Source: Actinomycetes bacterium (GTDB lineage Bacteria; Actinomycetota; Acidimicrobiia; Acidimicrobiales; JAMCPL01). Taken from it: a stretch of DNA of 64,000 bases. The stretch covers positions 1-64,000 of the forward strand of contig JAKBVZ010000036.1 in assembly GCA_021841005.1 (NCBI GenBank), given 5' to 3'. Position numbers and translations under genes: made by a program. The notes beneath the pieces were generated by a model. The model was not told the DNA's origin, did not search any database, and saw only the letters and a program-made list of their open reading frames with translations. Shown here piece after piece: positions 1 through 64,000 of this stretch (position 1 is its first letter; each line of letters begins with the position of its first letter).

Positions 1-162
1 GGTGTAGGGAGCTGCAACCGAAGAGGGTAGGGTTGCCGGAGAGAAGACCGATACTGCACTTGCAGTCGAAGTTACACCAAGAGCGATGACAGGCACCATG
101 GCCAGAGACAATGCGAGCATGGAACCGGCGGTCGCAGGAAATTTCAGCCTGTGGAGCAACAA
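1..162 (-). CDS. N-terminus of an exported protein (partial, runs off the window)
   Basis: The minus strand from base 162 down to base 1 is an open frame of 54 codons that is not in the ORF track because it is cut by the window edge. It starts TTG TTG and encodes a classic signal peptide: a short basic start (LHRLK), a hydrophobic core (MLALSLAMVPVIALGV) and an Ala/Ser-rich end (TSTASA). An internal ATG at 120 is an alternative start. It lies downstream of, and co-directional with, the surface-protein cluster, so it may be one more secreted member. The mature part is outside the window and the function cannot be assigned. Confidence 0.5.
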   Translation of the reverse strand, partial: MLLHRLKFPATAGSMLALSLAMVPVIALGVTSTASAVSVFSPATLPSSVAAPYT

Positions 163-336
163 GCCATCATGACGCCCAGACTTATTGACCACCCGAAAGA
201 CTGTAACCACTACGCTTCTCTCTATGCACTCTCTTGCTAATCGCAAGCCGCCGCCACCGACATTATACCGACAACAAATAACTTAGCCCCGTCACAAGCG
301 CCGACCCCTGTGGCACAACCTTGATATACCGGTGAA

Positions 337-370
337 ACATGTGCCGGCTACCAAAATAGCCGGCACATGT
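337..370 (-). terminator. 14-bp perfect stem-loop after the TIG surface-protein gene
   Basis: The arms ACATGTGCCGGCTA and TAGCCGGCACATGT pair perfectly around a 6-nt loop, 33 bp past the stop of the minus-strand gene 403-3144. There is no clear T-run, so it is either a terminator of non-classical form or an mRNA 3'-end stabiliser. It also separates this gene from the partial exported-protein gene at the window edge. Confidence 0.6.
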
Positions 371-402
371 GAAAGGTACTACCTAATCACTGAACGGTCA
401 GC

Positions 403-3144
403 TCAGGAATACCACCCGACAACATCTACGATGACATTCGCCCCGCTGGAAGCATAGACATCCATCTGGCCGGAAGAACTCAGCTTCGATATGACCATAT
501 TGGGCACCACTTGCCCCTTCGACCAGTTGATATTGGAAGTGGTAGGTTGGCTGCTCCCTGCTGCCCACACTGTAAGATAGCCCGCCCCCGTAGTGTTCAC
601 TACAGTGACATTAGCCACGACAGCAGTTGCGCTGGATGGGACACCACCTATCCCGACAACCTGCACCTTTACAGGACCCACCGATGGCCCAAGCGCAGTG
701 CCGGAGTTGGCACACTGCCCCGTCACGCCACCGACAACATCCTTGATGCCGCCCAATACTGATGCCGCCCGGGTATCACATATACGTACTGGCGAGCTGG
801 GAGTCATAGTGAGACCCGACGAGGAAAAGTAACCATTTATGTCAACGACCACATTGGTCGGAGTACCAGCCGAGTTGTAAATGTATATCTCACCTCCCGA
901 CCCTACTTCCACCGCCACGCTGTTGGCAGATGCTCCCCCTGCATGGAAGTTCACATTAGAGGTCATCGGCGGACTGGTGCTGGACCCAGCGGGCCACGCA
1001 GTCAGATATCCACCTGACGTCGGACCGGCAGCGGTGAGTACCATGCTGACGGCGCTTACCCCAGACGATGGGATACTCCCTATTCCGGTGACCTTCACTT
1101 TGATGTATCCAGTGGCTGCCGGCGCAGTCTCCGTATTTGCGGTGATATAAGGCTCATTAGCGCAGAACCCCGGCTCCGGACTTGCGGAGCATCTCGTGTC
1201 CAAGACCCTTATCGGAACAGGTAACGGAGTAAACTTGTTGGTCGCAGTGGTCGAAGGCGGCTCGTAGTAGCCCTCGACATCCACTATTATATTCACTCCG
1301 GCGGACGATGACAGTATACTGACATAGCCTGGACTGCCGCTACTATTGTTGCCAAGCGCCACGGTGACCAGGTTTGGAACTGCCTCACCCGGCGCATAAT
1401 TCAAACTTGACGCCGTAGGTGGATTTGTGCCAGACGGGTAAGCAGTAAGGTATCCGGAATGTGCACTGGCGGATGCCACTGCAGTAATCGTAAGCACCAC
1501 CGCCTGAGCGCCTGAGGGCACAGCATTGGACCCACTGCCGGTACCAGCCACCAAGGCCGTGATATGCCCGCCAGCACCCGGCGGCGCGAGCCCAGCATTA
1601 GCACTGGGAAGATGTTCCGAGGAGCAAAAGCTCGGTGGAGGACTTGCGGAGCATCTCGTGTCCACTATGCGGTACGGAGTAACCGGCACGTAAGGCTGGC
1701 TCGGGGTGACATAGACGAATCCGCTGCCCACACTGGTGCCGTTCGCGGTGGTAACCGTAACTTGCACAGTTCCCGGTGAACTTACCGGAGGCACGGTAGC
1801 CGTAAGTTCGGTGGAGCTGACCACGGTCACCTTGCTGGATGCATTAGATCCGAATTTGACAGCGGTGGCACCGTTCAGATTTATGCCTGTAATAGTTACC
1901 GTTCCGCCGCCGGTGACCGGTGAGGAGTCCGGAGTGATGGAGGACACCATCGGCGTGACATTCTTCTCGACAGTAAGAGGAGCGCTGGCCTCGAGGCAGG
2001 AACTGCCGACCGAACTGGGACAGTTGCTCCCACCATTGCCACTGTATATCTTGAACGGATTAGCCTCGAACACATGCACCGTGTAGCTGCCTGCTGCCGT
2101 AGCGGGGATGGGAATCGACCCACTCAGTGTGGGGTAGCTTGTCCAGCTGCAGGATACACCATTGCCGGAGGCTGGATTGCAGTTGTACACCGCCTTGGCG
2201 ACCTTGACGATGGGGTTGCTCGCTGGATTGTTGTAAGTCATACATGCGCCCCCTGAGGTCGGGCAGAGCTGTACCACCAACGGTGCAGGCGGGATATTCA
2301 GCCCGCCGATCGCTGCGATGGTTCCTCCTGCGAACGGTACCTGCATCTCTGGAAGTCCCCACCAGTAAGGACAGGCGGTACTGGAAGTAGGTGATGAAGG
2401 GTTGGTGCAACCGGTACTCGATAGACTCACGCTGGAGCCTGCTGTCACTGTAGTGGAACCGAGGCTGAGCGTGGGTGCAGCTGGAGTGGGCTGGCCCTGA
2501 TACTTGAGGAGCACCAGTCCCCAGGCATCTCCGGCGCCATCGGCAACCGAGAATGCGCAACCCGGCAGGCCCACGTTTGCCTGCAACTGGCTGAGCGGGC
2601 ACTGAGCGTTGGGGTCTCCAGCAGCGGTCACTATGGACTTACTCCCACCAGCTTTGAACGGCTTGGGCACCGTGTAGCTGAAATCCCAGGTTGGGGTGCA
2701 GCTATTGAATGCTGGGCAGGAGTTGATCGTAGCAGCGTTCACATCCGCCTCGTTCTCCAGCAGTTCCACCTGCGTAGGACTGGTGGTACCAGTGCACTGC
2801 TGCCCGCCGCACTGCCCTACCATCAGTAAGGGACTCCCCTCTGCGGCTACCAATGCAATTGCATTGCTCGGCACCTTCAGGTTGCTGCATTGCACGTTCA
2901 ACGACGCTCCCGCGCTTACGGCCACCACGCCTAGCTTCATCGGGGTGATGGTGGATGTGACTCCATTGACACTGCAGTCCTGTGGCGCATACGTGGCCGC
3001 GCTTGCGACCGATGCTGTGGCCGCCAAAGTACCCGCAGTCACGGTCGCCAGTAAGCCCAGGCCAGCCAGCCAGGCGACAAGCACATGCAATGCCCTTCTC
3101 ACCCGACTGCCTACTGACCTGCTATCCGCAAAGCTGTTTTCCAT
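403..3144 (-). CDS. Secreted TIG-domain protein with three RVLDTR/VDVxGYY beta repeats
   Basis: The ORF track starts at 3243, but the ATG at 3144 has AAGGGG six bases upstream and is followed directly by a signal peptide (RRALHVLVAWLAGLGLL...ASA), giving about 913 residues. The middle holds one IPT/TIG immunoglobulin-like domain (SSITPDSSPVTGGGTVTITG). The C-terminal half holds three copies of a ~130-residue domain, each opening with a variant of PYRIVDTR and closing with VIVDVxGYY/WYS. The first two share an RCSAS...FC segment. No membrane anchor or sortase motif is visible at the C-terminus. It is probably a secreted adhesive or envelope protein; the ligand is unknown. It has its own promoter (3302-3330) and so forms a unit separate from the cluster upstream. 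Confidence 0.8.
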   Translation of the reverse strand: MENSFADSRSVGSRVRRALHVLVAWLAGLGLLATVTAGTLAATASVASAATYAPQDCSVNGVTSTITPMKLGVVAVSAGASLNVQCSNLKVPSNAIALVAAEGSPLLMVGQCGGQQCTGTTSPTQVELLENEADVNAATINSCPAFNSCTPTWDFSYTVPKPFKAGGSKSIVTAAGDPNAQCPLSQLQANVGLPGCAFSVADGAGDAWGLVLLKYQGQPTPAAPTLSLGSTTVTAGSSVSLSSTGCTNPSSPTSSTACPYWWGLPEMQVPFAGGTIAAIGGLNIPPAPLVVQLCPTSGGACMTYNNPASNPIVKVAKAVYNCNPASGNGVSCSWTSYPTLSGSIPIPATAAGSYTVHVFEANPFKIYSGNGGSNCPSSVGSSCLEASAPLTVEKNVTPMVSSITPDSSPVTGGGTVTITGINLNGATAVKFGSNASSKVTVVSSTELTATVPPVSSPGTVQVTVTTANGTSVGSGFVYVTPSQPYVPVTPYRIVDTRCSASPPPSFCSSEHLPSANAGLAPPGAGGHITALVAGTGSGSNAVPSGAQAVVLTITAVASASAHSGYLTAYPSGTNPPTASSLNYAPGEAVPNLVTVALGNNSSGSPGYVSILSSSAGVNIIVDVEGYYEPPSTTATNKFTPLPVPIRVLDTRCSASPEPGFCANEPYITANTETAPAATGYIKVKVTGIGSIPSSGVSAVSMVLTAAGPTSGGYLTAWPAGSSTSPPMTSNVNFHAGGASANSVAVEVGSGGEIYIYNSAGTPTNVVVDINGYFSSSGLTMTPSSPVRICDTRAASVLGGIKDVVGGVTGQCANSGTALGPSVGPVKVQVVGIGGVPSSATAVVANVTVVNTTGAGYLTVWAAGSSQPTTSNINWSKGQVVPNMVISKLSSSGQMDVYASSGANVIVDVVGWYS

Positions 3145-3275
3145 TGTAATCCCCTTCACTCGCTTTCCTGCTCTATGCACTTCATATACTTCAGTATTTT
3201 CATGCTTGATATTCAATACGCTCCCACGATACCCCATGATCACCTACCGGACGCTCTACCTCCAGCAAGTTGCGA

Positions 3276-3289
3276 ACAATCATGATTGT
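3276..3289 (-). promoter_or_regulatory. Perfect 14-bp palindrome, possible operator
   Basis: ACAATCATGATTGT is its own reverse complement. It lies about +7 to +20 relative to the transcription start expected from the adjacent sigma-70-like promoter, a typical place for a repressor to act. No regulator gene is next to it, so the binding protein is unknown. Confidence 0.45.
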
Positions 3290-3301
3290 ATACGAAACGG
3301 T

Positions 3302-3330
3302 AGTATAGCATGCCACCGTCTTGTTGTCAA
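3302..3330 (-). promoter_or_regulatory. Sigma-70-type promoter for the TIG surface-protein gene
   Basis: On the minus strand TTGACA (3330-3325) is followed by exactly 17 bases and TATACT (3307-3302), a near-consensus housekeeping promoter. The start of transcription would fall near 3295, leaving a leader of about 150 bases before the ATG at 3144. The plus strand nearby also has TGATATAAT (about 3350-3358), an extended -10 look-alike with no gene to serve. Confidence 0.7.
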
Positions 3331-3550
3331 GTGAATTCCCGTAAATCCGTGATATAATGCGGGAATGTCACTCCAGCTATCATGTCAGGGCACCATATTC
3401 CTGGTGCCTGGATACCTGAATGATGTCCGTACAGAGGTGTGGACATGTAGACGTGTGGGGTGTAGACACGTACTTGCATGCATGTCTCCGTTTTCAGGCG
3501 CATGCCGACCGGGAGTCTTGCCGCGGCATCCGTCGTGTCGCCCTCTGGCA

Positions 3551-4462
3551 TCATAGTGTAGCATACTGCGATGCAGGCGGGACGGCTACGGGAGGCACTG
3601 TCGTGCCGAAGTTGCTGAGCGACACTCTAAGGGTAATGGTCCTTGCCGGTATGCTGCCTCTCGCCTCGGTGTCTATGACCGACGACAGCCTGACTGCATA
3701 TCCTGAACCATCCACCCAGACATGCACTACGACCGCTGCTATGCCCCAGGACTCCAGCGCGGCAAACAATGCCCGCGGAACCGACGGTGTTGTACCCGCC
3801 TGGTACAGGTTGACCGTAGCCCTGTACTCGGTAGAACCTCCTCCCACCGAAGAGTGCCCCTCGCTGGAAACCGTCATGTCAGGAGTTGAAAGCACATGCA
3901 GAAAGTCGACTGGGTTGCTGACCAAACTTGCCGCCTGCTGCGGCTGCAAGCCAGTGAGGCCAGCTACAGCACTTGGGGTAAGGAGACCGTACTTCCTGCC
4001 TCCAAGCATGCCAGCAAGCACCGAACCGCTGTTCGGGAGCACATACAGACTGCCTGCAGCAAATAGCGCCTTGGCGGGGCCATTGAGCAGTGACGGCGAC
4101 CCGGCGCCGCTCCCCGTACCGCTGATTGCCAGTTCGAGAGCGCCGTACTGCTTGGCAAGGTCGAACGGACCTGCAGCGTGAATAGTAAGCAAGGGAAACG
4201 GTATGGTGGTGGACCCGGCCACAGCCGTTACATTGGTGATCGACATCGAGAATGATATATTCGCAGTGCGCGTCATTGCCTCGGAGACGCTCCGCTCCAC
4301 CCTGTCACGGGAAGGGAAGCTCTCATACGATACCGAGCTGGGCTTCACAGAAGTAGTGCCGGAATTGCCGGAGCCAGTCGATTGCGAGCAGGCGGCCAGC
4401 CCCATGGGCAATAGGGTCAGTGCAATCGGCAGGACGTACCTGCGCAAAACCTCACGCATCAC
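3551..4462 (-). CDS. Lipoprotein of unknown function
   Basis: The 303-residue product begins with a lipoprotein signal peptide ending in the lipobox LAAC, so it should be diacylated on Cys by Lgt (a gene for which is at 48760) and held on the outer face of the membrane. The remainder is Ser/Gly/Val-rich, with an alternating pattern consistent with a beta-sheet fold. The general layout recalls LppX/LprG-type lipid-binding lipoproteins, but no diagnostic motif is visible. The GTG start overlaps the stop of the preceding gene as GTGA (4459-4462), indicating translational coupling. It is the last gene of a three-gene exported-protein operon. Confidence 0.7.
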   Translation of the reverse strand: MMREVLRRYVLPIALTLLPMGLAACSQSTGSGNSGTTSVKPSSVSYESFPSRDRVERSVSEAMTRTANISFSMSITNVTAVAGSTTIPFPLLTIHAAGPFDLAKQYGALELAISGTGSGAGSPSLLNGPAKALFAAGSLYVLPNSGSVLAGMLGGRKYGLLTPSAVAGLTGLQPQQAASLVSNPVDFLHVLSTPDMTVSSEGHSSVGGGSTEYRATVNLYQAGTTPSVPRALFAALESWGIAAVVVHVWVDGSGYAVRLSSVIDTEARGSIPARTITLRVSLSNFGTTVPPVAVPPASQYATL

Positions 4463-5592
4463 GGACGCTTCACCCGTCCATGTGCAGTAGCGCTGCCATG
4501 AGAACCTGCATGCGCTCCGCTGGCATCTTTTGCTCCGGCATGCGCTCCGCTGGCATGTGCCCGGGCGGCTACCTGCGCAAGCGCCCCACTCTCCACCTTC
4601 ACCAGATGCACCATCAGAGATGCAGGGAATGCCTGGCCGGAGCCAGCAAGAAAGAGACTCACCGTAAAACGCCCGTCAAACAGCGCGACCATCGTATCGT
4701 AATACTGCGTTGTAAACAATACCCCTTCTGAGAATGACATGACGTACTGGTAGGATGCGCCGGACACTCCCGGGACCAGGCGTGGCAGGGGGACCTGCTG
4801 GACGCTCTTCACACTCACGACGACGGGAAGCGTGATATTGCGTACACCTGTGCTCGTGCTCGTGCTCGTGCCCGGCGCGCCGGGCTGGGAACCCGCCGTC
4901 CCGGAGGAAGTTGCAGACCTCGATGAGGCTGCTGGGGCTGCCGACATGACAGCTGCCAGCAAACCTGCGGAGCAGCCACCATAGCGGGCGGAACGGAGAA
5001 GTTCCGCCTCCCGCACGACCGTACGCGAACTGGCCTGCACGGCGGCCACCGAACTAGCCTGCGCATCTTGACCCGGCGGCGCCACGAAGTTGGGCGACGT
5101 ATGGTAGCCGACCACCCCACCAAGCCCGCCGATCATGCCGGTGGTGCCTACCGTGGCAGCCAGTGACGGTGGCATGTGCATGCAGGAGACAAACGCTTTG
5201 ACCGGCCCTGACCTGCTGCCTCCGGCTAGTAGCTTCCCTACCGGTATCTCCGGGTTTGCGGTTACGGTCTTCCAGGAAGGTGGGAAATCTGAACTGCGCA
5301 ACGATAGGACCTCCTCATCCGCGACGAAACGCGCCGCCCCCATGGTCAGATGGTAACCAGCCTTTTCCCCCTGCCCTTTCCCCTGTACGAGTGTTACGGC
5401 CTTGCCATTGCCCGAAGGTCCCGCCACTACGCCAGCAGCAACAGCCGCTGCGATCAGGACAACCGCGCCGACAGCTACCGCCTCCGGCTTGTGTTGCTTC
5501 AAAACCCTGGCGAGCCTCCGCCGAAAGGTCTCCCGGTGAAGCGGCCCTACCGACAGGAGTTCCGGCTGCTCCTCCTGCTCTCGTTCATCCAC
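4459..5592 (-). CDS. Membrane-anchored protein of unknown function
   Basis: The ORF track begins at a TTG (5640), which would overlap the preceding gene by 56 bp. A GTG at 5592 overlaps that gene's stop by only 8 bp and gives a more normal N-terminus, though its Shine-Dalgarno is weak. The protein has a basic cytoplasmic segment (FRRRLARVLKQHKPEA), one transmembrane helix (VGAVVLIAAAVAAGVVAG) and a long extracytoplasmic region. That region includes a low-complexity (TS)n stretch and a duplicated ASGAHAG tail produced by a 30-bp direct repeat near 4508/4538. Two short Cys motifs (SCMH, YGGCS) could form a disulfide. No family is recognised. It sits between two other exported proteins in a coupled operon. 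Confidence 0.65.
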   Translation of the reverse strand: MDEREQEEQPELLSVGPLHRETFRRRLARVLKQHKPEAVAVGAVVLIAAAVAAGVVAGPSGNGKAVTLVQGKGQGEKAGYHLTMGAARFVADEEVLSLRSSDFPPSWKTVTANPEIPVGKLLAGGSRSGPVKAFVSCMHMPPSLAATVGTTGMIGGLGGVVGYHTSPNFVAPPGQDAQASSVAAVQASSRTVVREAELLRSARYGGCSAGLLAAVMSAAPAASSRSATSSGTAGSQPGAPGTSTSTSTGVRNITLPVVVSVKSVQQVPLPRLVPGVSGASYQYVMSFSEGVLFTTQYYDTMVALFDGRFTVSLFLAGSGQAFPASLMVHLVKVESGALAQVAARAHASGAHAGAKDASGAHAGSHGSATAHGRVKRP

Positions 5593-6568
5593 CGCTCGAT
5601 GATCCGGTCGGCGGTAGTCCTGCAGCGCTCGGCGGAGCAAGCGAACTCTGAGAAACCGGAGTACTCGGCAGGGTAAACGTTCCGGGCGGAACCGACGTGC
5701 TGTAGCTGGTCAGCTGGAGCGTGCCTCCCCCGGTCGATCCCGAAATATAGCCTATGATACCCTGGGCGTTGAAGCAGTAGGTTATAACTCCCGCTGCTAT
5801 ATTCAGGCAGGTCATCTGCATGCCAAGTACAGTCTTAGTGCTCTCGGTAAACATGCCGGCGGCGGCTGCACCCTTGTGCTTGGCAAGCTGGCTGCTGATA
5901 TGGCTGACCGCTTGCTGCACGCCATTCACTAGCGCGGTAGCTGGCGAAAGGGCGCTGGAAGATATCGCCTGGGTAGACTTGATGCAGAGTGACTTGCCGG
6001 CCGGGATGGAGGAAATCCCACTGGAGCCAGCGCTGGCGGAATGCTCGAAGCACTCGTAGCTCCCGCTGCTGAGATTATATCCCGTTATACTGATACCCTG
6101 CGAAGACACGCTCAGCTTGCTGTCAGGAGGATCCTGCGCAACGCTGAAGCTGGTCACCTGGCTACCCTTGGTCACCTGGTATGTCGCGGTATATATCGCT
6201 TTACCACTTGCCGCGTTGCTGTTGTTGAGCAGCGCCTGGGCGGTAGCCGCTGACACTGCCTTCTGCCCCGCAGGAACGGTAAGGTGACCGACATTGATAT
6301 GGATCGATTGTTGACTGCCTCCAGTGGCCGACTTGGACGTCGAGGTTGTGGTGCTGGAGGTCCCTTTCCCTGGTGATCTGGAGTTGGCCTGCAACGCAAC
6401 CTTTTTCACCGGCACTCCCGACCTGCCGGGCAGCACCAAGAAGAGCACCCCTGCAACCAGCACTGCGGCCATGACCGCACTTGCCAATGCCCATACCCAC
6501 CGTGAACCACCATTCCTGCGATCAGCCCCTCCATCCTGCACAGGATTTACATTCTCCGTACCTGTCAT
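5585..6568 (-). CDS. Membrane-anchored protein of unknown function
   Basis: The 327-residue product starts at an ATG preceded by AAGGAGAG seven bases away, a good ribosome site. Residues about 24-47 (WVWALASAVMAAVLVAGVLFLVLPG) form a single membrane anchor. They are followed by a Ser/Thr/Lys-rich spacer and a soluble outer domain with Cys residues in YECFE, LCIKS, MTCLN and YCFNA, likely two disulfides. The tail is Pro/Ser/Gly-rich. The architecture (short cytoplasmic tail, anchor, linker, domain) resembles actinobacterial envelope proteins, but no named family is recognised. It is the first gene of the coupled trio 6568-3551, directly downstream of the PilX-like gene. Confidence 0.7.
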   Translation of the reverse strand: MTGTENVNPVQDGGADRRNGGSRWVWALASAVMAAVLVAGVLFLVLPGRSGVPVKKVALQANSRSPGKGTSSTTTSTSKSATGGSQQSIHINVGHLTVPAGQKAVSAATAQALLNNSNAASGKAIYTATYQVTKGSQVTSFSVAQDPPDSKLSVSSQGISITGYNLSSGSYECFEHSASAGSSGISSIPAGKSLCIKSTQAISSSALSPATALVNGVQQAVSHISSQLAKHKGAAAAGMFTESTKTVLGMQMTCLNIAAGVITYCFNAQGIIGYISGSTGGGTLQLTSYSTSVPPGTFTLPSTPVSQSSLAPPSAAGLPPTGSSSGG

Positions 6569-6767
6569 GTGTTCACTCTCCTTACCTTAATCCGTACCCA
6601 TAATCTTACCTGCCGACCATGTCTCACATCGGTCACTGCCAGCATCAGTCACTGTCACATCGGTCGCCGCTATGGAGCCTGCCAACTGCCGTCTACCGAG
6701 ATGTAATAGGCATCGGTGCCCGACCATCTACTGCCGACCATCCAGAGCGTGTCGCCCGCTCCCCCGA

Positions 6768-9700
6768 TCATCCGCCCGCTCCGGTCAATGCCTGCTCAGC
6801 GGAGCTGTTCACCACTCCCGTACTGACTGGCTGCCAGGTAAGGGCGCTCGCCGCCGCCGGTGAAGCCGCTCCGTAGAAGTGAGGCGGGCTCTCCAGTATC
6901 TGCCTTGGATCAAAGGACAGATCCCAGTAGTATCCCGAATTGGACAGGCAATTCATGAACGGCAGGGTGCTCCCAGTGGTGTTGAACAGGTTACCGAGCG
7001 ACTGGCACTCGCCCGTCCATCTCCCACCGAAGTACTCGGTAACGGATCCATTCACATAGAGCCGACCCATTGAATACCCTGCCTGCGAGTTGTTGACCTT
7101 GAACATGCCGCAATTCAGGTTCCAGGAGGGACATACCGACGACGTACCTGACAGGAACGAGTTCTGCACCGCGTTGTATGCAGGGTAACCACCGTTGGGC
7201 AGTTGCTGCCCGACCGCCAGTATGACCGCATTCACCACAGCGCGCTGGGCGGCCGACGTTGCAACATACCCCTCACCGTAGAATGCAGGGAAGTTGGTAT
7301 CGGGGCTGAAGTAGTCGATGAACTGATCCACCGGCCAGGTCGAACTGGACTGGCCCCCGCACCAGTCCCCGTTCATCACCCAATCAATGACACCATCCAC
7401 CACTCCACCTAGCCCCATGCCATTAGGAATACAGATCTCGTCGCCATCACCGGTACCATTGGGCCCATCAGGTTTCAACAGTGCTCCAACATTGACGGTA
7501 CCACCATTGAACTGGTTGTTGTCCGATTCGCCGAAGTCAGGTTGCCATGGAGGATCGGTCCAGTTTTCATTCCAGACGATTTGTTGGTAGGAACACCAGT
7601 TCATACTAAAGCTGCCCCAGCTATTCCAATTAAAGCTGCATGGGTACCAGATGGTAATATAGACTTGGCACTCGCCGCAAAAAACCAAATCAGCCAGTCC
7701 ATCAACAATATCGCCAAGCAATGCGGCCGGCTCATCAAAAGACATCCATGAAGCCTCAGATGGGTCCGGGAAGAGCACATTCGGATTGGTCGTATCGTCA
7801 TTGAACGTACCTCCACCGTACTGGTAGCAGTTGTTGAATCCTGAATTGGGACAGTCCGTCTCGTTCCTCCCGACCAGGTAGAGAAGCATCAGATCAGCCG
7901 CAAAGGTCACGTAGTAACAGATGGTGGCAACCGACGCCAGAATTGGTATACCGATCCCAACAAGCGACAGGGCCGCTGCAATTGCTCCTAATACCGTACA
8001 AATATCGCTGATATACCCGACCACGGTCGTAAAGGTGTTGACGTTTGAATCCTGCGGGTGATTGATCTCTACGTTGCCCTGAGCAGTCAGCCCGAGAAGG
8101 CTGTTGCAGAGCGACCCCGCCACAGCGCTGCTCCCCGTACCAGGGCAGTTCGGGCCACCGTAGTAGATGCTGTTGGTGATGATCACATCGTTCTGCGCCG
8201 CAACCGTCAACCGCCCGTTCAATGTACCCTGAATAATAGCGTTGCCGTTGGAGCAGTTCTGGTTCTGGATAGGATTGGCCTGGCTCGTTCCATAGCCGTA
8301 GTTGAGAGCGGTGAACGGATAACTGGGAAAGTTCTTGCAGGTATGGTGCGTGTACTCGTTGGCCACGTAGATCACCCCGTTCGCAGGAAGCGCGGCTGTA
8401 CCCCCGTTCGACGGGCACCCATTATTGTAGGTGCTGTTGATACCGATGGTGTCCGGATTCCATACGGTCATCGTGCCGTTGGCATTCAACAGGATAATTG
8501 CCTGCCCTTGATAGAGGCACCCACCCGGTGACTCGGGCACCGTGATTCCACCAGGCTCGATATAATGCCCACCCTGGGACGCTATGGACTCGAGGTTTGG
8601 ATTTGGTTGCGGCAACTGCTCCAGCTTGGAACCGAGTGTGACCGATGACCCAGGGGTCAATGTCGGCCCTGCCGATGGACAGGAGGGATATCCGGTCAGC
8701 AGAGCCAGAGTACTGCCAAGCCCTCCCGGGATTCCAGGTATCGGGCCCTGGCTGACCCCGCCGCCGCCCTGGGAAACCGGGGCGCCCGCGACGATATTAC
8801 CATTGATCACGGGTGACACCGGTGAGAGGTTCCCGGTTGCAAAATAGAATACCGCGCCCAGTACGGCGTCTATCACAAGACCTGTCCAACTGGCGCCAAA
8901 GGCGCTCAGACCGAGTTGCACCCAGTTCACGAGGTGACTGGGCGGGAATCCGCAGTAGTACAGGCCGTCATTGGACCTGACGTTACCGTTGATCGTGTCC
9001 TGGTACTTACGGAAATAATTGCCTAACGACCAACTCGAACCAACCAGTGGAGACGGCAGCCCACCATTCCACGACCATCCGGCCTGGAGCGTATTCACTG
9101 GGCAACCGGGGAACGGACCGGAGAAGGTGATGCTCGTACCCGGCAATGAAAACTGCTGGCCAGCATAACGGACACATACCATGTCGACCACTTCCTGGAT
9201 GAATTGCGGCGTCAGCTGCAACCCGCCCGGCAAGGCGTTCTGGATATTTGGATCGAAGAACTCGACCAGATGTATCAGCACCGGTACATCGGTCTGCAGT
9301 GTGGAACGCGTCGGATTGGTTGCATTGAAATTGGTGTTGAGTGCGTAGTCCAGCGCGGGTCTCGAGAATACTGAACTCACCGCCTTGTAGGAACGTACCT
9401 GCCCCTTCGCGCCGGCCTCACCCGTAACCGTAACCTTGATACTGGCGCTGTTGAGGGTAAGGGTACCGATGGCAACCGACACGGTATAGTGCTCGCATGC
9501 CGGAGCGGAGGTACCTTTCACCGGCTGCCAGTTGATAATCCTCACATTCGGGATCACCTGCGTGTAGGGTCCAGTACAGCTGAATGGCGTGGCGCTCTCG
9601 CTCGGGCCGGAATACTGGCCACTCACCGCGTAGTTGAATTCACTGGCCGCTCCCGTCGGCTCCGTACCACCGGCCCCATAGTGGCTATCCTCGTTGTACT

Positions 9701-10070
9701 CCGCAAAGCTGATGTTCTGATCGAGCTGGTTGCGGTAGTTCGACATCCCGGCATTGGCGGCATCCCAGGCAAGCCTGCTGTTCACATTGGTGGCCACCAC
9801 CGGCAACGAGCCCGAGTTGGCCGAGTACAGTATAAGCGGCAGCAGCATCAGCAGCATCAGTACGACGATGATCATGATCATCGCCTGCCCGGCAACGCTC
9901 TGCGGGCGCAGGCCGAGCAGTTTCACTGCACCACCCTTATGCCCACCATGCCTGGTGCCGAGGCGCTTTTTCCAGTTTGCCCATCTTGCACTGCGTAATT
10001 TCCCGTCCGGACCCATTGAATCGAATGCGCCCCGACGATCACCTGAACCCATACTTTTCCCGAACATCAT
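6768..10070 (-). CDS. Very large PilX-like pilus-associated exported protein
   Basis: The ORF track starts at 10127, but ATG 10070 is preceded by AAGGAG at six bases, so I take a product of about 1100 residues. After a ~60-residue basic cytoplasmic leader comes GQAMIMIIVVLMLLMLLPLILYS, a membrane segment, followed by a helix-like stretch ending AWDAANAGMSNYRNQL. This matches the layout of PilX/TadE-type pilus proteins (AxxAAEAG after the N-terminal helix). The remaining ~1000 residues are extracellular, rich in Asn/Gly/Pro/Trp, with many cysteines and a second hydrophobic stretch in the middle. The passenger domains are not recognised. The gene lies between the prepilin genes and the three membrane-protein genes, so it is likely part of the same surface structure. 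The role is inferred. Confidence 0.65.
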   Translation of the reverse strand: MMFGKSMGSGDRRGAFDSMGPDGKLRSARWANWKKRLGTRHGGHKGGAVKLLGLRPQSVAGQAMIMIIVVLMLLMLLPLILYSANSGSLPVVATNVNSRLAWDAANAGMSNYRNQLDQNISFAEYNEDSHYGAGGTEPTGAASEFNYAVSGQYSGPSESATPFSCTGPYTQVIPNVRIINWQPVKGTSAPACEHYTVSVAIGTLTLNSASIKVTVTGEAGAKGQVRSYKAVSSVFSRPALDYALNTNFNATNPTRSTLQTDVPVLIHLVEFFDPNIQNALPGGLQLTPQFIQEVVDMVCVRYAGQQFSLPGTSITFSGPFPGCPVNTLQAGWSWNGGLPSPLVGSSWSLGNYFRKYQDTINGNVRSNDGLYYCGFPPSHLVNWVQLGLSAFGASWTGLVIDAVLGAVFYFATGNLSPVSPVINGNIVAGAPVSQGGGGVSQGPIPGIPGGLGSTLALLTGYPSCPSAGPTLTPGSSVTLGSKLEQLPQPNPNLESIASQGGHYIEPGGITVPESPGGCLYQGQAIILLNANGTMTVWNPDTIGINSTYNNGCPSNGGTAALPANGVIYVANEYTHHTCKNFPSYPFTALNYGYGTSQANPIQNQNCSNGNAIIQGTLNGRLTVAAQNDVIITNSIYYGGPNCPGTGSSAVAGSLCNSLLGLTAQGNVEINHPQDSNVNTFTTVVGYISDICTVLGAIAAALSLVGIGIPILASVATICYYVTFAADLMLLYLVGRNETDCPNSGFNNCYQYGGGTFNDDTTNPNVLFPDPSEASWMSFDEPAALLGDIVDGLADLVFCGECQVYITIWYPCSFNWNSWGSFSMNWCSYQQIVWNENWTDPPWQPDFGESDNNQFNGGTVNVGALLKPDGPNGTGDGDEICIPNGMGLGGVVDGVIDWVMNGDWCGGQSSSTWPVDQFIDYFSPDTNFPAFYGEGYVATSAAQRAVVNAVILAVGQQLPNGGYPAYNAVQNSFLSGTSSVCPSWNLNCGMFKVNNSQAGYSMGRLYVNGSVTEYFGGRWTGECQSLGNLFNTTGSTLPFMNCLSNSGYYWDLSFDPRQILESPPHFYGAASPAAASALTWQPVSTGVVNSSAEQALTGAGG

Positions 10071-10246
10071 GATCCACTCCTTGTTCCCCTTATTCCCCAC
10101 ACGCTGCCGTGCAGACACCACTCGCAACCTACCCTGACTACGCCATCCTCTCTCATCTCAGGATACCTCCCACCCTGATGTAATCTCTCGATCCAATCAT
10201 AATGACTCCATCCATATCCACATATCCACCAAGTAAGAGCCATCAA

Positions 10247-11254
10247 TCACTGGTAACACGCAGGTTTGAAGGATCTCGAAAACGTGTAGCACGTATTGGG
10301 GTTGTTCACCACGCTCGAGAGTTGCGCCTGGTAGGTGGTGACAGTGGTACCCCCCGCAGTTACCGGCTTCGATTCCACAAAAAGCCGTACCGCTACGATA
10401 TCCGACAGCTGGAAGCTTGACGTGCTACCCGACGACCCCGGCACATCCGTCCAGATGTTCCCGTAATTGCCATTGACATACCCGAACACGGCGGGCGGAT
10501 TGGGAATCTTATCGTTGCCTGCGGGCGTACCCGACGAAGGTTCGTATGGTGCATTGTAAGGCTGGCCATCCAGCGGCAGGTACAGCGAGTACGACAGCAC
10601 TGGTACATGAGAACCGCTCGGCATATTGGCAAGCGATATGGCCGGTGGAGAAGATGGGCATGTACTTGTGGCACCATAGATTGTCTGGGCCAGCCCGCTA
10701 CCAGCGGCAAAGGTAACCACCTTCAATCTGTAGATATTCTTATACGCCGACGGTGAGCCGGCAGGATAGGGCCTTACGTAGGCATACACCCATACCGGCG
10801 GGGAAACAGAGCTGGTCGCCGAGGGCGGGGACGCGTAGAACAACACCTCTTCGGGGCACGCCACCACGACGGGCGAAGCCAGCCCATCAGTAGTAGCCCA
10901 ACTGCCCGCACCACTACTCGGTGGGTACTGCGATCCCTCCAGCAACGACAGCAGCGTATTGGTAACCACGGTGGATGAATCCGTCCCGTGTACGGTCGCA
11001 AGCGCCGAATTGGTCAGCACTTCCGTATTCGTGAGAGTGATGGCCACCGTGATGGAAATTATGGAAAAAATAATCATTACGACCAGCAACTCTATGAGAG
11101 TAAAGCCATCCTGCTCGGGCACCTTCCCAACTCTCCGTAACGCAGAACTCCTGAGGAGCCGACCCCGTATATTCACGATATGACCACCACCAGCATCACC
11201 GCCAAGACGCCTAAAGGCAGTAAGCGCACCATGTAGCCTACCACGGATGCTCAC
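10247..11254 (-). CDS. Type IV prepilin-like protein (pseudopilin)
   Basis: This 335-residue protein carries the class III prepilin signature GFTLIELLVVMIIFSIIS: cleavage would fall after Gly, leaving N-terminal Phe and the conserved Glu at +5. The leader is long (~50 residues) from the GTG at 11254; a second GTG at 11176 would leave 24. The 11254 start overlaps the stop of the upstream gene as GTGA, favouring translational coupling. The rest is a globular minor-pilin-like region with several cysteines. It needs a prepilin peptidase and an assembly ATPase, neither of which is in the window. The gene is third in the 15586-to-10247 transcription unit. Confidence 0.8.
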   Translation of the reverse strand: MSIRGRLHGALTAFRRLGGDAGGGHIVNIRGRLLRSSALRRVGKVPEQDGFTLIELLVVMIIFSIISITVAITLTNTEVLTNSALATVHGTDSSTVVTNTLLSLLEGSQYPPSSGAGSWATTDGLASPVVVACPEEVLFYASPPSATSSVSPPVWVYAYVRPYPAGSPSAYKNIYRLKVVTFAAGSGLAQTIYGATSTCPSSPPAISLANMPSGSHVPVLSYSLYLPLDGQPYNAPYEPSSGTPAGNDKIPNPPAVFGYVNGNYGNIWTDVPGSSGSTSSFQLSDIVAVRLFVESKPVTAGGTTVTTYQAQLSSVVNNPNTCYTFSRSFKPACYQ

Positions 11255-13275
11255 GATGTACCTACCTGGTAAAGGTGCATGATCTGCGCGCCACTGAGCG
11301 GTGGGAAAATGGCCACTTGAGCGATATTCCCATCAAACGGCGTCTGCGCATTACCCGCACCAAATGTATACGGCCAGCCGCCGCCGCCCGCAAGCTGCCC
11401 TATTCGCCAGTTGCCCCAGTACTGGCCGCTGGAAGTCCCATTACCGGTGTTGGTCGCCACCAGATTGCCATTGATATATAGCTGCATACCGGCCGGACCC
11501 ATCGTAGCGGCAACGAATTCCCACTGGCCGGAAGGAAGCGGCTGCGGACTCTCAACTGTCGCCGGGCCACCACAATATACGGCACACGTACCAAAGAACA
11601 GATGGTTGTTCCACCCGATATACATCATGTGGTCATACCATGTACACTGCCCGGTCGGGCAAGGAGATTGATTCTGCATGGATCCGAACCCTATTATGCC
11701 GCCATCATACCACTGGTAATTTACCCATGCCGTCATGGTGAACTGCCCAGGAGACAGAACCCAACCTGCATCCGAATTTGAGTTAGGACCAGGGGCGCTG
11801 ATGTACCCGAACTGATTGTATGACTGACTCCACCACGCGGATGTGGGCTGGGAAGTGTAGTTGAACTGCACGGATCGATTCTGGGTCGTGCTCTGCCCGG
11901 AACAGTTCAACGGCCCCGGAAGCCCTGCACGAGATGGCAGCGTATTGGAACCCCAATTGCCCAGGAAGCTACCATTTACGTCCCGCGGCCACAGCTCCTG
12001 TGCCACATAAGCGTTGCCTCCGGTAAGAGCCCAATAGTCAATTGGATTGTACCCGAATACTGCTTCACGATAGTTGAGGCAGCTGTTTGGATTCACGCTT
12101 GCCCCCGATGCGGTATACATAGCGGCAATCTGCTGGCCAGAGAGCGCATTGTACTCCAACGACACCTGCCCTATCTGGCCACCAAACGGAGACATACAGC
12201 CCGGGCCTGCACACCACGGCCACCCAGGACCCGCATTCTCCCCGATCCTCCAGTAGCCGGCATACGCCTGCGCCGCAGTGTACTGCATATGCGCCACCAG
12301 CCTACCGTCGAGATACAGGCTCTCTCCCGCACTTGATAGAGTTGCTGCAGCGAAGTACCACTGACCCGCCTGAATCGTACCTGGGGGAGTGGCCGCTATC
12401 GCCGGGAATCCCTCCCAGACACCGAAGATCAGCTGCCCGTTCCATCCGACGTACAGCATGCGATCATAGCCACCTGCATTGCCCGTTGGCTGCACTCCGA
12501 AGGAGATGATCCCCCCGCCGTAAGAACCTGGGGCCACCCTGAACCAAGCGGACTCCGTGAACACCTGCGGATTGTTCACTTGGGTGCTGGTGGAGATTCC
12601 CCACGGCGTAGTCCATGACCTCGGCGGATTGTAGTGGTACCCAATACAATTGCTGGTACCCGCGCTAGTGTTCACCTGGACACATACAGTTTGGTAGGGC
12701 GGACCGGCCGGAGCGGTCACCTGAATGGTACTACCGCAATTCTGCTGCCACTGGATGGGCGCGTTGGCACCGTTGAACTGCACCCAGTTCACACCGCACG
12801 CACCATTCATATTTATGCCGAGTTGCACCGGGTTGCCGCCGTTGTAAGGCCCGTTGTTCGGATTAATCCAATTGATATTAGGGGGGGTCGGATTGTAATG
12901 ATACCAGTTACACCCGCTCGTACCGCCAGCAGTATTGACCACTACACATACCCACTGGTTCACCGGCCCTGACGGTACCTGCACACCGATATTGTTGCCG
13001 CAATTATTCTGCCACTCGATGGGCGCGTTGGCACCGTTGAACTGTACCCAGTTCACACCGCATGCGCCATTCGTATTGACGTTGATTTGGACCGAGTTTC
13101 CACCAGTATAAGGCCCGTTGTTCGGACTTATCCAATTGATGCCAGGCTGACCTGGCCCACCACCACACTGGGGAAGGAATGCAATACCACTGAGCACAGC
13201 CACCGTCACCACCTTGCCTATCGTGGTATGTCCCACAAAAGGTATTCCCTTGATGGCAGCCATCAAGCCTCTCAT
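11251..13275 (-). CDS. Exported protein with two TIG and two LamG-like lectin domains
   Basis: An N-terminal hydrophobic segment (VVTVAVLSGIAFLP) ending near LPQC acts as a signal peptide; the Cys does not sit in a good lipobox. Two nearly identical ~85-residue TIG domains follow, each opening INWIxPNNGPYxGGN and containing ACGVNWVQFNGANAPI. Two concanavalin-like LamG domains come next, each with the pattern AWFRVAPG/AWVNYQW, YVGWNGQLIFG/YIGWNNHLFFG, GQWYFAAAT/GQWEFVAAT and a YLDGRLVA/YINGNLVA strand. The near identity of the TIG pair points to recent duplication. LamG domains commonly bind glycans or proteins, so this is a candidate adhesin. It is placed between two prepilin genes and overlaps the next one by 4 bp. 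Confidence 0.8.
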   Translation of the reverse strand: MRGLMAAIKGIPFVGHTTIGKVVTVAVLSGIAFLPQCGGGPGQPGINWISPNNGPYTGGNSVQINVNTNGACGVNWVQFNGANAPIEWQNNCGNNIGVQVPSGPVNQWVCVVVNTAGGTSGCNWYHYNPTPPNINWINPNNGPYNGGNPVQLGINMNGACGVNWVQFNGANAPIQWQQNCGSTIQVTAPAGPPYQTVCVQVNTSAGTSNCIGYHYNPPRSWTTPWGISTSTQVNNPQVFTESAWFRVAPGSYGGGIISFGVQPTGNAGGYDRMLYVGWNGQLIFGVWEGFPAIAATPPGTIQAGQWYFAAATLSSAGESLYLDGRLVAHMQYTAAQAYAGYWRIGENAGPGWPWCAGPGCMSPFGGQIGQVSLEYNALSGQQIAAMYTASGASVNPNSCLNYREAVFGYNPIDYWALTGGNAYVAQELWPRDVNGSFLGNWGSNTLPSRAGLPGPLNCSGQSTTQNRSVQFNYTSQPTSAWWSQSYNQFGYISAPGPNSNSDAGWVLSPGQFTMTAWVNYQWYDGGIIGFGSMQNQSPCPTGQCTWYDHMMYIGWNNHLFFGTCAVYCGGPATVESPQPLPSGQWEFVAATMGPAGMQLYINGNLVATNTGNGTSSGQYWGNWRIGQLAGGGGWPYTFGAGNAQTPFDGNIAQVAIFPPLSGAQIMHLYQVGTS

Positions 13276-13312
13276 ATCTTCATATCTCCCTTCGTAGCCA
13301 TTTCCCGAGCGC

Positions 13313-15586
13313 TCATGGTAAGTTCTGGCTAAATGTCATTGAATTGTCCGTCGGATCACAAGCGAGAGCACCTGGCGGCGAGATATTGCTGTAGCTGACT
13401 CCGCCCTGGATCGTACCGTTGTAATTTCCCGTACCATATCCCGGCTGTGCCCCACCAACCTGTCCTGACGAGTTGTAAGCGACACTACCCTGCTGCTCGT
13501 CCAATCTCCAGAATGCATCTGGACCGAAGTAGGTTGAGCTGGTAGGTGGTCCATATCCCCCCTGCCAGTTGACCGAATTGGCATAGCACGCAGCGGACCA
13601 CGCCGCCATCACCCCTGACTCCGAAGTGTTGCCATTCTGCGCCGTAGAGTACTCATTCATGATCTGAGCCGGAGTGAGAGCCGTGGTGTAGACGGCCACC
13701 TGCCCGATATCACCCTCAAAATTGTCAGCGTGGTAAGCTGGGTTCATCCCGATCGTGATGGGATACGGGGCCGCTGCCACTGCACCACCCGAGAACGGAA
13801 ATGACCCGACCGCAGCACCATCAAGATAAGCCGTCACGCTGCTTCCATTATAGACGCCTACGTAAAAATACCACTGGTTGAGCGGCAACGGCCTTGACAT
13901 GCTCCAGACCGCCTTGCCTTGGACGTTCCCATTCCCTACATCGAAGAAACCGCTCCATCCGCCATTATTGACCTCGAGCTGGAATCCCGTGGAACTGACA
14001 TCGGTATGGGCATTGGCGACTATCCTAGGGTTGCCTGTATATCCAGTTGGCTTTATCCACGCCTCCACCGTCAGCTGGTTCGGTGAAAAATTCGTTATAG
14101 GCGTAGTTATGTAGGCACTGGTACTACCGTTCATCGAAACCGACGGTGCGGCAGGATCGCACAGCAACGGACCCGGCTGGTTGGTGGTCACGCCACTACC
14201 CATCGTTCCATTGTCATTGGTATTCACCACATCTATTGCAGTAGGAGGCGTAGTGCCGGTCAGGGTCCAGTACGCCATCGGACCGTAGCCATAGACCACC
14301 TGCTCATAGCAGTCGAGTGCAATACCTTTCAGGCTCACCTGTACATCCTGGTTGTTGGTGGCATCACTGCTAATATCAAGGGTACCGTAGTAGGTGTAGA
14401 CGCTTGTATTGTTTGGCTGGAAATCCACCGAGACCGTACAGGTCTGGCCGGGATTGATAGTCACCGGCCCTCCCGAACCCACGCAGGAGCTGCCGCTCGT
14501 AACCGCAAATGTCGACCCGTTGGGACCGCTGGTAGTGGCGCTGGATATGGTGAGCGGCCAGGTGCCTATATTTGTCACCGTTACACTCTTCGACGCGCCA
14601 GGCGACGTAAACGAGCTGTCGGTGAGGGTAAGGGAAGTGGGAGTGACCGAGATCTCCGGATGCACGTTGCGTGCAGCGCTGAGGGCACCACATCCTCCGA
14701 AGCCACCCGCCTCGGCGCCTGTACCCACACCCGAGGTGTAAAGGGGGACTACGCTTGTCTGGTTGGTGCAGACGACCACGTTCCTTGCAGCACCGGTCGG
14801 GCTGACCGCCTCATAGGTGGCAGGATTGGAGCTGTTCGGCGAGGTGGCATTCACATTTATGAAGAAGGCACATCCGTTGCTGTCATACTGTGACACGAAG
14901 GTCTCGTACCCGGCTACGCTATTGCCGGTCAGGTACACGGGCTTTCCGGAGGATCCCGGTCCCCCGTAGACAGCCACATAACCGTAGCTGGGACTGTAGT
15001 AACTGGACGGCGTGTCTATGAGAGCACTTGCGCTTACCGAGTAGTGATGATTGTGCAGCATGTAGCCGACATCCACCACCACATTGACCATTGCCGCCGG
15101 ATAGGGACTGATCGACGGGCTCGCACACGACGACGATGGCGAGGTGGAGGCGTAGGAGGGAGAAGACGCCCAGTCCAAATGATAGGAGACAGTGTAAGTG
15201 GCAGCGCCTACCCGCTCCGAGGCAGGAAGCACACCCTGCGCCTGCTGGAACACTCCGCAGGAAGTGAGAGCACCGCCGAAGGGATTGTTGCTGGGACCAG
15301 TATAGGGATTGCAGATTGCAGGCATAGGAGGGTAAAACGCGCTCAGGGCGGTACGCAGCTTGGATACCTGCCCGGACGCTATCGAGATTGCCGTGGTCCT
15401 GATGCTCGAACTCTGTGCGAGATTGATACCCGACACCAGGAAAAGCGCTGCCGGCACGAGCACCAGCATCAGAAGCACCAGCGATATGAGCACCTCTACG
15501 AGCGTCATGCCGTTCTCAGCACCCCTGGTCCTCCTGTAGGTATGCTTTCCGTACCTGCCGGTATGCCGCATACTGTGTGCCGACAT
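13313..15586 (-). CDS. Prepilin-like protein carrying ASH and LamG domains (putative pilus-borne adhesin)
   Basis: The 757-residue product starts with a 26-residue basic leader ending ENG, followed by MTLVEVLISLVLLMLVLVPAAL, a class III prepilin helix with Glu at +5. A variable minor-pilin-like region follows to about residue 310. Next is an ASH/choice-of-anchor-D type beta domain (ISVTPTSLTLTDSSF ... SVDFQPNNTSVY) and then a LamG domain (LTVEAWIKPTGYTG ... NQWYFYVGVYNGSSVTAYLDG ... GDIGQVAVYTTALTPAQI). A C-terminal module begins the same theme again (YFGPDAFWRLDE). Pilins normally carry one small domain; a 700-residue lectin-type passenger suggests a tip or shaft adhesin. It is the first gene of the surface operon. 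Confidence 0.8.
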   Translation of the reverse strand: MSAHSMRHTGRYGKHTYRRTRGAENGMTLVEVLISLVLLMLVLVPAALFLVSGINLAQSSSIRTTAISIASGQVSKLRTALSAFYPPMPAICNPYTGPSNNPFGGALTSCGVFQQAQGVLPASERVGAATYTVSYHLDWASSPSYASTSPSSSCASPSISPYPAAMVNVVVDVGYMLHNHHYSVSASALIDTPSSYYSPSYGYVAVYGGPGSSGKPVYLTGNSVAGYETFVSQYDSNGCAFFINVNATSPNSSNPATYEAVSPTGAARNVVVCTNQTSVVPLYTSGVGTGAEAGGFGGCGALSAARNVHPEISVTPTSLTLTDSSFTSPGASKSVTVTNIGTWPLTISSATTSGPNGSTFAVTSGSSCVGSGGPVTINPGQTCTVSVDFQPNNTSVYTYYGTLDISSDATNNQDVQVSLKGIALDCYEQVVYGYGPMAYWTLTGTTPPTAIDVVNTNDNGTMGSGVTTNQPGPLLCDPAAPSVSMNGSTSAYITTPITNFSPNQLTVEAWIKPTGYTGNPRIVANAHTDVSSTGFQLEVNNGGWSGFFDVGNGNVQGKAVWSMSRPLPLNQWYFYVGVYNGSSVTAYLDGAAVGSFPFSGGAVAAAPYPITIGMNPAYHADNFEGDIGQVAVYTTALTPAQIMNEYSTAQNGNTSESGVMAAWSAACYANSVNWQGGYGPPTSSTYFGPDAFWRLDEQQGSVAYNSSGQVGGAQPGYGTGNYNGTIQGGVSYSNISPPGALACDPTDNSMTFSQNLP

Positions 15587-15681
15587 GCTACTGGCACCTA
15601 CAATGCGACTGGCACCTACAATGCAACTGGCAGACCTGCTCCCACTCCATGATAATCATAGCCCTCTCTTCCACGAGTTAC

Positions 15682-15750
15682 AGTATAAGCCATGCCGGAC
15701 CCGAATTGTTAGCGTAATTTCACCTGTTGTCGACAGGTGATTCCACCTGT
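15682..15750 (-). promoter_or_regulatory. Promoter region with TCACCTGT dyad before the pilin operon
   Basis: A TATACT -10 box lies at 15687-15682 on the minus strand, about 95 bases before the first prepilin gene. Upstream of it TCACCTGT-N5-ACAGGTGA (15720-15740) forms an 8-bp-arm inverted repeat, and a third half-site CACCTGT follows at 15744-15750. The spacing suits an activator or repressor site; it could also serve as a terminator hairpin for the phosphoribosyltransferase gene that ends at 15812. No good -35 box is seen. Confidence 0.4.
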
Positions 15751-15811
15751 GAGCATGTCCCATGCTCCGTACGTATCCAATGCGCATTTCTCCTCACATA
15801 CCCGGGAGCGC

Positions 15812-16681
15812 TCAGCGTTCTTTGAACCGGGCTAGGAGGTCCGTGACATCAGCATCGGTTACCTGGGAAAAGTCTTCATACCGTTGCCCTACGGCAAATA
15901 CACCTCGAGGTGTGTCAAGGCAGATTACTTCATCGGCAACAGAGGAAAGTGCGCCCGATTTACCCTGGACAGAAAGGACCTGCGCTGGAGCGGGTGTCGA
16001 TGCAGAACTACTAGAAGATATGAGTCGTGGTAGCAAGGTGGAAGTGTCGGAGGGTGCTGATGCTGGTGTAGGTGTGCCGGATGGTGTGGGCTGTATCGGG
16101 GGTCGTTCCACCACGCACAATTCCTTGGGGGCTACGGGAACAGCCAGCACGACGCGTACAGCCCCATGAGCTCTCGCCACTTCGCAGGCAGCCCAGACAG
16201 TCGACCCCGTGGCAACTCCATCATCTATCACAACAGCAATCCGTCCACGCATATCGATCCGGGGAAACCGTTCCCTGTAGAGCGCAGCACGCCTCTCCAG
16301 TTCCACCTGTGCCTGTGCCTTCACCTGTGCCATCCCGGTTTCATCTATGCCTGCTTGCGCAACCACATCGCTGTTCACAACACAGACACCACCCTCACTT
16401 ATAGCGCCCATGGCAAGTTCCGGCTGGAAAGGAACCCCGAGCTTCCTCACCACTATCACGTCCAGGGGAGCATCGAGCATGCATGCGACTTCGTAAGCAA
16501 CCACAACCCCACCACGAGGCAGGCCAAGTATCACCACGTCCCGTCCACGGAGGTATGTCAATCTCTCCGCCAATCGCTTCCCGGCGTCTGTACGGTTACG
16601 AAAGATTGTCACAATAGGCCATCCTTCCTGATGCCATCCTTCCTGTGGACCTCGCACCTGGGAGTGTAACGCCCACATCAT
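15812..16681 (-). CDS. Phosphoribosyltransferase-family protein with low-complexity insertion
   Basis: The fold is a type I phosphoribosyltransferase: the PRPP loop VVIDDGVATGST is at residues ~150-161, preceded by the family blocks LGLPRGGVVVAYEVA and VVRKLGVPFQPELAMGAI. The C-terminal block VGQRYEDFSQVTDADV is also typical of this stand-alone family, whose substrate is not established. Between VPVAPKE (~186) and the block ADEVICLDTP (~250), where relatives have a short loop, there is a ~55-residue insert of Pro/Ser/Thr repeats. A GTG at 16612 (MTIFRNRTDAG) is an alternative start that matches relatives better. The region between the two starts contains a 15-bp tandem duplication. Confidence 0.8.
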   Translation of the reverse strand: MMWALHSQVRGPQEGWHQEGWPIVTIFRNRTDAGKRLAERLTYLRGRDVVILGLPRGGVVVAYEVACMLDAPLDVIVVRKLGVPFQPELAMGAISEGGVCVVNSDVVAQAGIDETGMAQVKAQAQVELERRAALYRERFPRIDMRGRIAVVIDDGVATGSTVWAACEVARAHGAVRVVLAVPVAPKELCVVERPPIQPTPSGTPTPASAPSDTSTLLPRLISSSSSASTPAPAQVLSVQGKSGALSSVADEVICLDTPRGVFAVGQRYEDFSQVTDADVTDLLARFKER

Positions 16682-16711
16682 AGCCGCCTAATATGTCGAA
16701 GCCCATCATCA

Positions 16712-17197
16712 TCAGATCCTGATGCCGGTGAAGAACCTCGACAGCAGGCGAGCCGCCTCATCAGCCAGCAACCCTTGATGGACGTCTATCGAATGGTTCA
16801 TACGAGGATCGTCACATAAGTTGTACAGCGATCCGCAGGCACCCGTCTTGGGGTCGGCAACAGCATATACCAGCCGTCTCACCCGGCCGAGAAGTATTGC
16901 TCCTGCACACATAGGACAAGGCTCCAAGGTGACGAACAGATCCACTCCCTCGAGATGCCAAGTCCCCAACGTAGCCGCAGCGTCACGCACCGCCAGCACT
17001 TCGGCATGAGCAGTCGGATCAGAGGAGTGCTCTCTTTCATTATGGCGCGAAGATAAGACCGTTCCGGCGAAGACCGCAACAGCCCCTACCGGGACTTCCC
17101 CCTCGAGTGCAGCCAGACGGGCTTCTGCCAGTGCAAGTTCCATCGCATCCCTATCGGAAACCACCTCCTTACCGGAAGTCGACTTTTGATGACCCAT
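16712..17197 (-). CDS. tadA: tRNA-specific adenosine deaminase
   Basis: The 161-residue protein has the zinc-dependent deaminase signature: His64-Ala-Glu66 (THAEV context) and Pro-Cys94-Pro-Met-Cys97. This is the arrangement of TadA, which converts A34 to inosine in tRNA-Arg(ACG) so that one tRNA reads three codons. Length and order fit the bacterial family. The start ATG at 17197 gives an N-terminal extension of ~15 residues before the first helix (DAMELALAEARLA). It is followed after 30 bp by the phosphoribosyltransferase gene on the same strand. Confidence 0.92.
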   Translation of the reverse strand: MGHQKSTSGKEVVSDRDAMELALAEARLAALEGEVPVGAVAVFAGTVLSSRHNEREHSSDPTAHAEVLAVRDAAATLGTWHLEGVDLFVTLEPCPMCAGAILLGRVRRLVYAVADPKTGACGSLYNLCDDPRMNHSIDVHQGLLADEAARLLSRFFTGIRI

Positions 17198-17280
17198 TCA
17201 GTTCCTCCATTAGCCGCCGGCGGCAACGCGCTTGGTCGGAGCAAAACTCCAAACTACACTTCACACCAAGACGCAGCACA

Positions 17281-17404
17281 ACACAGTGCTTCAACACAGT
17301 GCTTCAATCTCTCCTCTATGATATATCATCAAGCAGTTCAGCAATCCGCTCGTGCGGATCACCAGCCATATACCAGCCATATACCAGCCATATACCAGCC
17401 ATAT
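17281..17404. repeat. Two short tandem arrays in the tadA-MFS intergenic region
   Basis: A 13-bp unit (ACACAGTGCTTCA) is present twice at 17281-17306. An 11-bp unit (ACCAGCCATAT) is present four times without change at 17361-17404. Both lie in the 311-bp divergent gap 17198-17508. The rest of the gap shows only a TATAGA -10-like box (17491) close to the MFS start, and no gene. Confidence 0.9.
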
Positions 17405-17508
17405 ACGGGCATCCGATGAAAGCTGAAAGTCCATTCATGGCATATTTGGCGAAAATAGTCCCTGGCTCCACCACGGCGTTCTGACCAAAACTATAGACTT
17501 GTCCACCT

Positions 17509-18792
17509 ATGCAGCCAATCGATACGGCACATGCGGAAATGAGCGACGGTAGCTGGCGCAGCCGTGACGTATGGGCGATCTCGCTGTCCGCCTTCTTCGC
17601 TGACCTCGGCTACCAGAGCGTTCTGGCCGGGCTTCCGCTTTTCATGGTACTCGCCCTGCACGCCTCAATAGCCCTGTACGGCCTGGCAATGGCGCTCGGC
17701 TTCGGCGGAGGATCCCTGATAGCCTATCTGGGCAGTAGGTTGGGAGACAGGATTGGGCACCGGAAAGTGGCCATAATCGGTAACTCTGCAATCCCCCTGC
17801 TCTCTCTCTCGGCACTGATTGCAAGTCCGGTAGCGGCCATAGTGTTCTTCTGCGCAGGCTGGTGGGCTCGCAACCTGCGCAGCCCATCAAGGCGGGTAAT
17901 GCTGTCGAGAAGCACCACCGAGCGGCACCGCACCCAAGCGTTCGGTTTCCTCCACGCTCTGGATGTTGGAGGTGGGATACTGGCAGGTATATACATGCTC
18001 GTATCTCTTGCCGCCAACCTGCCTTACAGATACGTGTTTCTCGGAACCGCCATTCCGCTGGCAATCTCCACCTTGTGCCTTACCGTTACCAGCACCCAAC
18101 TCGCGGGCAGGCAAGATACCGCCAGGAAGGACTCCGGCAGTACGGCCAGTAGCACTGCCGGCAGTACGGCCAGTAGCAAGAACCGTAGGGAACCGCAGGT
18201 CTCCTTACCGCACAGTGCGGCCGTGGCAATCCTCGCTGCCACAGCACTCTTTGGATTCAGCTCATACAGCATAGGGTTCCCGGTACTCACTGCTGCAATA
18301 GATTCTCACTCCCATGACGCCACCTTGGGCCTACTCGCCTTTGTCGTATTCAATGTAGTCTCCTCAGCCACGGGCATGGCTCTGGCAAGGTATCTCGGGC
18401 CCACCTGGCATAGCCGCTTTCGCAACCTGGGGCTGTTCGGCTATCTCCCCGCTGCCGCGGGAGCCGCTCTACTAGGCACGTCGGCGGCTTTGCGGCTACC
18501 GTACCTTGTCACACTGCTTGCGGTCGCCATCTTGGGAGCATCCCTCGGAATAGTGGAGACGTTGGAACCTGCCATAATGTCGGTCATCCGCCCTGACGGG
18601 GGAAGCGGGTTCGGGTTGCTGTCCGCGTACCGGAGCGCTGGCCTGTTTGTAGGGAACCTGGTCATGGGTCTTCTCTATACACTGGGAGCCGCTTGGTCAT
18701 ACGGCTACGCGGCCGTAGTCGCTCTCGCGGGAGCCCTGATACTACTCATAGCAACAGCAACCGTAAGACAATCAGCTGAACGAGTAGGTTGA
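17509..18792 (+). CDS. Major facilitator superfamily transporter
   Basis: The 427-residue protein has two halves of about six hydrophobic helices each, as expected for a 12-helix MFS carrier. The loop after helix 2 contains GSRLGDRIGHRKVAIIG, a form of the MFS signature GxLxDRxGRR. The central cytoplasmic loop (~205-225) is a Ser/Thr/Ala run (TASSTAGSTASSKNRR) made by a 24-bp direct duplication. The substrate cannot be told from sequence. The TATAGA box lies only 12 bases before the ATG, so the mRNA may be nearly leaderless. The gene is monocistronic and faces away from tadA. Confidence 0.85.
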   Translation: MQPIDTAHAEMSDGSWRSRDVWAISLSAFFADLGYQSVLAGLPLFMVLALHASIALYGLAMALGFGGGSLIAYLGSRLGDRIGHRKVAIIGNSAIPLLSLSALIASPVAAIVFFCAGWWARNLRSPSRRVMLSRSTTERHRTQAFGFLHALDVGGGILAGIYMLVSLAANLPYRYVFLGTAIPLAISTLCLTVTSTQLAGRQDTARKDSGSTASSTAGSTASSKNRREPQVSLPHSAAVAILAATALFGFSSYSIGFPVLTAAIDSHSHDATLGLLAFVVFNVVSSATGMALARYLGPTWHSRFRNLGLFGYLPAAAGAALLGTSAALRLPYLVTLLAVAILGASLGIVETLEPAIMSVIRPDGGSGFGLLSAYRSAGLFVGNLVMGLLYTLGAAWSYGYAAVVALAGALILLIATATVRQSAERVG

Positions 18793-18885
18793 ATGCTGGA
18801 ATGCTGGATAGGGCGGCCAACTGTCCGGGTACACAACCTGCGTAGCCGTGGACCCGAAACGTACACATGAAAATGCCATCAAGGG

Positions 18886-19884
18886 TCAGATAGAGGTGAG
18901 CGCCTCACCGGCCAGGGCAACGTCAGCAGTATCCAGCGGGTCGGGGAAATTGAATATGAGACCATCCAGCCCAGCATCAAGATAGGAACGAGCTGTTTCT
19001 GCCACCGTATCAGGGTCGCCCCATATCACCGTAGAGGATTGAGCTTCACTGTAGCCGCGCGCCTCCGCCAGCTTTGACAGCTTGCCGGCTGCTTCAGCCG
19101 TGGTCTCACCAATCACCAGGGTACCCAGCCTGGTTCTGGTGATCGTACCAGGATCCCTTCCGCAACTCTCGCAGTGCCGGGCGAGTACGTCCATCTTGTG
19201 CTGTATAGTGGAGACGTCTCCGAACACGTTGCAAGCATCTGCATGCATCGCCACAATTTGCAATGTACGCCGCTCACCACCTCCACCGACCAGTATTGGC
19301 GGCCCTCCGGCCTGTAGCGGCCTTGGGAAATTGAAGGCATCCTTGATGGTATAGTACCGTCCCTGAAAACTTGGGGCCTCTTCGTCGAACATCATCCGGC
19401 AGATCTGCACTGCCTCTTCCAGCCTGTCCATTCTTTCTGACACAGGGGGAAACTCGATACCGTAGCTGTCATGCTCGGTATCGAGCCACGCTGCACCTAT
19501 ACCGAGAATCGCCCGCCCGGAAGAAACGACATCCAGAGTAGTAACCATCTTGGCCAAGACGGCTGGATTCCTGTAGGTCACCCCGCTCACCAGGGTACCC
19601 AGCATTATCGTAGAAGTACGACCTGCGATACCGCCCAGCACGGTATATGCTTCCGGCATCGGATCTACCGGTGCACCTACCATTGGGATCTGCCGGTAAT
19701 GGTCCATCAAAAAGAAGGAATCGAAACCGGCTGCTTCTGCCACAGTTGCCACGTCGACGAGGTTCTCGAAGATGCCTGCGTCCGCTGACAGCGCCTTACC
19801 AGAAGCGTTTGCTCCGGATCTGCCCGCCCCAAATGAAAAACTCGGAACCTGGATGCCCAGGCGAATGATTCCCATGGTTTTCAT
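18886..19884 (-). CDS. LLM-class flavin/F420-dependent oxidoreductase
   Basis: The 332-residue product shows the luciferase-like TIM-barrel pattern: LGIQVPSF at the start, AEAAGFDSFFLMDHY, GRTSTIMLGTLVSG, NPAVLAKMVTTLDVVSSGRAILGIGAAW, FPRPLQAGGPPILVGGGGERRTL and a C-terminal DAGLDGLIFNFP. In actinobacteria most members of this subgroup use the deazaflavin F420 rather than FMN, so the cofactor is a family-based inference and the substrate is unknown. The product ends normally and shows no odd insertions. It stands alone, just before tRNA-Ile. Confidence 0.85.
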   Translation of the reverse strand: MKTMGIIRLGIQVPSFSFGAGRSGANASGKALSADAGIFENLVDVATVAEAAGFDSFFLMDHYRQIPMVGAPVDPMPEAYTVLGGIAGRTSTIMLGTLVSGVTYRNPAVLAKMVTTLDVVSSGRAILGIGAAWLDTEHDSYGIEFPPVSERMDRLEEAVQICRMMFDEEAPSFQGRYYTIKDAFNFPRPLQAGGPPILVGGGGERRTLQIVAMHADACNVFGDVSTIQHKMDVLARHCESCGRDPGTITRTRLGTLVIGETTAEAAGKLSKLAEARGYSEAQSSTVIWGDPDTVAETARSYLDAGLDGLIFNFPDPLDTADVALAGEALTSI

Positions 19885-19996
19885 AGTAGCGTAGATCTCC
19901 TTATAGACCAGCCGGCTCGTTGGACTGCAATAGGTCGGCTTGGTGATTCTCTTGTGTAATGCGCATATCTTGCGTGCGTGCTATTTTATGAAAAGA

Positions 19997-20070
19997 GGGG
20001 CTATAGCTCAGCTGGTTAGAGCGCGGCACTGATAATGCCGAGGTCTCAGGTTCAAGTCCTGATAGCCCCA
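19997..20070 (+). tRNA. tRNA-Ile (GAT)
   Basis: The 74-nt sequence folds into a full cloverleaf: acceptor GGGGCTA/TAGCCCC, D-arm GCTC/GAGC with AGCTGGTTAGA, anticodon loop CTGATAA giving GAT, and T-loop TTCAAGT. The discriminator base is A and no CCA is encoded. A weak inverted repeat (GGTCACC/GGTGACC, 20084-20108) follows and could act as a terminator. Confidence 0.96.
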
Positions 20071-20126
20071 CTACATAAGTGCAGGTCACCAGTAGTTTCG
20101 GGGTGACCATAACGTCCAGCCCCGGA

Positions 20127-20690
20127 TTACACGAGATTCCGAGGCATCACTATGTGATCGAGTACGGCGGTACCCGGCTGGATATCGCTCCAAGATGGTA
20201 TCATAAAACGCAGATCAGCAAGTCCCGCAGTCGGCAGAGAGGAAGCATGCTTTGACTCGGCATCAGGTAGAGGAGCCGTATACCTTCCATCCAGTCCGAC
20301 AGCAGAGATGGGGCCAACACGCTCCGGCTCGGTGGTGAGCATGCCTACCAGGTCCGATATACCTGGATTGTGGCCGATCAGCAATACTGAGAGCGCCCCA
20401 TCCCCGGTACGGCCCAAGTACTTCATCATATCGTTTGCCGATGCTCGGTATAGTGCATCATCGAATACCGTCTCGATCCCACTGTCGAGGTGCAAGTGCA
20501 CCAATGTCTGGCGGGTGCGCACAGAAGAGGAGCACAGTACAAGATCCGGCTGGGTGCCTTGTTCCCGGAGGTAGTCACCGATCCGGGTTGCCGCCTTCCG
20601 GCCCCGTGAGGTCAAAGGGCGATCATGATCCAGAAGGCTAGGATCGTCCCAGGTCGATTTGGCATGACGCAATAGTATCAGTCGCAGCAT
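20127..20690 (-). CDS. sixA: SixA-type phosphohistidine phosphatase / histidine phosphatase
   Basis: The 187-residue protein begins LRLILLRHAKSTWDD, the RHG-type phosphatase motif in its SixA form (RHAKS), with His9 as the phospho-acceptor. The second block LLIGHNPGISDL provides the other catalytic His, and SSSVRTRQTL and the Arg-rich segment match the family. SixA removes phosphate from His of phosphotransfer proteins in enterics; the target here is unknown. A linker at ~155-165 is poorly conserved. The start ATG abuts a ten-copy 9-bp array whose unit (AGAGGATAT) is itself a Shine-Dalgarno-like site, so translation may depend on that array. Confidence 0.85.
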   Translation of the reverse strand: MLRLILLRHAKSTWDDPSLLDHDRPLTSRGRKAATRIGDYLREQGTQPDLVLCSSSVRTRQTLVHLHLDSGIETVFDDALYRASANDMMKYLGRTGDGALSVLLIGHNPGISDLVGMLTTEPERVGPISAVGLDGRYTAPLPDAESKHASSLPTAGLADLRFMIPSWSDIQPGTAVLDHIVMPRNLV

Positions 20691-20778
20691 ATCCTCTATA
20701 TCCTCTATATCCTCTATATCCTCTATATCCTCTATATCCTCTATATCCTCTATATCCTCTATATCCTCTATATCCTCT
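20689..20778 (-). repeat. Ten perfect 9-bp repeats forming a ladder of Shine-Dalgarno-like sites
   Basis: ATATCCTCT (minus strand AGAGGATAT) is repeated ten times without a single change over 90 bp. The array fills the whole space between the nucleotidase stop and the sixA start. The nucleotidase stop codon (TAG, 20779-20777) is at one edge and the sixA ATG (20690-20688) overlaps the other. In the nucleotidase frame every unit reads TAG AGG ATA, so stop codons are also repeated. Confidence 0.97.
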
Positions 20779-21466
20779 ATGGCCCTCTGCCGACATCAGC
20801 CAGACCATCTGTCAAGCTAATGACCTGAGCGACCACTTCATCCCAGTTGGATGCACGGCTGACCTTGCCCTCCGCGCCGGAGAAACGGGCCCGGGTGGAG
20901 TCGAAGCCTGTGTTGGGGTTGGGGTCGGTGTTGGGGTTGGGGTCGGTGGAGTCGAAGCTGGTGTTGGTGAAATTGGTGTACACGATGACGCGCTTTCCCG
21001 CCTGCGCCAGCCTCTCCACCTGCTCGGGAGTATCGTCCACAAAACAGTCTGCATCCACTGCACTCTTTTCCCCAAGGAAGCACAGATCCCAATAGGGTAT
21101 ATCGTGGTGATCAAGCCACTTCACTGTCTGCATGACGCTCTGGCGATGAAGCCGTTTGAATACAAGCCTATGGGTGACGATGCGGATACGCACACCCTTC
21201 CTGCTCAGGCCGCGCAACGCTTGAGGTGCCCCGGGAATAGGGTCCATCGTCGAAAACAGGTTGCGCTCGGTAAGAGCAAATCGATGCAGGCGCTCGTAAT
21301 CGTCCTGGCCTTCCCCGATACCCCACTGCGAGATACCCGAACCATCCATTGACAGCTCCTCTACGGGCCTGCCGAGCCATTCAGCTGCGATGACCCGCAA
21401 CCGGCCATAGAAATCCGCTACGACCCCGTCCAGATCAACACCGAGCACGAAGCCCTCTCCTGCCAT
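20777..21466 (-). CDS. HAD-family 5'(3')-nucleotidase-like phosphatase
   Basis: The 229-residue product opens GVDLDGVVADFYG, the DxDG nucleophile motif of HAD phosphatases in the form used by 5'(3')-deoxyribonucleotidases (NT5C). Motif II is RIRIVTHR, and the DCFVDDTPEQV block gives the acidic motif III/IV. The C-terminal part before the last helix has an in-frame insert (PNTDPNPNTG) caused by an 18-bp duplication at 20911-20946, flanked by a second pair (GTGGAGTCGAAGC). Substrate preference is a family-level guess. It is followed directly by sixA through the 9-bp array and is likely co-transcribed. Confidence 0.75.
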   Translation of the reverse strand: MAGEGFVLGVDLDGVVADFYGRLRVIAAEWLGRPVEELSMDGSGISQWGIGEGQDDYERLHRFALTERNLFSTMDPIPGAPQALRGLSRKGVRIRIVTHRLVFKRLHRQSVMQTVKWLDHHDIPYWDLCFLGEKSAVDADCFVDDTPEQVERLAQAGKRVIVYTNFTNTSFDSTDPNPNTDPNPNTGFDSTRARFSGAEGKVSRASNWDEVVAQVISLTDGLADVGRGP

Positions 21467-21498
21467 GTCACCATCCTAGCAGTGACAATATCGGGCGT

Positions 21499-22446
21499 TC
21501 AGAAGTACACCATCGTGCGCGCCCGCTCCACCACGACATCAATATCCTCCGTCCACACGCCCGTAGAGAGATACTTCCAGCCGGCATCGGCGCTTACAAC
21601 CACTACGACCCCGCTCTCGATCGACTCCGCACAACGCACGGCCCCCGCCAAGGCGCTACCGGACGAGATGCCCGCGAAGATCCCTGACTCGGCCAGGCGC
21701 TTGGTCCATTCGATCGACTCTCTCGGACCTATGACCGTCTTTCGATCCAGAATCTGCATGCCGCCGAAGTCGTTGAAGATGGGTGGTATATAGCCATCGT
21801 CCAGACTGCGCAACCCATCGACCATCTCGCCTGCAGGCGGCTCGACCGCCCATACCTGTACAGCAGGATTATGCTCCTTCAGAAACTTACCTACACCGAC
21901 AAGAGTCCCTGAAGTTCCCAGCCCAGCCACAAAATGAGTTACGTCCGGGCAGTCCCTCCAGATCTCCGGTCCAGTCCCCTCGTAGTGAGCCATGGGATTG
22001 GCATGGTTGGCATATTGGTACAGGAAGATCCACTCTTCGTGCTCAGCATGGATCTTCTCCGCCATCCGCACAGCACCATTGGATCCTTCCGATCCGGGCG
22101 ATTCTATTATCTCCGCCCCGAACGCAAACAGCATCTGCCGGCGCTCCTCGGACACATTCTGCGGCATTACGACCTTCAAGCGATACCCCTTGACTTTCGA
22201 CACCATTGCCAAGGCTATGCCGGTGTTCCCGGAAGAAGGCTCCAGCAAGGTGGCCCCCTTTTCCAGCAAGCCCGACTTCTCGGCGTCCTCCACCATGGCC
22301 AGCGCAACCCTATCCTTGACAGATCCACCTGGATTCTGGCCTTCCAGCTTCATGAGTATCCGCACATCCGGATTCGGGCTGAACTCGCTCACCTCCACAA
22401 GGGGGGTATTACCCACTAGGTCAAGAATGTTACGGCAGTATGCCAC
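21499..22446 (-). CDS. cysM: CysO-dependent cysteine synthase
   Basis: This PLP enzyme of 315 residues has the Schiff-base lysine (Lys44 in NPGGSVKDR), the phosphate-binding loop of the cysteine synthase family (PSSGNTGIA) and GLGTSGTLVG. The product ends in a short tail (TMVYF). In mycobacteria CysM uses O-phosphoserine and the thiocarboxylated carrier CysO instead of free sulfide. That specific activity is inferred here from the immediate neighbour: cysO ends 2 bp upstream and mec lies before it. The start is GTG, with GGGTGGGT upstream. The last gene of the cluster. Confidence 0.9.
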   Translation of the reverse strand: MAYCRNILDLVGNTPLVEVSEFSPNPDVRILMKLEGQNPGGSVKDRVALAMVEDAEKSGLLEKGATLLEPSSGNTGIALAMVSKVKGYRLKVVMPQNVSEERRQMLFAFGAEIIESPGSEGSNGAVRMAEKIHAEHEEWIFLYQYANHANPMAHYEGTGPEIWRDCPDVTHFVAGLGTSGTLVGVGKFLKEHNPAVQVWAVEPPAGEMVDGLRSLDDGYIPPIFNDFGGMQILDRKTVIGPRESIEWTKRLAESGIFAGISSGSALAGAVRCAESIESGVVVVVSADAGWKYLSTGVWTEDIDVVVERARTMVYF

Positions 22447-22448
22447 GA

Positions 22449-22724
22449 TTACCCACCCGCCACAGCCGGTAGGATGGATATGGTATCACCATCCGATACC
22501 GATGTATCGAGGTTGCTGAGATACCGGATGTCATCATCGTTGAGATAGACATTCACAAACTTGTGCAGGGAGCCGTCAGCGGTGACAATCTGGCCGTCCA
22601 TGCCTGGGTATGCGTTCACCATGTCTTCAAGTATCTCTCCCACCGTAGAACCGTTACCCTCCACGGTGGACTTGCCATCAGCATGTACTCTCAATATGCT
22701 CGGTAAACGTATTTCAACAGGCAA
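22449..22724 (-). CDS. cysO: Ubiquitin-like sulfur carrier protein CysO
   Basis: The 91-residue protein is a MoaD/ThiS-fold carrier ending in the diglycine VAGG, the residue pair that is adenylated and turned into a thiocarboxylate. The central block FVNVYLNDDDIRYL matches the family. Mycobacterial CysO donates its sulfur to O-phosphoserine on CysM; the resulting CysO-cysteine is cut by Mec. The three genes occur here in the same order (mec, cysO, cysM). A MoeZ/MoeB-like activating enzyme is required but is not in this window. Confidence 0.9.
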   Translation of the reverse strand: MPVEIRLPSILRVHADGKSTVEGNGSTVGEILEDMVNAYPGMDGQIVTADGSLHKFVNVYLNDDDIRYLSNLDTSVSDGDTISILPAVAGG

Positions 22725-22772
22725 CTCTATCTCCTAGCCGTTCTTCCCCTGATACCGTCTGGCCTGCGCTGC

Positions 22773-22810
22773 CAGCACAGGTACAAGCTCCTACACTTGC
22801 ACCTGTGCTG
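22773..22810 (-). promoter_or_regulatory. 15-bp-arm stem-loop between mec and cysO
   Basis: CAGCACAGGTACAAG and CTTGCACCTGTGCTG pair with one mismatch around the 8-nt loop CTCCTACA, in the 151-bp space between the mec stop and the cysO start. There is no T-run, so it is more likely an attenuator, processing site or mRNA stability element than a simple terminator. Confidence 0.55.
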
Positions 22811-22875
22811 CCGTCATCACCATCGGAATACAGGTTGCGGACATTACAACAGTGAATTATTACTATTCTAATCTA

Positions 22876-23337
22876 TTATATTATCAATTGCGCCTGTCGG
22901 TGCCCCAGACCACCGATCAGCAGTTCCTCCTCGATCACCTGGCCGGCGCGTATCGAATACGTACGCATCGAGGGCAACGGACGACCGAGTCCCACGATGA
23001 CATAATGCCACTTAGGATCGGGAGCCTGGTCAATGTCAACCGGGGAAGGGTAAGGCTCCGTATGGGTATGCGAATGCACCACCCCCAAGATGACGAGCCC
23101 ACGTATCTCCACATCACGATCGGCCCGCAGGTAGTCGAGCGGATCGACGGTATAGAGGCGGGCTGAACCAGCGGCGTTGCGTGCCGGATAGAATGTGCAT
23201 GCCTCATTGCCGTAGTGGGCCGTACCCTGCTCGACTGCAGGTCCCGCCAGCATGCCGCAGGCCTCCTCAGGCAGCCGCTCCAGGCAGTACGCCACGATCT
23301 GCGCGTATACGTCACTGGTCATCACAAGCATCACCAT
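22876..23337 (-). CDS. mec: JAMM-family metalloprotease releasing cysteine from CysO
   Basis: The product has the zinc JAMM motif: a Glu in EEACGMLAG, then VVHSHTHTEPYPSPVDID (HxH-x7-S-x2-D). This identifies an MPN/Mov34 peptidase. With cysO and cysM downstream it corresponds to mycobacterial Mec, which hydrolyses the peptide bond between CysO and cysteine. The ORF track starts at a TTG (23376); the ATG at 23337 gives an N-terminus (MVMLVMTSDVY) closer to relatives, though neither start has a good Shine-Dalgarno. It is 151 bp upstream of cysO with a strong hairpin between them. Confidence 0.85.
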   Translation of the reverse strand: MVMLVMTSDVYAQIVAYCLERLPEEACGMLAGPAVEQGTAHYGNEACTFYPARNAAGSARLYTVDPLDYLRADRDVEIRGLVILGVVHSHTHTEPYPSPVDIDQAPDPKWHYVIVGLGRPLPSMRTYSIRAGQVIEEELLIGGLGHRQAQLII

Positions 23338-23509
23338 ACAGGCTACATGATCCGCTCCACCCGCGCTGCTGGGCAAGAGACTATCGTGACATCATACTAT
23401 CTGGGATCGATAAACTGGAGCCGCACAGACAATATCCAATACCGCTCCAACTGCAAGCTGCAACCGTATCTCAGGCCATCCACCTTTCCTCGTCACCAGC
23501 CTGCCCTGC

Positions 23510-24079
23510 CTAGGAATCATTCACCGTCCTCTGAGCCCTACGGGTCGCCTGTGCCACCTCCCTGGATGCATCTCTCATTGCGTCGCGTTCTTGAATGGCT
23601 TTCCGCTTGTCCCACATGCGTTTCCCTCTGGCCAGACCCAATGACGCTTTTGCCTTGCCATCCTTGAAGTATATGGAGAGCGGGATCAGCGTAAGAGATT
23701 TCTCGAGAGTCTTCCCAGCAAGATAATTTATCTGTTTCCGATGTAGGAGTAGCTTGCGGCTGCGCTCTGGATCATGCATGCCATATGCTCCCGCCTGGGT
23801 ATACGGTGCTATGTGCATACCCACCAACCATATCTCGCCAGAGTGTATCCTTGCATAAGCATCCGTGAGGGACACTTGATTCATCCTCAGTGATTTCACT
23901 TCCGACCCGTGCAGCACCAGCCCGCATTCGACGGTCTCCAGTATCTCGTAGTCATATCTCGCACGTCGGTTGCGCGCGACGACCTGATTGTTCGATGTCC
24001 GTGCCTGCCTGTTTCTCGACTTGGCGCTCTTAGCCTTCACGGACTGAGATTTGCCACTTCGGTCATTGCCACCGCTCAT
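23510..24079 (-). CDS. smpB: SsrA-binding protein SmpB
   Basis: The 189-residue protein carries all SmpB blocks: NRRARYDYEILETVECGLVL, GSEVKSLR, DAYARI, GEIWLVGMHIAPY, HDPERSRKLLLHRKQI and LGLARGKRMWDKRKAI. SmpB delivers tmRNA to stalled ribosomes. An N-terminal Lys/Ser-rich extension of ~30 residues (KSQSVKAKSAKSRNRQ) is longer than usual and may be disordered. I searched the adjacent gaps for tmRNA hallmarks and saw none, so ssrA is elsewhere. Confidence 0.93.
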   Translation of the reverse strand: MSGGNDRSGKSQSVKAKSAKSRNRQARTSNNQVVARNRRARYDYEILETVECGLVLHGSEVKSLRMNQVSLTDAYARIHSGEIWLVGMHIAPYTQAGAYGMHDPERSRKLLLHRKQINYLAGKTLEKSLTLIPLSIYFKDGKAKASLGLARGKRMWDKRKAIQERDAMRDASREVAQATRRAQRTVNDS

Positions 24080-24334
24080 CTGCCACTCCTACTCTTAGGA
24101 TGGTAATGTTTACCGGATAGAATTGGATTTGACCCACACTCCTACTGGCTTCGTACCTTTCTGCTGATATGGTTGATATGTCGGCCCAAGTTCTATCCGG
24201 AACAGCAAACACATTGAAACACGTTGAGAACCTGCAGCATAACAGAAATTCCCCGGTTCCAGCTACTAGGTAGGCGAATACAAGCAGCCACCAGCCACTA
24301 TGCCAACCGAACAACAGCCACCGGCCATCGGTCA

Positions 24335-25012
24335 CTATGCCAGCCAGCAAAGGTGTTCTCTGTTGCCCAACAGTTCTAGGCGACGCCACAACACGGGATT
24401 ATCACCCGATTGGCTGGCATGGCATGCAATTGCTCTCATCTGGCGTGTCCGATCCACCGTAATGAAAAAATCAATCATACCGGGAGGGCGACCGATGAAG
24501 CACGTGCCAAACTCGGCATTCAGCCGTCCGGCGACACTCTCGGGCAATGTCCAGGCCAGAACCCTGAGCCCGAATTCGCTTGCCACCACCAGCGAAGCTT
24601 CGGTGGCACGGCAGTGATCGCCATGTCCGGTAATGCCATCTCTGTCAAAGACTATGAAAGCCTCGGCATCCTTTCCGGCAAGTCTTACGGCACCTGCCAG
24701 CTCATCAAGGGGTACCTCGTTCAAATGACCATCCGGATAATCCAGAAGTCTTGGGTGGTCAATGCCAAGCACTCCAGCAGCAGATGCCAGCTCCGTTGCC
24801 CGGATCTCTCCCAGCGTTGCTCCGGTCGGGTCCCCAAGGCTGGATGCTTCTCCGTGGGTGAAACACAGTGCACCGATATGGGCCCCGCGGTCCACCAAAG
24901 CGGACACCACCGCGCCAAAACCGAAAGATTCGTCGTCAGGATGAGCAAAGACGGCCAGCAAACGTTGAAATGACGGTAATTCGCTGCTTGCCATATTACG
25001 CCCGGTTGACAC
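24335..25012 (-). CDS. PIG-L / LmbE-family deacetylase
   Basis: The 225-residue enzyme shows the zinc motif AHPDDESFG (HPDDE) near residue 22 and a later HGDHCRATEASLV block that supplies the third His. Family members deacetylate N-acetylglucosamine derivatives, as in mycothiol biosynthesis (MshB) or mycothiol conjugate cleavage (Mca). This copy is shorter than MshB or Mca, so the substrate is open. The last ~10 bp of the gene (CACTATGCCA) are repeated 37 bp further downstream. The 255-bp gap 24080-24334 holds a distant inverted repeat (CCGGATAGAA/TTCTATCCGG) but no convincing gene. Confidence 0.85.
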   Translation of the reverse strand: MSTGRNMASSELPSFQRLLAVFAHPDDESFGFGAVVSALVDRGAHIGALCFTHGEASSLGDPTGATLGEIRATELASAAGVLGIDHPRLLDYPDGHLNEVPLDELAGAVRLAGKDAEAFIVFDRDGITGHGDHCRATEASLVVASEFGLRVLAWTLPESVAGRLNAEFGTCFIGRPPGMIDFFITVDRTRQMRAIACHASQSGDNPVLWRRLELLGNREHLCWLA

Positions 25013-25054
25013 AAGATGATTTTACCGCTATTGGAGACGCGAAAACCCATCCGC

Positions 25055-25100
25055 AAATACCGCAAGATCGTCAACAAAAATACCGCAAGATCGTCAACAA
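25055..25100. repeat. Two copies of a 23-bp unit before the deacetylase gene
   Basis: TACCGCAAGATCGTCAACAA occurs at 25058 and again at 25081 (period 23) in the intergenic space between the divergent PIG-L and ChbG-like genes. It lies within the likely promoter region of both. Confidence 0.9.
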
Positions 25101-25116
25101 GTAGATATTTCTATCG

Positions 25117-26046
25117 ATGGCAGCTATTATATGTTGGATGACTCCTGACAAGACCTCTGACTCTTCCGACGACACTCCTGATGTCATCGCCGGCAATGAG
25201 GCCCGCATATCCTCCGGCAGGGCGTCCCTCGAGACACGCCTAGGTTACGCCCCCGGCACAAAGTTGCTCCTGATCAATTGCGATGATCTCGGCTCGTGCC
25301 ATTCGAGCAATCTGGCCATATACGAATGCTTGCGTGAAGGAATCGCCACCAGCGCTACTCTGATGGTGCCGTGCCCATGGTCCCGGGAGGCTGCGGCGAT
25401 GTACAAGGGTGAAGATGTCGGAGTGCATCTCACTTTGAATTCGGAATTCGACCTCTGCCGCTGGGGACCCATCACTTACGCTCCATCACTGCTAGATGGT
25501 GACGGCGGATTCCCCCGTACCGTTGTCGATGTATGGGATCATGCCGATCTCGATGAAGTCCGTAAAGAATGTCACGCTCAGATCGAGCGGGCAATCCTGT
25601 GGGGATTCGATGTCAGCCATCTGGATGCCCACATGGGCACCATGCAGATAAAAGCCGAATTCTTCGACGTGTATCTGGATCTGGCTGTGGAGTTCCACTT
25701 GCCACTACGCCTTTCAGGCTCCGAGACAGAGCAGCTCATTGGTTTTCCCTTCCGCACCCTTGCAGACGAAGCAGGAGTGATCTATCCAGATAATTTCCTT
25801 TTCATCCCCGGTGTCGGAACCAGGCAGTACCTCATGGATGCCATCCCGCAACTCCAACCAGGCGTAACCGAGGCATACCTGCACCCCGCCATTGACAGCT
25901 CGGAACTGCGGGCCTTTGCGCCTGACTGGAAAGCACGCGTAGACGACTACGAGCTACTGACTCACGACCCACAGATCAGGGAGGAACTCGATAGGCACAC
26001 TGTCCAGCTCATAGGCTATAGAGCATTGAAGGAGCTTATGCACTGA
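25117..26046 (+). CDS. ChbG/YdjC-family carbohydrate deacetylase
   Basis: The 309-residue protein matches the YdjC fold: KLLLINCDDLGSCHSSNLAI gives the metal-binding Asp pair, GVHLTLNSE the first His, and DVSHLDAHMGTM the second His motif; VTEAYLHPA follows near the C-terminus. Family members remove acetyl groups from chito-oligosaccharides or related sugars. The N-terminal ~40 residues are extra and poorly conserved. A second in-frame ATG seven codons in (MTPDKTSD) could be the true start; neither has a clear Shine-Dalgarno. It is divergent from the PIG-L gene, so two deacetylases of different folds share one control region. Confidence 0.82.
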   Translation: MAAIICWMTPDKTSDSSDDTPDVIAGNEARISSGRASLETRLGYAPGTKLLLINCDDLGSCHSSNLAIYECLREGIATSATLMVPCPWSREAAAMYKGEDVGVHLTLNSEFDLCRWGPITYAPSLLDGDGGFPRTVVDVWDHADLDEVRKECHAQIERAILWGFDVSHLDAHMGTMQIKAEFFDVYLDLAVEFHLPLRLSGSETEQLIGFPFRTLADEAGVIYPDNFLFIPGVGTRQYLMDAIPQLQPGVTEAYLHPAIDSSELRAFAPDWKARVDDYELLTHDPQIREELDRHTVQLIGYRALKELMH

Positions 26047-26118
26047 CACCGTTCACGACAACCGTAACCAGCGGCTTCGATCCGGACTCATCGTATCCGT
26101 GAGAGCGAAAAAGGTCGA

Positions 26119-26505
26119 TCAGAACTCGGTAATTCCCAGGATATCCTTTTGAAGCTGCTTGTACTCTGCCGAGTTGGTAATGGGCAGTAACGACATCATC
26201 TTGCCCATGTTCCCGTCTATCTTTACCTTGCCCTGCATGAATGCTGCGTTGGCATCCAGCTCACCTTTTTGTACCTTGATGGCATCAGCATATCCCATCG
26301 TAAGCGTGATCTCGGCACCGTCCAGTTTCCCGAGCTTGCTCTCCACGATCTTGCCGTCCTTCAGCACCCAGTAATATTCGATGGTGCCATTCTCCCCACC
26401 CGTCACGACGTACTGGAGAGTGGCATCGACGCCAAGCCGCTCCGGCTGGCTCTCCGCCATGCGTAGCGTCTCGTCCAGCCACTCTTGTGTAAGCCACTTT
26501 GACAT
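26119..26505 (-). CDS. SCP-2 sterol-transfer domain protein
   Basis: The 128-residue protein consists of a single SCP2-type lipid-binding domain: IEYYWVLKDGKIVESKLGKL, ITLTMGYADAIKVQKGELDANAAFMQGKVKIDGNMGKMM. It would bind fatty acyl or other hydrophobic ligands in the cytosol. The ATG has AAGGAGGT about ten bases upstream, the strongest ribosome site in the window. It sits between the ChbG-like gene and an enoyl-CoA hydratase, which suits a role in lipid metabolism, but no ligand is known. Confidence 0.85.
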   Translation of the reverse strand: MSKWLTQEWLDETLRMAESQPERLGVDATLQYVVTGGENGTIEYYWVLKDGKIVESKLGKLDGAEITLTMGYADAIKVQKGELDANAAFMQGKVKIDGNMGKMMSLLPITNSAEYKQLQKDILGITEF

Positions 26506-26739
26506 AGTGCGTTATACCTCCTTGTGTTGCTTCATGCTACCAAATGCATTGGCGAGGAAACCCTCACCATAATATGTTAGCCATAATCACGGTAATTATC
26601 CAATTGCACGAGTTGTATCAGGAGACACACAGTACAATCACGCCGGGTGCATCTTCCTTTCCGTTGCACACCATCGGCACGGCACCATCGCTCCGCCATT
26701 GTTGCCGGTGCGTATCTACCGACACTGGTGTAGTACGGC

Positions 26740-26745
26740 TATAAT
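26740..26745 (+). promoter_or_regulatory. -10 box suggesting a leaderless enoyl-CoA hydratase mRNA
   Basis: A perfect TATAAT ends nine bases before the ATG at 26755, so transcription would begin within a few bases of the start codon. No Shine-Dalgarno sequence is present. Leaderless mRNAs are common in actinobacteria. No good -35 hexamer is seen. Confidence 0.5.
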
Positions 26746-26754
26746 CGTCACAGT

Positions 26755-27726
26755 ATGACTGATGGCCCCCTACTATTCAGGCGCGAAGGTGGCGTGGCAA
26801 CCATTACCTTCAACAGGCCGGCACGCAAGAATGCTTTCGATTTCTCCATGCTGGTGGATCTCGTGGACATGCTGAATGAGGAGAGAAAGCACTTCGAGGA
26901 TCGGGTGCTGGTCCTCACCGGCACAGGTGGGTCATTCTGTTCGGGAGCGGACGTAAGCGATCCAGCAGGAATTCTCGGTGCTATAGGTAGCGCAGACCGT
27001 CCGTCAGCGGCAGGCACCGGTAAAGCACAGCAGATGGGTGATGGCGGTGCGACGGGTGCGAGTGGCGGTCCCACTGCCGGAACTTCTGGTACGCCAGGAG
27101 ATGCCGATACCCGGAAAGCCTCCGACAGCCCGACGGCCGAGGGGATTGCCGTCACCACCGAAGCTGTGGAGCCGCACGATCTATATGGGCTGCGTTACCT
27201 CGCAGAAGCTGCACTGGCCCTGCATCGCTTGCCCATACCCACCATTGCGAAGGTGGAAGGGATTGCTGCCGGAGCAGGGCTGTCGCTGGCTCTCGCCTGC
27301 GATCTAGTCGTCGCATCAGAGAGTGCACGCTTCTCGGAGATATTCCCGCGCCGGGGCTTGTCGCTGGATGGAGGGTCCTCCTGGCTACTCCCTAGGCTTG
27401 TAGGTTTGCACAAGGCAAAGGAACTCGCATTTTTCGGCGACATCTTGAGCGCTCGCGACGCTCTCGACATAGGACTTGTAAACAGGGTAGTTCCCTCCGA
27501 CGACCTAGATGAATTCGTAGACAACTGGGCACGACGGCTCGCAAGCGGCCCTACCCTCGCAATATCCATGACCAAGGCCATGCTCAATGCAGCCTTCAAC
27601 GCGTCCTTTGACGAGACGGTCGAGAACGAGATACGTGCCCAAGCCCTGAACTTCAAAGGGTATGACACCTTGGAAGCAATGGGAGCATTTCTCCAGCGCC
27701 GGGAGCCACACTTCAGGGGACGCTGA
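26755..27726 (+). CDS. Enoyl-CoA hydratase/isomerase family protein with large in-frame insert
   Basis: The crotonase fold is clear: VATITFNRPARKNAFDFSM, the oxyanion-hole loop GSFCSGADVSD, then KVEGIAAGAGLSLALACDLV, FSEIFPRRGLSLDGGSSWLLPRLVG and a normal C-terminal helix set. Between residues ~72 and ~140, where relatives have a short helix, lies a ~65-residue Gly/Ala/Ser/Thr/Pro insert with no hydrophobic core. It adjoins the substrate-binding loop. The catalytic Glu position is FSEIFPRRG, where hydratases usually have an acidic residue, so an isomerase role is possible. The exact substrate is unknown. Confidence 0.82.
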   Translation: MTDGPLLFRREGGVATITFNRPARKNAFDFSMLVDLVDMLNEERKHFEDRVLVLTGTGGSFCSGADVSDPAGILGAIGSADRPSAAGTGKAQQMGDGGATGASGGPTAGTSGTPGDADTRKASDSPTAEGIAVTTEAVEPHDLYGLRYLAEAALALHRLPIPTIAKVEGIAAGAGLSLALACDLVVASESARFSEIFPRRGLSLDGGSSWLLPRLVGLHKAKELAFFGDILSARDALDIGLVNRVVPSDDLDEFVDNWARRLASGPTLAISMTKAMLNAAFNASFDETVENEIRAQALNFKGYDTLEAMGAFLQRREPHFRGR

Positions 27727-27891
27727 CTAAAGAACTAATCGAACTAAGGAACTAATGGACCATCCCACGAGTACCGGGTCCGGCAAAGCCATATCGACTT
27801 GAAGTATCAGCGAGGTGATGGAAAGTTCTCCCTGTACACGGCATTATACCGACCGGGGAAGATGCACTTCGAATAGTGAGAGATTTGTCTC

Positions 27892-28821
27892 CTACGTAAG
27901 CCCGACATCCGTAAGCCTCAATCCGGCCAAAGCCTCGCCCTGTGCATCGTCAGGATTGCCTGGTTCCGGCTCACCTTGCCCCCGTCCAACCCGACCACCC
28001 GAAGTGACCACCTGTGCATCTTCAGGATTGCCTGGCTCCGGCTCGTAAGCGGTGACAGGCACCTCTTTGACGCCCTTGAGGCCAGCAAGCAGTTCGACTG
28101 GAATAGGCACTATTATTGTAGACCGATTTTCGTTGGCAATCTCGGTAAGGGCATGCAGGGTACGCAGGTGGAGCGCTCCGGGTGATTCGGCCAACTTGGC
28201 TGCCGCTCTTGCCAGGCCGGCACTGGATTCCTGCTCACCACTGGCAGATATCACCTTTGCACGCCTCACCCGTTCCGCCTCCGCTTGGCGCGCCATCGCC
28301 GATATCAGCTCCGGCGGCAGCACTATATCCTTGATCTCCACCTGACGCACCTCGACTCCCCAGTTATGAGTCGAGAAAGCGATCTGGGCTCGCAACTCGT
28401 TGTTTACGTTGTCGCGATGAGCAAGCAGCTGATCAAGCTCGTACCTGCCTATAATAGATCTCAATGAGGTCATAGCTATCCTCTGGCAGGCAAACCGGAA
28501 ATTGTCAACCGCCACAACTGCCTTGATGGGATCCATCACCTGGAAATACACTACTGCGTCCACTTGGATGGTGACGTTGTCTGCCGTAATGACCGACTGG
28601 GGAGGGATGTCTACCACCTCTACGCGTAAGGTAACCCTCTGAAGCTTATGTACAACCGGCAACTTGACTATAATGCCCGGGCCTCTTGGATGTGAGACCA
28701 CATGACCAAACCGGAAGAACACCGCCCTCTCATACTCAGGTATGACCCTGATCGAGTTTGCCGCTACAATTCCAGCCACCACCAGCAGCATGATTACCAG
28801 TAGTAAGGCAAGTGCAACCAC
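27892..28821 (-). CDS. Slipin / SPFH (band 7) membrane protein
   Basis: The 309-residue protein has one N-terminal membrane helix (LALLLVIMLLVVAGIVAA) and a complete SPFH domain: RVIPEYERAVFFRFG, RGPGIIVKLPVV, VVDIPPQSVITADNVTIQVDAVVYF, then RAQIAFSTHNWGVEVRQVEIKDIVLP and a coiled segment RQAEAERVRRAKVISA. Such proteins form oligomers at the membrane and often work with NfeD-type proteases, which are not adjacent here. The C-terminal 60 residues are a low-complexity tail with the motif EPEPGNP(E/D)DAQ twice, exactly 24 residues apart, produced by a 72-bp period DNA repeat. Confidence 0.88.
   Translation of the reverse strand: MVALALLLVIMLLVVAGIVAANSIRVIPEYERAVFFRFGHVVSHPRGPGIIVKLPVVHKLQRVTLRVEVVDIPPQSVITADNVTIQVDAVVYFQVMDPIKAVVAVDNFRFACQRIAMTSLRSIIGRYELDQLLAHRDNVNNELRAQIAFSTHNWGVEVRQVEIKDIVLPPELISAMARQAEAERVRRAKVISASGEQESSAGLARAAAKLAESPGALHLRTLHALTEIANENRSTIIVPIPVELLAGLKGVKEVPVTAYEPEPGNPEDAQVVTSGGRVGRGQGEPEPGNPDDAQGEALAGLRLTDVGLT
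27939..28045 (-). repeat. 35-bp direct repeat, period 72, at the 3' end of the slipin gene
   Basis: Copies begin at 27939 and 28011 (offset 72) and differ at only two positions over ~35 bp (CCTGTGCATCxTCAGGATTG...). The intervening ~37 bp are unrelated. Since 72 is a multiple of three, the protein gains a repeated EPEPGNP motif without loss of frame. Confidence 0.92.
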
Positions 28822-29033
28822 GATGCATACCTCCCCTCTGTTCTCCTCAGCAGAATATTACCAACATGATCACCTTACCACCGGCGACAAGTCAAGTGTG
28901 CCCATGCTCGTAAAAGTGGGCGGCGCCCGGGACATTCCCTGACATTCTCCACCTAGGTTCCCCGGGACTTGCTGGTCACGTACCAGCCAAGTCGTACAGA
29001 GGTCATAAGAGGGTCATAAGAGATGCACAGAGG

Positions 29034-31658
29034 CTACGAGGAGCGAGCAGGGATTGCAAGGTGCCTGCCAGTAGGTCTTACGGCCGGATTCCCTGCACTG
29101 CTACGCCTCGCCCTCCTCCAGCGGGCAATTCTTCGCCGGTGCCATGAGATCACGGCCATCGAAGTCAATCCTACAATGGCAGCAACCGCTGCTACAATGC
29201 CGGCAGTCAGCGTGTTGGGCCAGTAGGTCAGATCTACAGTACTTTTCCCTTTCGGTACTCTCAGCGAAAGCATGACTCCTGCCGCCTTGCCCACCGCCAC
29301 TCCCTTCCCGTTCACGGTGGCATGCCAGCCTGGTACGTATGTGATGCGGGCAAGGAGCGTCGCGGGCTTGAGGGCATGCACATGGATCTGCAGCTGGTCG
29401 TTGGATATCCATCGGTGGCTGGTAACCTTGCCGTAGCTGTTCGATGGATTCTCCGCACTCTTCACGACCGACTTCCCCGGAAGCAAGCTGAACCGGTGTG
29501 AATCCGGCACTTCGTATATCGAAAATGCCTTGTCCTGCAATACCAGGCTGGTACCCGATGGTGCACTCAAGCTGCCATTGGCCCCCGGAAGCGCCAGCAG
29601 GTACTTCACGCCGTAAAGACGTGCGAGCGAGGCATTCGAAAACCAGGGATTGAAGACTCCAGGTGAGGCCACCAGCGGGGACTTGTGCGGCCTCTCCGCT
29701 TCCTGCCAGGAAGACAGGTACTCCTGCTGCAGCATGGGATCGTGTGCCCCGAATACTGCCACTTTGTAAGCAATATTAGTCTCCGGTTCGAATCCGGTTC
29801 CAGGTATTGGTTGCGTAGGATTCCAGCCGGTGGATGCCCCAGGAGGTGGAGGTGCAGCACCCATGATATGGTCCCCTACCATCTCCTGTACTTTCTTTAC
29901 CGCAGCATCGGATGGGTAGAAGCGATGTGAATAGCTAGCAGCTTGCATAGCGGTAGGCATAAGAAGGACTCCTTGAGCCAGAAGCACTGCAGAGAACACG
30001 GTTACCTGCCACAAGGGACCCTGCCTCGAACGAGCCGGCCCCGTAGCGGTAAGCGGGTAACGCACCGTTGCGGCACTTCGCCATACCTTTCCGGTATGAA
30101 ACCTACCATCGTGTCGAGATATCCCAAGCCATACGAGGATCAGCGTCGCGCCTATAGCCAGAGACCCTAAAGACCACCCCAGTGCGGTAAGCCTGATATG
30201 CCGTTCCGCCAGCGTCAGCCCCGTAGCCGTTTCCGTCAATATTATGAGAACACCGAGGATGGTCGCCATTATCCCAGATCCCAAGGTAAACGCATGGACA
30301 TCACCGTTGGTGATACGCGATGAAGTCAAGCGACTGAACCCGATCGCTGCAAGTAGCGCTAGAAGGAAGTCCAGCGGCATCAGCAGTCTTGTAAACACTA
30401 TCGCTCCCGAAACGTGCAGGAGGCTCACAAGTGCCTGCACGGGACCATTTCTAAAGATGATAAGCCATAGCACCAGAGCGGTGGTTGCAAGACCGGCCAC
30501 AACGGGTCTCTTGCCCAACCTAAAAACAGCCACCAGCGCCAGTACAATCGCCAGCGGCCCCACAACGGCACTCACTTCATAGAAGTTCGCAGGCCCGAAC
30601 CAATGGCTCGATGCCGTAGGCAGCCCGTAATAGCTGGCAGCCAGCAAGTTCACCGAGGAATACATGGGGATACCCCTGTAGGCCGATACCGTGACGGTCG
30701 ATCGGATGGAACCGGGTATGAGCTGGGCGGCAGGCAGCAACATGGGCATGGCGAGCATGCCGCCAAACAGCCCCGAAACCATGATCTTAACGATTGTTGA
30801 CTTCAGCCGGGCCGTGTCCGCATCACGGGTGAAAAACGCAAACAGCGTAATGAGCCCGCCCAACACGAGCACCGTGAACCCGTCCAAGACATAAGATTCA
30901 GGATGACCCGCGTACATGGCAAACGCCACCACCACGGACATCGCTGTACACGCAGCAACCGGCCTCTTCGATCTGTGTATGAGAATGGCGAAGAAAACAA
31001 CCCATCCTAGCCAGATATTTACTCCCCCCTGCGGCCAGCCTATCCAATTCGCAAGCGATCCGGAAAACTCGTACGTGATGGCGCCTACAAGCGAACCTGC
31101 CGCACTGGCGCCGAGCACTCTGGCGGCACTGTACGCTCCGGTACCTGCAACCAGCAACGAGATGAAAGTCGATACGGTGTAACCGGAGGAAGCCGGAAAG
31201 AGGTAGGAAACAAGGTGCGGCAGGGACATCGCGGCAGACTGGAAATTGAACATCTGGGGCATGCCGAGCAGGGAGTAAGGATTCCACAGAGGGATCTGCC
31301 CCGAATGTATGACTCGCCAGTTGAGCAACAACCATGGACTGATCTGCTGTATATTGTCGGAACTGACCACATTATGCATCGTCTTGAATAGCCCGCTCGT
31401 CAGCGGGAACAGGGAGAGATCGGCCATGGATCCGAACACGGTTCCGCTGCTGATGACCGGATAAAAAAAGACCAGCGTAAACAGGGCTATCAGCACTACG
31501 GCAATTGCATCGCCACCAATACCTGCCGGCGCACCGTCCGAACTGCTTCGCGAGTGCACGCCTCGCGTCCTGCCCTTGCCTGACGACTCAGTGTTCCGGA
31601 TGGAACCGTTGGAAGCGTATCCAAGGCCCTGCTCTGCCGATAGATTGCTGCCCAGCAC
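29034..31658 (-). CDS. YfhO-family polytopic membrane protein
   Basis: This 874-residue protein has a dozen or more hydrophobic helices starting near residue 55 (VVLIALFTLVFFYPVI), followed by the family blocks SPWLLLNWRVIHSGQIPLWNPY and YEFSGSLANWIGWPQG. These match YfhO, a glycosyltransferase-C-like membrane family implicated in lipoteichoic acid or glycolipid decoration in Firmicutes. A soluble outer domain lies near the C-terminus (VKYLLALPGANG ... VTYVPGWHATVNGKGV), and it ends with one more helix and an Arg-rich tail. Its substrate here is unknown. The 212-bp gap 28822-29033 downstream holds only a short GGTCATAAGA duplication. Confidence 0.85.
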   Translation of the reverse strand: MLGSNLSAEQGLGYASNGSIRNTESSGKGRTRGVHSRSSSDGAPAGIGGDAIAVVLIALFTLVFFYPVISSGTVFGSMADLSLFPLTSGLFKTMHNVVSSDNIQQISPWLLLNWRVIHSGQIPLWNPYSLLGMPQMFNFQSAAMSLPHLVSYLFPASSGYTVSTFISLLVAGTGAYSAARVLGASAAGSLVGAITYEFSGSLANWIGWPQGGVNIWLGWVVFFAILIHRSKRPVAACTAMSVVVAFAMYAGHPESYVLDGFTVLVLGGLITLFAFFTRDADTARLKSTIVKIMVSGLFGGMLAMPMLLPAAQLIPGSIRSTVTVSAYRGIPMYSSVNLLAASYYGLPTASSHWFGPANFYEVSAVVGPLAIVLALVAVFRLGKRPVVAGLATTALVLWLIIFRNGPVQALVSLLHVSGAIVFTRLLMPLDFLLALLAAIGFSRLTSSRITNGDVHAFTLGSGIMATILGVLIILTETATGLTLAERHIRLTALGWSLGSLAIGATLILVWLGISRHDGRFHTGKVWRSAATVRYPLTATGPARSRQGPLWQVTVFSAVLLAQGVLLMPTAMQAASYSHRFYPSDAAVKKVQEMVGDHIMGAAPPPPGASTGWNPTQPIPGTGFEPETNIAYKVAVFGAHDPMLQQEYLSSWQEAERPHKSPLVASPGVFNPWFSNASLARLYGVKYLLALPGANGSLSAPSGTSLVLQDKAFSIYEVPDSHRFSLLPGKSVVKSAENPSNSYGKVTSHRWISNDQLQIHVHALKPATLLARITYVPGWHATVNGKGVAVGKAAGVMLSLRVPKGKSTVDLTYWPNTLTAGIVAAVAAIVGLTSMAVISWHRRRIARWRRARRSSAGNPAVRPTGRHLAIPARSS

Positions 31659-31724
31659 AGGGTAATCCTACTATCCATTTCCTGGATATTTGTGCACAGT
31701 CCTGGGAACTGCACGCGCTGGTAA

Positions 31725-33272
31725 TCAGTGGGCGGCCATCTGCAAAACGCCCTCACGAGCATGATAGCTCGATCTCGCCAATGGTGAAGCCTGCACATGG
31801 ACAAACCCCATCTCCCTGGCCGCCTCCGCCAAACCGGCAAAGTCGTCAGGGGTCCACCACCGTTCGACCGCAAGATGATTTGCTGATGGCCTCAGGTACT
31901 GGCCCACGGTCAGCAGGTCAGTACCCACCGCTCTCAGGTCGGATAGGGTCTCCAGCACCTCGTCTTCGGTCTCCCCCAGTCCCACCATAATTCCAGACTT
32001 TGTGAGCAACCCCGACTGCTTGGCCCTAGACAGGACAGCCAGGCTACGAGCATAATTCGCATGGGAGCGCACTTGCTTCTGCAGCCTGGGAACGGTCTCT
32101 ATATTATGATTGAGCACATCGGGACGCGCTTCGAAAATGCTGTCAAGCGATCGTGCGTCACCCTTGCAGTCGGAGATAAGGAGTTCCACCGCCGTTCCTG
32201 GTGACAGCCGGCGGATCTCCCGCACGGATGCCGCAAGAGCAAGGCTTCCACCATCAGCGAGATCGTCCCTTGCAACGGTGGTGATGACTGCGTGTGCCAG
32301 ACCCATGCGCTTGACAGCCTGTGCCACACGCAGTGGCTCACTAGGATCAAGTGGCAATGGCTTCCTGGTGTCAACAAGACAAAACCTGCATTTCCTCGTG
32401 CAACGATCCCCATTGATCATGAAAGTTGCAGTCGAATTCGAATAGCACTCGAATATGTTAGGACACCCCGCCTCTTCGCAAACCGTCACTAGGCCCAGAT
32501 TCCTGACGGTGCGGCGTGTCGCAAGGAAATCATTTCCGATTCGAACCTTTGGCCTCAACCATACGGGTTTTCGCTGGACTGATCGATACATGCCGTGGTC
32601 GTGGGTGGTGGCATGCACGCCTGGATCGCGCCATGCAACCCCAGCGTATTCCACTTCAGCATCGCCAGCCAGGTCGCCGGCATGGGCAACCATCATCTCG
32701 ACAACCTGCCTCACCGTCATGTCGAACCCCTCTTCCACCAACGATGTCATCGGCTTGTCCGAGATACCACATGGTCTGATGCGCTCGAAATACGATAGAT
32801 CAGTGCTCACATTCAGCGCTAATCCATGCATCGTCCTCCCCCTGGACACCCTGGTCCCAATGGAGCAGATCTTGCGAGGACTCCCACCGGGATCCACCCA
32901 GACTCCGGGATAGCCATCGAGCGTACCAGCATCGAGACCTATCTCTCTTAATACCCCTGCTACAAAACCCTCCATCCTTCTTACATGTTGAGGTCCTGCA
33001 CCAGGGCCTGCAACCGTTAAGACCGGATACGCCACCAGCTGCCCGGGACCGTGGTAGGTGACATCGCCTCCCCTGTCAGCTCTCACGAGTTTGGCGCCAA
33101 GCGCGTCGAGAGGCACCAGGACACTGGATTGCTGCGCTCGTACACCAGCAGTATATATATGAGGATGCTCCATCATCAGTAGATACTGCTCCTGCGAATA
33201 CCTGGCCACCGCCCTCTGTATCCACAACGCTTCAGCGAACGGCACCCTCCCGAGCCAGCGTGCTCTCAACAT
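31725..33272 (-). CDS. lipBA: Bifunctional octanoyltransferase-lipoyl synthase (LipB-LipA fusion)
   Basis: One frame encodes both lipoate-assembly enzymes. Residues ~1-225 are LipB: EHPHIYTAG, RADRGGDVTYHGPGQLVAYP, KICSIGTRVSRGRTMHGLALNV and the catalytic Cys/Lys segment PCGISDKPMTSL. Residues ~235-515 are LipA: the auxiliary cluster motif CEEAGCPNIFEC, the radical-SAM motif CTRKCRFC, and the terminal RSSY. LipB moves octanoyl from ACP to the E2 lysine; LipA then inserts two sulfurs. No stop or restart separates the parts. The ORF track begins at 33386, overlapping the E2 gene; ATG 33272 (MLRARWLGRVPF) removes the overlap. It lies 37 bp after the E2 acyltransferase gene, whose lipoyl domain is its substrate. 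Confidence 0.93.
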   Translation of the reverse strand: MLRARWLGRVPFAEALWIQRAVARYSQEQYLLMMEHPHIYTAGVRAQQSSVLVPLDALGAKLVRADRGGDVTYHGPGQLVAYPVLTVAGPGAGPQHVRRMEGFVAGVLREIGLDAGTLDGYPGVWVDPGGSPRKICSIGTRVSRGRTMHGLALNVSTDLSYFERIRPCGISDKPMTSLVEEGFDMTVRQVVEMMVAHAGDLAGDAEVEYAGVAWRDPGVHATTHDHGMYRSVQRKPVWLRPKVRIGNDFLATRRTVRNLGLVTVCEEAGCPNIFECYSNSTATFMINGDRCTRKCRFCLVDTRKPLPLDPSEPLRVAQAVKRMGLAHAVITTVARDDLADGGSLALAASVREIRRLSPGTAVELLISDCKGDARSLDSIFEARPDVLNHNIETVPRLQKQVRSHANYARSLAVLSRAKQSGLLTKSGIMVGLGETEDEVLETLSDLRAVGTDLLTVGQYLRPSANHLAVERWWTPDDFAGLAEAAREMGFVHVQASPLARSSYHAREGVLQMAAH

Positions 33273-33309
33273 ATTGAACGTTGTGAACTCTGGCGCCGCA
33301 CATACCGCA

Positions 33310-34893
33310 TCACAGCTCACTTGCGAAGTCGTGTTTGGCAAGTATCTCGGCCATCCTTGCCAGGAATGCTGCAACATATGCCCCATCTACAGCCCTGTGA
33401 TCGAACGACATGGCAAGAATCCCCGTGGAATGGATCGCTATACTCTCCGCACCAAAAGAATCAGTGACCACGACCGGCTTGCGTGACACCCCGTCTGTGG
33501 AGAGGATGGCAACCTGAGGCTGGTTGATTATTGCAACCGTCATGAATGTTCCGAAAGGCCCGGCATTGGTAATGGAAAACGTCCCTCCTGATATATCGTC
33601 AGCTGTAAGCTGGCGAGTACGCGCTCTGGTGGCAAGATCATGTATACGCCTAGCCATGCCTCTCAGGGTGAGATCGTCAGCCTGGTGAACGACTGGAACT
33701 ATGAGGCCCTCGTGGCTGATATCGACAGCTATCCCCAGCTCAATCTTATGATGGACCACCAGCGTGTCACCTACCACTGATGCATTGAGCCTGGGCCACT
33801 CCTTCAGCGCCTCGACGGCTGCACGAGCTGCAAATGGGAGGTATGAGAGCGTGTAACCTTCCTCCGCACGGAACCTGCCGCCATGACCACGTCTCACCTG
33901 CTCGACCGCTTCGTAATCCGCCTCGAGCGAGATGAGAGTATGAGGTGACGTGGCCTTGGAACGCACCATATGCTCGGCAGTCCGGCGCCTCATGTTGTCA
34001 AAAGGTATCACCTCATCGGTACCGGCAAACGTTCCAGAGGACTCCGCCAGAATGGCTCCCCCGCCGGCGCCGACTTCCATCTCCATCTGGACAGGCACCC
34101 CAGACGCTGTAACCACGCTGCCGGCACTGGGCGGGACTGTGGTACTGGTGGGTGGAGTTTCTGTACTGGGTGGAGTTGTTGTACTGGGTGGAGTTGTTGC
34201 ACTGGGTGGAGTTGTTGCACTGGGTGGAGTTGTTGCACTGGTGGGTGGGGCTCCAGTAGCCGCATGAGACTGCACATCGTTACGAGTGATCCTCCCACCT
34301 GCACCAGTCCCTCGTATCTCGGATGGATTGATACCTTTTTCCGCAATCAGTCGCCGGACGATGGGTGACGTGACTATGCCTGACAACGATGCGCCAGACC
34401 CTGCAGAGGTTGGAGTTGGAGTTGGAGTTGGAGTTGGAGTTGGAGACGGTGATGTGGCTGGGAATGACGGGGTTGGGGCCGGGGATGTGGCCGGGGATGA
34501 CAGAGGGGGAAAGGATGGCGGAGAAAGTACAGAGGATCCAGCAGGTGCTTCACCGTCCGGCGGCGGGGCGTCTTGTGAAGTGACGACCGGCGGCGCTGTG
34601 GCGAAGCCAGTCCCTACAGGAGGTGACCCCGCGGGAGGTGGCCCCGTCATCGGCTGCGATATGACAGCAAGCGGAGTGCCTACCGGCACCGTTTCTCCCT
34701 CGCGTACCAATATCTCCGCAAGCACACCTGATGCTGGGGAAGGGACCTCCGAGTCGACCTTGTCCGTGGATATCTCGAAGAGGGGCTCATCGCGCTCCAC
34801 TGTCTCTCCTACAGCCTTGAACCATCTGGTCACCATGCCCTCCGTGACCGTCTCACCCAGCTGCGGCATCTCCACATTAATAGAATCAGCCAA
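33310..34893 (-). CDS. 2-oxoacid dehydrogenase E2 (dihydrolipoyl acyltransferase)
   Basis: The 527-residue E2 has one lipoyl domain (lipoylated Lys45 in ISTDKVDSEV), a long Pro/Thr/Ser linker, a peripheral subunit-binding domain (SPIVRRLIAEKGINPSEIRGTG) and a catalytic core ending with MSFDHRAVDG (His499, Asp503). The linkers are built from two in-frame arrays, (TP)n and TTPPSA. With lpd upstream (8-bp overlap) and lipBA downstream, it is the acyltransferase of a lipoate-dependent complex. AceE is encoded 3 genes away, so pyruvate is the likely substrate, but a 2-oxoglutarate or branched-chain role is not excluded. Confidence 0.9.
   Translation of the reverse strand: MADSINVEMPQLGETVTEGMVTRWFKAVGETVERDEPLFEISTDKVDSEVPSPASGVLAEILVREGETVPVGTPLAVISQPMTGPPPAGSPPVGTGFATAPPVVTSQDAPPPDGEAPAGSSVLSPPSFPPLSSPATSPAPTPSFPATSPSPTPTPTPTPTPTSAGSGASLSGIVTSPIVRRLIAEKGINPSEIRGTGAGGRITRNDVQSHAATGAPPTSATTPPSATTPPSATTPPSTTTPPSTETPPTSTTVPPSAGSVVTASGVPVQMEMEVGAGGGAILAESSGTFAGTDEVIPFDNMRRRTAEHMVRSKATSPHTLISLEADYEAVEQVRRGHGGRFRAEEGYTLSYLPFAARAAVEALKEWPRLNASVVGDTLVVHHKIELGIAVDISHEGLIVPVVHQADDLTLRGMARRIHDLATRARTRQLTADDISGGTFSITNAGPFGTFMTVAIINQPQVAILSTDGVSRKPVVVTDSFGAESIAIHSTGILAMSFDHRAVDGAYVAAFLARMAEILAKHDFASEL
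34163..34240 (-). repeat. 18-bp in-frame array in the E2 linker
   Basis: Just over four copies of an 18-bp unit (G[C/T]ACTGGGTGGAGTTGTT) encode repeats of TTPPSA/TTPPST between the subunit-binding and catalytic domains. A degenerate copy precedes the array. Confidence 0.92.
34409..34445 (-). repeat. 6-bp in-frame array in the E2 linker
   Basis: Six copies of GTTGGA encode a run of Thr-Pro dipeptides between the lipoyl and subunit-binding domains. Stiff TP linkers let the lipoyl arm swing between active sites, so this array probably varies linker length. Confidence 0.92.
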
Positions 34894-36355
34894 TATGCAA
34901 ACCCCTTCCCGTCAACGATATCATTACTTCCCCGAACGCTTCGCTCAAGGTTGGATGAGGCTGGATGAGCCCAGCGAAATCATCCGGTGTAGCTTCCCAA
35001 TTCACCGCCAGGTATCCCGGCGACAGCAATTCTGTTGCCCAGGGCCCGATAATATGCACCCCGAGTATCCTGCCCGACGAGCCGCCGGCCGCAACCTCTG
35101 CGACCACCTTGACCATGCCATCGGTCTCCCCCAGCACCTTGGCCCTCGAATTGCCACCAAAGGGGTCTTTGCGAACCATGACCTCGTAGCCTGCAGCCCT
35201 TGCCTGCTCTTCGCTCATGCCCGCAAATGCAACTTCGGGATGGCTATAAATGCCCCAGGGGACTTTCCCGTAGTCGATGGGAAGCGCAGGCTCTCCTAGT
35301 ATGTGCTTGATCACCTGGATGCCCTCCAGGAAACCGACATGAGCCAGTTGGGGAGTATCGACGATGTCGCCCACAGCCCATACCCCCGTCTCTCCCGTCT
35401 GAAGCTCACCGTTCACGACTACAAACCCTCGCCCATCAAGCTTGACATCGACGCCTTCACCCAGCACACCGTCAGTGAAAGGACGCCTGCCAACGGCAAC
35501 CACGACCATCTCGACAACCACCGACTCGCCGTCCCCGAAGGACACCGTGGTAGTGGACGAAGATGGCTCATGCCCCCTTACCTGCACTCCGGTATGTACC
35601 TTTATCCCCCTGCGCTTGAACGACCGGGTAAGCGCGTTGGATATGTCCTCATCACAACCGGCAAGAAGTCTGGGCAGGGCTTCCAGAACCGTCACGTCTG
35701 CGCCCAAGTCTGAGAAATATGATGCAAACTCGCAACCAATGGCGCCTCCTCCTATCACTGCAACGGTTCTCGGCAAATAATCCAGTGAAAGCACTTCGTC
35801 GGAGGTCACGACCATCTTGCCATCTATGTCCAGCCCGGGTATTGAACGGGTAACTGAACCTGTCGCAAGCACGACATGATCAGCCGCAATCACTCTCTCC
35901 CCACCACCGTCTTCGGCCACACGAACCCTCTTACCAGGTAACAGAGTCCCTGTGCCACGTTCCACGTTTACGTGACGCCCCTTCATCAGGCCGGACAGCC
36001 CCTTATGTAGTTGGTCCACCACCGCAGTCTTGCGAAGCTGCATAGCCGCCATATCCATCCTCGGAGTACCGTCCACCACCACGCCAAATTCACCCGCATT
36101 CTTTACGGATCTCCATACTGATGCGGCTTCGAGCAATTCCTTCGCAGGAACGCATCCCTTATGCAGGCAGGTTCCACCCACCTTCGCCTGCTCGACTACG
36201 GTGATGCGCAGTCCGCACGATGCACCATAAAGAGCTGCCGCATATCCTGCGGGTCCACCCCCTATTATGATGACATCCCTCTCGTTTCCCTGCCCTTGGA
36301 TATCTTGTCCCTGCCCATCAATCTGTCGTATTGTGTCCTGCCGACCAGCCATCAT
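34886..36355 (-). CDS. lpdA: Dihydrolipoyl dehydrogenase (E3)
   Basis: The 489-residue flavoprotein has the FAD dinucleotide fold (VIIIGGGPAGYAAA), the redox-active disulfide GGTCLHKGCVP (Cys63, Cys68), the NAD fold (VAVIGGGAIGCEFASYFSDLG) and the C-terminal His-Glu region (IQPHPTLSEAFGE). It reoxidises the dihydrolipoyl arm of E2 and passes electrons to NAD. A Gln/Gly-rich N-terminal extension (IDGQGQDIQGQG) is unusual and duplicated. It is the first gene of lpdA-E2-lipBA and overlaps E2 by 8 bp. The 238-bp gap upstream contains a short ATG-free stretch with a CTCCGCCAAG duplication only. Confidence 0.93.
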   Translation of the reverse strand: MMAGRQDTIRQIDGQGQDIQGQGNERDVIIIGGGPAGYAAALYGASCGLRITVVEQAKVGGTCLHKGCVPAKELLEAASVWRSVKNAGEFGVVVDGTPRMDMAAMQLRKTAVVDQLHKGLSGLMKGRHVNVERGTGTLLPGKRVRVAEDGGGERVIAADHVVLATGSVTRSIPGLDIDGKMVVTSDEVLSLDYLPRTVAVIGGGAIGCEFASYFSDLGADVTVLEALPRLLAGCDEDISNALTRSFKRRGIKVHTGVQVRGHEPSSSTTTVSFGDGESVVVEMVVVAVGRRPFTDGVLGEGVDVKLDGRGFVVVNGELQTGETGVWAVGDIVDTPQLAHVGFLEGIQVIKHILGEPALPIDYGKVPWGIYSHPEVAFAGMSEEQARAAGYEVMVRKDPFGGNSRAKVLGETDGMVKVVAEVAAGGSSGRILGVHIIGPWATELLSPGYLAVNWEATPDDFAGLIQPHPTLSEAFGEVMISLTGRGLHIG

Positions 36356-36593
36356 GTATCAGAGTCTAGCCTACAGCAGCTTATCTCGTAACCGTACCAG
36401 CTATCGCCACACCATCACATGCCACGATATATGTAGGATGGAACACGCCCGACCGGTATCATGCCCGGCATCTTCAGGAAGACTCCGCCAAGCTCCGCCA
36501 AGGAAATAGATGTGTGTCTCGGTCACTAGGACGGATTTCGCCAATAGATCAAGCAAATCAGTGAACTAGCCAGCTCGCGGCTCTGCGTACCGC

Positions 36594-37616
36594 TCACCAG
36601 GCGGACTTGGCTGGCCTCGTATACCTCTCTATTGTCCTAGAAGCCAGAAGTTGTCCAGCCTTGACGGCACGCGATACTGCCGCCGGGGGTCCTGACGATG
36701 GTCTGTACGCTTTCGATGCCTGGTCCAACTCGCTGTCCTCGTCATCACTCAGCTCCAGATCCGCCGCATCCACGTTTGCCTGTAGCTGAGAGAGCGATCC
36801 CGCTCCCGGAATCGCTACTACGTTGGGCCTGCGTATAAGCCAAGCAAGGGCAACCTGAGTAGGAGTCGCTCCGTGATCACGAGAGATGCGCCTGAGTGCC
36901 TCTACCACCGGCTCGGCTCTGGCCAGATTGCCAGGCTGGAATGCGGCAGTATACGCTCTCAGTCCATCGGGTACGTTGCCCGCCGAATAGCGACCCGACA
37001 GCAGACCCTGAGCGAGCGGGCTGTAAGCTATCACGACATGGCCGGTCTCCTGCGCCCACGGCAGGATATCTGCCTCGATCCGCCTGTCCAGAAGGTTGTA
37101 GCGTACCTGATTGCTGAGGACATTGCCTGCAAGAAACCGTTCAGCCTGCTGCCAGGCCGCCAGAGAAAAATTGGACACGCCTGCATGCTTCACGATGCCG
37201 TCCCGTTGCAACCCGGCCATTGCCCTCATGGTGAAATTGAGCGGAATCACTGGGTTGGGCCAGTGGATCTGGTAAAGATCTATCGTATCCACGCGCAACC
37301 TTGCTGCGCTACGCCTCGCCCTGTCCCTCACCACTGGGTCCACGGGCATGACGGGGAATACCTTCGTCGCGATAAACGCCTCTTCCCTGCGGGAGCCGAG
37401 CACCCTCCCCACAGCACGCTCCGACCGCCCCCATCCATAAACTTCTGCGGTATCTATAAGATTGACACCCAGGTCGAGGGCCTTATTGACTATCGCTGCA
37501 GACTCTTTTTCCTCGTAGCTCCGGCCATAGTTCCACTCCTTGGAACCAAACTGCCACGTACCGAGCCCGATGGCGGAAAGCCTCTCTCCATGGGCTTGCA
37601 CATATTGCATAACCAT
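36594..37616 (-). CDS. Aldo/keto reductase
   Basis: The 340-residue protein has the AKR catalytic set: GTWQFG at the start, NLIDTAEVYGWGRSE (Asp, Tyr), FIATKVF (Lys) and DLYQIHWPN (His), and the NADPH-binding block NVVAIPGAGSLSQLQANV near the C-terminus. It resembles the general AKR group that reduces aldehydes and ketones; no specific substrate is evident. It lies 25 bp downstream of the short-chain dehydrogenase gene and probably shares its transcript. Confidence 0.9.
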   Translation of the reverse strand: MVMQYVQAHGERLSAIGLGTWQFGSKEWNYGRSYEEKESAAIVNKALDLGVNLIDTAEVYGWGRSERAVGRVLGSRREEAFIATKVFPVMPVDPVVRDRARRSAARLRVDTIDLYQIHWPNPVIPLNFTMRAMAGLQRDGIVKHAGVSNFSLAAWQQAERFLAGNVLSNQVRYNLLDRRIEADILPWAQETGHVVIAYSPLAQGLLSGRYSAGNVPDGLRAYTAAFQPGNLARAEPVVEALRRISRDHGATPTQVALAWLIRRPNVVAIPGAGSLSQLQANVDAADLELSDDEDSELDQASKAYRPSSGPPAAVSRAVKAGQLLASRTIERYTRPAKSAW

Positions 37617-37641
37617 ATAGTATCGCCATCCAATCCCTAGT

Positions 37642-38409
37642 TTACTTTGGAGGGAGCCTTATCCCTCCGTCAAGCCTGATGACTTCACCGTTCAAATAGC
37701 TGCACGAAACGATGAATGCCACCACGTCGGCATACTCGGATGGCTTGCCCAGCCGCTTGGGGAAAAGCACCGACTGCCCGAGGGCCTCACGCTGCGGTTC
37801 TGGAAGAAGACCGAGAAGTGGTGTGTCGAACAGACCTGGAGCAATGGCACATACCCTGATGCCGGTAACGGCAAGATCCCTGGATGCCGGCACTGTCATG
37901 CCGACGATGGCACCTTTCGATGCAGAGTATGCCAGCTGGCCGATCTGGCCTTCAAAAGCCGCGACTGAAGCCGTATTGACGATAACTCCCCTGTTGCCAT
38001 CCTCCAGCGGCTCTACCTGCGCTATCGCCGAACTCGCCCTCGTCATGACGTTGAAGGTGCCGATCAGATTGACATTCTGGATGAGCTGGAATGCCTGCAG
38101 ATCATGAGGGGAATTGTCACGATTGATGACCCGGCCTACCCATCCGATACCGGCACAGTTGACAGCAATCCTGAGCCGACCACCTTCTGCGGCCTGATCT
38201 ACCGCTCTCTGGCAATCCTCCGGATTGGATACATCTCCTGTAACATAATTCGTTCCTGCACCAAGCTCATCTGCAAGCTTCTTCGCAGGCTCCTCCTTTA
38301 TGTCAAATATCGTACAACGTGCTCCCAGAGAGGTGAGCTTGCGTACGGTGGCTTCTCCGAGTCCCGAGGCACCACCGGTCACTATTGCTGAACATCCATT
38401 TATTTCCAT
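37642..38409 (-). CDS. Short-chain dehydrogenase, 3-hydroxyacyl-CoA dehydrogenase type II-like
   Basis: The 255-residue SDR has the NAD motif [11 protein letters not shown], the NCAG motif ([10 protein letters not shown]) and catalytic residues in [25 protein letters not shown] (Ser, Tyr-x3-Lys). The acidic residue after beta-2 (FDIKEE) predicts NAD rather than NADP. The overall sequence resembles the HSD17B10/3-hydroxyacyl-CoA dehydrogenase type II group ([26 protein letters not shown]), which oxidises 3-hydroxy-2-methylacyl-CoA. Beta-oxidation or branched-chain breakdown is the likely role. Confidence 0.88.
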
Positions 38410-38484
38410 GAAGACGATGCTAGACCATCCATGCGGCTACGCGCCAAATCGATTGCCCACCTGGCGCTTCAAAATGCTGAGCCG

Positions 38485-39168
38485 TCAGGCAGGCCCGCTT
38501 CCTCGCTGTGTCCTAGCGGCCTCGTTGGCCATGGCATCCACGAGTTCGTTCATCGCATCTCCTGAATGCCCGCGAGTCCAGGAAAAGTCGACTTCGATAG
38601 GACCGTCCAGCACCAGATGCAACAGAGGTTCCCATAGATCACGATTGGCAACGCCATCACCTTTGGCGTTCCTCCAGCCTTTCTTTATCCATCCTTCCCA
38701 CCAGTGATGGCTGAAGCAGTTGACCAGATAGGATGAGTCGCTGATTATAGTCAGCCTGACCGGGTCAATGCCCGAGCCGCATGACCGGGAAGGAGCGGAA
38801 GTGGTAACTCCACCGGCTAAAGTAGTAAGACCGAGCCGGTCAGTTCGATCAGTTCGATCAGCCAGGTCATTGCACTCGTCAAAAGTACCGTTTATTTGGG
38901 TCGTTACAGCGTATCCGGTCGCTCCGGCGGCTGTGCCTGATTGGCGCACGGCACCACCAGCAATAATTCTGGAATCGCATCGCTGGCCTACGAGATGGTC
39001 AATGTGATCCACTATCCACTGCATCGCCTCCAGCGCAGCAGTGAGCTCCATCCTCTGATTCGTGGTGGAGCGCTCCGCCCCGCTGGCGGTTGGGCCGCCA
39101 ACGAGTGCCCAAGCCCAGCCACCAGGCCCCGGATTCCCGAGACACGAACCGTCCGTGTAGGCAATCAC
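38485..39168 (-). CDS. rnhA: Ribonuclease HI with a ~70-residue insertion in the catalytic domain
   Basis: The catalytic residues of RNase HI are all present: Asp6 (YTDGSCLGNPGPGG), Glu41 (NQRMELTAAL), Asp144 (ISDSSYL), and the His201...Asp211 pair (GHSGDAMNELVDAMANEAA). Normal enzymes are ~150 residues; this one has 227 because ~70 residues (about 60-133) intervene between the Glu41 helix and the Asp144 strand. The insert is Gly/Thr/Ser-rich with a small tandem (DRTDRTDR) and no recognisable fold. Activity should be retained if it loops out. The gene starts with ATG and stands alone. Confidence 0.88.
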   Translation of the reverse strand: MIAYTDGSCLGNPGPGGWAWALVGGPTASGAERSTTNQRMELTAALEAMQWIVDHIDHLVGQRCDSRIIAGGAVRQSGTAAGATGYAVTTQINGTFDECNDLADRTDRTDRLGLTTLAGGVTTSAPSRSCGSGIDPVRLTIISDSSYLVNCFSHHWWEGWIKKGWRNAKGDGVANRDLWEPLLHLVLDGPIEVDFSWTRGHSGDAMNELVDAMANEAARTQRGSGPA

Positions 39169-39231
39169 GGCAAGCCCTTAGCGAGAATATCTAACCCGGC
39201 GACTGAATAAAATACATCCATCAGCCGACAA

Positions 39232-39261
39232 TTTACCCCAACGCCAACCGGTAGGTAAAAT
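39232..39261 (+). promoter_or_regulatory. Candidate promoter for aceE
   Basis: TTTACC (39232-39237), 18 bases, then TAAAAT (39256-39261) reads as a moderate sigma-70 promoter pointing at aceE. The start would be near 39268, leaving a leader of about 230 bases that contains an eight-copy GAGCAG array. Nothing else is visible in the 328-bp gap 39169-39496. Confidence 0.4.
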
Positions 39262-39382
39262 ACTGTCGATCCAACCGCGCCAACCGCTCCAGTATGCCGG
39301 TATGCGAGCCACGCTATCGTTAAACGGCGTGTGGCAGCACGGCGCACTGCCCCGGCAGGCGCCGATGCGATCAAAGGCACAG

Positions 39383-39433
<51 letters not shown>

Positions 39434-39496
39434 GCTGCCAGGCAAGTGCCGGCACAGGCATCCTGCCAACGTTAACGCATCTACAAGTGAAAGAAT

Positions 39497-42343
39497 ATGA
39501 CCATGCTGTTTGATGGGCTGTCGCACCAATTGCCTGACATCGATCCGGAAGAGACCATGGAGTGGATGGACTCCTTCGACGCTGTCGTCGATACCAAGGG
39601 CCGTGGCCGTGGGCGGTTCCTTCTTATGAAAATGCTCGAACGTGCCAGGACAAAGCAAGTGGATTTCCCCGCCACTATATCCACCCCCTACGTCAATACC
39701 ATAGCGAAAGATCAGGAGCCATGGTTTCCTGGAGACGAACAAATGGAGAGACGGATAAGGGCTTATATACGCTGGAATGCCGCCGTCATGGTCATAAGGG
39801 CGAATACACGCAATCCCGGCATCGGCGGGCATCTATCCACTTACGCAAGTTCCGCAACACTGTATGAAGTAGGTTTCAACTATTTCTTCAGGGGAAAGTC
39901 GGATGGCGGGTTCGGAGACCAGGTCTTTTTCCAAGGGCACGCATCACCAGGGATATACGCTAGGGCGTTTGTAGAAGGCCGGCTGAGCGAAGAGCAGATG
40001 GACAGCTTCAGGACAGAGGTAGACAACGGAGGGCTACCAAGCTACCCTCATCCTCGCCTCGCTCCGGACTTCTGGGAGTTCCCCACAGTTTCGATGGGCC
40101 TAGGGCCGCTGTTCGCCATATACCAGGCACATATAAACCGCTACCTGCAGAGCCGCGAACTCGTCGATACCTCCAATGCCAGGGTATGGGCGTTTGCCGG
40201 TGATGGGGAGATGGACGAGCCTGAAGCAATAGCAGCGCTGGGAGTAGCGGGCCGGGAACACTTGGACAACCTCATCTTCGTGGTCAATTGCAACCTCCAG
40301 CGCCTCGATGGCCCGGTACGGGGAAACGGAAAGATCATCCAGGAACTCGAAGCGACCTTTCGTGGCGCCGGATGGAATGTAATCAAGGTCATCTGGGGTT
40401 CCAAGTGGGACGACCTGCTTGCCAGAGATGTAGACGGCGTCCTGCTCGACAAGATGAACACCACCCCCGATGGTGATTTCCAAAAATACGCCACCGAATC
40501 GGGTGCATACATTCGCGAGCACTTCTTCGGACCGGACCCAAGACTGCGCAAGATGGTGGAACATCTTACCGACGAAGAGCTCCAGAACCTTCCTAGAGGA
40601 GGCCATGACTACCGCAAACTCTATGCCGCCTACAAGCTGGCAACTGAAGAACGGGAGGCGCCTACTGCCATCCTGGCAAAGACGATCAAGGGTTGGATGC
40701 TGGGACCAGAGGTGGAGGCACGCAACGCCACCCATCAGATCAAGAAGATGGGCAGCGCTCAGCTAGTGGCGCTACGAGATCGCCTCAATCTCATAGAGGA
40801 AATACCTGACAGCGCCTTGGATGGCGATATCCCCCCTTACTACCGACCGGAAAAAGGCTCTACCGCTTACGACTATATCATGGCTAGACGTAAGCTGACG
40901 GCAGGCCCGGTGCCTCAACGAGTGGTCAGGAAGCGCACTACCGGTAAACCGGACGCCAAGGTTTTCGATGACCTGCTGGAAGGATCCAACGGGCAAGCCG
41001 TCTCCACCACCATGGTATTCGCTAGGTTGTTACGCAACATGGCCAGGGATGCCGAAATCGGCAAACTGGTGGTACCTATCGTACCTGACGAAGCACGCAC
41101 TTTCGGCCTCGAACCACTTATTTCCGAACACAAGATCTACGCTCCCGAGGGGCAGCTGTACACACCCGTCGACGCAGGTCTGCTGCTGACCTACGCAGAG
41201 GCAAAAAACGGCCAGATACTCGAAGAGGGCATAACCGAAGCGGGAGCCATGGCTGCTTTTGGTAGCCTAGCGACCGCCTATGCCACCTGGGGTCGGCCCA
41301 TGATACCTATACTGCTCTTTTACTCGATGTTTGGTTTCCAGCGCGCAGGAGATATCACGTGGCTGCTCGGCGATATCCGGGCAAGGGGGATACTCGCTGG
41401 CTGCACAGCAGGACGTACCACACTTGAAGGCGAGGGACTCCAGCATGACGATGGGCATTCCCCCCTGCTGGCATCGGTAAATCCCGCCTGCCGCATATAT
41501 GACCCTGCTTTCTCGTACGAGATAGCGGCAATCATGCAATATGCAGTGAAAGAGATCCTCGACCCCGACAGTGAGGATGCCTTTTTCTATCTCACCTTAT
41601 ACAACGAGAATTATCCCATGCAGGCACTACCGCCTGGGATTGACAGGGATCGCATCCTGGAAGGCACGGTCAAGGGTATGTACCTCTATGCAGAACGCCC
41701 AGACGGCGTTAGCCGTGCTACGGACAGGAAAGACAGCCAGGACAGCAGGGACAGCAGGGACAGCAGGGACAGCAGGGACAGCGCAACCAGTGGCAACGGC
41801 CCAGCCGGCAAGGTGCCCTCATCGCACGAATCAAACGGACTTTCCGCAACGTTGCTTTTCTCAGGTCCGCTCTTCGGGGAGGTAATGAAAGCCCGAGAAT
41901 TGCTCGCTTCGGACTGGGGGATAGGTGCCGACGTATACTCTGCAACCTCGTACACCACATTGCGCCGGGAAGCTCTATCCACGATGCGCCACAACATGCT
42001 GCATCCGACTATTGCTCCCAGGTTGCCATATGTCACCCAGATGCTCTCCGGCGGTACGGGACCGATTGTAGCCGTAAGTGATTACATCCGGTCGGTTCCA
42101 GACCAGATAGCCCGATTCGTTCCTGCCGGACGGATGTTTATGTCACTCGGCACAGACGGGTTCGGCAGATCGGACACGCGTAGTGCACTGAGACGTTTCT
42201 TCGAGACAGATGCGGCACACATAGTCGTTGCCACGCTGTACGCGCTCGCTCTCGCCGGGGAGATAGGACCCGAAACGGTTGCTGCTGCGATAAGGCGATA
42301 CAGTATCGACCCTGAGCTACCCGACCCCTGGGCACTGAAGTAG
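39497..42343 (+). CDS. aceE: Pyruvate dehydrogenase E1 component, homodimeric type
   Basis: The 948-residue protein is AceE: GGHLSTYASSATLYEVGFNYFF, QGHASPGIYARAF, the thiamine-diphosphate motif GDGEMDEPE...NCNLQRLDG, and DITWLLGD ... GEGLQHDDGHS, EGITEAGAMAAFGSLATAYATW. It decarboxylates pyruvate and acetylates the lipoyl arm of E2. It is about 60 residues longer than the E. coli enzyme. Part of the excess is an in-frame array DSRDSRDSRDSRDS around residue 750, in a surface loop between conserved blocks. The first of two nearby ATG codons (M1, M3) has only a weak Shine-Dalgarno. The last 9 bp and stop lie inside a direct repeat. Confidence 0.95.
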   Translation: MTMLFDGLSHQLPDIDPEETMEWMDSFDAVVDTKGRGRGRFLLMKMLERARTKQVDFPATISTPYVNTIAKDQEPWFPGDEQMERRIRAYIRWNAAVMVIRANTRNPGIGGHLSTYASSATLYEVGFNYFFRGKSDGGFGDQVFFQGHASPGIYARAFVEGRLSEEQMDSFRTEVDNGGLPSYPHPRLAPDFWEFPTVSMGLGPLFAIYQAHINRYLQSRELVDTSNARVWAFAGDGEMDEPEAIAALGVAGREHLDNLIFVVNCNLQRLDGPVRGNGKIIQELEATFRGAGWNVIKVIWGSKWDDLLARDVDGVLLDKMNTTPDGDFQKYATESGAYIREHFFGPDPRLRKMVEHLTDEELQNLPRGGHDYRKLYAAYKLATEEREAPTAILAKTIKGWMLGPEVEARNATHQIKKMGSAQLVALRDRLNLIEEIPDSALDGDIPPYYRPEKGSTAYDYIMARRKLTAGPVPQRVVRKRTTGKPDAKVFDDLLEGSNGQAVSTTMVFARLLRNMARDAEIGKLVVPIVPDEARTFGLEPLISEHKIYAPEGQLYTPVDAGLLLTYAEAKNGQILEEGITEAGAMAAFGSLATAYATWGRPMIPILLFYSMFGFQRAGDITWLLGDIRARGILAGCTAGRTTLEGEGLQHDDGHSPLLASVNPACRIYDPAFSYEIAAIMQYAVKEILDPDSEDAFFYLTLYNENYPMQALPPGIDRDRILEGTVKGMYLYAERPDGVSRATDRKDSQDSRDSRDSRDSRDSATSGNGPAGKVPSSHESNGLSATLLFSGPLFGEVMKARELLASDWGIGADVYSATSYTTLRREALSTMRHNMLHPTIAPRLPYVTQMLSGGTGPIVAVSDYIRSVPDQIARFVPAGRMFMSLGTDGFGRSDTRSALRRFFETDAAHIVVATLYALALAGEIGPETVAAAIRRYSIDPELPDPWALK
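41732..41782 (+). repeat. 9-bp in-frame array inside aceE
   Basis: One variant and four perfect copies of GACAGCAGG, plus a partial copy, encode Asp-Ser-Gln/Arg repeats in AceE. Copy-number change would keep the frame. Confidence 0.95.
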
Positions 42344-42441
42344 GCCTGGAACACAAGTGGGGCGGTCGCGATTTATATTACCTCCTATCGCGTCGTAATG
42401 GGTGGCTGAAGTAAATCTGGAACAGAGGTGGGGCGGTCGCG
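42335..42441 (+). repeat. 36-bp direct repeat, period 71, over the aceE stop codon
   Basis: CTGAAGTAxxxCTGGAACAxAxGTGGGGCGGTCGCG occurs at 42335 and 42406. The first copy contains the aceE stop (TAG, 42341). The ~35 bp between copies are unrelated. A few mismatches indicate an older event than the other loci of this kind. Confidence 0.85.
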
Positions 42442-42746
42442 GTCAACGGCACCCGACCCCCATTTCCACCCAGCTCACTCCACCGGAAGCAGCCTACATA
42501 TTATCGGACTGCGATGCTAATGCTCTGGTGGTTTCTCGGGAACTAATCACTGTGGCCACCGATGCTTTGGATATCCTGAAGCATGAAGACGCTGCACTCC
42601 CTGCCAGGATACTCAAGCTGTCCACCGGTACCGGGGTTTCCGGTGGATACCCATGTCACACGTCTTGCGATCCCTGCCAGGATACTCAAGCTATCCACCG
42701 GTACCGGTTCGCATGCCAGCTGGTTATCAATACACACTACATGTAG
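42402..42746 (+). pseudogene. Remnant of an acyl-CoA synthetase (AMP-binding) gene
   Basis: The 114-codon ORF contains TPISTQLTPPEAAYILSDCD followed by NALVVSRELITVA, a block typical of FadD-type acyl-CoA synthetases (…TPISTHLTPxEAAYIxxDC…). The AMP-binding and adenylation motifs are absent, and the frame dissolves into a 73-bp period duplication that shifts frame. I read it as a decayed gene fragment, not a functional protein. It fills most of the 545-bp gap between aceE and the first LRV gene. Confidence 0.6.
42598..42707 (+). repeat. 37-bp direct repeat, period 73, in the synthetase remnant
   Basis: Copies at 42598-42634 and 42671-42707 (TCCCTGCCAGGATACTCAAG...) differ by one base over 37 bp. 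The spacer includes CCACCGG...CCGGTGG, an inverted repeat. The 73-bp offset breaks the reading frame of the remnant. Confidence 0.92.
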
Positions 42747-42888
42747 ACAATATCGCCACTATTAGTATTTTTTAAGCAAAAAGGTACTATAATTAGAGGT
42801 AGAGGCGTAGGCAGGAGAAAGCCAGACAGTGCCTACCAGGTACTATCTGCAACCATCCACAAGACAGTTGCGTAACCGGAGAGTGAGG

Positions 42889-43908
42889 ATGATAGCTGCA
42901 ACTACCAGCACAGACAGGTCAAACGGATCGGACAGGGCAACGCAGTTGCGTAAAACACACCTGACCGGACCTACCGATGACCCGTTCATCAATGCCGTTA
43001 TACGACGATCCCTAGATCCAGATCCAAAGCTCAGACGACTGGCTGCATCCAGCCGGCATGCCACCCCATTTATACTGGCGTTCCTTGCCCTTGACGACGA
43101 TGGCATTACCCGTATGAAAGTGGCCGGCAACGCTATCACGCCGAGCGTAGTGCTGGAACACCTCTCTCTGGATTCGCTGGACAGCGTGAGGGCCGAAGTG
43201 GCCGGCAACCCAAATGTCACCCCTGCCTTACTGGAAGAGCTTTCTGATGATCAATCATTCCTGGTAAGGGCACGCGTGGCAAGCAACAGGGCTTCAGACG
43301 TGAGCGTGCTTGCCTACCTGGCAGACGATGCCAACTGGAGCGTACGGGAAGCGGTTGCCTCCAACCCCATGACCCTGCAAGAAACACTTGATCAGCTGGC
43401 TACGGACGACTCGTCACATGTGCGCCGCGCAGTAGGAAACAACCCTGCCACATCGCTCAAGTGGCTCATGGCGCTCGCTGACGATCCGGACCGGTCCGTG
43501 CGTACAGCCGTATATGGCAACCCGTCCAGTAACGATCAAGTGAGGAACAAGGTGGAAGGATACCTTTCAGTACGGGTAGGTATCCATCCTGCTGCAAGTC
43601 TGGCAACAGATGCACGTAGGCTCATGAATATGGCAAGCAACCGCAACTGGGTAATCCGCCAGGGCGTCGCCATGAATCCGGTAGCTCCTAGGCACGCGTT
43701 GACACAACTGGCCAAGGACCCCGACTGGAGAGTAAGACGAGGCGTGGCGGCAAACCATGCCACACCCAGAGACACCCTGATCCTGCTTGCAGACGACAAC
43801 CATCCTGAGGTATGCCAGGCGGTAGCCGACAACTCGGCCGTCCCTCCCGCCGCTCTCACGATTGCCTTGGCCAACTTGGCCAAGGTGCACCGGCGTTACG
43901 TTGTATAG
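42889..43908 (+). CDS. LRV-repeat protein (paralogue 1)
   Basis: The product is almost wholly made of ~24-residue units of the leucine-rich-repeat-variant type, such as DPDWRVRRGVAANHATPRDTL and DDANWSVREAVASNPMTLQETL; about a dozen are visible. The LRV fold is a solenoid of alternating alpha and 3-10 helices; the only well-known example is the Azotobacter vinelandii protein, which also carries a 4Fe-4S domain. No such Cys cluster is present here. The ORF track uses a GTG at 42829; ATG 42889 with GGAG seven bases upstream looks better. A TATAAT box is at 42788. The role is unknown, probably protein or nucleic-acid binding. Confidence 0.78.
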   Translation: MIAATTSTDRSNGSDRATQLRKTHLTGPTDDPFINAVIRRSLDPDPKLRRLAASSRHATPFILAFLALDDDGITRMKVAGNAITPSVVLEHLSLDSLDSVRAEVAGNPNVTPALLEELSDDQSFLVRARVASNRASDVSVLAYLADDANWSVREAVASNPMTLQETLDQLATDDSSHVRRAVGNNPATSLKWLMALADDPDRSVRTAVYGNPSSNDQVRNKVEGYLSVRVGIHPAASLATDARRLMNMASNRNWVIRQGVAMNPVAPRHALTQLAKDPDWRVRRGVAANHATPRDTLILLADDNHPEVCQAVADNSAVPPAALTIALANLAKVHRRYVV

Positions 43909-44014
43909 AGCGCCATCTAGCGGGTCCGCTGATGCCAGAACCTACAGCACCGAAGGCATGACGGCGTTTACGCTGTGGGTTGCCGCGCTGCCGACTGCTG
44001 TGCTACCACACGAT

Positions 44015-44117
44015 GCACACCTGCACACCTGCACACCTGCACACCTGCACACCTGCACACCTGCACACCTGCACACCTGCACACCTGCACACCTGCACAC
44101 CTGCACACCTGCACACC
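44015..44117. repeat. About 13 perfect copies of an 8-bp unit between the LRV genes
   Basis: GCACACCT is repeated 12.9 times without change over 103 bp in the 307-bp gap between the two LRV genes. ORFs listed across it are read-through of the repeat (LHTCTPAH in all three frames) and are not genes. An 8-bp unit would shift any frame, so it can only sit in non-coding DNA or at a switch. Confidence 0.97.
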
Positions 44118-44248
44118 GCACCAGGTACCCGGGCCCAGACACGGGCTACACAGACTATATTGCCTCCATGCCCAGGCACTGGTATGCACCTGTGTGGCAG
44201 AACATCATGCTATGATTGAGTGTAGAGGATACGGAGGAGACCATAGAG

Positions 44249-45325
44249 TTGGCCATCGGTAAATGGGTACAGGCAGGCAGGAACCATGGTTCTGGAAAGA
44301 ACATACAGCAACAAGGTAGGGGATCGGATAGCACGGGTACCGGCCCGGGTACTGGTGAAGGCGACCACTCCGAGAAGGTCGGCAGTCCAAGCAATATACC
44401 GACGCTTAACAGCCTGATCAGGCGGGCCCTCGACCCTGACTATAAGAAAAGGAAACTTGCAGCGGCGGATCGTAACGCCCACCCATTCATACTGGCATGC
44501 CTGGCCATGGACGAGGAAGAAAAGGTGCGCGCAGAGGTTGCCGCGAACCCGTCCGCCACGCTTGAAATACTTACCCACCTGCTCCATGACCCCGATGAAA
44601 ACGTCAGGGTGAAGGTGGCGACAAGCCGGACCGTCACCGCCCAGATGCTCGACGCGCTGGCAGGTGACAGCGCTTTTGCCGTCCGCGTCGAAGTGGCCAA
44701 GAGCAGAACCGCCGAGCCTGCAGTGCTCACTTACCTGGTCAACGATCCGAGCCATGATGTCAGGAGCGCAGTTGCCTCGAATGCCGGCGCCACCCCTGAT
44801 ATCCTTGCTATTCTATCGGAAGACGATTCACCAGCGGTACGTATGGCAGCAGCCAGGAACGCACGCACTCCCGAACACGCCCTCGAGACTCTGGCAAGAG
44901 ATGAAGACAGGTCAGTGAGAATGGCTGCATACGGCAACCCCTCCGCCACAGAAGAGGTTCGCAAGCTGGCCGAGGAAATTTCGATCACCACCACCAAAGT
45001 ACATCCGGCCCTAGACGCTGGCAGTGACCCGGATTCACTTGGCGCGATGGCGGTCAGCGACAATTGGGTCATACGTCAAGGCGTTGCAATGAACAAGGCA
45101 ACACCGAAAGACCTGCTGGCAAGCCTGGCGATGGATCGTAACTGGCAGGTGCGCAGGGGAGTGGCACTGAATACGGCCACACCCGAAAAGATCCTCCATG
45201 ATCTTGCCTCTGATCCCGAAAGAGATGTCCGTCAAGCAGTGGCTGACAACCCGAGTGCCACTAAAGACGTCATAGATATAGCCCTGCGCAGTCTGGAAGT
45301 CCACAAGCATCGCCAGCCGATATGA
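44249..45325 (+). CDS. LRV-repeat protein (paralogue 2), coupled to thiE
   Basis: This protein is a paralogue of the gene at 42889: both begin with xLIRRALDPDxKxRxLAAxxxxAxPFILAxLAxD and both end with a DP-E-R-DVRQAVADNPSATxDVI unit. The same central irregular segment (VHPALDAGSDPDSLGAMAVSDNWVIRQGVAMN) occurs in both, so the order of repeats is conserved, not just their type. The ORF track uses TTG 44216; TTG 44249 has GGAGGAG nine bases upstream. The stop overlaps the thiE start by 4 bp (ATGA), so the two are co-translated. The N-terminal 30 residues are Gly/Ser-rich. The function is unknown. Confidence 0.8.
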   Translation: MAIGKWVQAGRNHGSGKNIQQQGRGSDSTGTGPGTGEGDHSEKVGSPSNIPTLNSLIRRALDPDYKKRKLAAADRNAHPFILACLAMDEEEKVRAEVAANPSATLEILTHLLHDPDENVRVKVATSRTVTAQMLDALAGDSAFAVRVEVAKSRTAEPAVLTYLVNDPSHDVRSAVASNAGATPDILAILSEDDSPAVRMAAARNARTPEHALETLARDEDRSVRMAAYGNPSATEEVRKLAEEISITTTKVHPALDAGSDPDSLGAMAVSDNWVIRQGVAMNKATPKDLLASLAMDRNWQVRRGVALNTATPEKILHDLASDPERDVRQAVADNPSATKDVIDIALRSLEVHKHRQPI

Positions 45326-46008
45326 GTGAGCAATCACCTTCCCTCGATCAAGCCAGGATTTACCTGTGCGTACCGGCAATGCCTGACATAGAGCACTTCT
45401 TGGAAAGCGCCATCAGGGGAGGCGTGGATGCCGTCCAACTTCGCGAGAAACACCTTGAAGCCCTGGGAATACTCGGGTATGCCAGGAAAGCTTTACGTGT
45501 CTGTCGCGCCATGGGGATACCCTTCATTGTAAACGATAGGCCTGACCTGGCCTTGGAGGTAGAAGCTGACGGAGTCCATGTAGGTCAAGATGATGCTCCC
45601 CCATCGCTTGCCCGCAAGATACTCGGTTCCCTGGCAGTAGTAGGCCGTTCCACCCACGCTAAGGCGGAACTGGATTCAAGTATCACCGAACCGGTGGATT
45701 ATGTCTCTGCGGGGCCTGTCGTTTCCACTCCCACCAAGCCGGGCCGTGAGGGCACCGGCATGGAATACGTGAAGTACGCTGTGACCAATTCGCCCAAACC
45801 AGTCTTCGTCACAGGAGGTGTCACCCCAGAGACTGTTCCCCAGCTCGCCGCCGTAGGTGTGACGCATTACGTAGTGGTCAGGTATCTAACCGAGTCCAAT
45901 GATCCATACCGCGCAGCTCGGGCGCTAAAAGAAGCTGCAGCTAGAGCATTTGACCGCTGCAAGGTTTCCGGCACGGCTAACGCTTTGCGCGGGCGGCATT
46001 GCCAATGA
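45322..46008 (+). CDS. thiE: Thiamine phosphate synthase
   Basis: The 228-residue TIM-barrel protein has the ThiE motifs: GGVDAVQLREKHLE (pyrophosphate/Mg site), GIPFIVNDRPDLALEVEADGVHVGQDD, VGRSTH, DYVSAGPVVSTPTKPGREGTG and VFVTGGVTPETVPQLAAVGV. It joins HMP-pyrophosphate and thiazole phosphate to give thiamine phosphate, the precursor of the cofactor AceE needs. The C-terminal ~25 residues are not conserved. Its ATG overlaps the LRV gene stop by four bases, and a methyltransferase gene follows after 3 bp. Confidence 0.93.
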   Translation: MSEQSPSLDQARIYLCVPAMPDIEHFLESAIRGGVDAVQLREKHLEALGILGYARKALRVCRAMGIPFIVNDRPDLALEVEADGVHVGQDDAPPSLARKILGSLAVVGRSTHAKAELDSSITEPVDYVSAGPVVSTPTKPGREGTGMEYVKYAVTNSPKPVFVTGGVTPETVPQLAAVGVTHYVVVRYLTESNDPYRAARALKEAAARAFDRCKVSGTANALRGRHCQ

Positions 46009-46011
46009 CAG

Positions 46012-46794
46012 ATGCACGGCCAAGAAGGTACCTCTCACCGTACCTCATCCTCACCTCGGGCGCGGTATGGTGGAACGGCCGTGCCTGAACGGTCGCGAAG
46101 GAACCTCCTGAGGGACGATGTGTACAGGAGACCGCTCGAAACCGCACTCGACAGGCTGGGCGTGTCAGACGGCTGGAAGTGCGTGGATGCCGGCGCCGGC
46201 GGTGGCGATGTTTCAGTTGCACTGGCGGAAATTGTCGGAGCCACAGGACGTATATACTCTGTCGACATTGATCCCGTAGCAAGGGACGAGGTGGCCTCGA
46301 GAGCAGCCGCATACAGCCAGGTAATTGCAATCACCCAGGCAGCAGAAGACCTATTGCTACCGGAACCAGTGGACCTGGCATTCTGCCGCTTTCTCCTAAT
46401 GCATGTCCATGACCCTCTGGTGGTCGTGTGCAGGATGGCGACTGCCGTCAGGCCAGGAGGGTTTGTAGTCGCCCAGGAGCCGGTGACATCGGCCGGCAGG
46501 ATAGGTGGACTGCCCTTCTCCATGGAAGGAGCGTTGCATCCCGACGCCGGTGATGTCCTGCCTTCCCTAATACGCCAAGCAGGTCTTGAACTGGTCGACT
46601 GCTGGGCGGAATCTCCCGCATGGGCCGGTGAGGGACCAGTTGCCCGCTATCTCGAGCGCTTGACTGGGGTAGATCCCTGCGACAATCCAGTCATACTCCC
46701 CCCCCTAGTGACGGCGGTAGGCCGTGTACCGGAGAATCGTCCGGTAGACAGCCAGAACAGGATACCGGTAGCTGACCGTCCGACCGATTGGTGA
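46012..46794 (+). CDS. Class I SAM-dependent methyltransferase
   Basis: The 260-residue product has the SAM-binding motif VDAGAGGGDVSVALAE (motif I), IYSVDIDP with the acidic ribose ligand, and VDLAFCRFLLMHVHDP followed by RPGGFVVAQEP (motifs IV-VI). It looks like a small-molecule methyltransferase; the substrate is not evident. It follows thiE by 3 bp, in the LRV2-thiE operon. The first ~30 residues are poorly conserved, and a downstream start is possible. The final 32 bp before the stop, including the last codons, are duplicated 72 bp downstream. Confidence 0.8.
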   Translation: MHGQEGTSHRTSSSPRARYGGTAVPERSRRNLLRDDVYRRPLETALDRLGVSDGWKCVDAGAGGGDVSVALAEIVGATGRIYSVDIDPVARDEVASRAAAYSQVIAITQAAEDLLLPEPVDLAFCRFLLMHVHDPLVVVCRMATAVRPGGFVVAQEPVTSAGRIGGLPFSMEGALHPDAGDVLPSLIRQAGLELVDCWAESPAWAGEGPVARYLERLTGVDPCDNPVILPPLVTAVGRVPENRPVDSQNRIPVADRPTDW

Positions 46795-46863
46795 GCAACC
46801 TCTTTGCTAGAACCCTGACTCCGGTGAACCTGGATACCGGTAGCTGACCGTCCGACCGATTGG
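46760..46863 (+). repeat. 32-bp perfect direct repeat, period 72, at the methyltransferase 3' end
   Basis: GGATACCGGTAGCTGACCGT... (32 bp) occurs at 46760-46791 and 46832-46863. The first copy ends at the stop codon; the second lies downstream in non-coding DNA. The spacer is unrelated and contains AGCAA...TTGCT. Confidence 0.95.
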
Positions 46864-46975
46864 CGAGAGTGCCTCAACTACGAGAGCAAGTACGAGATGG
46901 AGGAGAGAACAGCAGGATTGATAGAATGACTCGAACGCAAGTCACAAGTCACAAGTCACAAAAGGAGGATATGCT

Positions 46976-48661
46976 TTGAGCACGGACGAGCCTACGGAGG
47001 ACCTGATGGACCACCCTGCAGACATACTGGACACATTCCGACCGGAAGAGGATCTTGACAGGGCCGGCGGGGTACTGGATACGGCTGAAAAGGTAATCGA
47101 ATCAGCAATCGCACGCATCGCGTCCAGGGGAGGCATAGATGCGAACCAGGCGGTTGCCTACGACCTCGCCCACATGGCCTCAGCCATAAAAATAGCTGAA
47201 AGTGCAGTATCATATGGACACCTTGGCAGGGAGGAGGCGGGGATTGCCTGCGCATTCGCTGCTGACACTCTTGGAGACCTGCTCTCACGGGTGGTTGGGA
47301 GGGAGGAGGAATGGGGCATCTCCACCAGCTTCCTCTTCGATGCCCACCCATTCACCACCAAATATCGTAATCCATCCTACCTGGCGGGCATCGCGGGAAT
47401 TACGGGCGAATACCATCTGGACCAGGAGTTCGACCTTGTGCGAGAGACCTTTCACAGATTTGCGGAAGATCGTATCAGGCCCCATGCCGAACACGTCCAC
47501 CGGCACAACGATGACATTCCCGAGGACATCATCAATGGGCTTGCAGAACTGGGTGGGTTTGGCCTGTCCATACCGGAGGAATACGGTGGTTACGCCACCA
47601 GCGGGAACAGTGATTACAAGGGAATGGTGATAGCAACGGAAGAGCTTTCATGGGGCGCTCTGGCCATAGGCGGATCACTCATCACCAGGCCCGAAATACT
47701 GGCCAGAGCATTGATGGCGGGAGGCACCGAAGAGCAAAAGCAACGCTGGCTACCGAGGATGGCCACAGGTGCCCTCATGACTGCAGTGGCAGTCACTGAG
47801 CCTGACTATGGATCGGACGTTGCCGGCATCACCACCACCGCCCAGCCGCTGTCTGGCGGATGGCTGGTGTCGGGCGTAAAGACCTGGTGTACCTTCGCCG
47901 CCAGGGCAGACCTACTGATGCTGCTCGCCCGCACCGACCCGGACAAGTCGAAAGGACACAAAGGGTTATCCCTATTCGTGATCGAAAAAGAAAGGGCAGA
48001 TGGAAAAGGCTTCGTGCTCACGCAGGATGCACATTCACGCTCCACCAAAGATGCTACATTGCCAGAGGGCCATCAGGGAAGGTTGGAAGGCCGCCCGATA
48101 GACACGATCGGATATAGAGGTTTGCACTCTTACGAGCTTTCTTTCGACAAGTGGTTCGTACCTGACGTTTGCCTGGTTGGCGGAGAACAAGGGCTGGGTA
48201 AAGGCTTCTACCTGCAGATGCAGGGCTTCGAAAATGGTAGGCTCCAGACAGCGGCCCGGGCCGTAGGTGTCATGCAGGCCGCGTACGAGGCGGCCTGTTC
48301 TTACGCCAGTAGCCGGGTGGTGTTTGGCACTCCGATAGATCAGTACCAGCTCACCCGCGTAAAGCTTGCCCGTATGGCTGTACTGATCCAGTCGATCCGG
48401 CAATTCACTTACAAAGTTGCCGACCTGATGGCACGAGGACAGGGGTCGCTCGAAGCATCGATGGTAAAGGCGTACGCCTGCAAGGCGGCCGAATGGGTTG
48501 CACGTGAGGCCATGCAGATTCACGGGGGCATGGGGTATGCCGAAGAGTTCCCTGCCAGTAGATACTTCGTGGATTCAAGAGTATTATCGATATTCGAGGG
48601 AGCAGACGAAACGCTTTCACTGAAGGTGATCGCCCGGAGGCTGCTCAACCAGGTCGGCTGA
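46976..48661 (+). CDS. mcd: Acyl-CoA dehydrogenase, probable (2S)-methylsuccinyl-CoA dehydrogenase
   Basis: The 561-residue flavoprotein has a ~145-residue N-terminal helical extension before the acyl-CoA dehydrogenase core (EFDLVRETFHRFAEDRIRPH, TEPDYGSDVAG, RVVFGTPIDQYQLTR, AMQIHGGMGYAEEFP). The base region reads SIFEGADETL where many relatives have YEGTSEI. An extension of this size is characteristic of methylsuccinyl-CoA dehydrogenase of the ethylmalonyl-CoA pathway. The malyl-CoA lyase-like gene 1.2 kb away supports that reading. The start is TTG with GGAGG seven bases upstream, preceded by three CAAGTCA repeats. Confidence 0.78.
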   Translation: MSTDEPTEDLMDHPADILDTFRPEEDLDRAGGVLDTAEKVIESAIARIASRGGIDANQAVAYDLAHMASAIKIAESAVSYGHLGREEAGIACAFAADTLGDLLSRVVGREEEWGISTSFLFDAHPFTTKYRNPSYLAGIAGITGEYHLDQEFDLVRETFHRFAEDRIRPHAEHVHRHNDDIPEDIINGLAELGGFGLSIPEEYGGYATSGNSDYKGMVIATEELSWGALAIGGSLITRPEILARALMAGGTEEQKQRWLPRMATGALMTAVAVTEPDYGSDVAGITTTAQPLSGGWLVSGVKTWCTFAARADLLMLLARTDPDKSKGHKGLSLFVIEKERADGKGFVLTQDAHSRSTKDATLPEGHQGRLEGRPIDTIGYRGLHSYELSFDKWFVPDVCLVGGEQGLGKGFYLQMQGFENGRLQTAARAVGVMQAAYEAACSYASSRVVFGTPIDQYQLTRVKLARMAVLIQSIRQFTYKVADLMARGQGSLEASMVKAYACKAAEWVAREAMQIHGGMGYAEEFPASRYFVDSRVLSIFEGADETLSLKVIARRLLNQVG

Positions 48662-48680
48662 AACGGCCTGCAAATTGGCA

Positions 48681-48789
48681 CGACATCTCAATCCTCAGCT
48701 AGATCCTCGGTAGTAACCTGATGCCCCGTCAAAGTATGGCGTCGATAGATATCGACATCTCAACCCTCAGCTGGATCCTCGGTAGTAAC
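48681..48789 (-). repeat. 37-bp direct repeat, period 72, at the lgt 3' end
   Basis: CGACATCTCAAxCCTCAGCT-type copies at 48681-48717 and 48753-48789 differ at two positions over 37 bp. The upstream (plus-coordinate higher) copy contains the lgt stop codon; the other lies beyond it. The spacer carries GTCGATA/TATCGAC. Confidence 0.95.
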
Positions 48790-49737
48790 GGGTTGACCCC
48801 CGGTACGAGCATCCGTTGAACCGTTCCTCACTCCGTTGTCCCCGTCCAGGTCGCTGCTTTCCATAACCTGACTGCTAAAGCTGTCTCCGTTGTCCCCGTC
48901 CAGGCTTGGACTGACACTGTCCACCGTTGCACCACTGGCACCAGCCATGATAAATGCCCTTTCAGCCAACGGCAATGGGTGACTCTCTCGATGAGCAAGA
49001 AGCCAAACCGACCAGCCAAGTCCAACCGCAAACAGACCCAGCCCTGCCAGCTGCACCAGAACCGCTCCCAAGTGTCCCGGATATGCAAGCCATAGGTGCT
49101 CCTCGAAAAATCTGCCCAACCCCCACATACCAACCGTAGAAGAAGCCACAAACCCGGCAGGGCGATTGGCCATCCTCTTCTCTATCATAATTACGGTAAA
49201 AAATATCCCGAACGAGATCATCGCCTGGAAAATTGGAACCGGCAGTCGCTTGCCGACTTGATCAGCGTAGTACATGCCGAACCACTGATGAGTAGGGTGA
49301 CCACCGCCTGCAACCATGAGCTGTGGTCCGAGGAGCCTTCCTACTCCCCATGCCGCTATGAGCACCGGGGCAACCAAGTCTGCAAGGTTAGCCAGGGACA
49401 GATCAGGGCAGCGCTTGCGAGCAATGATAAATCCCGTAGGTATACCTGCAATCAAGCCCCCAAACGAGGAGAGACCCCCATGCCAGACCTGAACAATCTG
49501 CGCTGGATCAGCAGTGTAGAAAGACAGATTGGCAAGAACATGCATTACGCGAGCACCAATTATTGCTGCCACGATCACCCAGACAAACATCCCGGTAACC
49601 CATGCCCACGGATACCCTCTCTGCTTGAGTCTACGCTCGAAATATCTGTACGCGAACCAGAACGTGATCGCCAGTCCTATGCCGTAGGTATGGACAACCA
49701 ATGGACCTATATGAAACTGAACCGGTATTGGCTTCAT
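48760..49737 (-). CDS. lgt: Prolipoprotein diacylglyceryl transferase
   Basis: The protein has about seven membrane helices and the Lgt signatures: PVQFHIGPLVVHTYGIGLAI, ARVMHVL, WHGGLSSFGGLIAG, the catalytic region WGVGRLLGPQ with the Arg conserved in Lgt, and RFFEEHLW. It adds diacylglycerol to the Cys of lipoproteins such as that at 3551. The ORF track runs to 50103 and overlaps the malyl-CoA lyase gene; ATG 49737 with GGGAGG six bases upstream avoids this. The C-terminal ~60 residues are a low-complexity tail with SLDGDNG and DLDGDNG from a 54-bp period duplication. Confidence 0.92.
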   Translation of the reverse strand: MKPIPVQFHIGPLVVHTYGIGLAITFWFAYRYFERRLKQRGYPWAWVTGMFVWVIVAAIIGARVMHVLANLSFYTADPAQIVQVWHGGLSSFGGLIAGIPTGFIIARKRCPDLSLANLADLVAPVLIAAWGVGRLLGPQLMVAGGGHPTHQWFGMYYADQVGKRLPVPIFQAMISFGIFFTVIMIEKRMANRPAGFVASSTVGMWGLGRFFEEHLWLAYPGHLGAVLVQLAGLGLFAVGLGWSVWLLAHRESHPLPLAERAFIMAGASGATVDSVSPSLDGDNGDSFSSQVMESSDLDGDNGVRNGSTDARTGGQPVTTEDPAEG

Positions 49738-49864
49738 CCACAGCCTCCCGCCATGCATGTCCGCTCGTTGTATATCACTGCTTGCACTATAGCACCGGGC
49801 TACGGATACCAGTAGGCAGATCTCCGGTCGAGTTGCCAGGCGATCGGCAACGACGCTATTATCG

Positions 49865-50812
49865 ATGACCATGTCCGAAAGAAGTAGAGATTTACCGCGT
49901 CGTTCCTGCCTGTCGGTTCCGGGATCCAACGAAAGGTTCCTCCAGAAGGGCCCTACTGTACCTGCTGATATGACCTTTTTAGATCTCGAGGATTCGGTAG
50001 CACCACTGGAGAAGGAAGCGGCCCGAGCAAAAGTGGCTGATGCCATCAAGAGTCTCCCATGGGACGACAGGGTGCTGTGCGTACGCGTCAATGCATGGGA
50101 CACCCGTTGGACTTACGGCGATGTCATAGAGGTGGTATCCAACGCCGGCCAGAGATTGGACGAGATCATGTTGCCCAAAGTGCAGAGTGCAGCAGAAGTG
50201 GTGGCGCTGGATCTCCTTCTCACCCAGATAGAAGCCAACTGCGGATTACCGTACGGACACATAGGAATAGAAGCGCAGATCGAGACCACAAGAGGCCTCA
50301 TCAATGTCGAAGAGATATGCGCTGCATCTCCAAGGCTGGAAACCATCATCTTCGGTCCCGCCGACTTCGCAGCTTCGATGGAGATGCCAGTTCTTACGGG
50401 AGGAGTCGCCATAGAAGAGTACCCTGGCGACCACTTCCACTATGTCTTCTCCAAGATACTCATGGCAGGTCGCGCCAATGGCCTTCAGGTCATCGACGGA
50501 CCTTACTTGAAAATAAGGGACTTGGACGGCCTAAGGGAGTTCTCACAACGCACCAGAGTCCTTGGATATGACGGTAAATGGGCGCTGAACCCGGATCAGG
50601 TAACCGTACTCAATGAGGTGTACTCGCCCACCCAGGAACAGTTCGATCGCGCTCACGATATTCTCGACGCATACCGCCAAGCCACAGAGAGCGAGCGCAA
50701 GGGCGCAGTGATGTTCGGCGAGGAGATGATCGACGAGGCAAGCAGGAAGATGGCACTGAAGTTTGTCAAGCGCGGGGAACGAGCCGGCTTCAAGCGGAGT
50801 GTTGCTGGCTGA
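49865..50812 (+). CDS. mcl: Malyl-CoA/beta-methylmalyl-CoA lyase-like (HpcH/CitE family)
   Basis: The 315-residue protein shows the CitE-family features: RRSCLSVPGSNERFL, MTFLDLEDSVAPLEKE, RVNAWDT, LPKVQSAAEV, IEAQIETTRGLINVEEIC and FGPADFAASM, with metal-binding Glu and Asp. Length and the end (LGYDGKWALNPDQVTVLNEVYSP) match malyl-CoA/beta-methylmalyl-CoA lyases better than citrate lyase beta. These split beta-methylmalyl-CoA into glyoxylate and propionyl-CoA. The divergently placed lgt separates it from the mcd-like gene. Either ATG (residue 1 or 3) may be used. Confidence 0.85.
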   Translation: MTMSERSRDLPRRSCLSVPGSNERFLQKGPTVPADMTFLDLEDSVAPLEKEAARAKVADAIKSLPWDDRVLCVRVNAWDTRWTYGDVIEVVSNAGQRLDEIMLPKVQSAAEVVALDLLLTQIEANCGLPYGHIGIEAQIETTRGLINVEEICAASPRLETIIFGPADFAASMEMPVLTGGVAIEEYPGDHFHYVFSKILMAGRANGLQVIDGPYLKIRDLDGLREFSQRTRVLGYDGKWALNPDQVTVLNEVYSPTQEQFDRAHDILDAYRQATESERKGAVMFGEEMIDEASRKMALKFVKRGERAGFKRSVAG

Positions 50813-50835
50813 GTGCCAACTGAACCGCCCTGGCT

Positions 50836-51714
50836 TCAGGAGCTTGGGAGCGGTGGCCTGCCGGGTCCAGGGGGGCCTGCAAATGCCTGTGCTATTTGCA
50901 TCCATTCCAAGGCTTTCTCGCCATCTATCCGCAGGGAAACATCTGCAAGGTTTCTACGTTCTGTAACTATCAGGCAGAAGTCGAGAGCTGAACCGCGAAT
51001 GGAACCACCGGACTGCGCCGGGAGGGTGGAACCTTCCCCTCCATCTCGAACCTTGCCACCACCCGCAGCAACCCACCTCCAAACGCCGCCGCCCCCACTA
51101 TCATTGCCACTGGATGGAAGCGCAGGCGCAGTCAACTCGACCAATATCTCTTCAGTCGGGGTTTCAATACCTCTGACGGCATAGGAAAATTCACGGGTTC
51201 GCACTCCAAGGTCTGCAATATGCCTGAGACGCACCGTAGGCTCCCTAGACACCCCTAGGGCATCACACACATCCTGGCCGTGTGCCCAAGTCTCCATCAG
51301 CCGAGCGGTGACAAACGACCGCATGCCCATAGAAGGCCCATACCAGGCGATCCGAGACACCGGATCAGCATGCTCGAGACATTGCAACAGGGACATCCGG
51401 GCATCTCTCCACCATTGAAGCATAAGAGCACCATTCATGGCCCTGCCCTTAGCCAGATGTTCAGCAATAGGATCGAAACGTAGGGAACGCACCCCTTCCA
51501 CTTGGGCCTTGAAGCCAGCAGGATCTTCTATGGCCATACGAGCGGCATCATCAAAATACGCAAGGTGACCGATGCTGTCCCGTACATCCCATCCCTCCGC
51601 CGGAGTCGGACGCAACCAGGCATTTTCGTCGATGCCTGATGCTATCCTGTCCAGATCAATATGTTCTGCCTGCAAATCTGACAGTAAAGTCGGCCACCAC
51701 TCAGGAGCACTCAT
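50836..51714 (-). CDS. DinB/MPI-type (TIGR03084-like) mycothiol-related protein
   Basis: The N-terminal half is a four-helix bundle of the maleylpyruvate isomerase/DinB type: WDVRDSIGHLAYFDD and METWAHGQDVCDALG provide the metal-binding His residues. The C-terminal part ends with ALDFCLIVTERRNLADVSL and WMQIAQAFAGPPGPGR, a block characteristic of the actinobacterial TIGR03084 group. Some relatives use mycothiol, but the reaction of this group is not established. A ~30-residue Gly/Ser insert (SSGNDSGGGG ... GGEGSTL) lies between conserved strands. Confidence 0.8.
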   Translation of the reverse strand: MSAPEWWPTLLSDLQAEHIDLDRIASGIDENAWLRPTPAEGWDVRDSIGHLAYFDDAARMAIEDPAGFKAQVEGVRSLRFDPIAEHLAKGRAMNGALMLQWWRDARMSLLQCLEHADPVSRIAWYGPSMGMRSFVTARLMETWAHGQDVCDALGVSREPTVRLRHIADLGVRTREFSYAVRGIETPTEEILVELTAPALPSSGNDSGGGGVWRWVAAGGGKVRDGGEGSTLPAQSGGSIRGSALDFCLIVTERRNLADVSLRIDGEKALEWMQIAQAFAGPPGPGRPPLPSS

Positions 51715-51784
51715 CCATACAAGATTAACCCGAAGATATCATAGCGTGCCATCCAGTGCGTGAGAATGATGGCGTACGGCCGCG

Positions 51785-51890
51785 GGACATCACAGAGTGG
51801 GGGTGGAGGGATTCGAACAATACACGGGCTGCGGCATAGTGGCCGCAGCGGACATTGGACATCACAGAGTGGGGGTGGAGGGATTCGAAC
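51785..51890 (-). repeat. 34-bp perfect direct repeat, period 72, containing the 3' end of tRNA-Leu
   Basis: GGACATCACAGAGTGGGGGT... (34 bp) occurs at 51785-51818 and 51857-51890. The second copy includes the T-arm and acceptor 3' strand of tRNA-Leu; the first is a truncated tRNA tail 72 bp downstream. The spacer has an 8-bp hairpin (GCTGCGGC/GCCGCAGC) that may be the tRNA terminator. Confidence 0.95.
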
Positions 51891-51943
51891 CCTCACTGGA
51901 GGCGGTTTAAGCGCCTTGCCTCTGCCGGTTGGGCTACACCCCC
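51870..51943 (-). tRNA. tRNA with UAA (Leu) anticodon but short, class I variable loop
   Basis: The 74-nt minus-strand sequence folds cleanly: acceptor GGGGGTG/CACCCCC, anticodon stem AGGCG/CGCCT around CTTAAAC (anticodon TAA), five-base variable loop CCAGT, T-arm GAGGG-TTCGAAT-CCCTC, discriminator A. Bacterial tRNA-Leu normally has a long variable arm (class II, ~85 nt); this one does not. CCA is not encoded. It is probably charged with Leu, but the identity rests on the anticodon and discriminator only. Confidence 0.85.
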
Positions 51944-52141
51944 GATGCAATGTGGGTACACGACAAGACCTTATATATACTACCGCGAATGGTAGACCGC
52001 AGCCGCTGATACCATCTGACGCTCCGTTCTGTGCAACCCAAGGAGCTATCGTCCGTGACGAGAAACACGGCTGTCGTGAGTGGACTGACTATTCCTTTGA
52101 AAAGGCAACCCGCCCCGCAAATGACAGTGCGCTCCCACCAC

Positions 52142-53809
52142 CTATCTATGATATCCTGCAGACGGACGCAAGCCGACATCTTCCCATACCTGCAGTTCCT
52201 CTCCCCTGGGATCGTAGTCGACTCGTCGCTCCCGGCCCAGGATCATGGTTGGACGATCGGCGCCATAGGCAGGCCACTCCCCGACTTCCTCGCATGACGG
52301 ATCCCCACTATGAGCAAACGCAACCCAGGCCCGTTGCATAGCCATGGACAGGTCATCCGCTTCCGGGCCCGAGCCTGCAAATGGCTGAACGACTGGCTCT
52401 TCGATCGACCCAAACACAAACGGGATCTCCAGCGCATGGCAGGACCCGAGCGAAGTCCCCATAAAAGAGGTCTCCCAGTCAAACAAGTACACATATGCTG
52501 GTAAACCATTAAGCATGTGCGCCGATGCAACCTCGATACTGGGCAGCCTGAAGACGTAATCCGTGCTTACCGCCGTCCATATATCAACAGGAGATACACC
52601 TTCGCCTCGTGTTGCGCGTATCTTCCCGTATCGCTCCACAACTCGACCAGCCGTATCTTCTTCCAGGATCTTAGATATGCGATGGACTACCTTCTCCTCT
52701 TCCAGTCCCCCTCCAAGGATCTCTCCAGCGGAAAACAGTGCCGTCTCATCACGATTGGTTCCTATGAGCAATGGTACCCTAGCCGTTTCTCCAGATGTTA
52801 TCAAGTCCGCGAGAGACGTCCCGAAAAGGCCTCCATCGACCACCGGGAGGAATGCAAGAGGCATGGCTCCTTCGCCAGTCACCTCGAATCCAAGCTGCTG
52901 ATCCGCCTTGATAATCTCGTCTGCCCGTATCCCTCCGAGCCTCTCCCGAAAGCCGCTAGGAGTGTCCACGCCAACTATCTCCCCAATTCTTGCCGCCCGA
53001 TTGGCAGCCAGATCAAGACTGATACTGGACGGTGGGCCGCTCTCGATAATTGCCTTATGGAACAGCCCCCTTGCCTCTTCGCATACCAGCAATGCCGCAA
53101 CGCTCATTCCCCCCGCCGACTCACCGAATATGGTCACGTTAGAAGGATCCCCGCCAAAGCCCGCAACGGCATCCCTCACAAAATGCAAAGCCGCGATCTG
53201 ATCCATCAATCCCCAATTCCCGCAGTAGTACTTGCCCGCGTGACCGGCAGGCCAAGTGGCACGCAGTTCGGGGTGCGCCAGGAACCCGAATGAGCCAAGC
53301 CGGTAGTTGATCGTAACCACGACTACATCTCCACGCATGGCCAAGCGCCCGCCCCGGTACAGAACCTGCCCAGAACTCCCCGTCGAGAATCCTCCGCCAT
53401 GTATCCACACCATTACGGGCCGCTTGGCGCCGTCGAGACTCGGAGTCCAGATGTTCAGGAATAGGCAATCCTCATTCCAGTCCACTGGATCGCCGGCTAT
53501 GCTCATAGCTGGGATTGGAGCCGGCTGAGGAGCAATAGGGCCAAAGTTCACCGCATCCAGTACGCCTCCCCAGGGATCCAGGGTCATCGGCGGTAAAAAT
53601 CTGGATTCACCAGACGGAGCAACAGCAAATGGTATGCCCTTGAACGCCAGCACCTCCCCCTCCTGGCGCCCCCTAACGGCTCCCCACGGAGTCCTTACGA
53701 CCGGTTCTATGTCTTTATGCGATACATCCTTGTGGCCAGCCCCGTGATCCATGATTCCAAAGATAGCGCATGTGACCACTTCCAGCCAAGTACTGTTAGG
53801 CATAGCCAA
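52142..53809 (-). CDS. Carboxylesterase type B
   Basis: The 555-residue alpha/beta hydrolase has the signature DCLFLNIWTP, the oxyanion HGGGFSTGSSG, the nucleophile elbow FGESAGGMS, and the His block GSCHALEIPFVFG; VPLLIGTNRDETALF supplies the region of the acidic residue. It would hydrolyse carboxylic esters; a signal peptide is not evident (the first 25 residues include a weak hydrophobic patch), so it may be cytosolic. It is monocistronic, and the 198-bp gap between it and the tRNA has no other gene. Confidence 0.92.
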   Translation of the reverse strand: MAMPNSTWLEVVTCAIFGIMDHGAGHKDVSHKDIEPVVRTPWGAVRGRQEGEVLAFKGIPFAVAPSGESRFLPPMTLDPWGGVLDAVNFGPIAPQPAPIPAMSIAGDPVDWNEDCLFLNIWTPSLDGAKRPVMVWIHGGGFSTGSSGQVLYRGGRLAMRGDVVVVTINYRLGSFGFLAHPELRATWPAGHAGKYYCGNWGLMDQIAALHFVRDAVAGFGGDPSNVTIFGESAGGMSVAALLVCEEARGLFHKAIIESGPPSSISLDLAANRAARIGEIVGVDTPSGFRERLGGIRADEIIKADQQLGFEVTGEGAMPLAFLPVVDGGLFGTSLADLITSGETARVPLLIGTNRDETALFSAGEILGGGLEEEKVVHRISKILEEDTAGRVVERYGKIRATRGEGVSPVDIWTAVSTDYVFRLPSIEVASAHMLNGLPAYVYLFDWETSFMGTSLGSCHALEIPFVFGSIEEPVVQPFAGSGPEADDLSMAMQRAWVAFAHSGDPSCEEVGEWPAYGADRPTMILGRERRVDYDPRGEELQVWEDVGLRPSAGYHR

Positions 53810-54071
53810 GTACCACCCTCAGCCGCACATGGCGTGACCGCTCGTCGTTAGCAGTAACGTTGAAAGTAGAGTTATAGAATAGGGATACCATGCATGACCC
53901 TTACCGATATTGGCTATTTGTATAATCTTCAGATGTTGCCCTGCATACGATGTTGGGACTGCAAAGAGCAGCTATCGCATACATGACGGCAGCAACGCAG
54001 GACATGAGAAGGCAAGGTATGAAGACAAGGTGTGAGAAAACGCATGACGCACGCAGGAAAACGGTGAGCAT

Positions 54072-55181
54072 TTGAACGAACCAGCCCCCTGCATCGAGCT
54101 TACGATTGTCATACCGGCCTACAACGAGTCGCAACGGCTCCCTGCAATGCTCACCCGCCTGCTCGAGGGGTTCGCTAGCGGTGCCTTCAGCCACCTGACA
54201 ACTCAGGTACTCGTTGTGGACGATGGGTCAAACGACGATACAGCTAACGTAGCAAGATCTTATTTGCGGGACTTGCCGTGGGCAGATGTTGTAAGGATGC
54301 CGGCAAACCGTGGCAAGGGCGCCGCAGTGCGCGCCGGAGTCGTAAGGGCCAGAGGCGAGAAACTCGTGTTCATAGATGCCGACATGTCCATAGACCCGTA
54401 CAGTATCCCCACTCTCGTGACCTCTCTCGACCATGCCGACATTGCAGTCGGTTCCCGTGCGCATCCGCAATCGTGCGATGACGGGCCGCTGGTGAGCCGT
54501 AACGTGGCGGGTAAGCTTTTCAATATTGCCGTACGCAGGGCCACCGGACTTGACATACTCGATACCCAGTGTGGATTCAAGGGTTTCAACACCCGAGTGG
54601 CAAAGCTGCTCTTCCACCTGTCTACAATAGATCGTTATTCCTTTGACGTAGAGATACTATGGATGGCCAGAGCACTGGGCATGACCATCGCCGAAGTGCC
54701 GATCACCTGGAAACACGTTCCTGGCAGCCATGTACATGCACTCTCCGATGGGTGTTCCATGCTTCTCGACATTCACCGGGCACTTTCACAACCACCATTG
54801 TCGCGTGGAGTACCGATAATCACCGTATGGCCCCCGAGGGAAGCCCACAGCAGGCTTTCAACGGCCAAACCGGCAGGATCTGGTGGAGGAGCTAGTGGAG
54901 GAGCTGTTGCCGGGAATGCCGCATGGGTGGAAACCGTCAAGCAAACCGTAAGGGCGAGTAACCTGGCCATTCCTTGGCAAGGAGGAGCGGAAATAATTAT
55001 GCCGCTCAGTTCGGCACCCGAAAGGCATGCCATGATCACCTCGTTGGTCCACCGACTGCCTGGAATCGAATGCGAAGAATCATGGGCAACAGTTGGCAGC
55101 TTGGTGCAGTCGGGAATAATATGGCCAACCCGCAAACTACCAACACCGTCCCCGCAATTCATTACCGAAACGCCCACCTGA
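54072..55181 (+). CDS. GT2 glycosyltransferase, dolichyl-phosphate glucosyltransferase-like
   Basis: Residues ~8-240 form a GT2 domain: ELTIVIPAYNESQRLP, VLVVDDGSNDDT, NRGKGAAVRAGV, the metal-binding VFIDADMSID, and DTQCGFKGFNTRVAKLL with DRYSFDVEILWMARALGMTIAEVPITW. These features match the ALG5-like branch that transfers glucose or mannose to polyprenyl phosphate. No membrane helices follow. Instead a ~125-residue C-terminal extension has a Gly/Ala linker and an unrecognised domain (IIMPLSSAPERHAMITSLVHRL). The start is TTG with GGTGAG just upstream. The gap 53810-54071 before it shows no gene. Confidence 0.85.
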   Translation: MNEPAPCIELTIVIPAYNESQRLPAMLTRLLEGFASGAFSHLTTQVLVVDDGSNDDTANVARSYLRDLPWADVVRMPANRGKGAAVRAGVVRARGEKLVFIDADMSIDPYSIPTLVTSLDHADIAVGSRAHPQSCDDGPLVSRNVAGKLFNIAVRRATGLDILDTQCGFKGFNTRVAKLLFHLSTIDRYSFDVEILWMARALGMTIAEVPITWKHVPGSHVHALSDGCSMLLDIHRALSQPPLSRGVPIITVWPPREAHSRLSTAKPAGSGGGASGGAVAGNAAWVETVKQTVRASNLAIPWQGGAEIIMPLSSAPERHAMITSLVHRLPGIECEESWATVGSLVQSGIIWPTRKLPTPSPQFITETPT

Positions 55182-55293
55182 ACTAAGAGGCTCAATCACC
55201 AGCACCGTATCTGCTGGTACCCGCAATTACCGCCAGCGCACACCACCACATGTCCGCTGGCAAGCGCAGCTGGATAGCGATAACATTCATTAT

Positions 55294-56262
55294 GTGGCTA
55301 TCGACAAGGCTCCAGGCAAGCCAAGCAAGACACCATTGAACAAACTGGAAGCACAGGCACTGTCCCCAGACCCAGAAGGCTCCAGGGAAGAAACGGGCCT
55401 CGTGCCTGTACAGTCACTTCAGGATACAACTGCACCGGGCGATGGTTCGGCTTCCGTCGATCAGGACCGGCTCGGAGACGTGGACGAATGGGGACGGTCG
55501 GAACATATGCGCGCGATAATGCGACAACTCATGGATCCTTTTTACAATCACTGGTTCCGGGTAGAATGGGAGGGCCTCGAAAAGATACCCAGAGAAGGTG
55601 GCGCATTGCTCGTGGCCAACCACGCCGGAGCAATCCCGCCGGATGCTCCCATTATCATACATGGCATAGAGAAGGAATTGGGGCGCCCTGTCTATGGCTT
55701 AGCGGATTATTGGTTCAGGACCATTCCCTTCGTGAACGTCATGTGGTCACGCATGGGCGGCGTAACGGCTCATCCTGACAATGCCCTGAGGATTATGCGT
55801 GACAACCGGCAACTTGCGCTCGTCTTCCCCGAGGGCACCAAGGCGACATCAAAGACTTTTTCTGACCGGTACCGGCTCAGGCGCTTTGGCAGGGGCGGCT
55901 TCGTGGAGATCGCCATGCGTGCGGGAGCGCCCATAATACCCCTAGCGGTAGTCGGCGCGGAGGAAGCTATGCCTATCCTGTTTCGCGTGCCGGGCATAGC
56001 ATCGATGCTCAATCTCCCCTACTTTCCTATTACCGGCAATATGCTTGCATTTGGTCCGGTGCTGGGGCCTTTGGGTTGGTTCCTCTACTTCCCATCCAAG
56101 ATCAAGATCAAAGTGCTGGATCCAATCCATTACGATGTCGAACCAGGCCAGGAGCGCTATTCCAGGAGCTTCGTCATGGAGGAAGCCGAACAGGTACGTA
56201 CAATGATACAGGATGCTCTCTATGATATGTTGAGAGACCGCAAGAGTGCCTTCTTGGGATAG
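55294..56262 (+). CDS. Lysophospholipid acyltransferase (PlsC-like)
   Basis: The 322-residue protein has the glycerophosphate acyltransferase motifs: LLVANHAGAIPPDAP (NHxGxxPxD form), VFPEGTKAT and the block VEIAMRAGAPIIPLAVVGAEEAMP. The first ~70 residues are hydrophilic and poorly conserved. The start is GTG. It probably acylates a lysophospholipid or glycolipid on the cytoplasmic face. It is followed after 14 bp by an NAD-dependent epimerase-like gene; the same pair of families sits side by side in many actinobacteria, suggesting a shared role in envelope lipid metabolism. Confidence 0.88.
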   Translation: MAIDKAPGKPSKTPLNKLEAQALSPDPEGSREETGLVPVQSLQDTTAPGDGSASVDQDRLGDVDEWGRSEHMRAIMRQLMDPFYNHWFRVEWEGLEKIPREGGALLVANHAGAIPPDAPIIIHGIEKELGRPVYGLADYWFRTIPFVNVMWSRMGGVTAHPDNALRIMRDNRQLALVFPEGTKATSKTFSDRYRLRRFGRGGFVEIAMRAGAPIIPLAVVGAEEAMPILFRVPGIASMLNLPYFPITGNMLAFGPVLGPLGWFLYFPSKIKIKVLDPIHYDVEPGQERYSRSFVMEEAEQVRTMIQDALYDMLRDRKSAFLG

Positions 56263-56276
56263 GTAGACGTAACGCC

Positions 56277-57314
56277 ATGGGAAGAAGAGTACTAATTACA
56301 GGAGTTGACAAGTTCTGGGGAGGCAGGATGGCGCAGGCGCTGGAACAGGATCCTGACTTCGATGTCATCCTGGGAATGGGAACGAAAGAGCCACGAGTCG
56401 CGCTCGAAAGGGCAGAGTTTGTCCGCTCGGATCAAGCATACTCCATACTGTCACGGATAGTACGGGCAACTCATGTGGATACGATAATACACACCTTCGT
56501 AATCACCAACACCTCCGAAGCCAGCTATCGAACCCTTCACGAGACAAATGTGATCGGTACCATGAACCTGCTGGCTGCAGCAGGACAGCGTGGCAGCATG
56601 GTTCGGCAAGTGGTGGTAAAATCGTCCTCCACGGTATATGGAGCTACCGAAAACGACCCAGTATGGTTCAGGGAGGAGACTCCCCGCTCTAAGTCGGTTC
56701 GCTCGAGGCTGGAGCGGTCCCTGATTGACGTGGAACAGCTTGTAAAGGACTTCGCCGAGGATAACCCTGCCACCGTGGTAAGCATGGTCAGATGCGCCAA
56801 CGTCTTGGGTAGCGAAATCGTCACCCCGCTGAGTTCCAACCTGGCACGTAAATTTGCTCCTGTAATCGATGGCTTCGATCCGCTGGTGCAATTTGTGCAT
56901 GAATCTGATGTGGTCGAATGCCTGCTGCACCTCACCAGGAAGCGAATACCCGGCCTGTATAACCTGGCAGGTGACGGTAAGATCCCATGGAGCGAAGTGC
57001 TCGGAATATGTGGGACCAAAGCCATGCACCTGCCTGCCTACGGAACCATGAATATTGCATCTCTACTGGTGCACCTAGGGCTCATCCACTTCACCCCGGA
57101 GATGGAACCGTTGCTGCGCTATGGCCGGGGAATTGACACGACCAGGATCAAGCGCACGGGTTTCGAACCTCGCTACACGACAGCCGGAACGGTGCGAAAC
57201 TTTATCAAGGCGATGAGACTGGCGCGGAATATGGGAAAGGAACCGCCATCTTATACCTTCGAGCAGGACATAGAACAGTTCTTCCGCCACTCTCCGGCCG
57301 TCGTGAGGAGCTGA
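56277..57314 (+). CDS. NAD-dependent epimerase/dehydratase-like protein, catalytic Tyr-x3-Lys not seen
   Basis: The N-terminus RRVLITGVDKFWGGRMAQAL is an NAD-binding Rossmann loop, followed by DTIIHTFVITNTSEASY, NVIGTMNLLAAAGQRG, KSSSTVYGATENDPV and VRCANVLG, the order of an extended SDR epimerase. Where relatives have Tyr-x3-Lys the sequence reads RSKSVRSRLERSLIDVE, without the tyrosine. It may thus be a binding or regulatory protein, not an enzyme. It lies 14 bp after the acyltransferase gene and 24 bp before the riboflavin synthase gene, so the three form one operon. Confidence 0.82.
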   Translation: MGRRVLITGVDKFWGGRMAQALEQDPDFDVILGMGTKEPRVALERAEFVRSDQAYSILSRIVRATHVDTIIHTFVITNTSEASYRTLHETNVIGTMNLLAAAGQRGSMVRQVVVKSSSTVYGATENDPVWFREETPRSKSVRSRLERSLIDVEQLVKDFAEDNPATVVSMVRCANVLGSEIVTPLSSNLARKFAPVIDGFDPLVQFVHESDVVECLLHLTRKRIPGLYNLAGDGKIPWSEVLGICGTKAMHLPAYGTMNIASLLVHLGLIHFTPEMEPLLRYGRGIDTTRIKRTGFEPRYTTAGTVRNFIKAMRLARNMGKEPPSYTFEQDIEQFFRHSPAVVRS

Positions 57315-57338
57315 GAATACCTTGATCATGGAGACGCC

Positions 57339-57815
57339 GTGGACCATATAGGGGTGGTGGATACCATGTTCGCCCGCGTCGACATGGCTGCAGAGGCAAT
57401 GGATGAGTTGCGCTCATGCGATGGATATGGCAGCAAATTCGAGGTGGTCCATAGAACTGTACCCGGCTTCAAGGATCTGGGGGTCGAATGCAAGCGCCTG
57501 ATCCACCTGCACGGGTGCAATATAGTCATTGCCATCGGCATGGCCGGGAGCGCCCCTGTGGATCAAATCTGCGCGCATGAAGCCAGCCAGGCCATCATGC
57601 TGGCACAACTGCTGACAAATACACATGTGCTCGAAGTTTTCGTATACGAAAACGAGGCTGATGATCCATCGAAGCTTGCGGAAATCTGCAGGCAACGTGC
57701 CCGCAAACATGCACGCAACGCCTACTGGCTTCTCTACGATCCAGATCAGCTCGCAAGGAGGGCAGGGCAGGGTATCCGCCAAGGGGCTGCCGATGCAGGT
57801 CCGTTGCCGGAGTAG
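57339..57815 (+). CDS. ribC: Archaeal-type riboflavin synthase
   Basis: The 158-residue protein matches the archaeal riboflavin synthase family, unrelated in domain layout to bacterial RibE: IGVVDTMFARVDMAAEAMDE at the start, RTVPGFKDLGVECKRLI, DQICAHEASQAIMLAQLLTNTHVLEVFVYENEADD and RARKHARNAYWLLYDPDQL. It converts two 6,7-dimethyl-8-ribityllumazines into riboflavin plus a pyrimidine. The start is GTG. It is the third gene of the acyltransferase-epimerase operon. The last two codons and stop are the first unit of a 16-bp tandem array. Confidence 0.88.
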   Translation: MDHIGVVDTMFARVDMAAEAMDELRSCDGYGSKFEVVHRTVPGFKDLGVECKRLIHLHGCNIVIAIGMAGSAPVDQICAHEASQAIMLAQLLTNTHVLEVFVYENEADDPSKLAEICRQRARKHARNAYWLLYDPDQLARRAGQGIRQGAADAGPLPE

Positions 57816-57918
57816 GGCATTACCTGCTTAGGGCATTACCTGCTTAGGGCATTACCGGAGTAGGGCATTACCGGAGTAGGGCATTACCGGAGTAGGGCAT
57901 TACCGGAGTAGGGCATTA
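57807..57918 (+). repeat. Seven 16-bp repeats beginning inside the ribC stop region
   Basis: Seven 16-bp units in the order A B B A A A A, where A is CCGGAGTAGGGCATTA and B is CCTGCTTAGGGCATTA, run from 57807 to 57918. Unit 1 supplies the last codons and TAG stop of ribC. The remaining gap to 58080 holds an ATGCT x4 run (58008-58025) and no gene. Confidence 0.97.
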
Positions 57919-58080
57919 CCTAGCTGCTTAGAAGTCCTCCGGCGTAGGACATACTAATGTACGATATTCGTGTCATAGGATATTCACGTTATGGGATATT
58001 GACACATGCTATGCTATGCTATGCTCCAAGCGCTCTTTCCAGCCGGGCTCTTGACCACCTGACTGGAGGTACCGGTCAGA

Positions 58081-60042
58081 TTAGTAGCCAAGCTCCATGC
58101 TCTTCCCTATTTCCCTGGATTGCTCCGGCCCCATATGCAGCCTTAACCTGGTCTGACGAACCATTCTCTCCAGATCATTGGTCTCAGCCAACCGCGCCAA
58201 GGAAGACCTGGCCGCGCTCGGCTCATCATTGGCATATGCATTATCATCTGCGTCGATACCATGTGCCGGACCGCTTCCTGCGTCTCTTGCAGAACCTGGC
58301 AGATAGCCACTATTGGAGCACCAATAAGGGTCGGTAGTATGAAGATCCATGTGCTTACGGCCTTCCTGCAACCATCGGTCGGCATAGGCTTGGATGCTCT
58401 CCCTCGTTCGCGTCCAGACGGCCAACTCGACGGGATGAGCAGGCCGTGGCCCTATCCTCTCCATCCAGCTATTCACGACACCTGCAGACGTGACATCTAC
58501 GGATCGCGCAGGCGATCCTGCGACCCTGCCTGCTCCATCTTCAGGACTCTGTCCGGTACCTTGCATCTCGAGATGCCTACCGTAATCCACCATGGTTTGC
58601 TCCACTAGGATAGCCTTCCAGCGAGCAAAAGCGCTCTTTACCGAATGCAGCTCATGACGCTCTTCATGCACGCCCACTCGCATTTTCTTACCCGTGTTGT
58701 CCAGCACTGAATCCACCGTTTGCTCGATCTGCCCCAAAGACGCACCCTCTGTCAACGCACCGCTCCAAGCCCGCACAAGTTCCCTGCGGCATACTGGCAC
58801 GCCTCTCTCCGCGAGGGAGTCCAAGGCACGCATCCCAGCCTCAACCATCCTATTCGCGCTCTCCCCTACATCCGGCGAGCGCTGCGGAGACCTGTCCAAC
58901 ACCCCTTCGAGTTGCCTAGGTCCAAGCCCTCTGTGGATGGCGCGTTCTCTCCATGTGGCAACCAAGTCGTCTGCCGATATGGACAGATCCTTCTCCGGTC
59001 GAGTGGCCATTCCTGCGACATATCGGGCACGAGACGACGCGCCTGCACTGAGTCCGAAAGAATTCAGGCGATCGTGAATCTGTGCCTGCCGCGTGGAGAA
59101 TTCTTCTATCACATCTCGCGAAATGCCCTTGATGTCTGCCCTTCCTCTCACCGGCGTGTTCCACTCCACTCCAAGGCTGCTCGCCAGGTCATGACGCAAC
59201 ACTGCATGATAGAGTGCGTCTGCAGCACTCCTGTGCGCATAAAGCCCTCGCCCATCCAGCGCAGACCAATCCAGCGCAGACCAATCCAGCGCACCGGCCT
59301 GGATACCGCTCGGCCTGCCATGAGCGTCCGGCAAAATGATGCCGGCACCGGCGCCAGGCCCGTTGAGAGGTTCTCCGTCGCCGTAGCCGTCCAGGCCTAT
59401 ACCCGTGGTGTCGCCAACTTCGATATCCGTATCAGCACCCATGATCTTGACGGTGCCGCTGAATCCGATATTGGCCACCACCGAATGCGTATGCAGATGC
59501 GGATCGAGAGCGCGAGATGTCCTGTGTAGGAAACTTGCTCCCAGCGCGCCACCTGTGGGAAGGACCACCCTGCCCACACTGGTTTCCACCGACTCATTGG
59601 ACGCAATGTGATCGGGAAAACCCCGAGCATGACCACGCTGGCGCCGTACGGCCAGACCGTGCTCCTCCAGGTAAGAAAACGCCTCTGAAACAGCATGGAC
59701 GTGTCCCGACACGACCCGCTCAGCAACCTCTGTATCCCCCAGGGTAGCCAGCAGGCTGACCGATTTCGGTGCGCAAAAAGTAAGGTCAAATCCTACAACC
59801 TTGACCCTTCCCTGGTTCGCCGAGAGATTCCCGCCGAAAGGGTCACGGCCTGACAGCATCAGCCGCCATTCTTCGGGTGTCACGATACCGTCCAGTCCAA
59901 AGACTGCCATGCCGCGCCCTACCCATGACCCTAATGGCTCCACCTGCCTGTTCCCCAGCACGCCGGTAGGCAACAAGTAATAATCTGCTCTGCCGTAGCC
60001 CAGTTTCGATAGTCGTAGCACCCTTGGACCTCCAAGATGCAC
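58081..60042 (-). CDS. MobF/TrwC-type relaxase domain protein without helicase
   Basis: The N-terminal ~300 residues are a TrwC/TraI relaxase: a Tyr pair near residues 21-22 (ADYYLL), DLTFCAPKSVSLLATLG, and the metal-binding triad HRTSRALDPHLHTHSVVAN (His182, 184, 186). Such domains nick oriT and attach to its 5' end. MobF proteins usually continue into a RecD-like helicase; here the remaining ~350 residues contain no Walker motif, so the helicase is absent or encoded elsewhere. A 15-bp in-frame duplication gives DWSALDWSALD in the relaxase domain. It is chromosomal with no transfer genes nearby, and may be a relic of an integrated element. Confidence 0.8.
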   Translation of the reverse strand: MHLGGPRVLRLSKLGYGRADYYLLPTGVLGNRQVEPLGSWVGRGMAVFGLDGIVTPEEWRLMLSGRDPFGGNLSANQGRVKVVGFDLTFCAPKSVSLLATLGDTEVAERVVSGHVHAVSEAFSYLEEHGLAVRRQRGHARGFPDHIASNESVETSVGRVVLPTGGALGASFLHRTSRALDPHLHTHSVVANIGFSGTVKIMGADTDIEVGDTTGIGLDGYGDGEPLNGPGAGAGIILPDAHGRPSGIQAGALDWSALDWSALDGRGLYAHRSAADALYHAVLRHDLASSLGVEWNTPVRGRADIKGISRDVIEEFSTRQAQIHDRLNSFGLSAGASSRARYVAGMATRPEKDLSISADDLVATWRERAIHRGLGPRQLEGVLDRSPQRSPDVGESANRMVEAGMRALDSLAERGVPVCRRELVRAWSGALTEGASLGQIEQTVDSVLDNTGKKMRVGVHEERHELHSVKSAFARWKAILVEQTMVDYGRHLEMQGTGQSPEDGAGRVAGSPARSVDVTSAGVVNSWMERIGPRPAHPVELAVWTRTRESIQAYADRWLQEGRKHMDLHTTDPYWCSNSGYLPGSARDAGSGPAHGIDADDNAYANDEPSAARSSLARLAETNDLERMVRQTRLRLHMGPEQSREIGKSMELGY

Positions 60043-60153
60043 AGTAGCATATTAGTATGGTTCATGTATCCTCATGGCATTACATAGCTAACTGTACAAC
60101 TGTAGCCATACAGCACCCGCCCCTTGAGGTAGGAGGAGCGTAACGACTGCTGA

Positions 60154-61131
60154 TTATCCAGAGATATAGCGATCCAGTACCCTTTGGGCAGCTTGACGGC
60201 CCAACCCTATGAGTTCCGGTGGTTCGACCACTTCGACGTAACCCCCCAACTGCAAGAGCAATCTTTCCAGGAATACGTGGCTACCTGCATAAATCGTTAC
60301 GACGAGGCTACCGTCCTCCCTCTCTTCGGCGGATTGGAGTGGGTATGATTCAATTACCGGCCTCGCTTCAGGTCGCACCAGCAGTGTCACCACCATGGAG
60401 TCAGGGGAAATAGCTAACGGCTCTACAAAAGTACCGGCAGCATCATCGAATGGCACTCCCGCTCGCAACCCATGGAGGTCCTGGCAGGCAGGTTCTCCGG
60501 TCGGCCAGGCAGCATGTATCCTAGACACCCTGAAACGCCTGGGGCCGTTGACCAGATGGCAGAATGCGTCCAGATACCATTGACCCTCGATAGACGACAG
60601 TGCCACTGGATCAATCGTGCGACTGGACATCTCGTCTCGCGAGAACGAATAGTACTCGATAGTGACCTTCTCCATCTTCTCGAGAGCTTCCTTGAGTACA
60701 CCGGTCAGGGCAGGTGAACCCTCGACATGCGCTCGAAGGGCACTGGTCTTCTCCCCTGTCGCCTTCTCCAACTTCTGAAGGACACCGGCAAGCACATCAT
60801 GGTCCTCCATGGTCGCCCACGACAGCATGGCCCTTGCCATGAGAATGAAGCCGAGTGCATCCTGGTATGTAAGGCGGCGCGGGCGCAGCAAGCCCAAGCC
60901 AGGGCTGGCCGATACCCGGTCGCCATCCACGATGATCTCCAGCAGCTGATCAGGTGTATAAGGAGGCCGGCCGCAGCATGCGGCCATTTCCAAGTCAGAT
61001 ACCAGCTCCTCTTCGTCCACCTCGAACTTCACGGCAAGCTCGGAGAGCGACATGGAACCCTTGCTCACAAGCGCCATCATGATCGCAGAGAGCCGCGTAA
61101 AACGGGGACCTGCCGCTGGGCGAGGACTCAA
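60154..61131 (-). CDS. pafC: WYL-domain transcriptional regulator PafC
   Basis: The 325-residue protein has an N-terminal winged helix (FTRLSAIMMALVSKGSMSLSELAVKFEVD) and a WYL domain (VTIEYYSFSRDEMSSRTIDPVALSSIEGQWYLDAFCHL) with a C-terminal WCX part. With PafB it forms a heterodimer that activates the mycobacterial DNA damage response independently of LexA. Its start overlaps the pafB stop by 4 bp. The usual neighbours (pafA, prcAB, pup) are not in the window. Confidence 0.88.
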   Translation of the reverse strand: MSPRPAAGPRFTRLSAIMMALVSKGSMSLSELAVKFEVDEEELVSDLEMAACCGRPPYTPDQLLEIIVDGDRVSASPGLGLLRPRRLTYQDALGFILMARAMLSWATMEDHDVLAGVLQKLEKATGEKTSALRAHVEGSPALTGVLKEALEKMEKVTIEYYSFSRDEMSSRTIDPVALSSIEGQWYLDAFCHLVNGPRRFRVSRIHAAWPTGEPACQDLHGLRAGVPFDDAAGTFVEPLAISPDSMVVTLLVRPEARPVIESYPLQSAEEREDGSLVVTIYAGSHVFLERLLLQLGGYVEVVEPPELIGLGRQAAQRVLDRYISG

Positions 61132-62132
61132 TGCGAGATCGACCTCTTCCCCGCTGTGCGCCCGGACATGGAGCGGAGCCTTGCCACCAGTCCATCGGTT
61201 ACCTCAGGTGGACCAAGGATCTTTGCGTGCACACCCATGGAGAGAACCCACGAATACAGCGCCTCAATATTGACTACGTCCAGAGAAAACACGGTACCGC
61301 CTTGAAGTCGCTCAACGACTTTTTCGGTACCCAGGTCGAGTTCGACTTCCGAAGCCATAGGATGGTCCACCAGCACTTCCACTTTGACAGGGTCACCTTC
61401 CGCCATCATCCACACAAAGTCGGCAGTACCATCCACCGGCACGTTGGCCTGATCATCCACCGGCACGTTGGCCTGATCATCATGCCCCTTATCCGGCTCC
61501 ATTCCAACTGTGACCTCTCCCTTAATGCGATCCAACCGGAAGGTACGGCGAGAGTGCTTGTCTATGTCCCAGGCCACAAGATACCAGTGACCCTTCACAA
61601 AATTTAGCGTCCCCGGCATCACATGACGAATCTTCTCCTGATAGCTGAATACGGTAGGCCGCTTTGTCACGATACCCTTGTAAAGTGTGTTCAATACGGC
61701 TCCTGCAGGCAAGCTTATGAATAGGTGCGCAGATGATGGCGAGCTGTAACACAATGTGCTATTATCGGGCTGCGATCTGACAGCCGCCAGCACCATGTTC
61801 AGTACAACCTGCTCGTTTGGGGTAAGGCCCAAGTCCTCGATGAAGTAATCTTCCTGCCTGATGCGGTACCCGAGCTTTGATGCATCCTCGGTCAACGGCT
61901 CTGTGCTCACCGGTATGCCTTCAGCGCTCAACAGATTCCGGTCTCTCTCGAACGCTTGTCGCCTGGCTTCGATACCTGTAGGATATCCAGGCACCTGGTC
62001 AGCTATGTTCTGCAGGGTAAGCGGGTACTTGGTGTTACTCAGTAGCAGCGTCAGATCGATCAACCTCTCCACACGGTCTACCTTGCCGGAAGCGGTGGCC
62101 GCTACTGCCGGATTCATGACACGCTCCTCCAT
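61128..62132 (-). CDS. pafB: WYL-domain transcriptional regulator PafB
   Basis: The 334-residue protein is the partner of PafC: winged helix (KVDRVERLIDLTLLLSNTKYPLTLQNIADQVPGY), spacer, then the WYL domain (RPTVFSYQEKIRHVMPGTLNFVKGHWYLVAWDIDKHSRRTFRLDRIKG) and C-terminal region. Where an Arg-rich or acidic loop would stand, the sequence carries DDQANVPVDDQANVPVDG, an in-frame 24-bp duplication (61431-61478). The ATG is preceded by GGAGG. The two genes form a coupled unit. Confidence 0.88.
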   Translation of the reverse strand: MEERVMNPAVAATASGKVDRVERLIDLTLLLSNTKYPLTLQNIADQVPGYPTGIEARRQAFERDRNLLSAEGIPVSTEPLTEDASKLGYRIRQEDYFIEDLGLTPNEQVVLNMVLAAVRSQPDNSTLCYSSPSSAHLFISLPAGAVLNTLYKGIVTKRPTVFSYQEKIRHVMPGTLNFVKGHWYLVAWDIDKHSRRTFRLDRIKGEVTVGMEPDKGHDDQANVPVDDQANVPVDGTADFVWMMAEGDPVKVEVLVDHPMASEVELDLGTEKVVERLQGGTVFSLDVVNIEALYSWVLSMGVHAKILGPPEVTDGLVARLRSMSGRTAGKRSISH

Positions 62133-62318
62133 ATTACACCTCCCCCAATAACTACCCTATACCTGCTGCAGCATCTCATTCAGGTTGGCAGGCGATCTAT
62201 CCGCATACTTGCTGATAGCCCGCACGCCCGTACATGTCTCTGTAGCCCAACTTGCCCGCAACGCCTTCGGCGCCACATGGTGGAACCCAGACCACTGACC
62301 GCCCCACGGACCACCACA

Positions 62319-62891
62319 TCAATTATACATCCTCATGGCGGCCTCCACCCCCTGGGAAAGGATGACCTCCAACGCGTCGGCAGCTATATGGACTCCATCA
62401 TTAAACTCGCGTCTGTGCATGCCACGAGGCCTGGAAAGCACGTAACCGGCGCCGGCTTCCCTGCTCCTCGGCTTTCCTATGCCTATCCTCACCCTCGTAA
62501 AGTCACTCGTATGCAAGTGCGCCTGGATGGACAGTATGCCGTTGTGGCCAGCAGCACCGCCTCCCACACTGATCTTCACCCTGCCTGGCTCTATGTCCAT
62601 CTCGTCATGCACCACGACGAGCGATGAGAAATCGTCCAACGCACACCTCCTCATAATAGAACGTACAGCGATCCCAGACGCGTTCATGTACACAAGGGGA
62701 ACCGCCAGAAGCACCGACCGGTCCGCCTCTTGGCCAGATATATTTACGTGCGTGCCTGCAATCCTGCATTTCGCGGCACGATCTCTTTTCATCTCCACGC
62801 CCAGACGGGTGGCCAGTATCTCTACGGCCAAAGCACCGGCATTGTGCCTAGTGCCCTCGAACTCGACACCGGGATTATTCAGCCCCACCAC
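62319..62891 (-). CDS. pth: Peptidyl-tRNA hydrolase
   Basis: The 190-residue enzyme has VGLNNPGVEFEGTRHNAG (catalytic His16; usually GLGNPG), the Asp block VVVHDEMDIEPGRVKISVGGGAAGHNG, and RVRIGIGKP. It recycles peptidyl-tRNA released during translation. The start is GTG, directly before the first conserved strand; no in-frame ATG exists upstream before a stop, so the N-terminus is shorter than usual by three or four residues. It follows rplY (157 bp gap) as in other actinobacteria. The 186-bp gap 62133-62318 after it shows no separate gene. Confidence 0.92.
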   Translation of the reverse strand: MVGLNNPGVEFEGTRHNAGALAVEILATRLGVEMKRDRAAKCRIAGTHVNISGQEADRSVLLAVPLVYMNASGIAVRSIMRRCALDDFSSLVVVHDEMDIEPGRVKISVGGGAAGHNGILSIQAHLHTSDFTRVRIGIGKPRSREAGAGYVLSRPRGMHRREFNDGVHIAADALEVILSQGVEAAMRMYN

Positions 62892-63048
62892 TATTACGGT
62901 CGGACGAGTACCGGCATCGCCACTGGACTTCTTGAAACGCTTCAGCGCACTCTATCCATGCAGGCGTGCCGACACCAGCACGTTTGAAGATCGCAGGGAA
63001 TGTCCATCAGATATCCGGAGACGATCCTTACGCGGCCACATACCTGCT

Positions 63049-63702
63049 CTACCTGTCAGAGCTGTCGCTGCCGGACGTACCACCCTCCGCCTCACCGCCG
63101 AGTTCCGTTCCACCCTCGCCTCCCTCTGCGGCGATATCGCGCACTCCTTTCGGTACCATGCCAGCAACAACCAGGGCATCAGGATCGTTCTCCACCTCGA
63201 CGCCAGGCGGTACATTTATATCAGCCACCCTTAGGGCTCCGCCGACAGGCAGGGAGGTAATATCCAACTCCAAGGAGTGCGGGATCGAACCGGGTAAGGC
63301 TGCGACAGTGACGCTAAAGAGCTGCTGGTCCACAATGCCGCCCGCCATCTGCAAATGCGATGCATGCCCCGTCAAGGTCAGCGGTACCTCCACCGTCACC
63401 GGCTTGTCTGGATCGGTCACCTGGAAATCTATATGGATAGCGGTACCTTTAACCGGATGGCGCTGTATGTCCTTTGCCATCGCTGTATAGAATATCCCAT
63501 CGACCTCTAGGCGCAGCAGCGCGTTCAAGCCGACCTCTCCCTGCAATGCGGTCCTGAGCGCTTTTGCATCCACGTGCAACGCGTACGGACCCACGTCACG
63601 CCCGTAGAGAACCCCTGGAATCTTGCCCTCCCTGCGAAGTCGACGGCTCGATCTGCTTCCTGTTGCCCTGCCTGTTTCTGCTATCAAGGTTGTTTCAGCC
63701 AT
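63049..63702 (-). CDS. rplY: Ribosomal protein bL25 (Ctc family)
   Basis: The 217-residue protein has the N-terminal 5S rRNA-binding L25 domain (LIAETGRATGSRSSRRLRREGKIPGVLYG) and the C-terminal TL5/CTC domain (VTVEVPLTLTGHASHLQMAGGIVDQQL, VPPGVEVEN). It is typical of actinobacterial general-stress L25. The C-terminal tail is Glu/Gly/Ser-rich. It sits between prs and pth. Confidence 0.95.
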   Translation of the reverse strand: MAETTLIAETGRATGSRSSRRLRREGKIPGVLYGRDVGPYALHVDAKALRTALQGEVGLNALLRLEVDGIFYTAMAKDIQRHPVKGTAIHIDFQVTDPDKPVTVEVPLTLTGHASHLQMAGGIVDQQLFSVTVAALPGSIPHSLELDITSLPVGGALRVADINVPPGVEVENDPDALVVAGMVPKGVRDIAAEGGEGGTELGGEAEGGTSGSDSSDR

Positions 63703-63831
63703 AGTGTCAGCTATATTAGCTCAAAATCGATCACGCTCGATACGCCCCCGCTCGCCACCGAAACACCTAGTGGTCCGTCCCGTAAATGGCAGTTCCAAGC
63801 AACCTCCGGAAGTGAAACGACGCCCCGACCG

Positions 63832-64000
63832 TTACAGTGCGAGGTTGTCACCACCAAAGATCTCAGAAACAGACGTATCCTGGAATACCGCCTCGATAGC
63901 ATCTGCAATTAGCTTGGCCACAGACACTACACGCACCTTGGATATCATTTTTTCGTCAGAGATCGGAAGGGTATTGGTCACCACCACCTTCGATATGACG
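63832..64000 (-). CDS. prs: Ribose-phosphate pyrophosphokinase, C-terminal part (cut by window edge)
   Basis: Reading back from the stop at 63834-63832 the minus strand encodes VVVTNTLPISDEKMISKVRV and ends EIFGGDNLAL, a match to the C-terminal region of PRPP synthetase. The gene continues beyond the window. It is upstream of rplY, the usual actinobacterial order. The ORF track does not list it. Confidence 0.85.
   Translation of the reverse strand, partial: VISKVVVTNTLPISDEKMISKVRVVSVAKLIADAIEAVFQDTSVSEIFGGDNLAL

Follow-up and report, generated by a model that had tools for sequence, protein, structure and literature searches.

Short DNA repeats that stand directly before a start codon raise the question of whether their copy number controls the gene that follows, or whether they are products of ordinary repeat turnover that happen to carry a useful motif. 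We examined this question at a locus within a 64,000-nucleotide stretch from the draft genome of an uncultured actinobacterium (hereafter the window, meaning that stretch at its full length), where ten identical 9-bp units, reading AGAGGATAT on the mRNA, separate a nucleotidase gene from a gene for a SixA-like histidine phosphatase. The original prediction had described these units as a ladder of ribosome-binding motifs whose copy number might set the translation of the phosphatase.

Anatomy of the nucleotidase-sixA junction

The repeat was delimited by TRF at positions 20689-20780, with a period of 9, 10.2 copies, a 100% match and no indels. Chance cannot account for ten perfect copies of a 9-bp unit, the number ten being the consensus of a draft assembly. 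Elsewhere in that 2.45-Mb assembly the exact unit is never found twice in succession. The array takes up the whole intercistronic spacer as well as the final two bases of the NT5C stop codon and the first two bases of the sixA start codon: the AG of the nucleotidase UAG is part of the first unit, the AU of the sixA AUG is part of the last, and the 86 nt between them are filled by array. Followed along the minus strand from 20778 to 20689 the units are AGAGGAUAU, and the junction runs CCA-UAG(stop, 20779-20777)-AGGAUAU-(AGAGGAUAU)n-AUG (20690-20688). The ten-copy array proposed to precede sixA is therefore present as described, with its last unit building part of the start codon. The same holds for the proposed UAG stop in every unit, since in the nucleotidase frame the array translates as (*RI)10. 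The sixA frame is open throughout, as (IED)10, and no start codon lies inside the array in any frame; the sixA frame has no ATG, GTG or TTG there, only ATA. The coordinates of all features are collected in the table.

Table. Features of the array and of the genes around it, in positions of the window.
Feature	Position	Strand	Basis
SixA-like histidine phosphatase, 187 aa	20127..20690	(-)	Pfam His_Phos_1; NCBIfam sixA below curated cut-off
sixA-like AUG, AU in last unit	20688..20690	(-)	frames; aligned with congener starts
Ten identical 9-bp units	20689..20778	(-)	sequence and TRF
GAGG core of last unit, 2 nt before AUG, short spacing	20693..20696	(-)	sequence, duplex energy, genome SD profile
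GAGG core of penultimate unit, 11 nt from AUG (long but workable spacing); possible functional SD	20702..20705	(-)	sequence, duplex energy, genome SD profile
Nucleotidase UAG stop, AG opens first unit	20777..20779	(-)	gene calls and frames
NT5C-family 5'(3')-deoxyribonucleotidase-like protein, 229 aa	20777..21466	(-)	family match and alignment
Second small repeat, nucleotidase C-terminal tail, codes PNPNTD	20910..20948	(-)	TRF and translation
PIG-L deacetylase, smpB, JAB protease, ThiS/MoaD-like protein, cysteine synthase	21499..25012	(-)	upstream, co-oriented

The protein downstream of the array is a branch-1 histidine phosphatase for which SixA is the best named relative, at a score below the NCBIfam cut-off. 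Its annotated start is backed by alignment with congeners, in which a GTG falls near the same residue. Compared with the sister species described below, the SixA-like protein (window 20127-20690) carries an insertion of about 24 residues, around residues 126-151. On the other side, the C-terminal stretch of the nucleotidase is lineage-specific, and the PNPNTD repeat in its tail is not found in the sister species. The five co-oriented genes upstream may be on one transcript with the nucleotidase and sixA.

Origin of the array and the population to which it belongs

Among the genomes compared, the nearest relative of the source species is a sister species, Actinobacteria bacterium isolate FK_Sedi_A_Bin.79 (G004, locus L037), in which synteny around the locus is intact at about 85-94% nucleotide identity. 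Its junction reads TAGAGGATG TGGAGGGCA TAGAGGATGG TGGAGGATG TAGAGGAT-ATG, that is, about five degraded units in a spacer of 42 nt as against ten units and 86 nt here, and this spacer holds two nucleotidase-frame UAGs only. GAGG is kept in every one of the five degraded units: none of 20 core positions has changed, compared with 7 of 25 outside the core (one-sided P 0.011, from units that are not independent). This retention is the best hint of selection on a Shine-Dalgarno (SD) core beyond the last two units, and a weak one because of that non-independence. The degraded array of the sister (L037 4956-5003) also contains several ATG and GTG codons and one ATG-TAG start-stop. One in-frame upstream ATG, with a strong GGAGG about 9 nt before it, would add MVEDVED to SixA, so that the sister protein could bear a short N-terminal tail.

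Two further congeners (G002, locus L011, and G001, locus L012) have no array at this junction; in both, sixA probably starts at a GTG overlapping the 3' end of the nucleotidase gene, with almost no SD. As units are present in the two sisters and absent from the two more distant congeners, the array was most likely born in the common ancestor of the source species and its sister. Its perfection appears to be newer than the split from the sister, since about 5 substitutions would be expected from that time and none is present in 90 bp (P about 0.003-0.008). From this we infer that the array was recently expanded or homogenised in the source species, which agrees with the earlier suggestion that it is young or homogenised. 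The copies at this one site thus range from ten perfect (here) through about five degraded (G004) to none (G001 and G002), as slippage produces, in a comparison of number and length that spans species with one genome each and says nothing on strains within a species.

To place the array in its genomic setting, short tandem arrays of at least 3.5 copies were counted in samples of 462 kb from this genome, 496 kb from the sister, 269 kb from G002 and 353 kb from a further relative, G005. In the 462 kb the sixA array proved to be one of a population of 45 short arrays, of which 28 were at least 98% perfect. In the sample of the sister 16 were counted (3 at least 98% perfect), in that of G002 4 (none) and in that of G005 20 (11). 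Array density in the sample of this genome (the window and loci L056-L075) is about 10 per 100 kb, as compared with 3.2 in the sister and 1.5 in another congener; a figure of "hundreds" of such arrays genome-wide is an extrapolation from the 462-kb sample.

Most arrays in this genome are near-perfect and species-specific. The period is divisible by three in all 25 coding arrays and in 7 of the 20 intergenic ones, where periods are mixed, as expected of slippage filtered by the reading frame. Other arrays on the same contig mostly have 0-3 units at the orthologous sites of the sister, which indicates that the same process of birth and expansion works widely. Since perfect young arrays are common across the genome, perfect identity is nothing special to sixA. 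Overlap with a start codon, scored with all in-frame starts considered and with gene starts called in this analysis, was found in 1 of the 20 sampled intergenic arrays, namely the sixA array itself, and the sample accordingly gives no indication that start codons attract such ladders. The pattern of the census is what neutral slippage would leave if it now and then captured a useful site, and perfect identity thereby loses most of its weight as evidence for a special role.

Several other arrays deserve mention in their own right. At L059 7897-7983 (C17 131897-131983), (TGATG)17 lies between divergent genes, its unit being an overlapping stop/start motif. An SD-like (AGGAGC)8.5 at window 39383-39433 stands 64 nt upstream of a gene which we take to be aceE-like, with no clean repeat at that place in the sister. 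Two others, TGCACACC in 13.6 copies at 44014-44121 and a 16-mer in 7 copies at 57807-57920, are both longer here than in the sister. Searches for NucS_C and MutS_V gave no match in this genome (G000) or in G001, G002, G004 and G005, with positive controls; the lineage may be without both known mismatch-repair systems. Such a loss was rejected as a reason for the many arrays, because the relatives with few arrays are also without these matches, which leaves the difference in load unexplained by it.

By the tests made here, the sixA array belongs to the slippage minisatellites of the kind known as long simple sequence repeats (LSSRs), consisting of head-to-tail, near-identical short units beyond what chance provides. 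LSSRs have units of 5-11 nt and occur in LSSR-rich bacteria including Actinobacteria, according to the summary of Mrazek 2007 given in PMC4679880. Common to both are scattered short perfect arrays, periods in multiples of three within coding sequence and mixed between genes, and an origin by slippage; the sixA array is distinguished by adjoining a start codon and by an SD core in each unit. The TAACTGA heptamer repeats before start codons of Beggiatoaceae, Cyanobacteria and Bacteroidetes (PMC4679880) are likewise perfect short arrays over the position of the ribosome-binding site (RBS) that end beside start codons. They are, however, a single unit repeated at 169 loci and hardly SD-like, whereas the array described here is SD-like and confined to a single locus, and hence is not a dispersed leader repeat of that type. 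Mycobacterial interspersed repetitive units (MIRUs) also lie between co-oriented actinobacterial genes with stop and start codons at their edges, but these are dispersed elements with a small ORF of their own, coupled through an overlap of 4 nt (PMC12548453). The sixA array, with its 9-bp unit at one locus and no internal ORF, is therefore not a MIRU.

Shine-Dalgarno content and the sixA start region

The SD core of each unit is GAGG, 4 bp only, with a duplex energy of about -5.8 kcal/mol each against ACCUCCUU, which makes it a weak to moderate SD. The anti-SD CCUCC used here was taken from the 16S tail of the sister species, the 16S gene being absent from the draft of the source species. In the SD profile of the genome, sites at least as strong as that of the array peak with 8-mer starts at -12 to -14, in about 16% of genes versus a background of about 3%. 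The 8-mers of the array start at about -8 in the last unit and about -17 in the penultimate one, on either shoulder of this peak, so the unit that touches the AUG has no clear claim to be the functional SD: it is too near for the best SD, and its penultimate neighbour qualifies equally well. The array does offer sixA a sequence complementary to the 3' end of 16S rRNA at a usable distance, and it probably works like an ordinary SD. The proposed ladder of ribosome-binding motifs thus stands insofar as every unit carries a GAGG complementary to CCUCC; it has to be qualified in that the core is short and in that the last copy, which had been placed right before the AUG, is too close to it.

Folding predictions find the array RNA less structured than shuffled sequence (z +2.13), with no structure predicted, so the GAGG cores are probably exposed. 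When copy number was varied in the predictions, the pairing of the AUG and of the last two SD cores did not change beyond about 4-5 copies.

Further searches gave little. The array had no match in the plasmid collection, Rfam recognised a neighbouring tRNA only, and scans for sigma-70 promoters and terminators remained at chance level. GAGG at a 9-nt period was as frequent genome-wide as in a backward control, which is itself SD-like and hence a poor one. Two near-identical viral contigs contain a repeat of the unit, which is apparently coding there (IED), and were set aside as unrelated.

Interpretation of the array and its alternatives

We consider it likely, with some reserve, that the array is an ordinary slippage minisatellite of an array-rich actinobacterial genome that captured a ribosome-binding site, and that the last two or so units act in initiation. 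What has been shown is the build of the junction, its complementarity to the anti-SD, the differences among relatives and the genome-wide process. The mechanism that we propose from them is as follows. At the junction of nucleotidase and sixA, a purine-rich stretch that bound ribosomes would have given rise to the array or been taken over by it, and in one sublineage the GAGG-bearing units may have pushed apart two formerly overlapping genes and supplied SD motifs. Translation of sixA would then begin by ordinary SD-mediated initiation at one or both of the final two units (2 and 11 nt from the AUG), and the other units would form an unstructured spacer, reducing over 86 nt the coupling to the nucleotidase. 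The output of sixA would hardly respond, or not respond at all, to copies above about four, and the array is probably of little consequence beyond its last two copies. Published precedents count against this part of the proposal: distant single-stranded standby sites can support high translation (PMC3936740) and in Bacillus expression went on rising as tandem RBSs were increased to six (PMC9723656), so the extra units could matter. The GAGG kept in all five units of the sister speaks weakly in the same direction.

The principal alternative is a translational rheostat, that is, a hypervariable SD ladder or standby site, varying at the population level, whose copy number tunes the level of SixA or its coupling to the nucleotidase. 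Slippage in 9-nt steps never alters the sixA frame, the ten GAGG cores are probably exposed and the last unit builds the start codon; the stop-start distance differs between the sister species (86 and 42 nt), and the sister has kept GAGG in all its units. Copy-number effects of this kind have been described for the Moraxella catarrhalis uspA2 5' leader, where, in the account cited in PMC4679880, 6-23 copies of an AGAT repeat alter expression. Both are short-unit arrays in an untranslated stretch before a gene with copies that differ between lineages, but as that account has it the uspA2 effect is a measured one of a 4-nt unit in a 5' leader, whereas the sixA array is intercistronic and known from sequence. 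The sixA array resembles engineered leaders with tandem RBSs (PMC9723656) and modules with standby sites (PMC3936740) in that several exposed RBS motifs precede one gene. Each engineered tandem RBS copy, however, holds a start codon (PMC9723656), which the natural units do not. Given also that perfect arrays are common in this genome, that overlap with a start is confined to a single sampled intergenic array and that predicted accessibility is flat above 4-5 copies, we regard the rheostat as unlikely, and we place its fuller form, in which a single sublineage made the ladder out of two overlapping genes, at the lower end of that judgement. Copy-number control of sixA is thus a possible role, for which the array is a candidate only.

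More doubtful still is a primary role in uncoupling, by which a stop-start gap of 42-86 nt would lower termination-reinitiation and the in-frame UAGs would block readthrough, making SixA independent of the nucleotidase. The congeners that have no array have overlapping genes and no SD of note, and coupling in model bacteria declines with distance, 3-10 fold by about +40 nt (PMC12548453). Any stop-bearing spacer would suffice for this, however; ten stops are unneeded, and the sister manages with two in the nucleotidase frame. The idea overlaps the preferred explanation and leaves the form of the array unaccounted for, and we think it improbable on its own.

We find it very improbable that the copy number or the perfection is partly a product of assembly, through collapse or a mixed-population consensus. 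The draft genome consists of 36 contigs, several of which begin or end inside arrays, which implies that long arrays were left unresolved in the assembly. A 92-bp array would nonetheless fit within one typical short read, the contig runs through it, and related units occupy the same site in the separately assembled genome of the sister. Scarcely credible, finally, is a coding repeat in which translation from within or upstream of the array adds an (IED)n tail to the N-terminus of SixA: the open sixA frame and the upstream ATG of the sister would permit it, but in this genome the codons ahead of the annotated AUG offer no start and homologues begin at or near its residue.

Under the captured-site explanation, if only the last two units act, the locus would be a clean natural case in which neutral repeat turnover puts a spacer with SD motifs in the place of coupling between overlapping genes. 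Should SixA indeed be tuned by copy number, the locus would instead be a rare natural rheostat built as an SD ladder. The series of no array, degraded array and perfect array among these relatives makes either version testable, and the high load of perfect arrays in this genome is of some general interest by itself.
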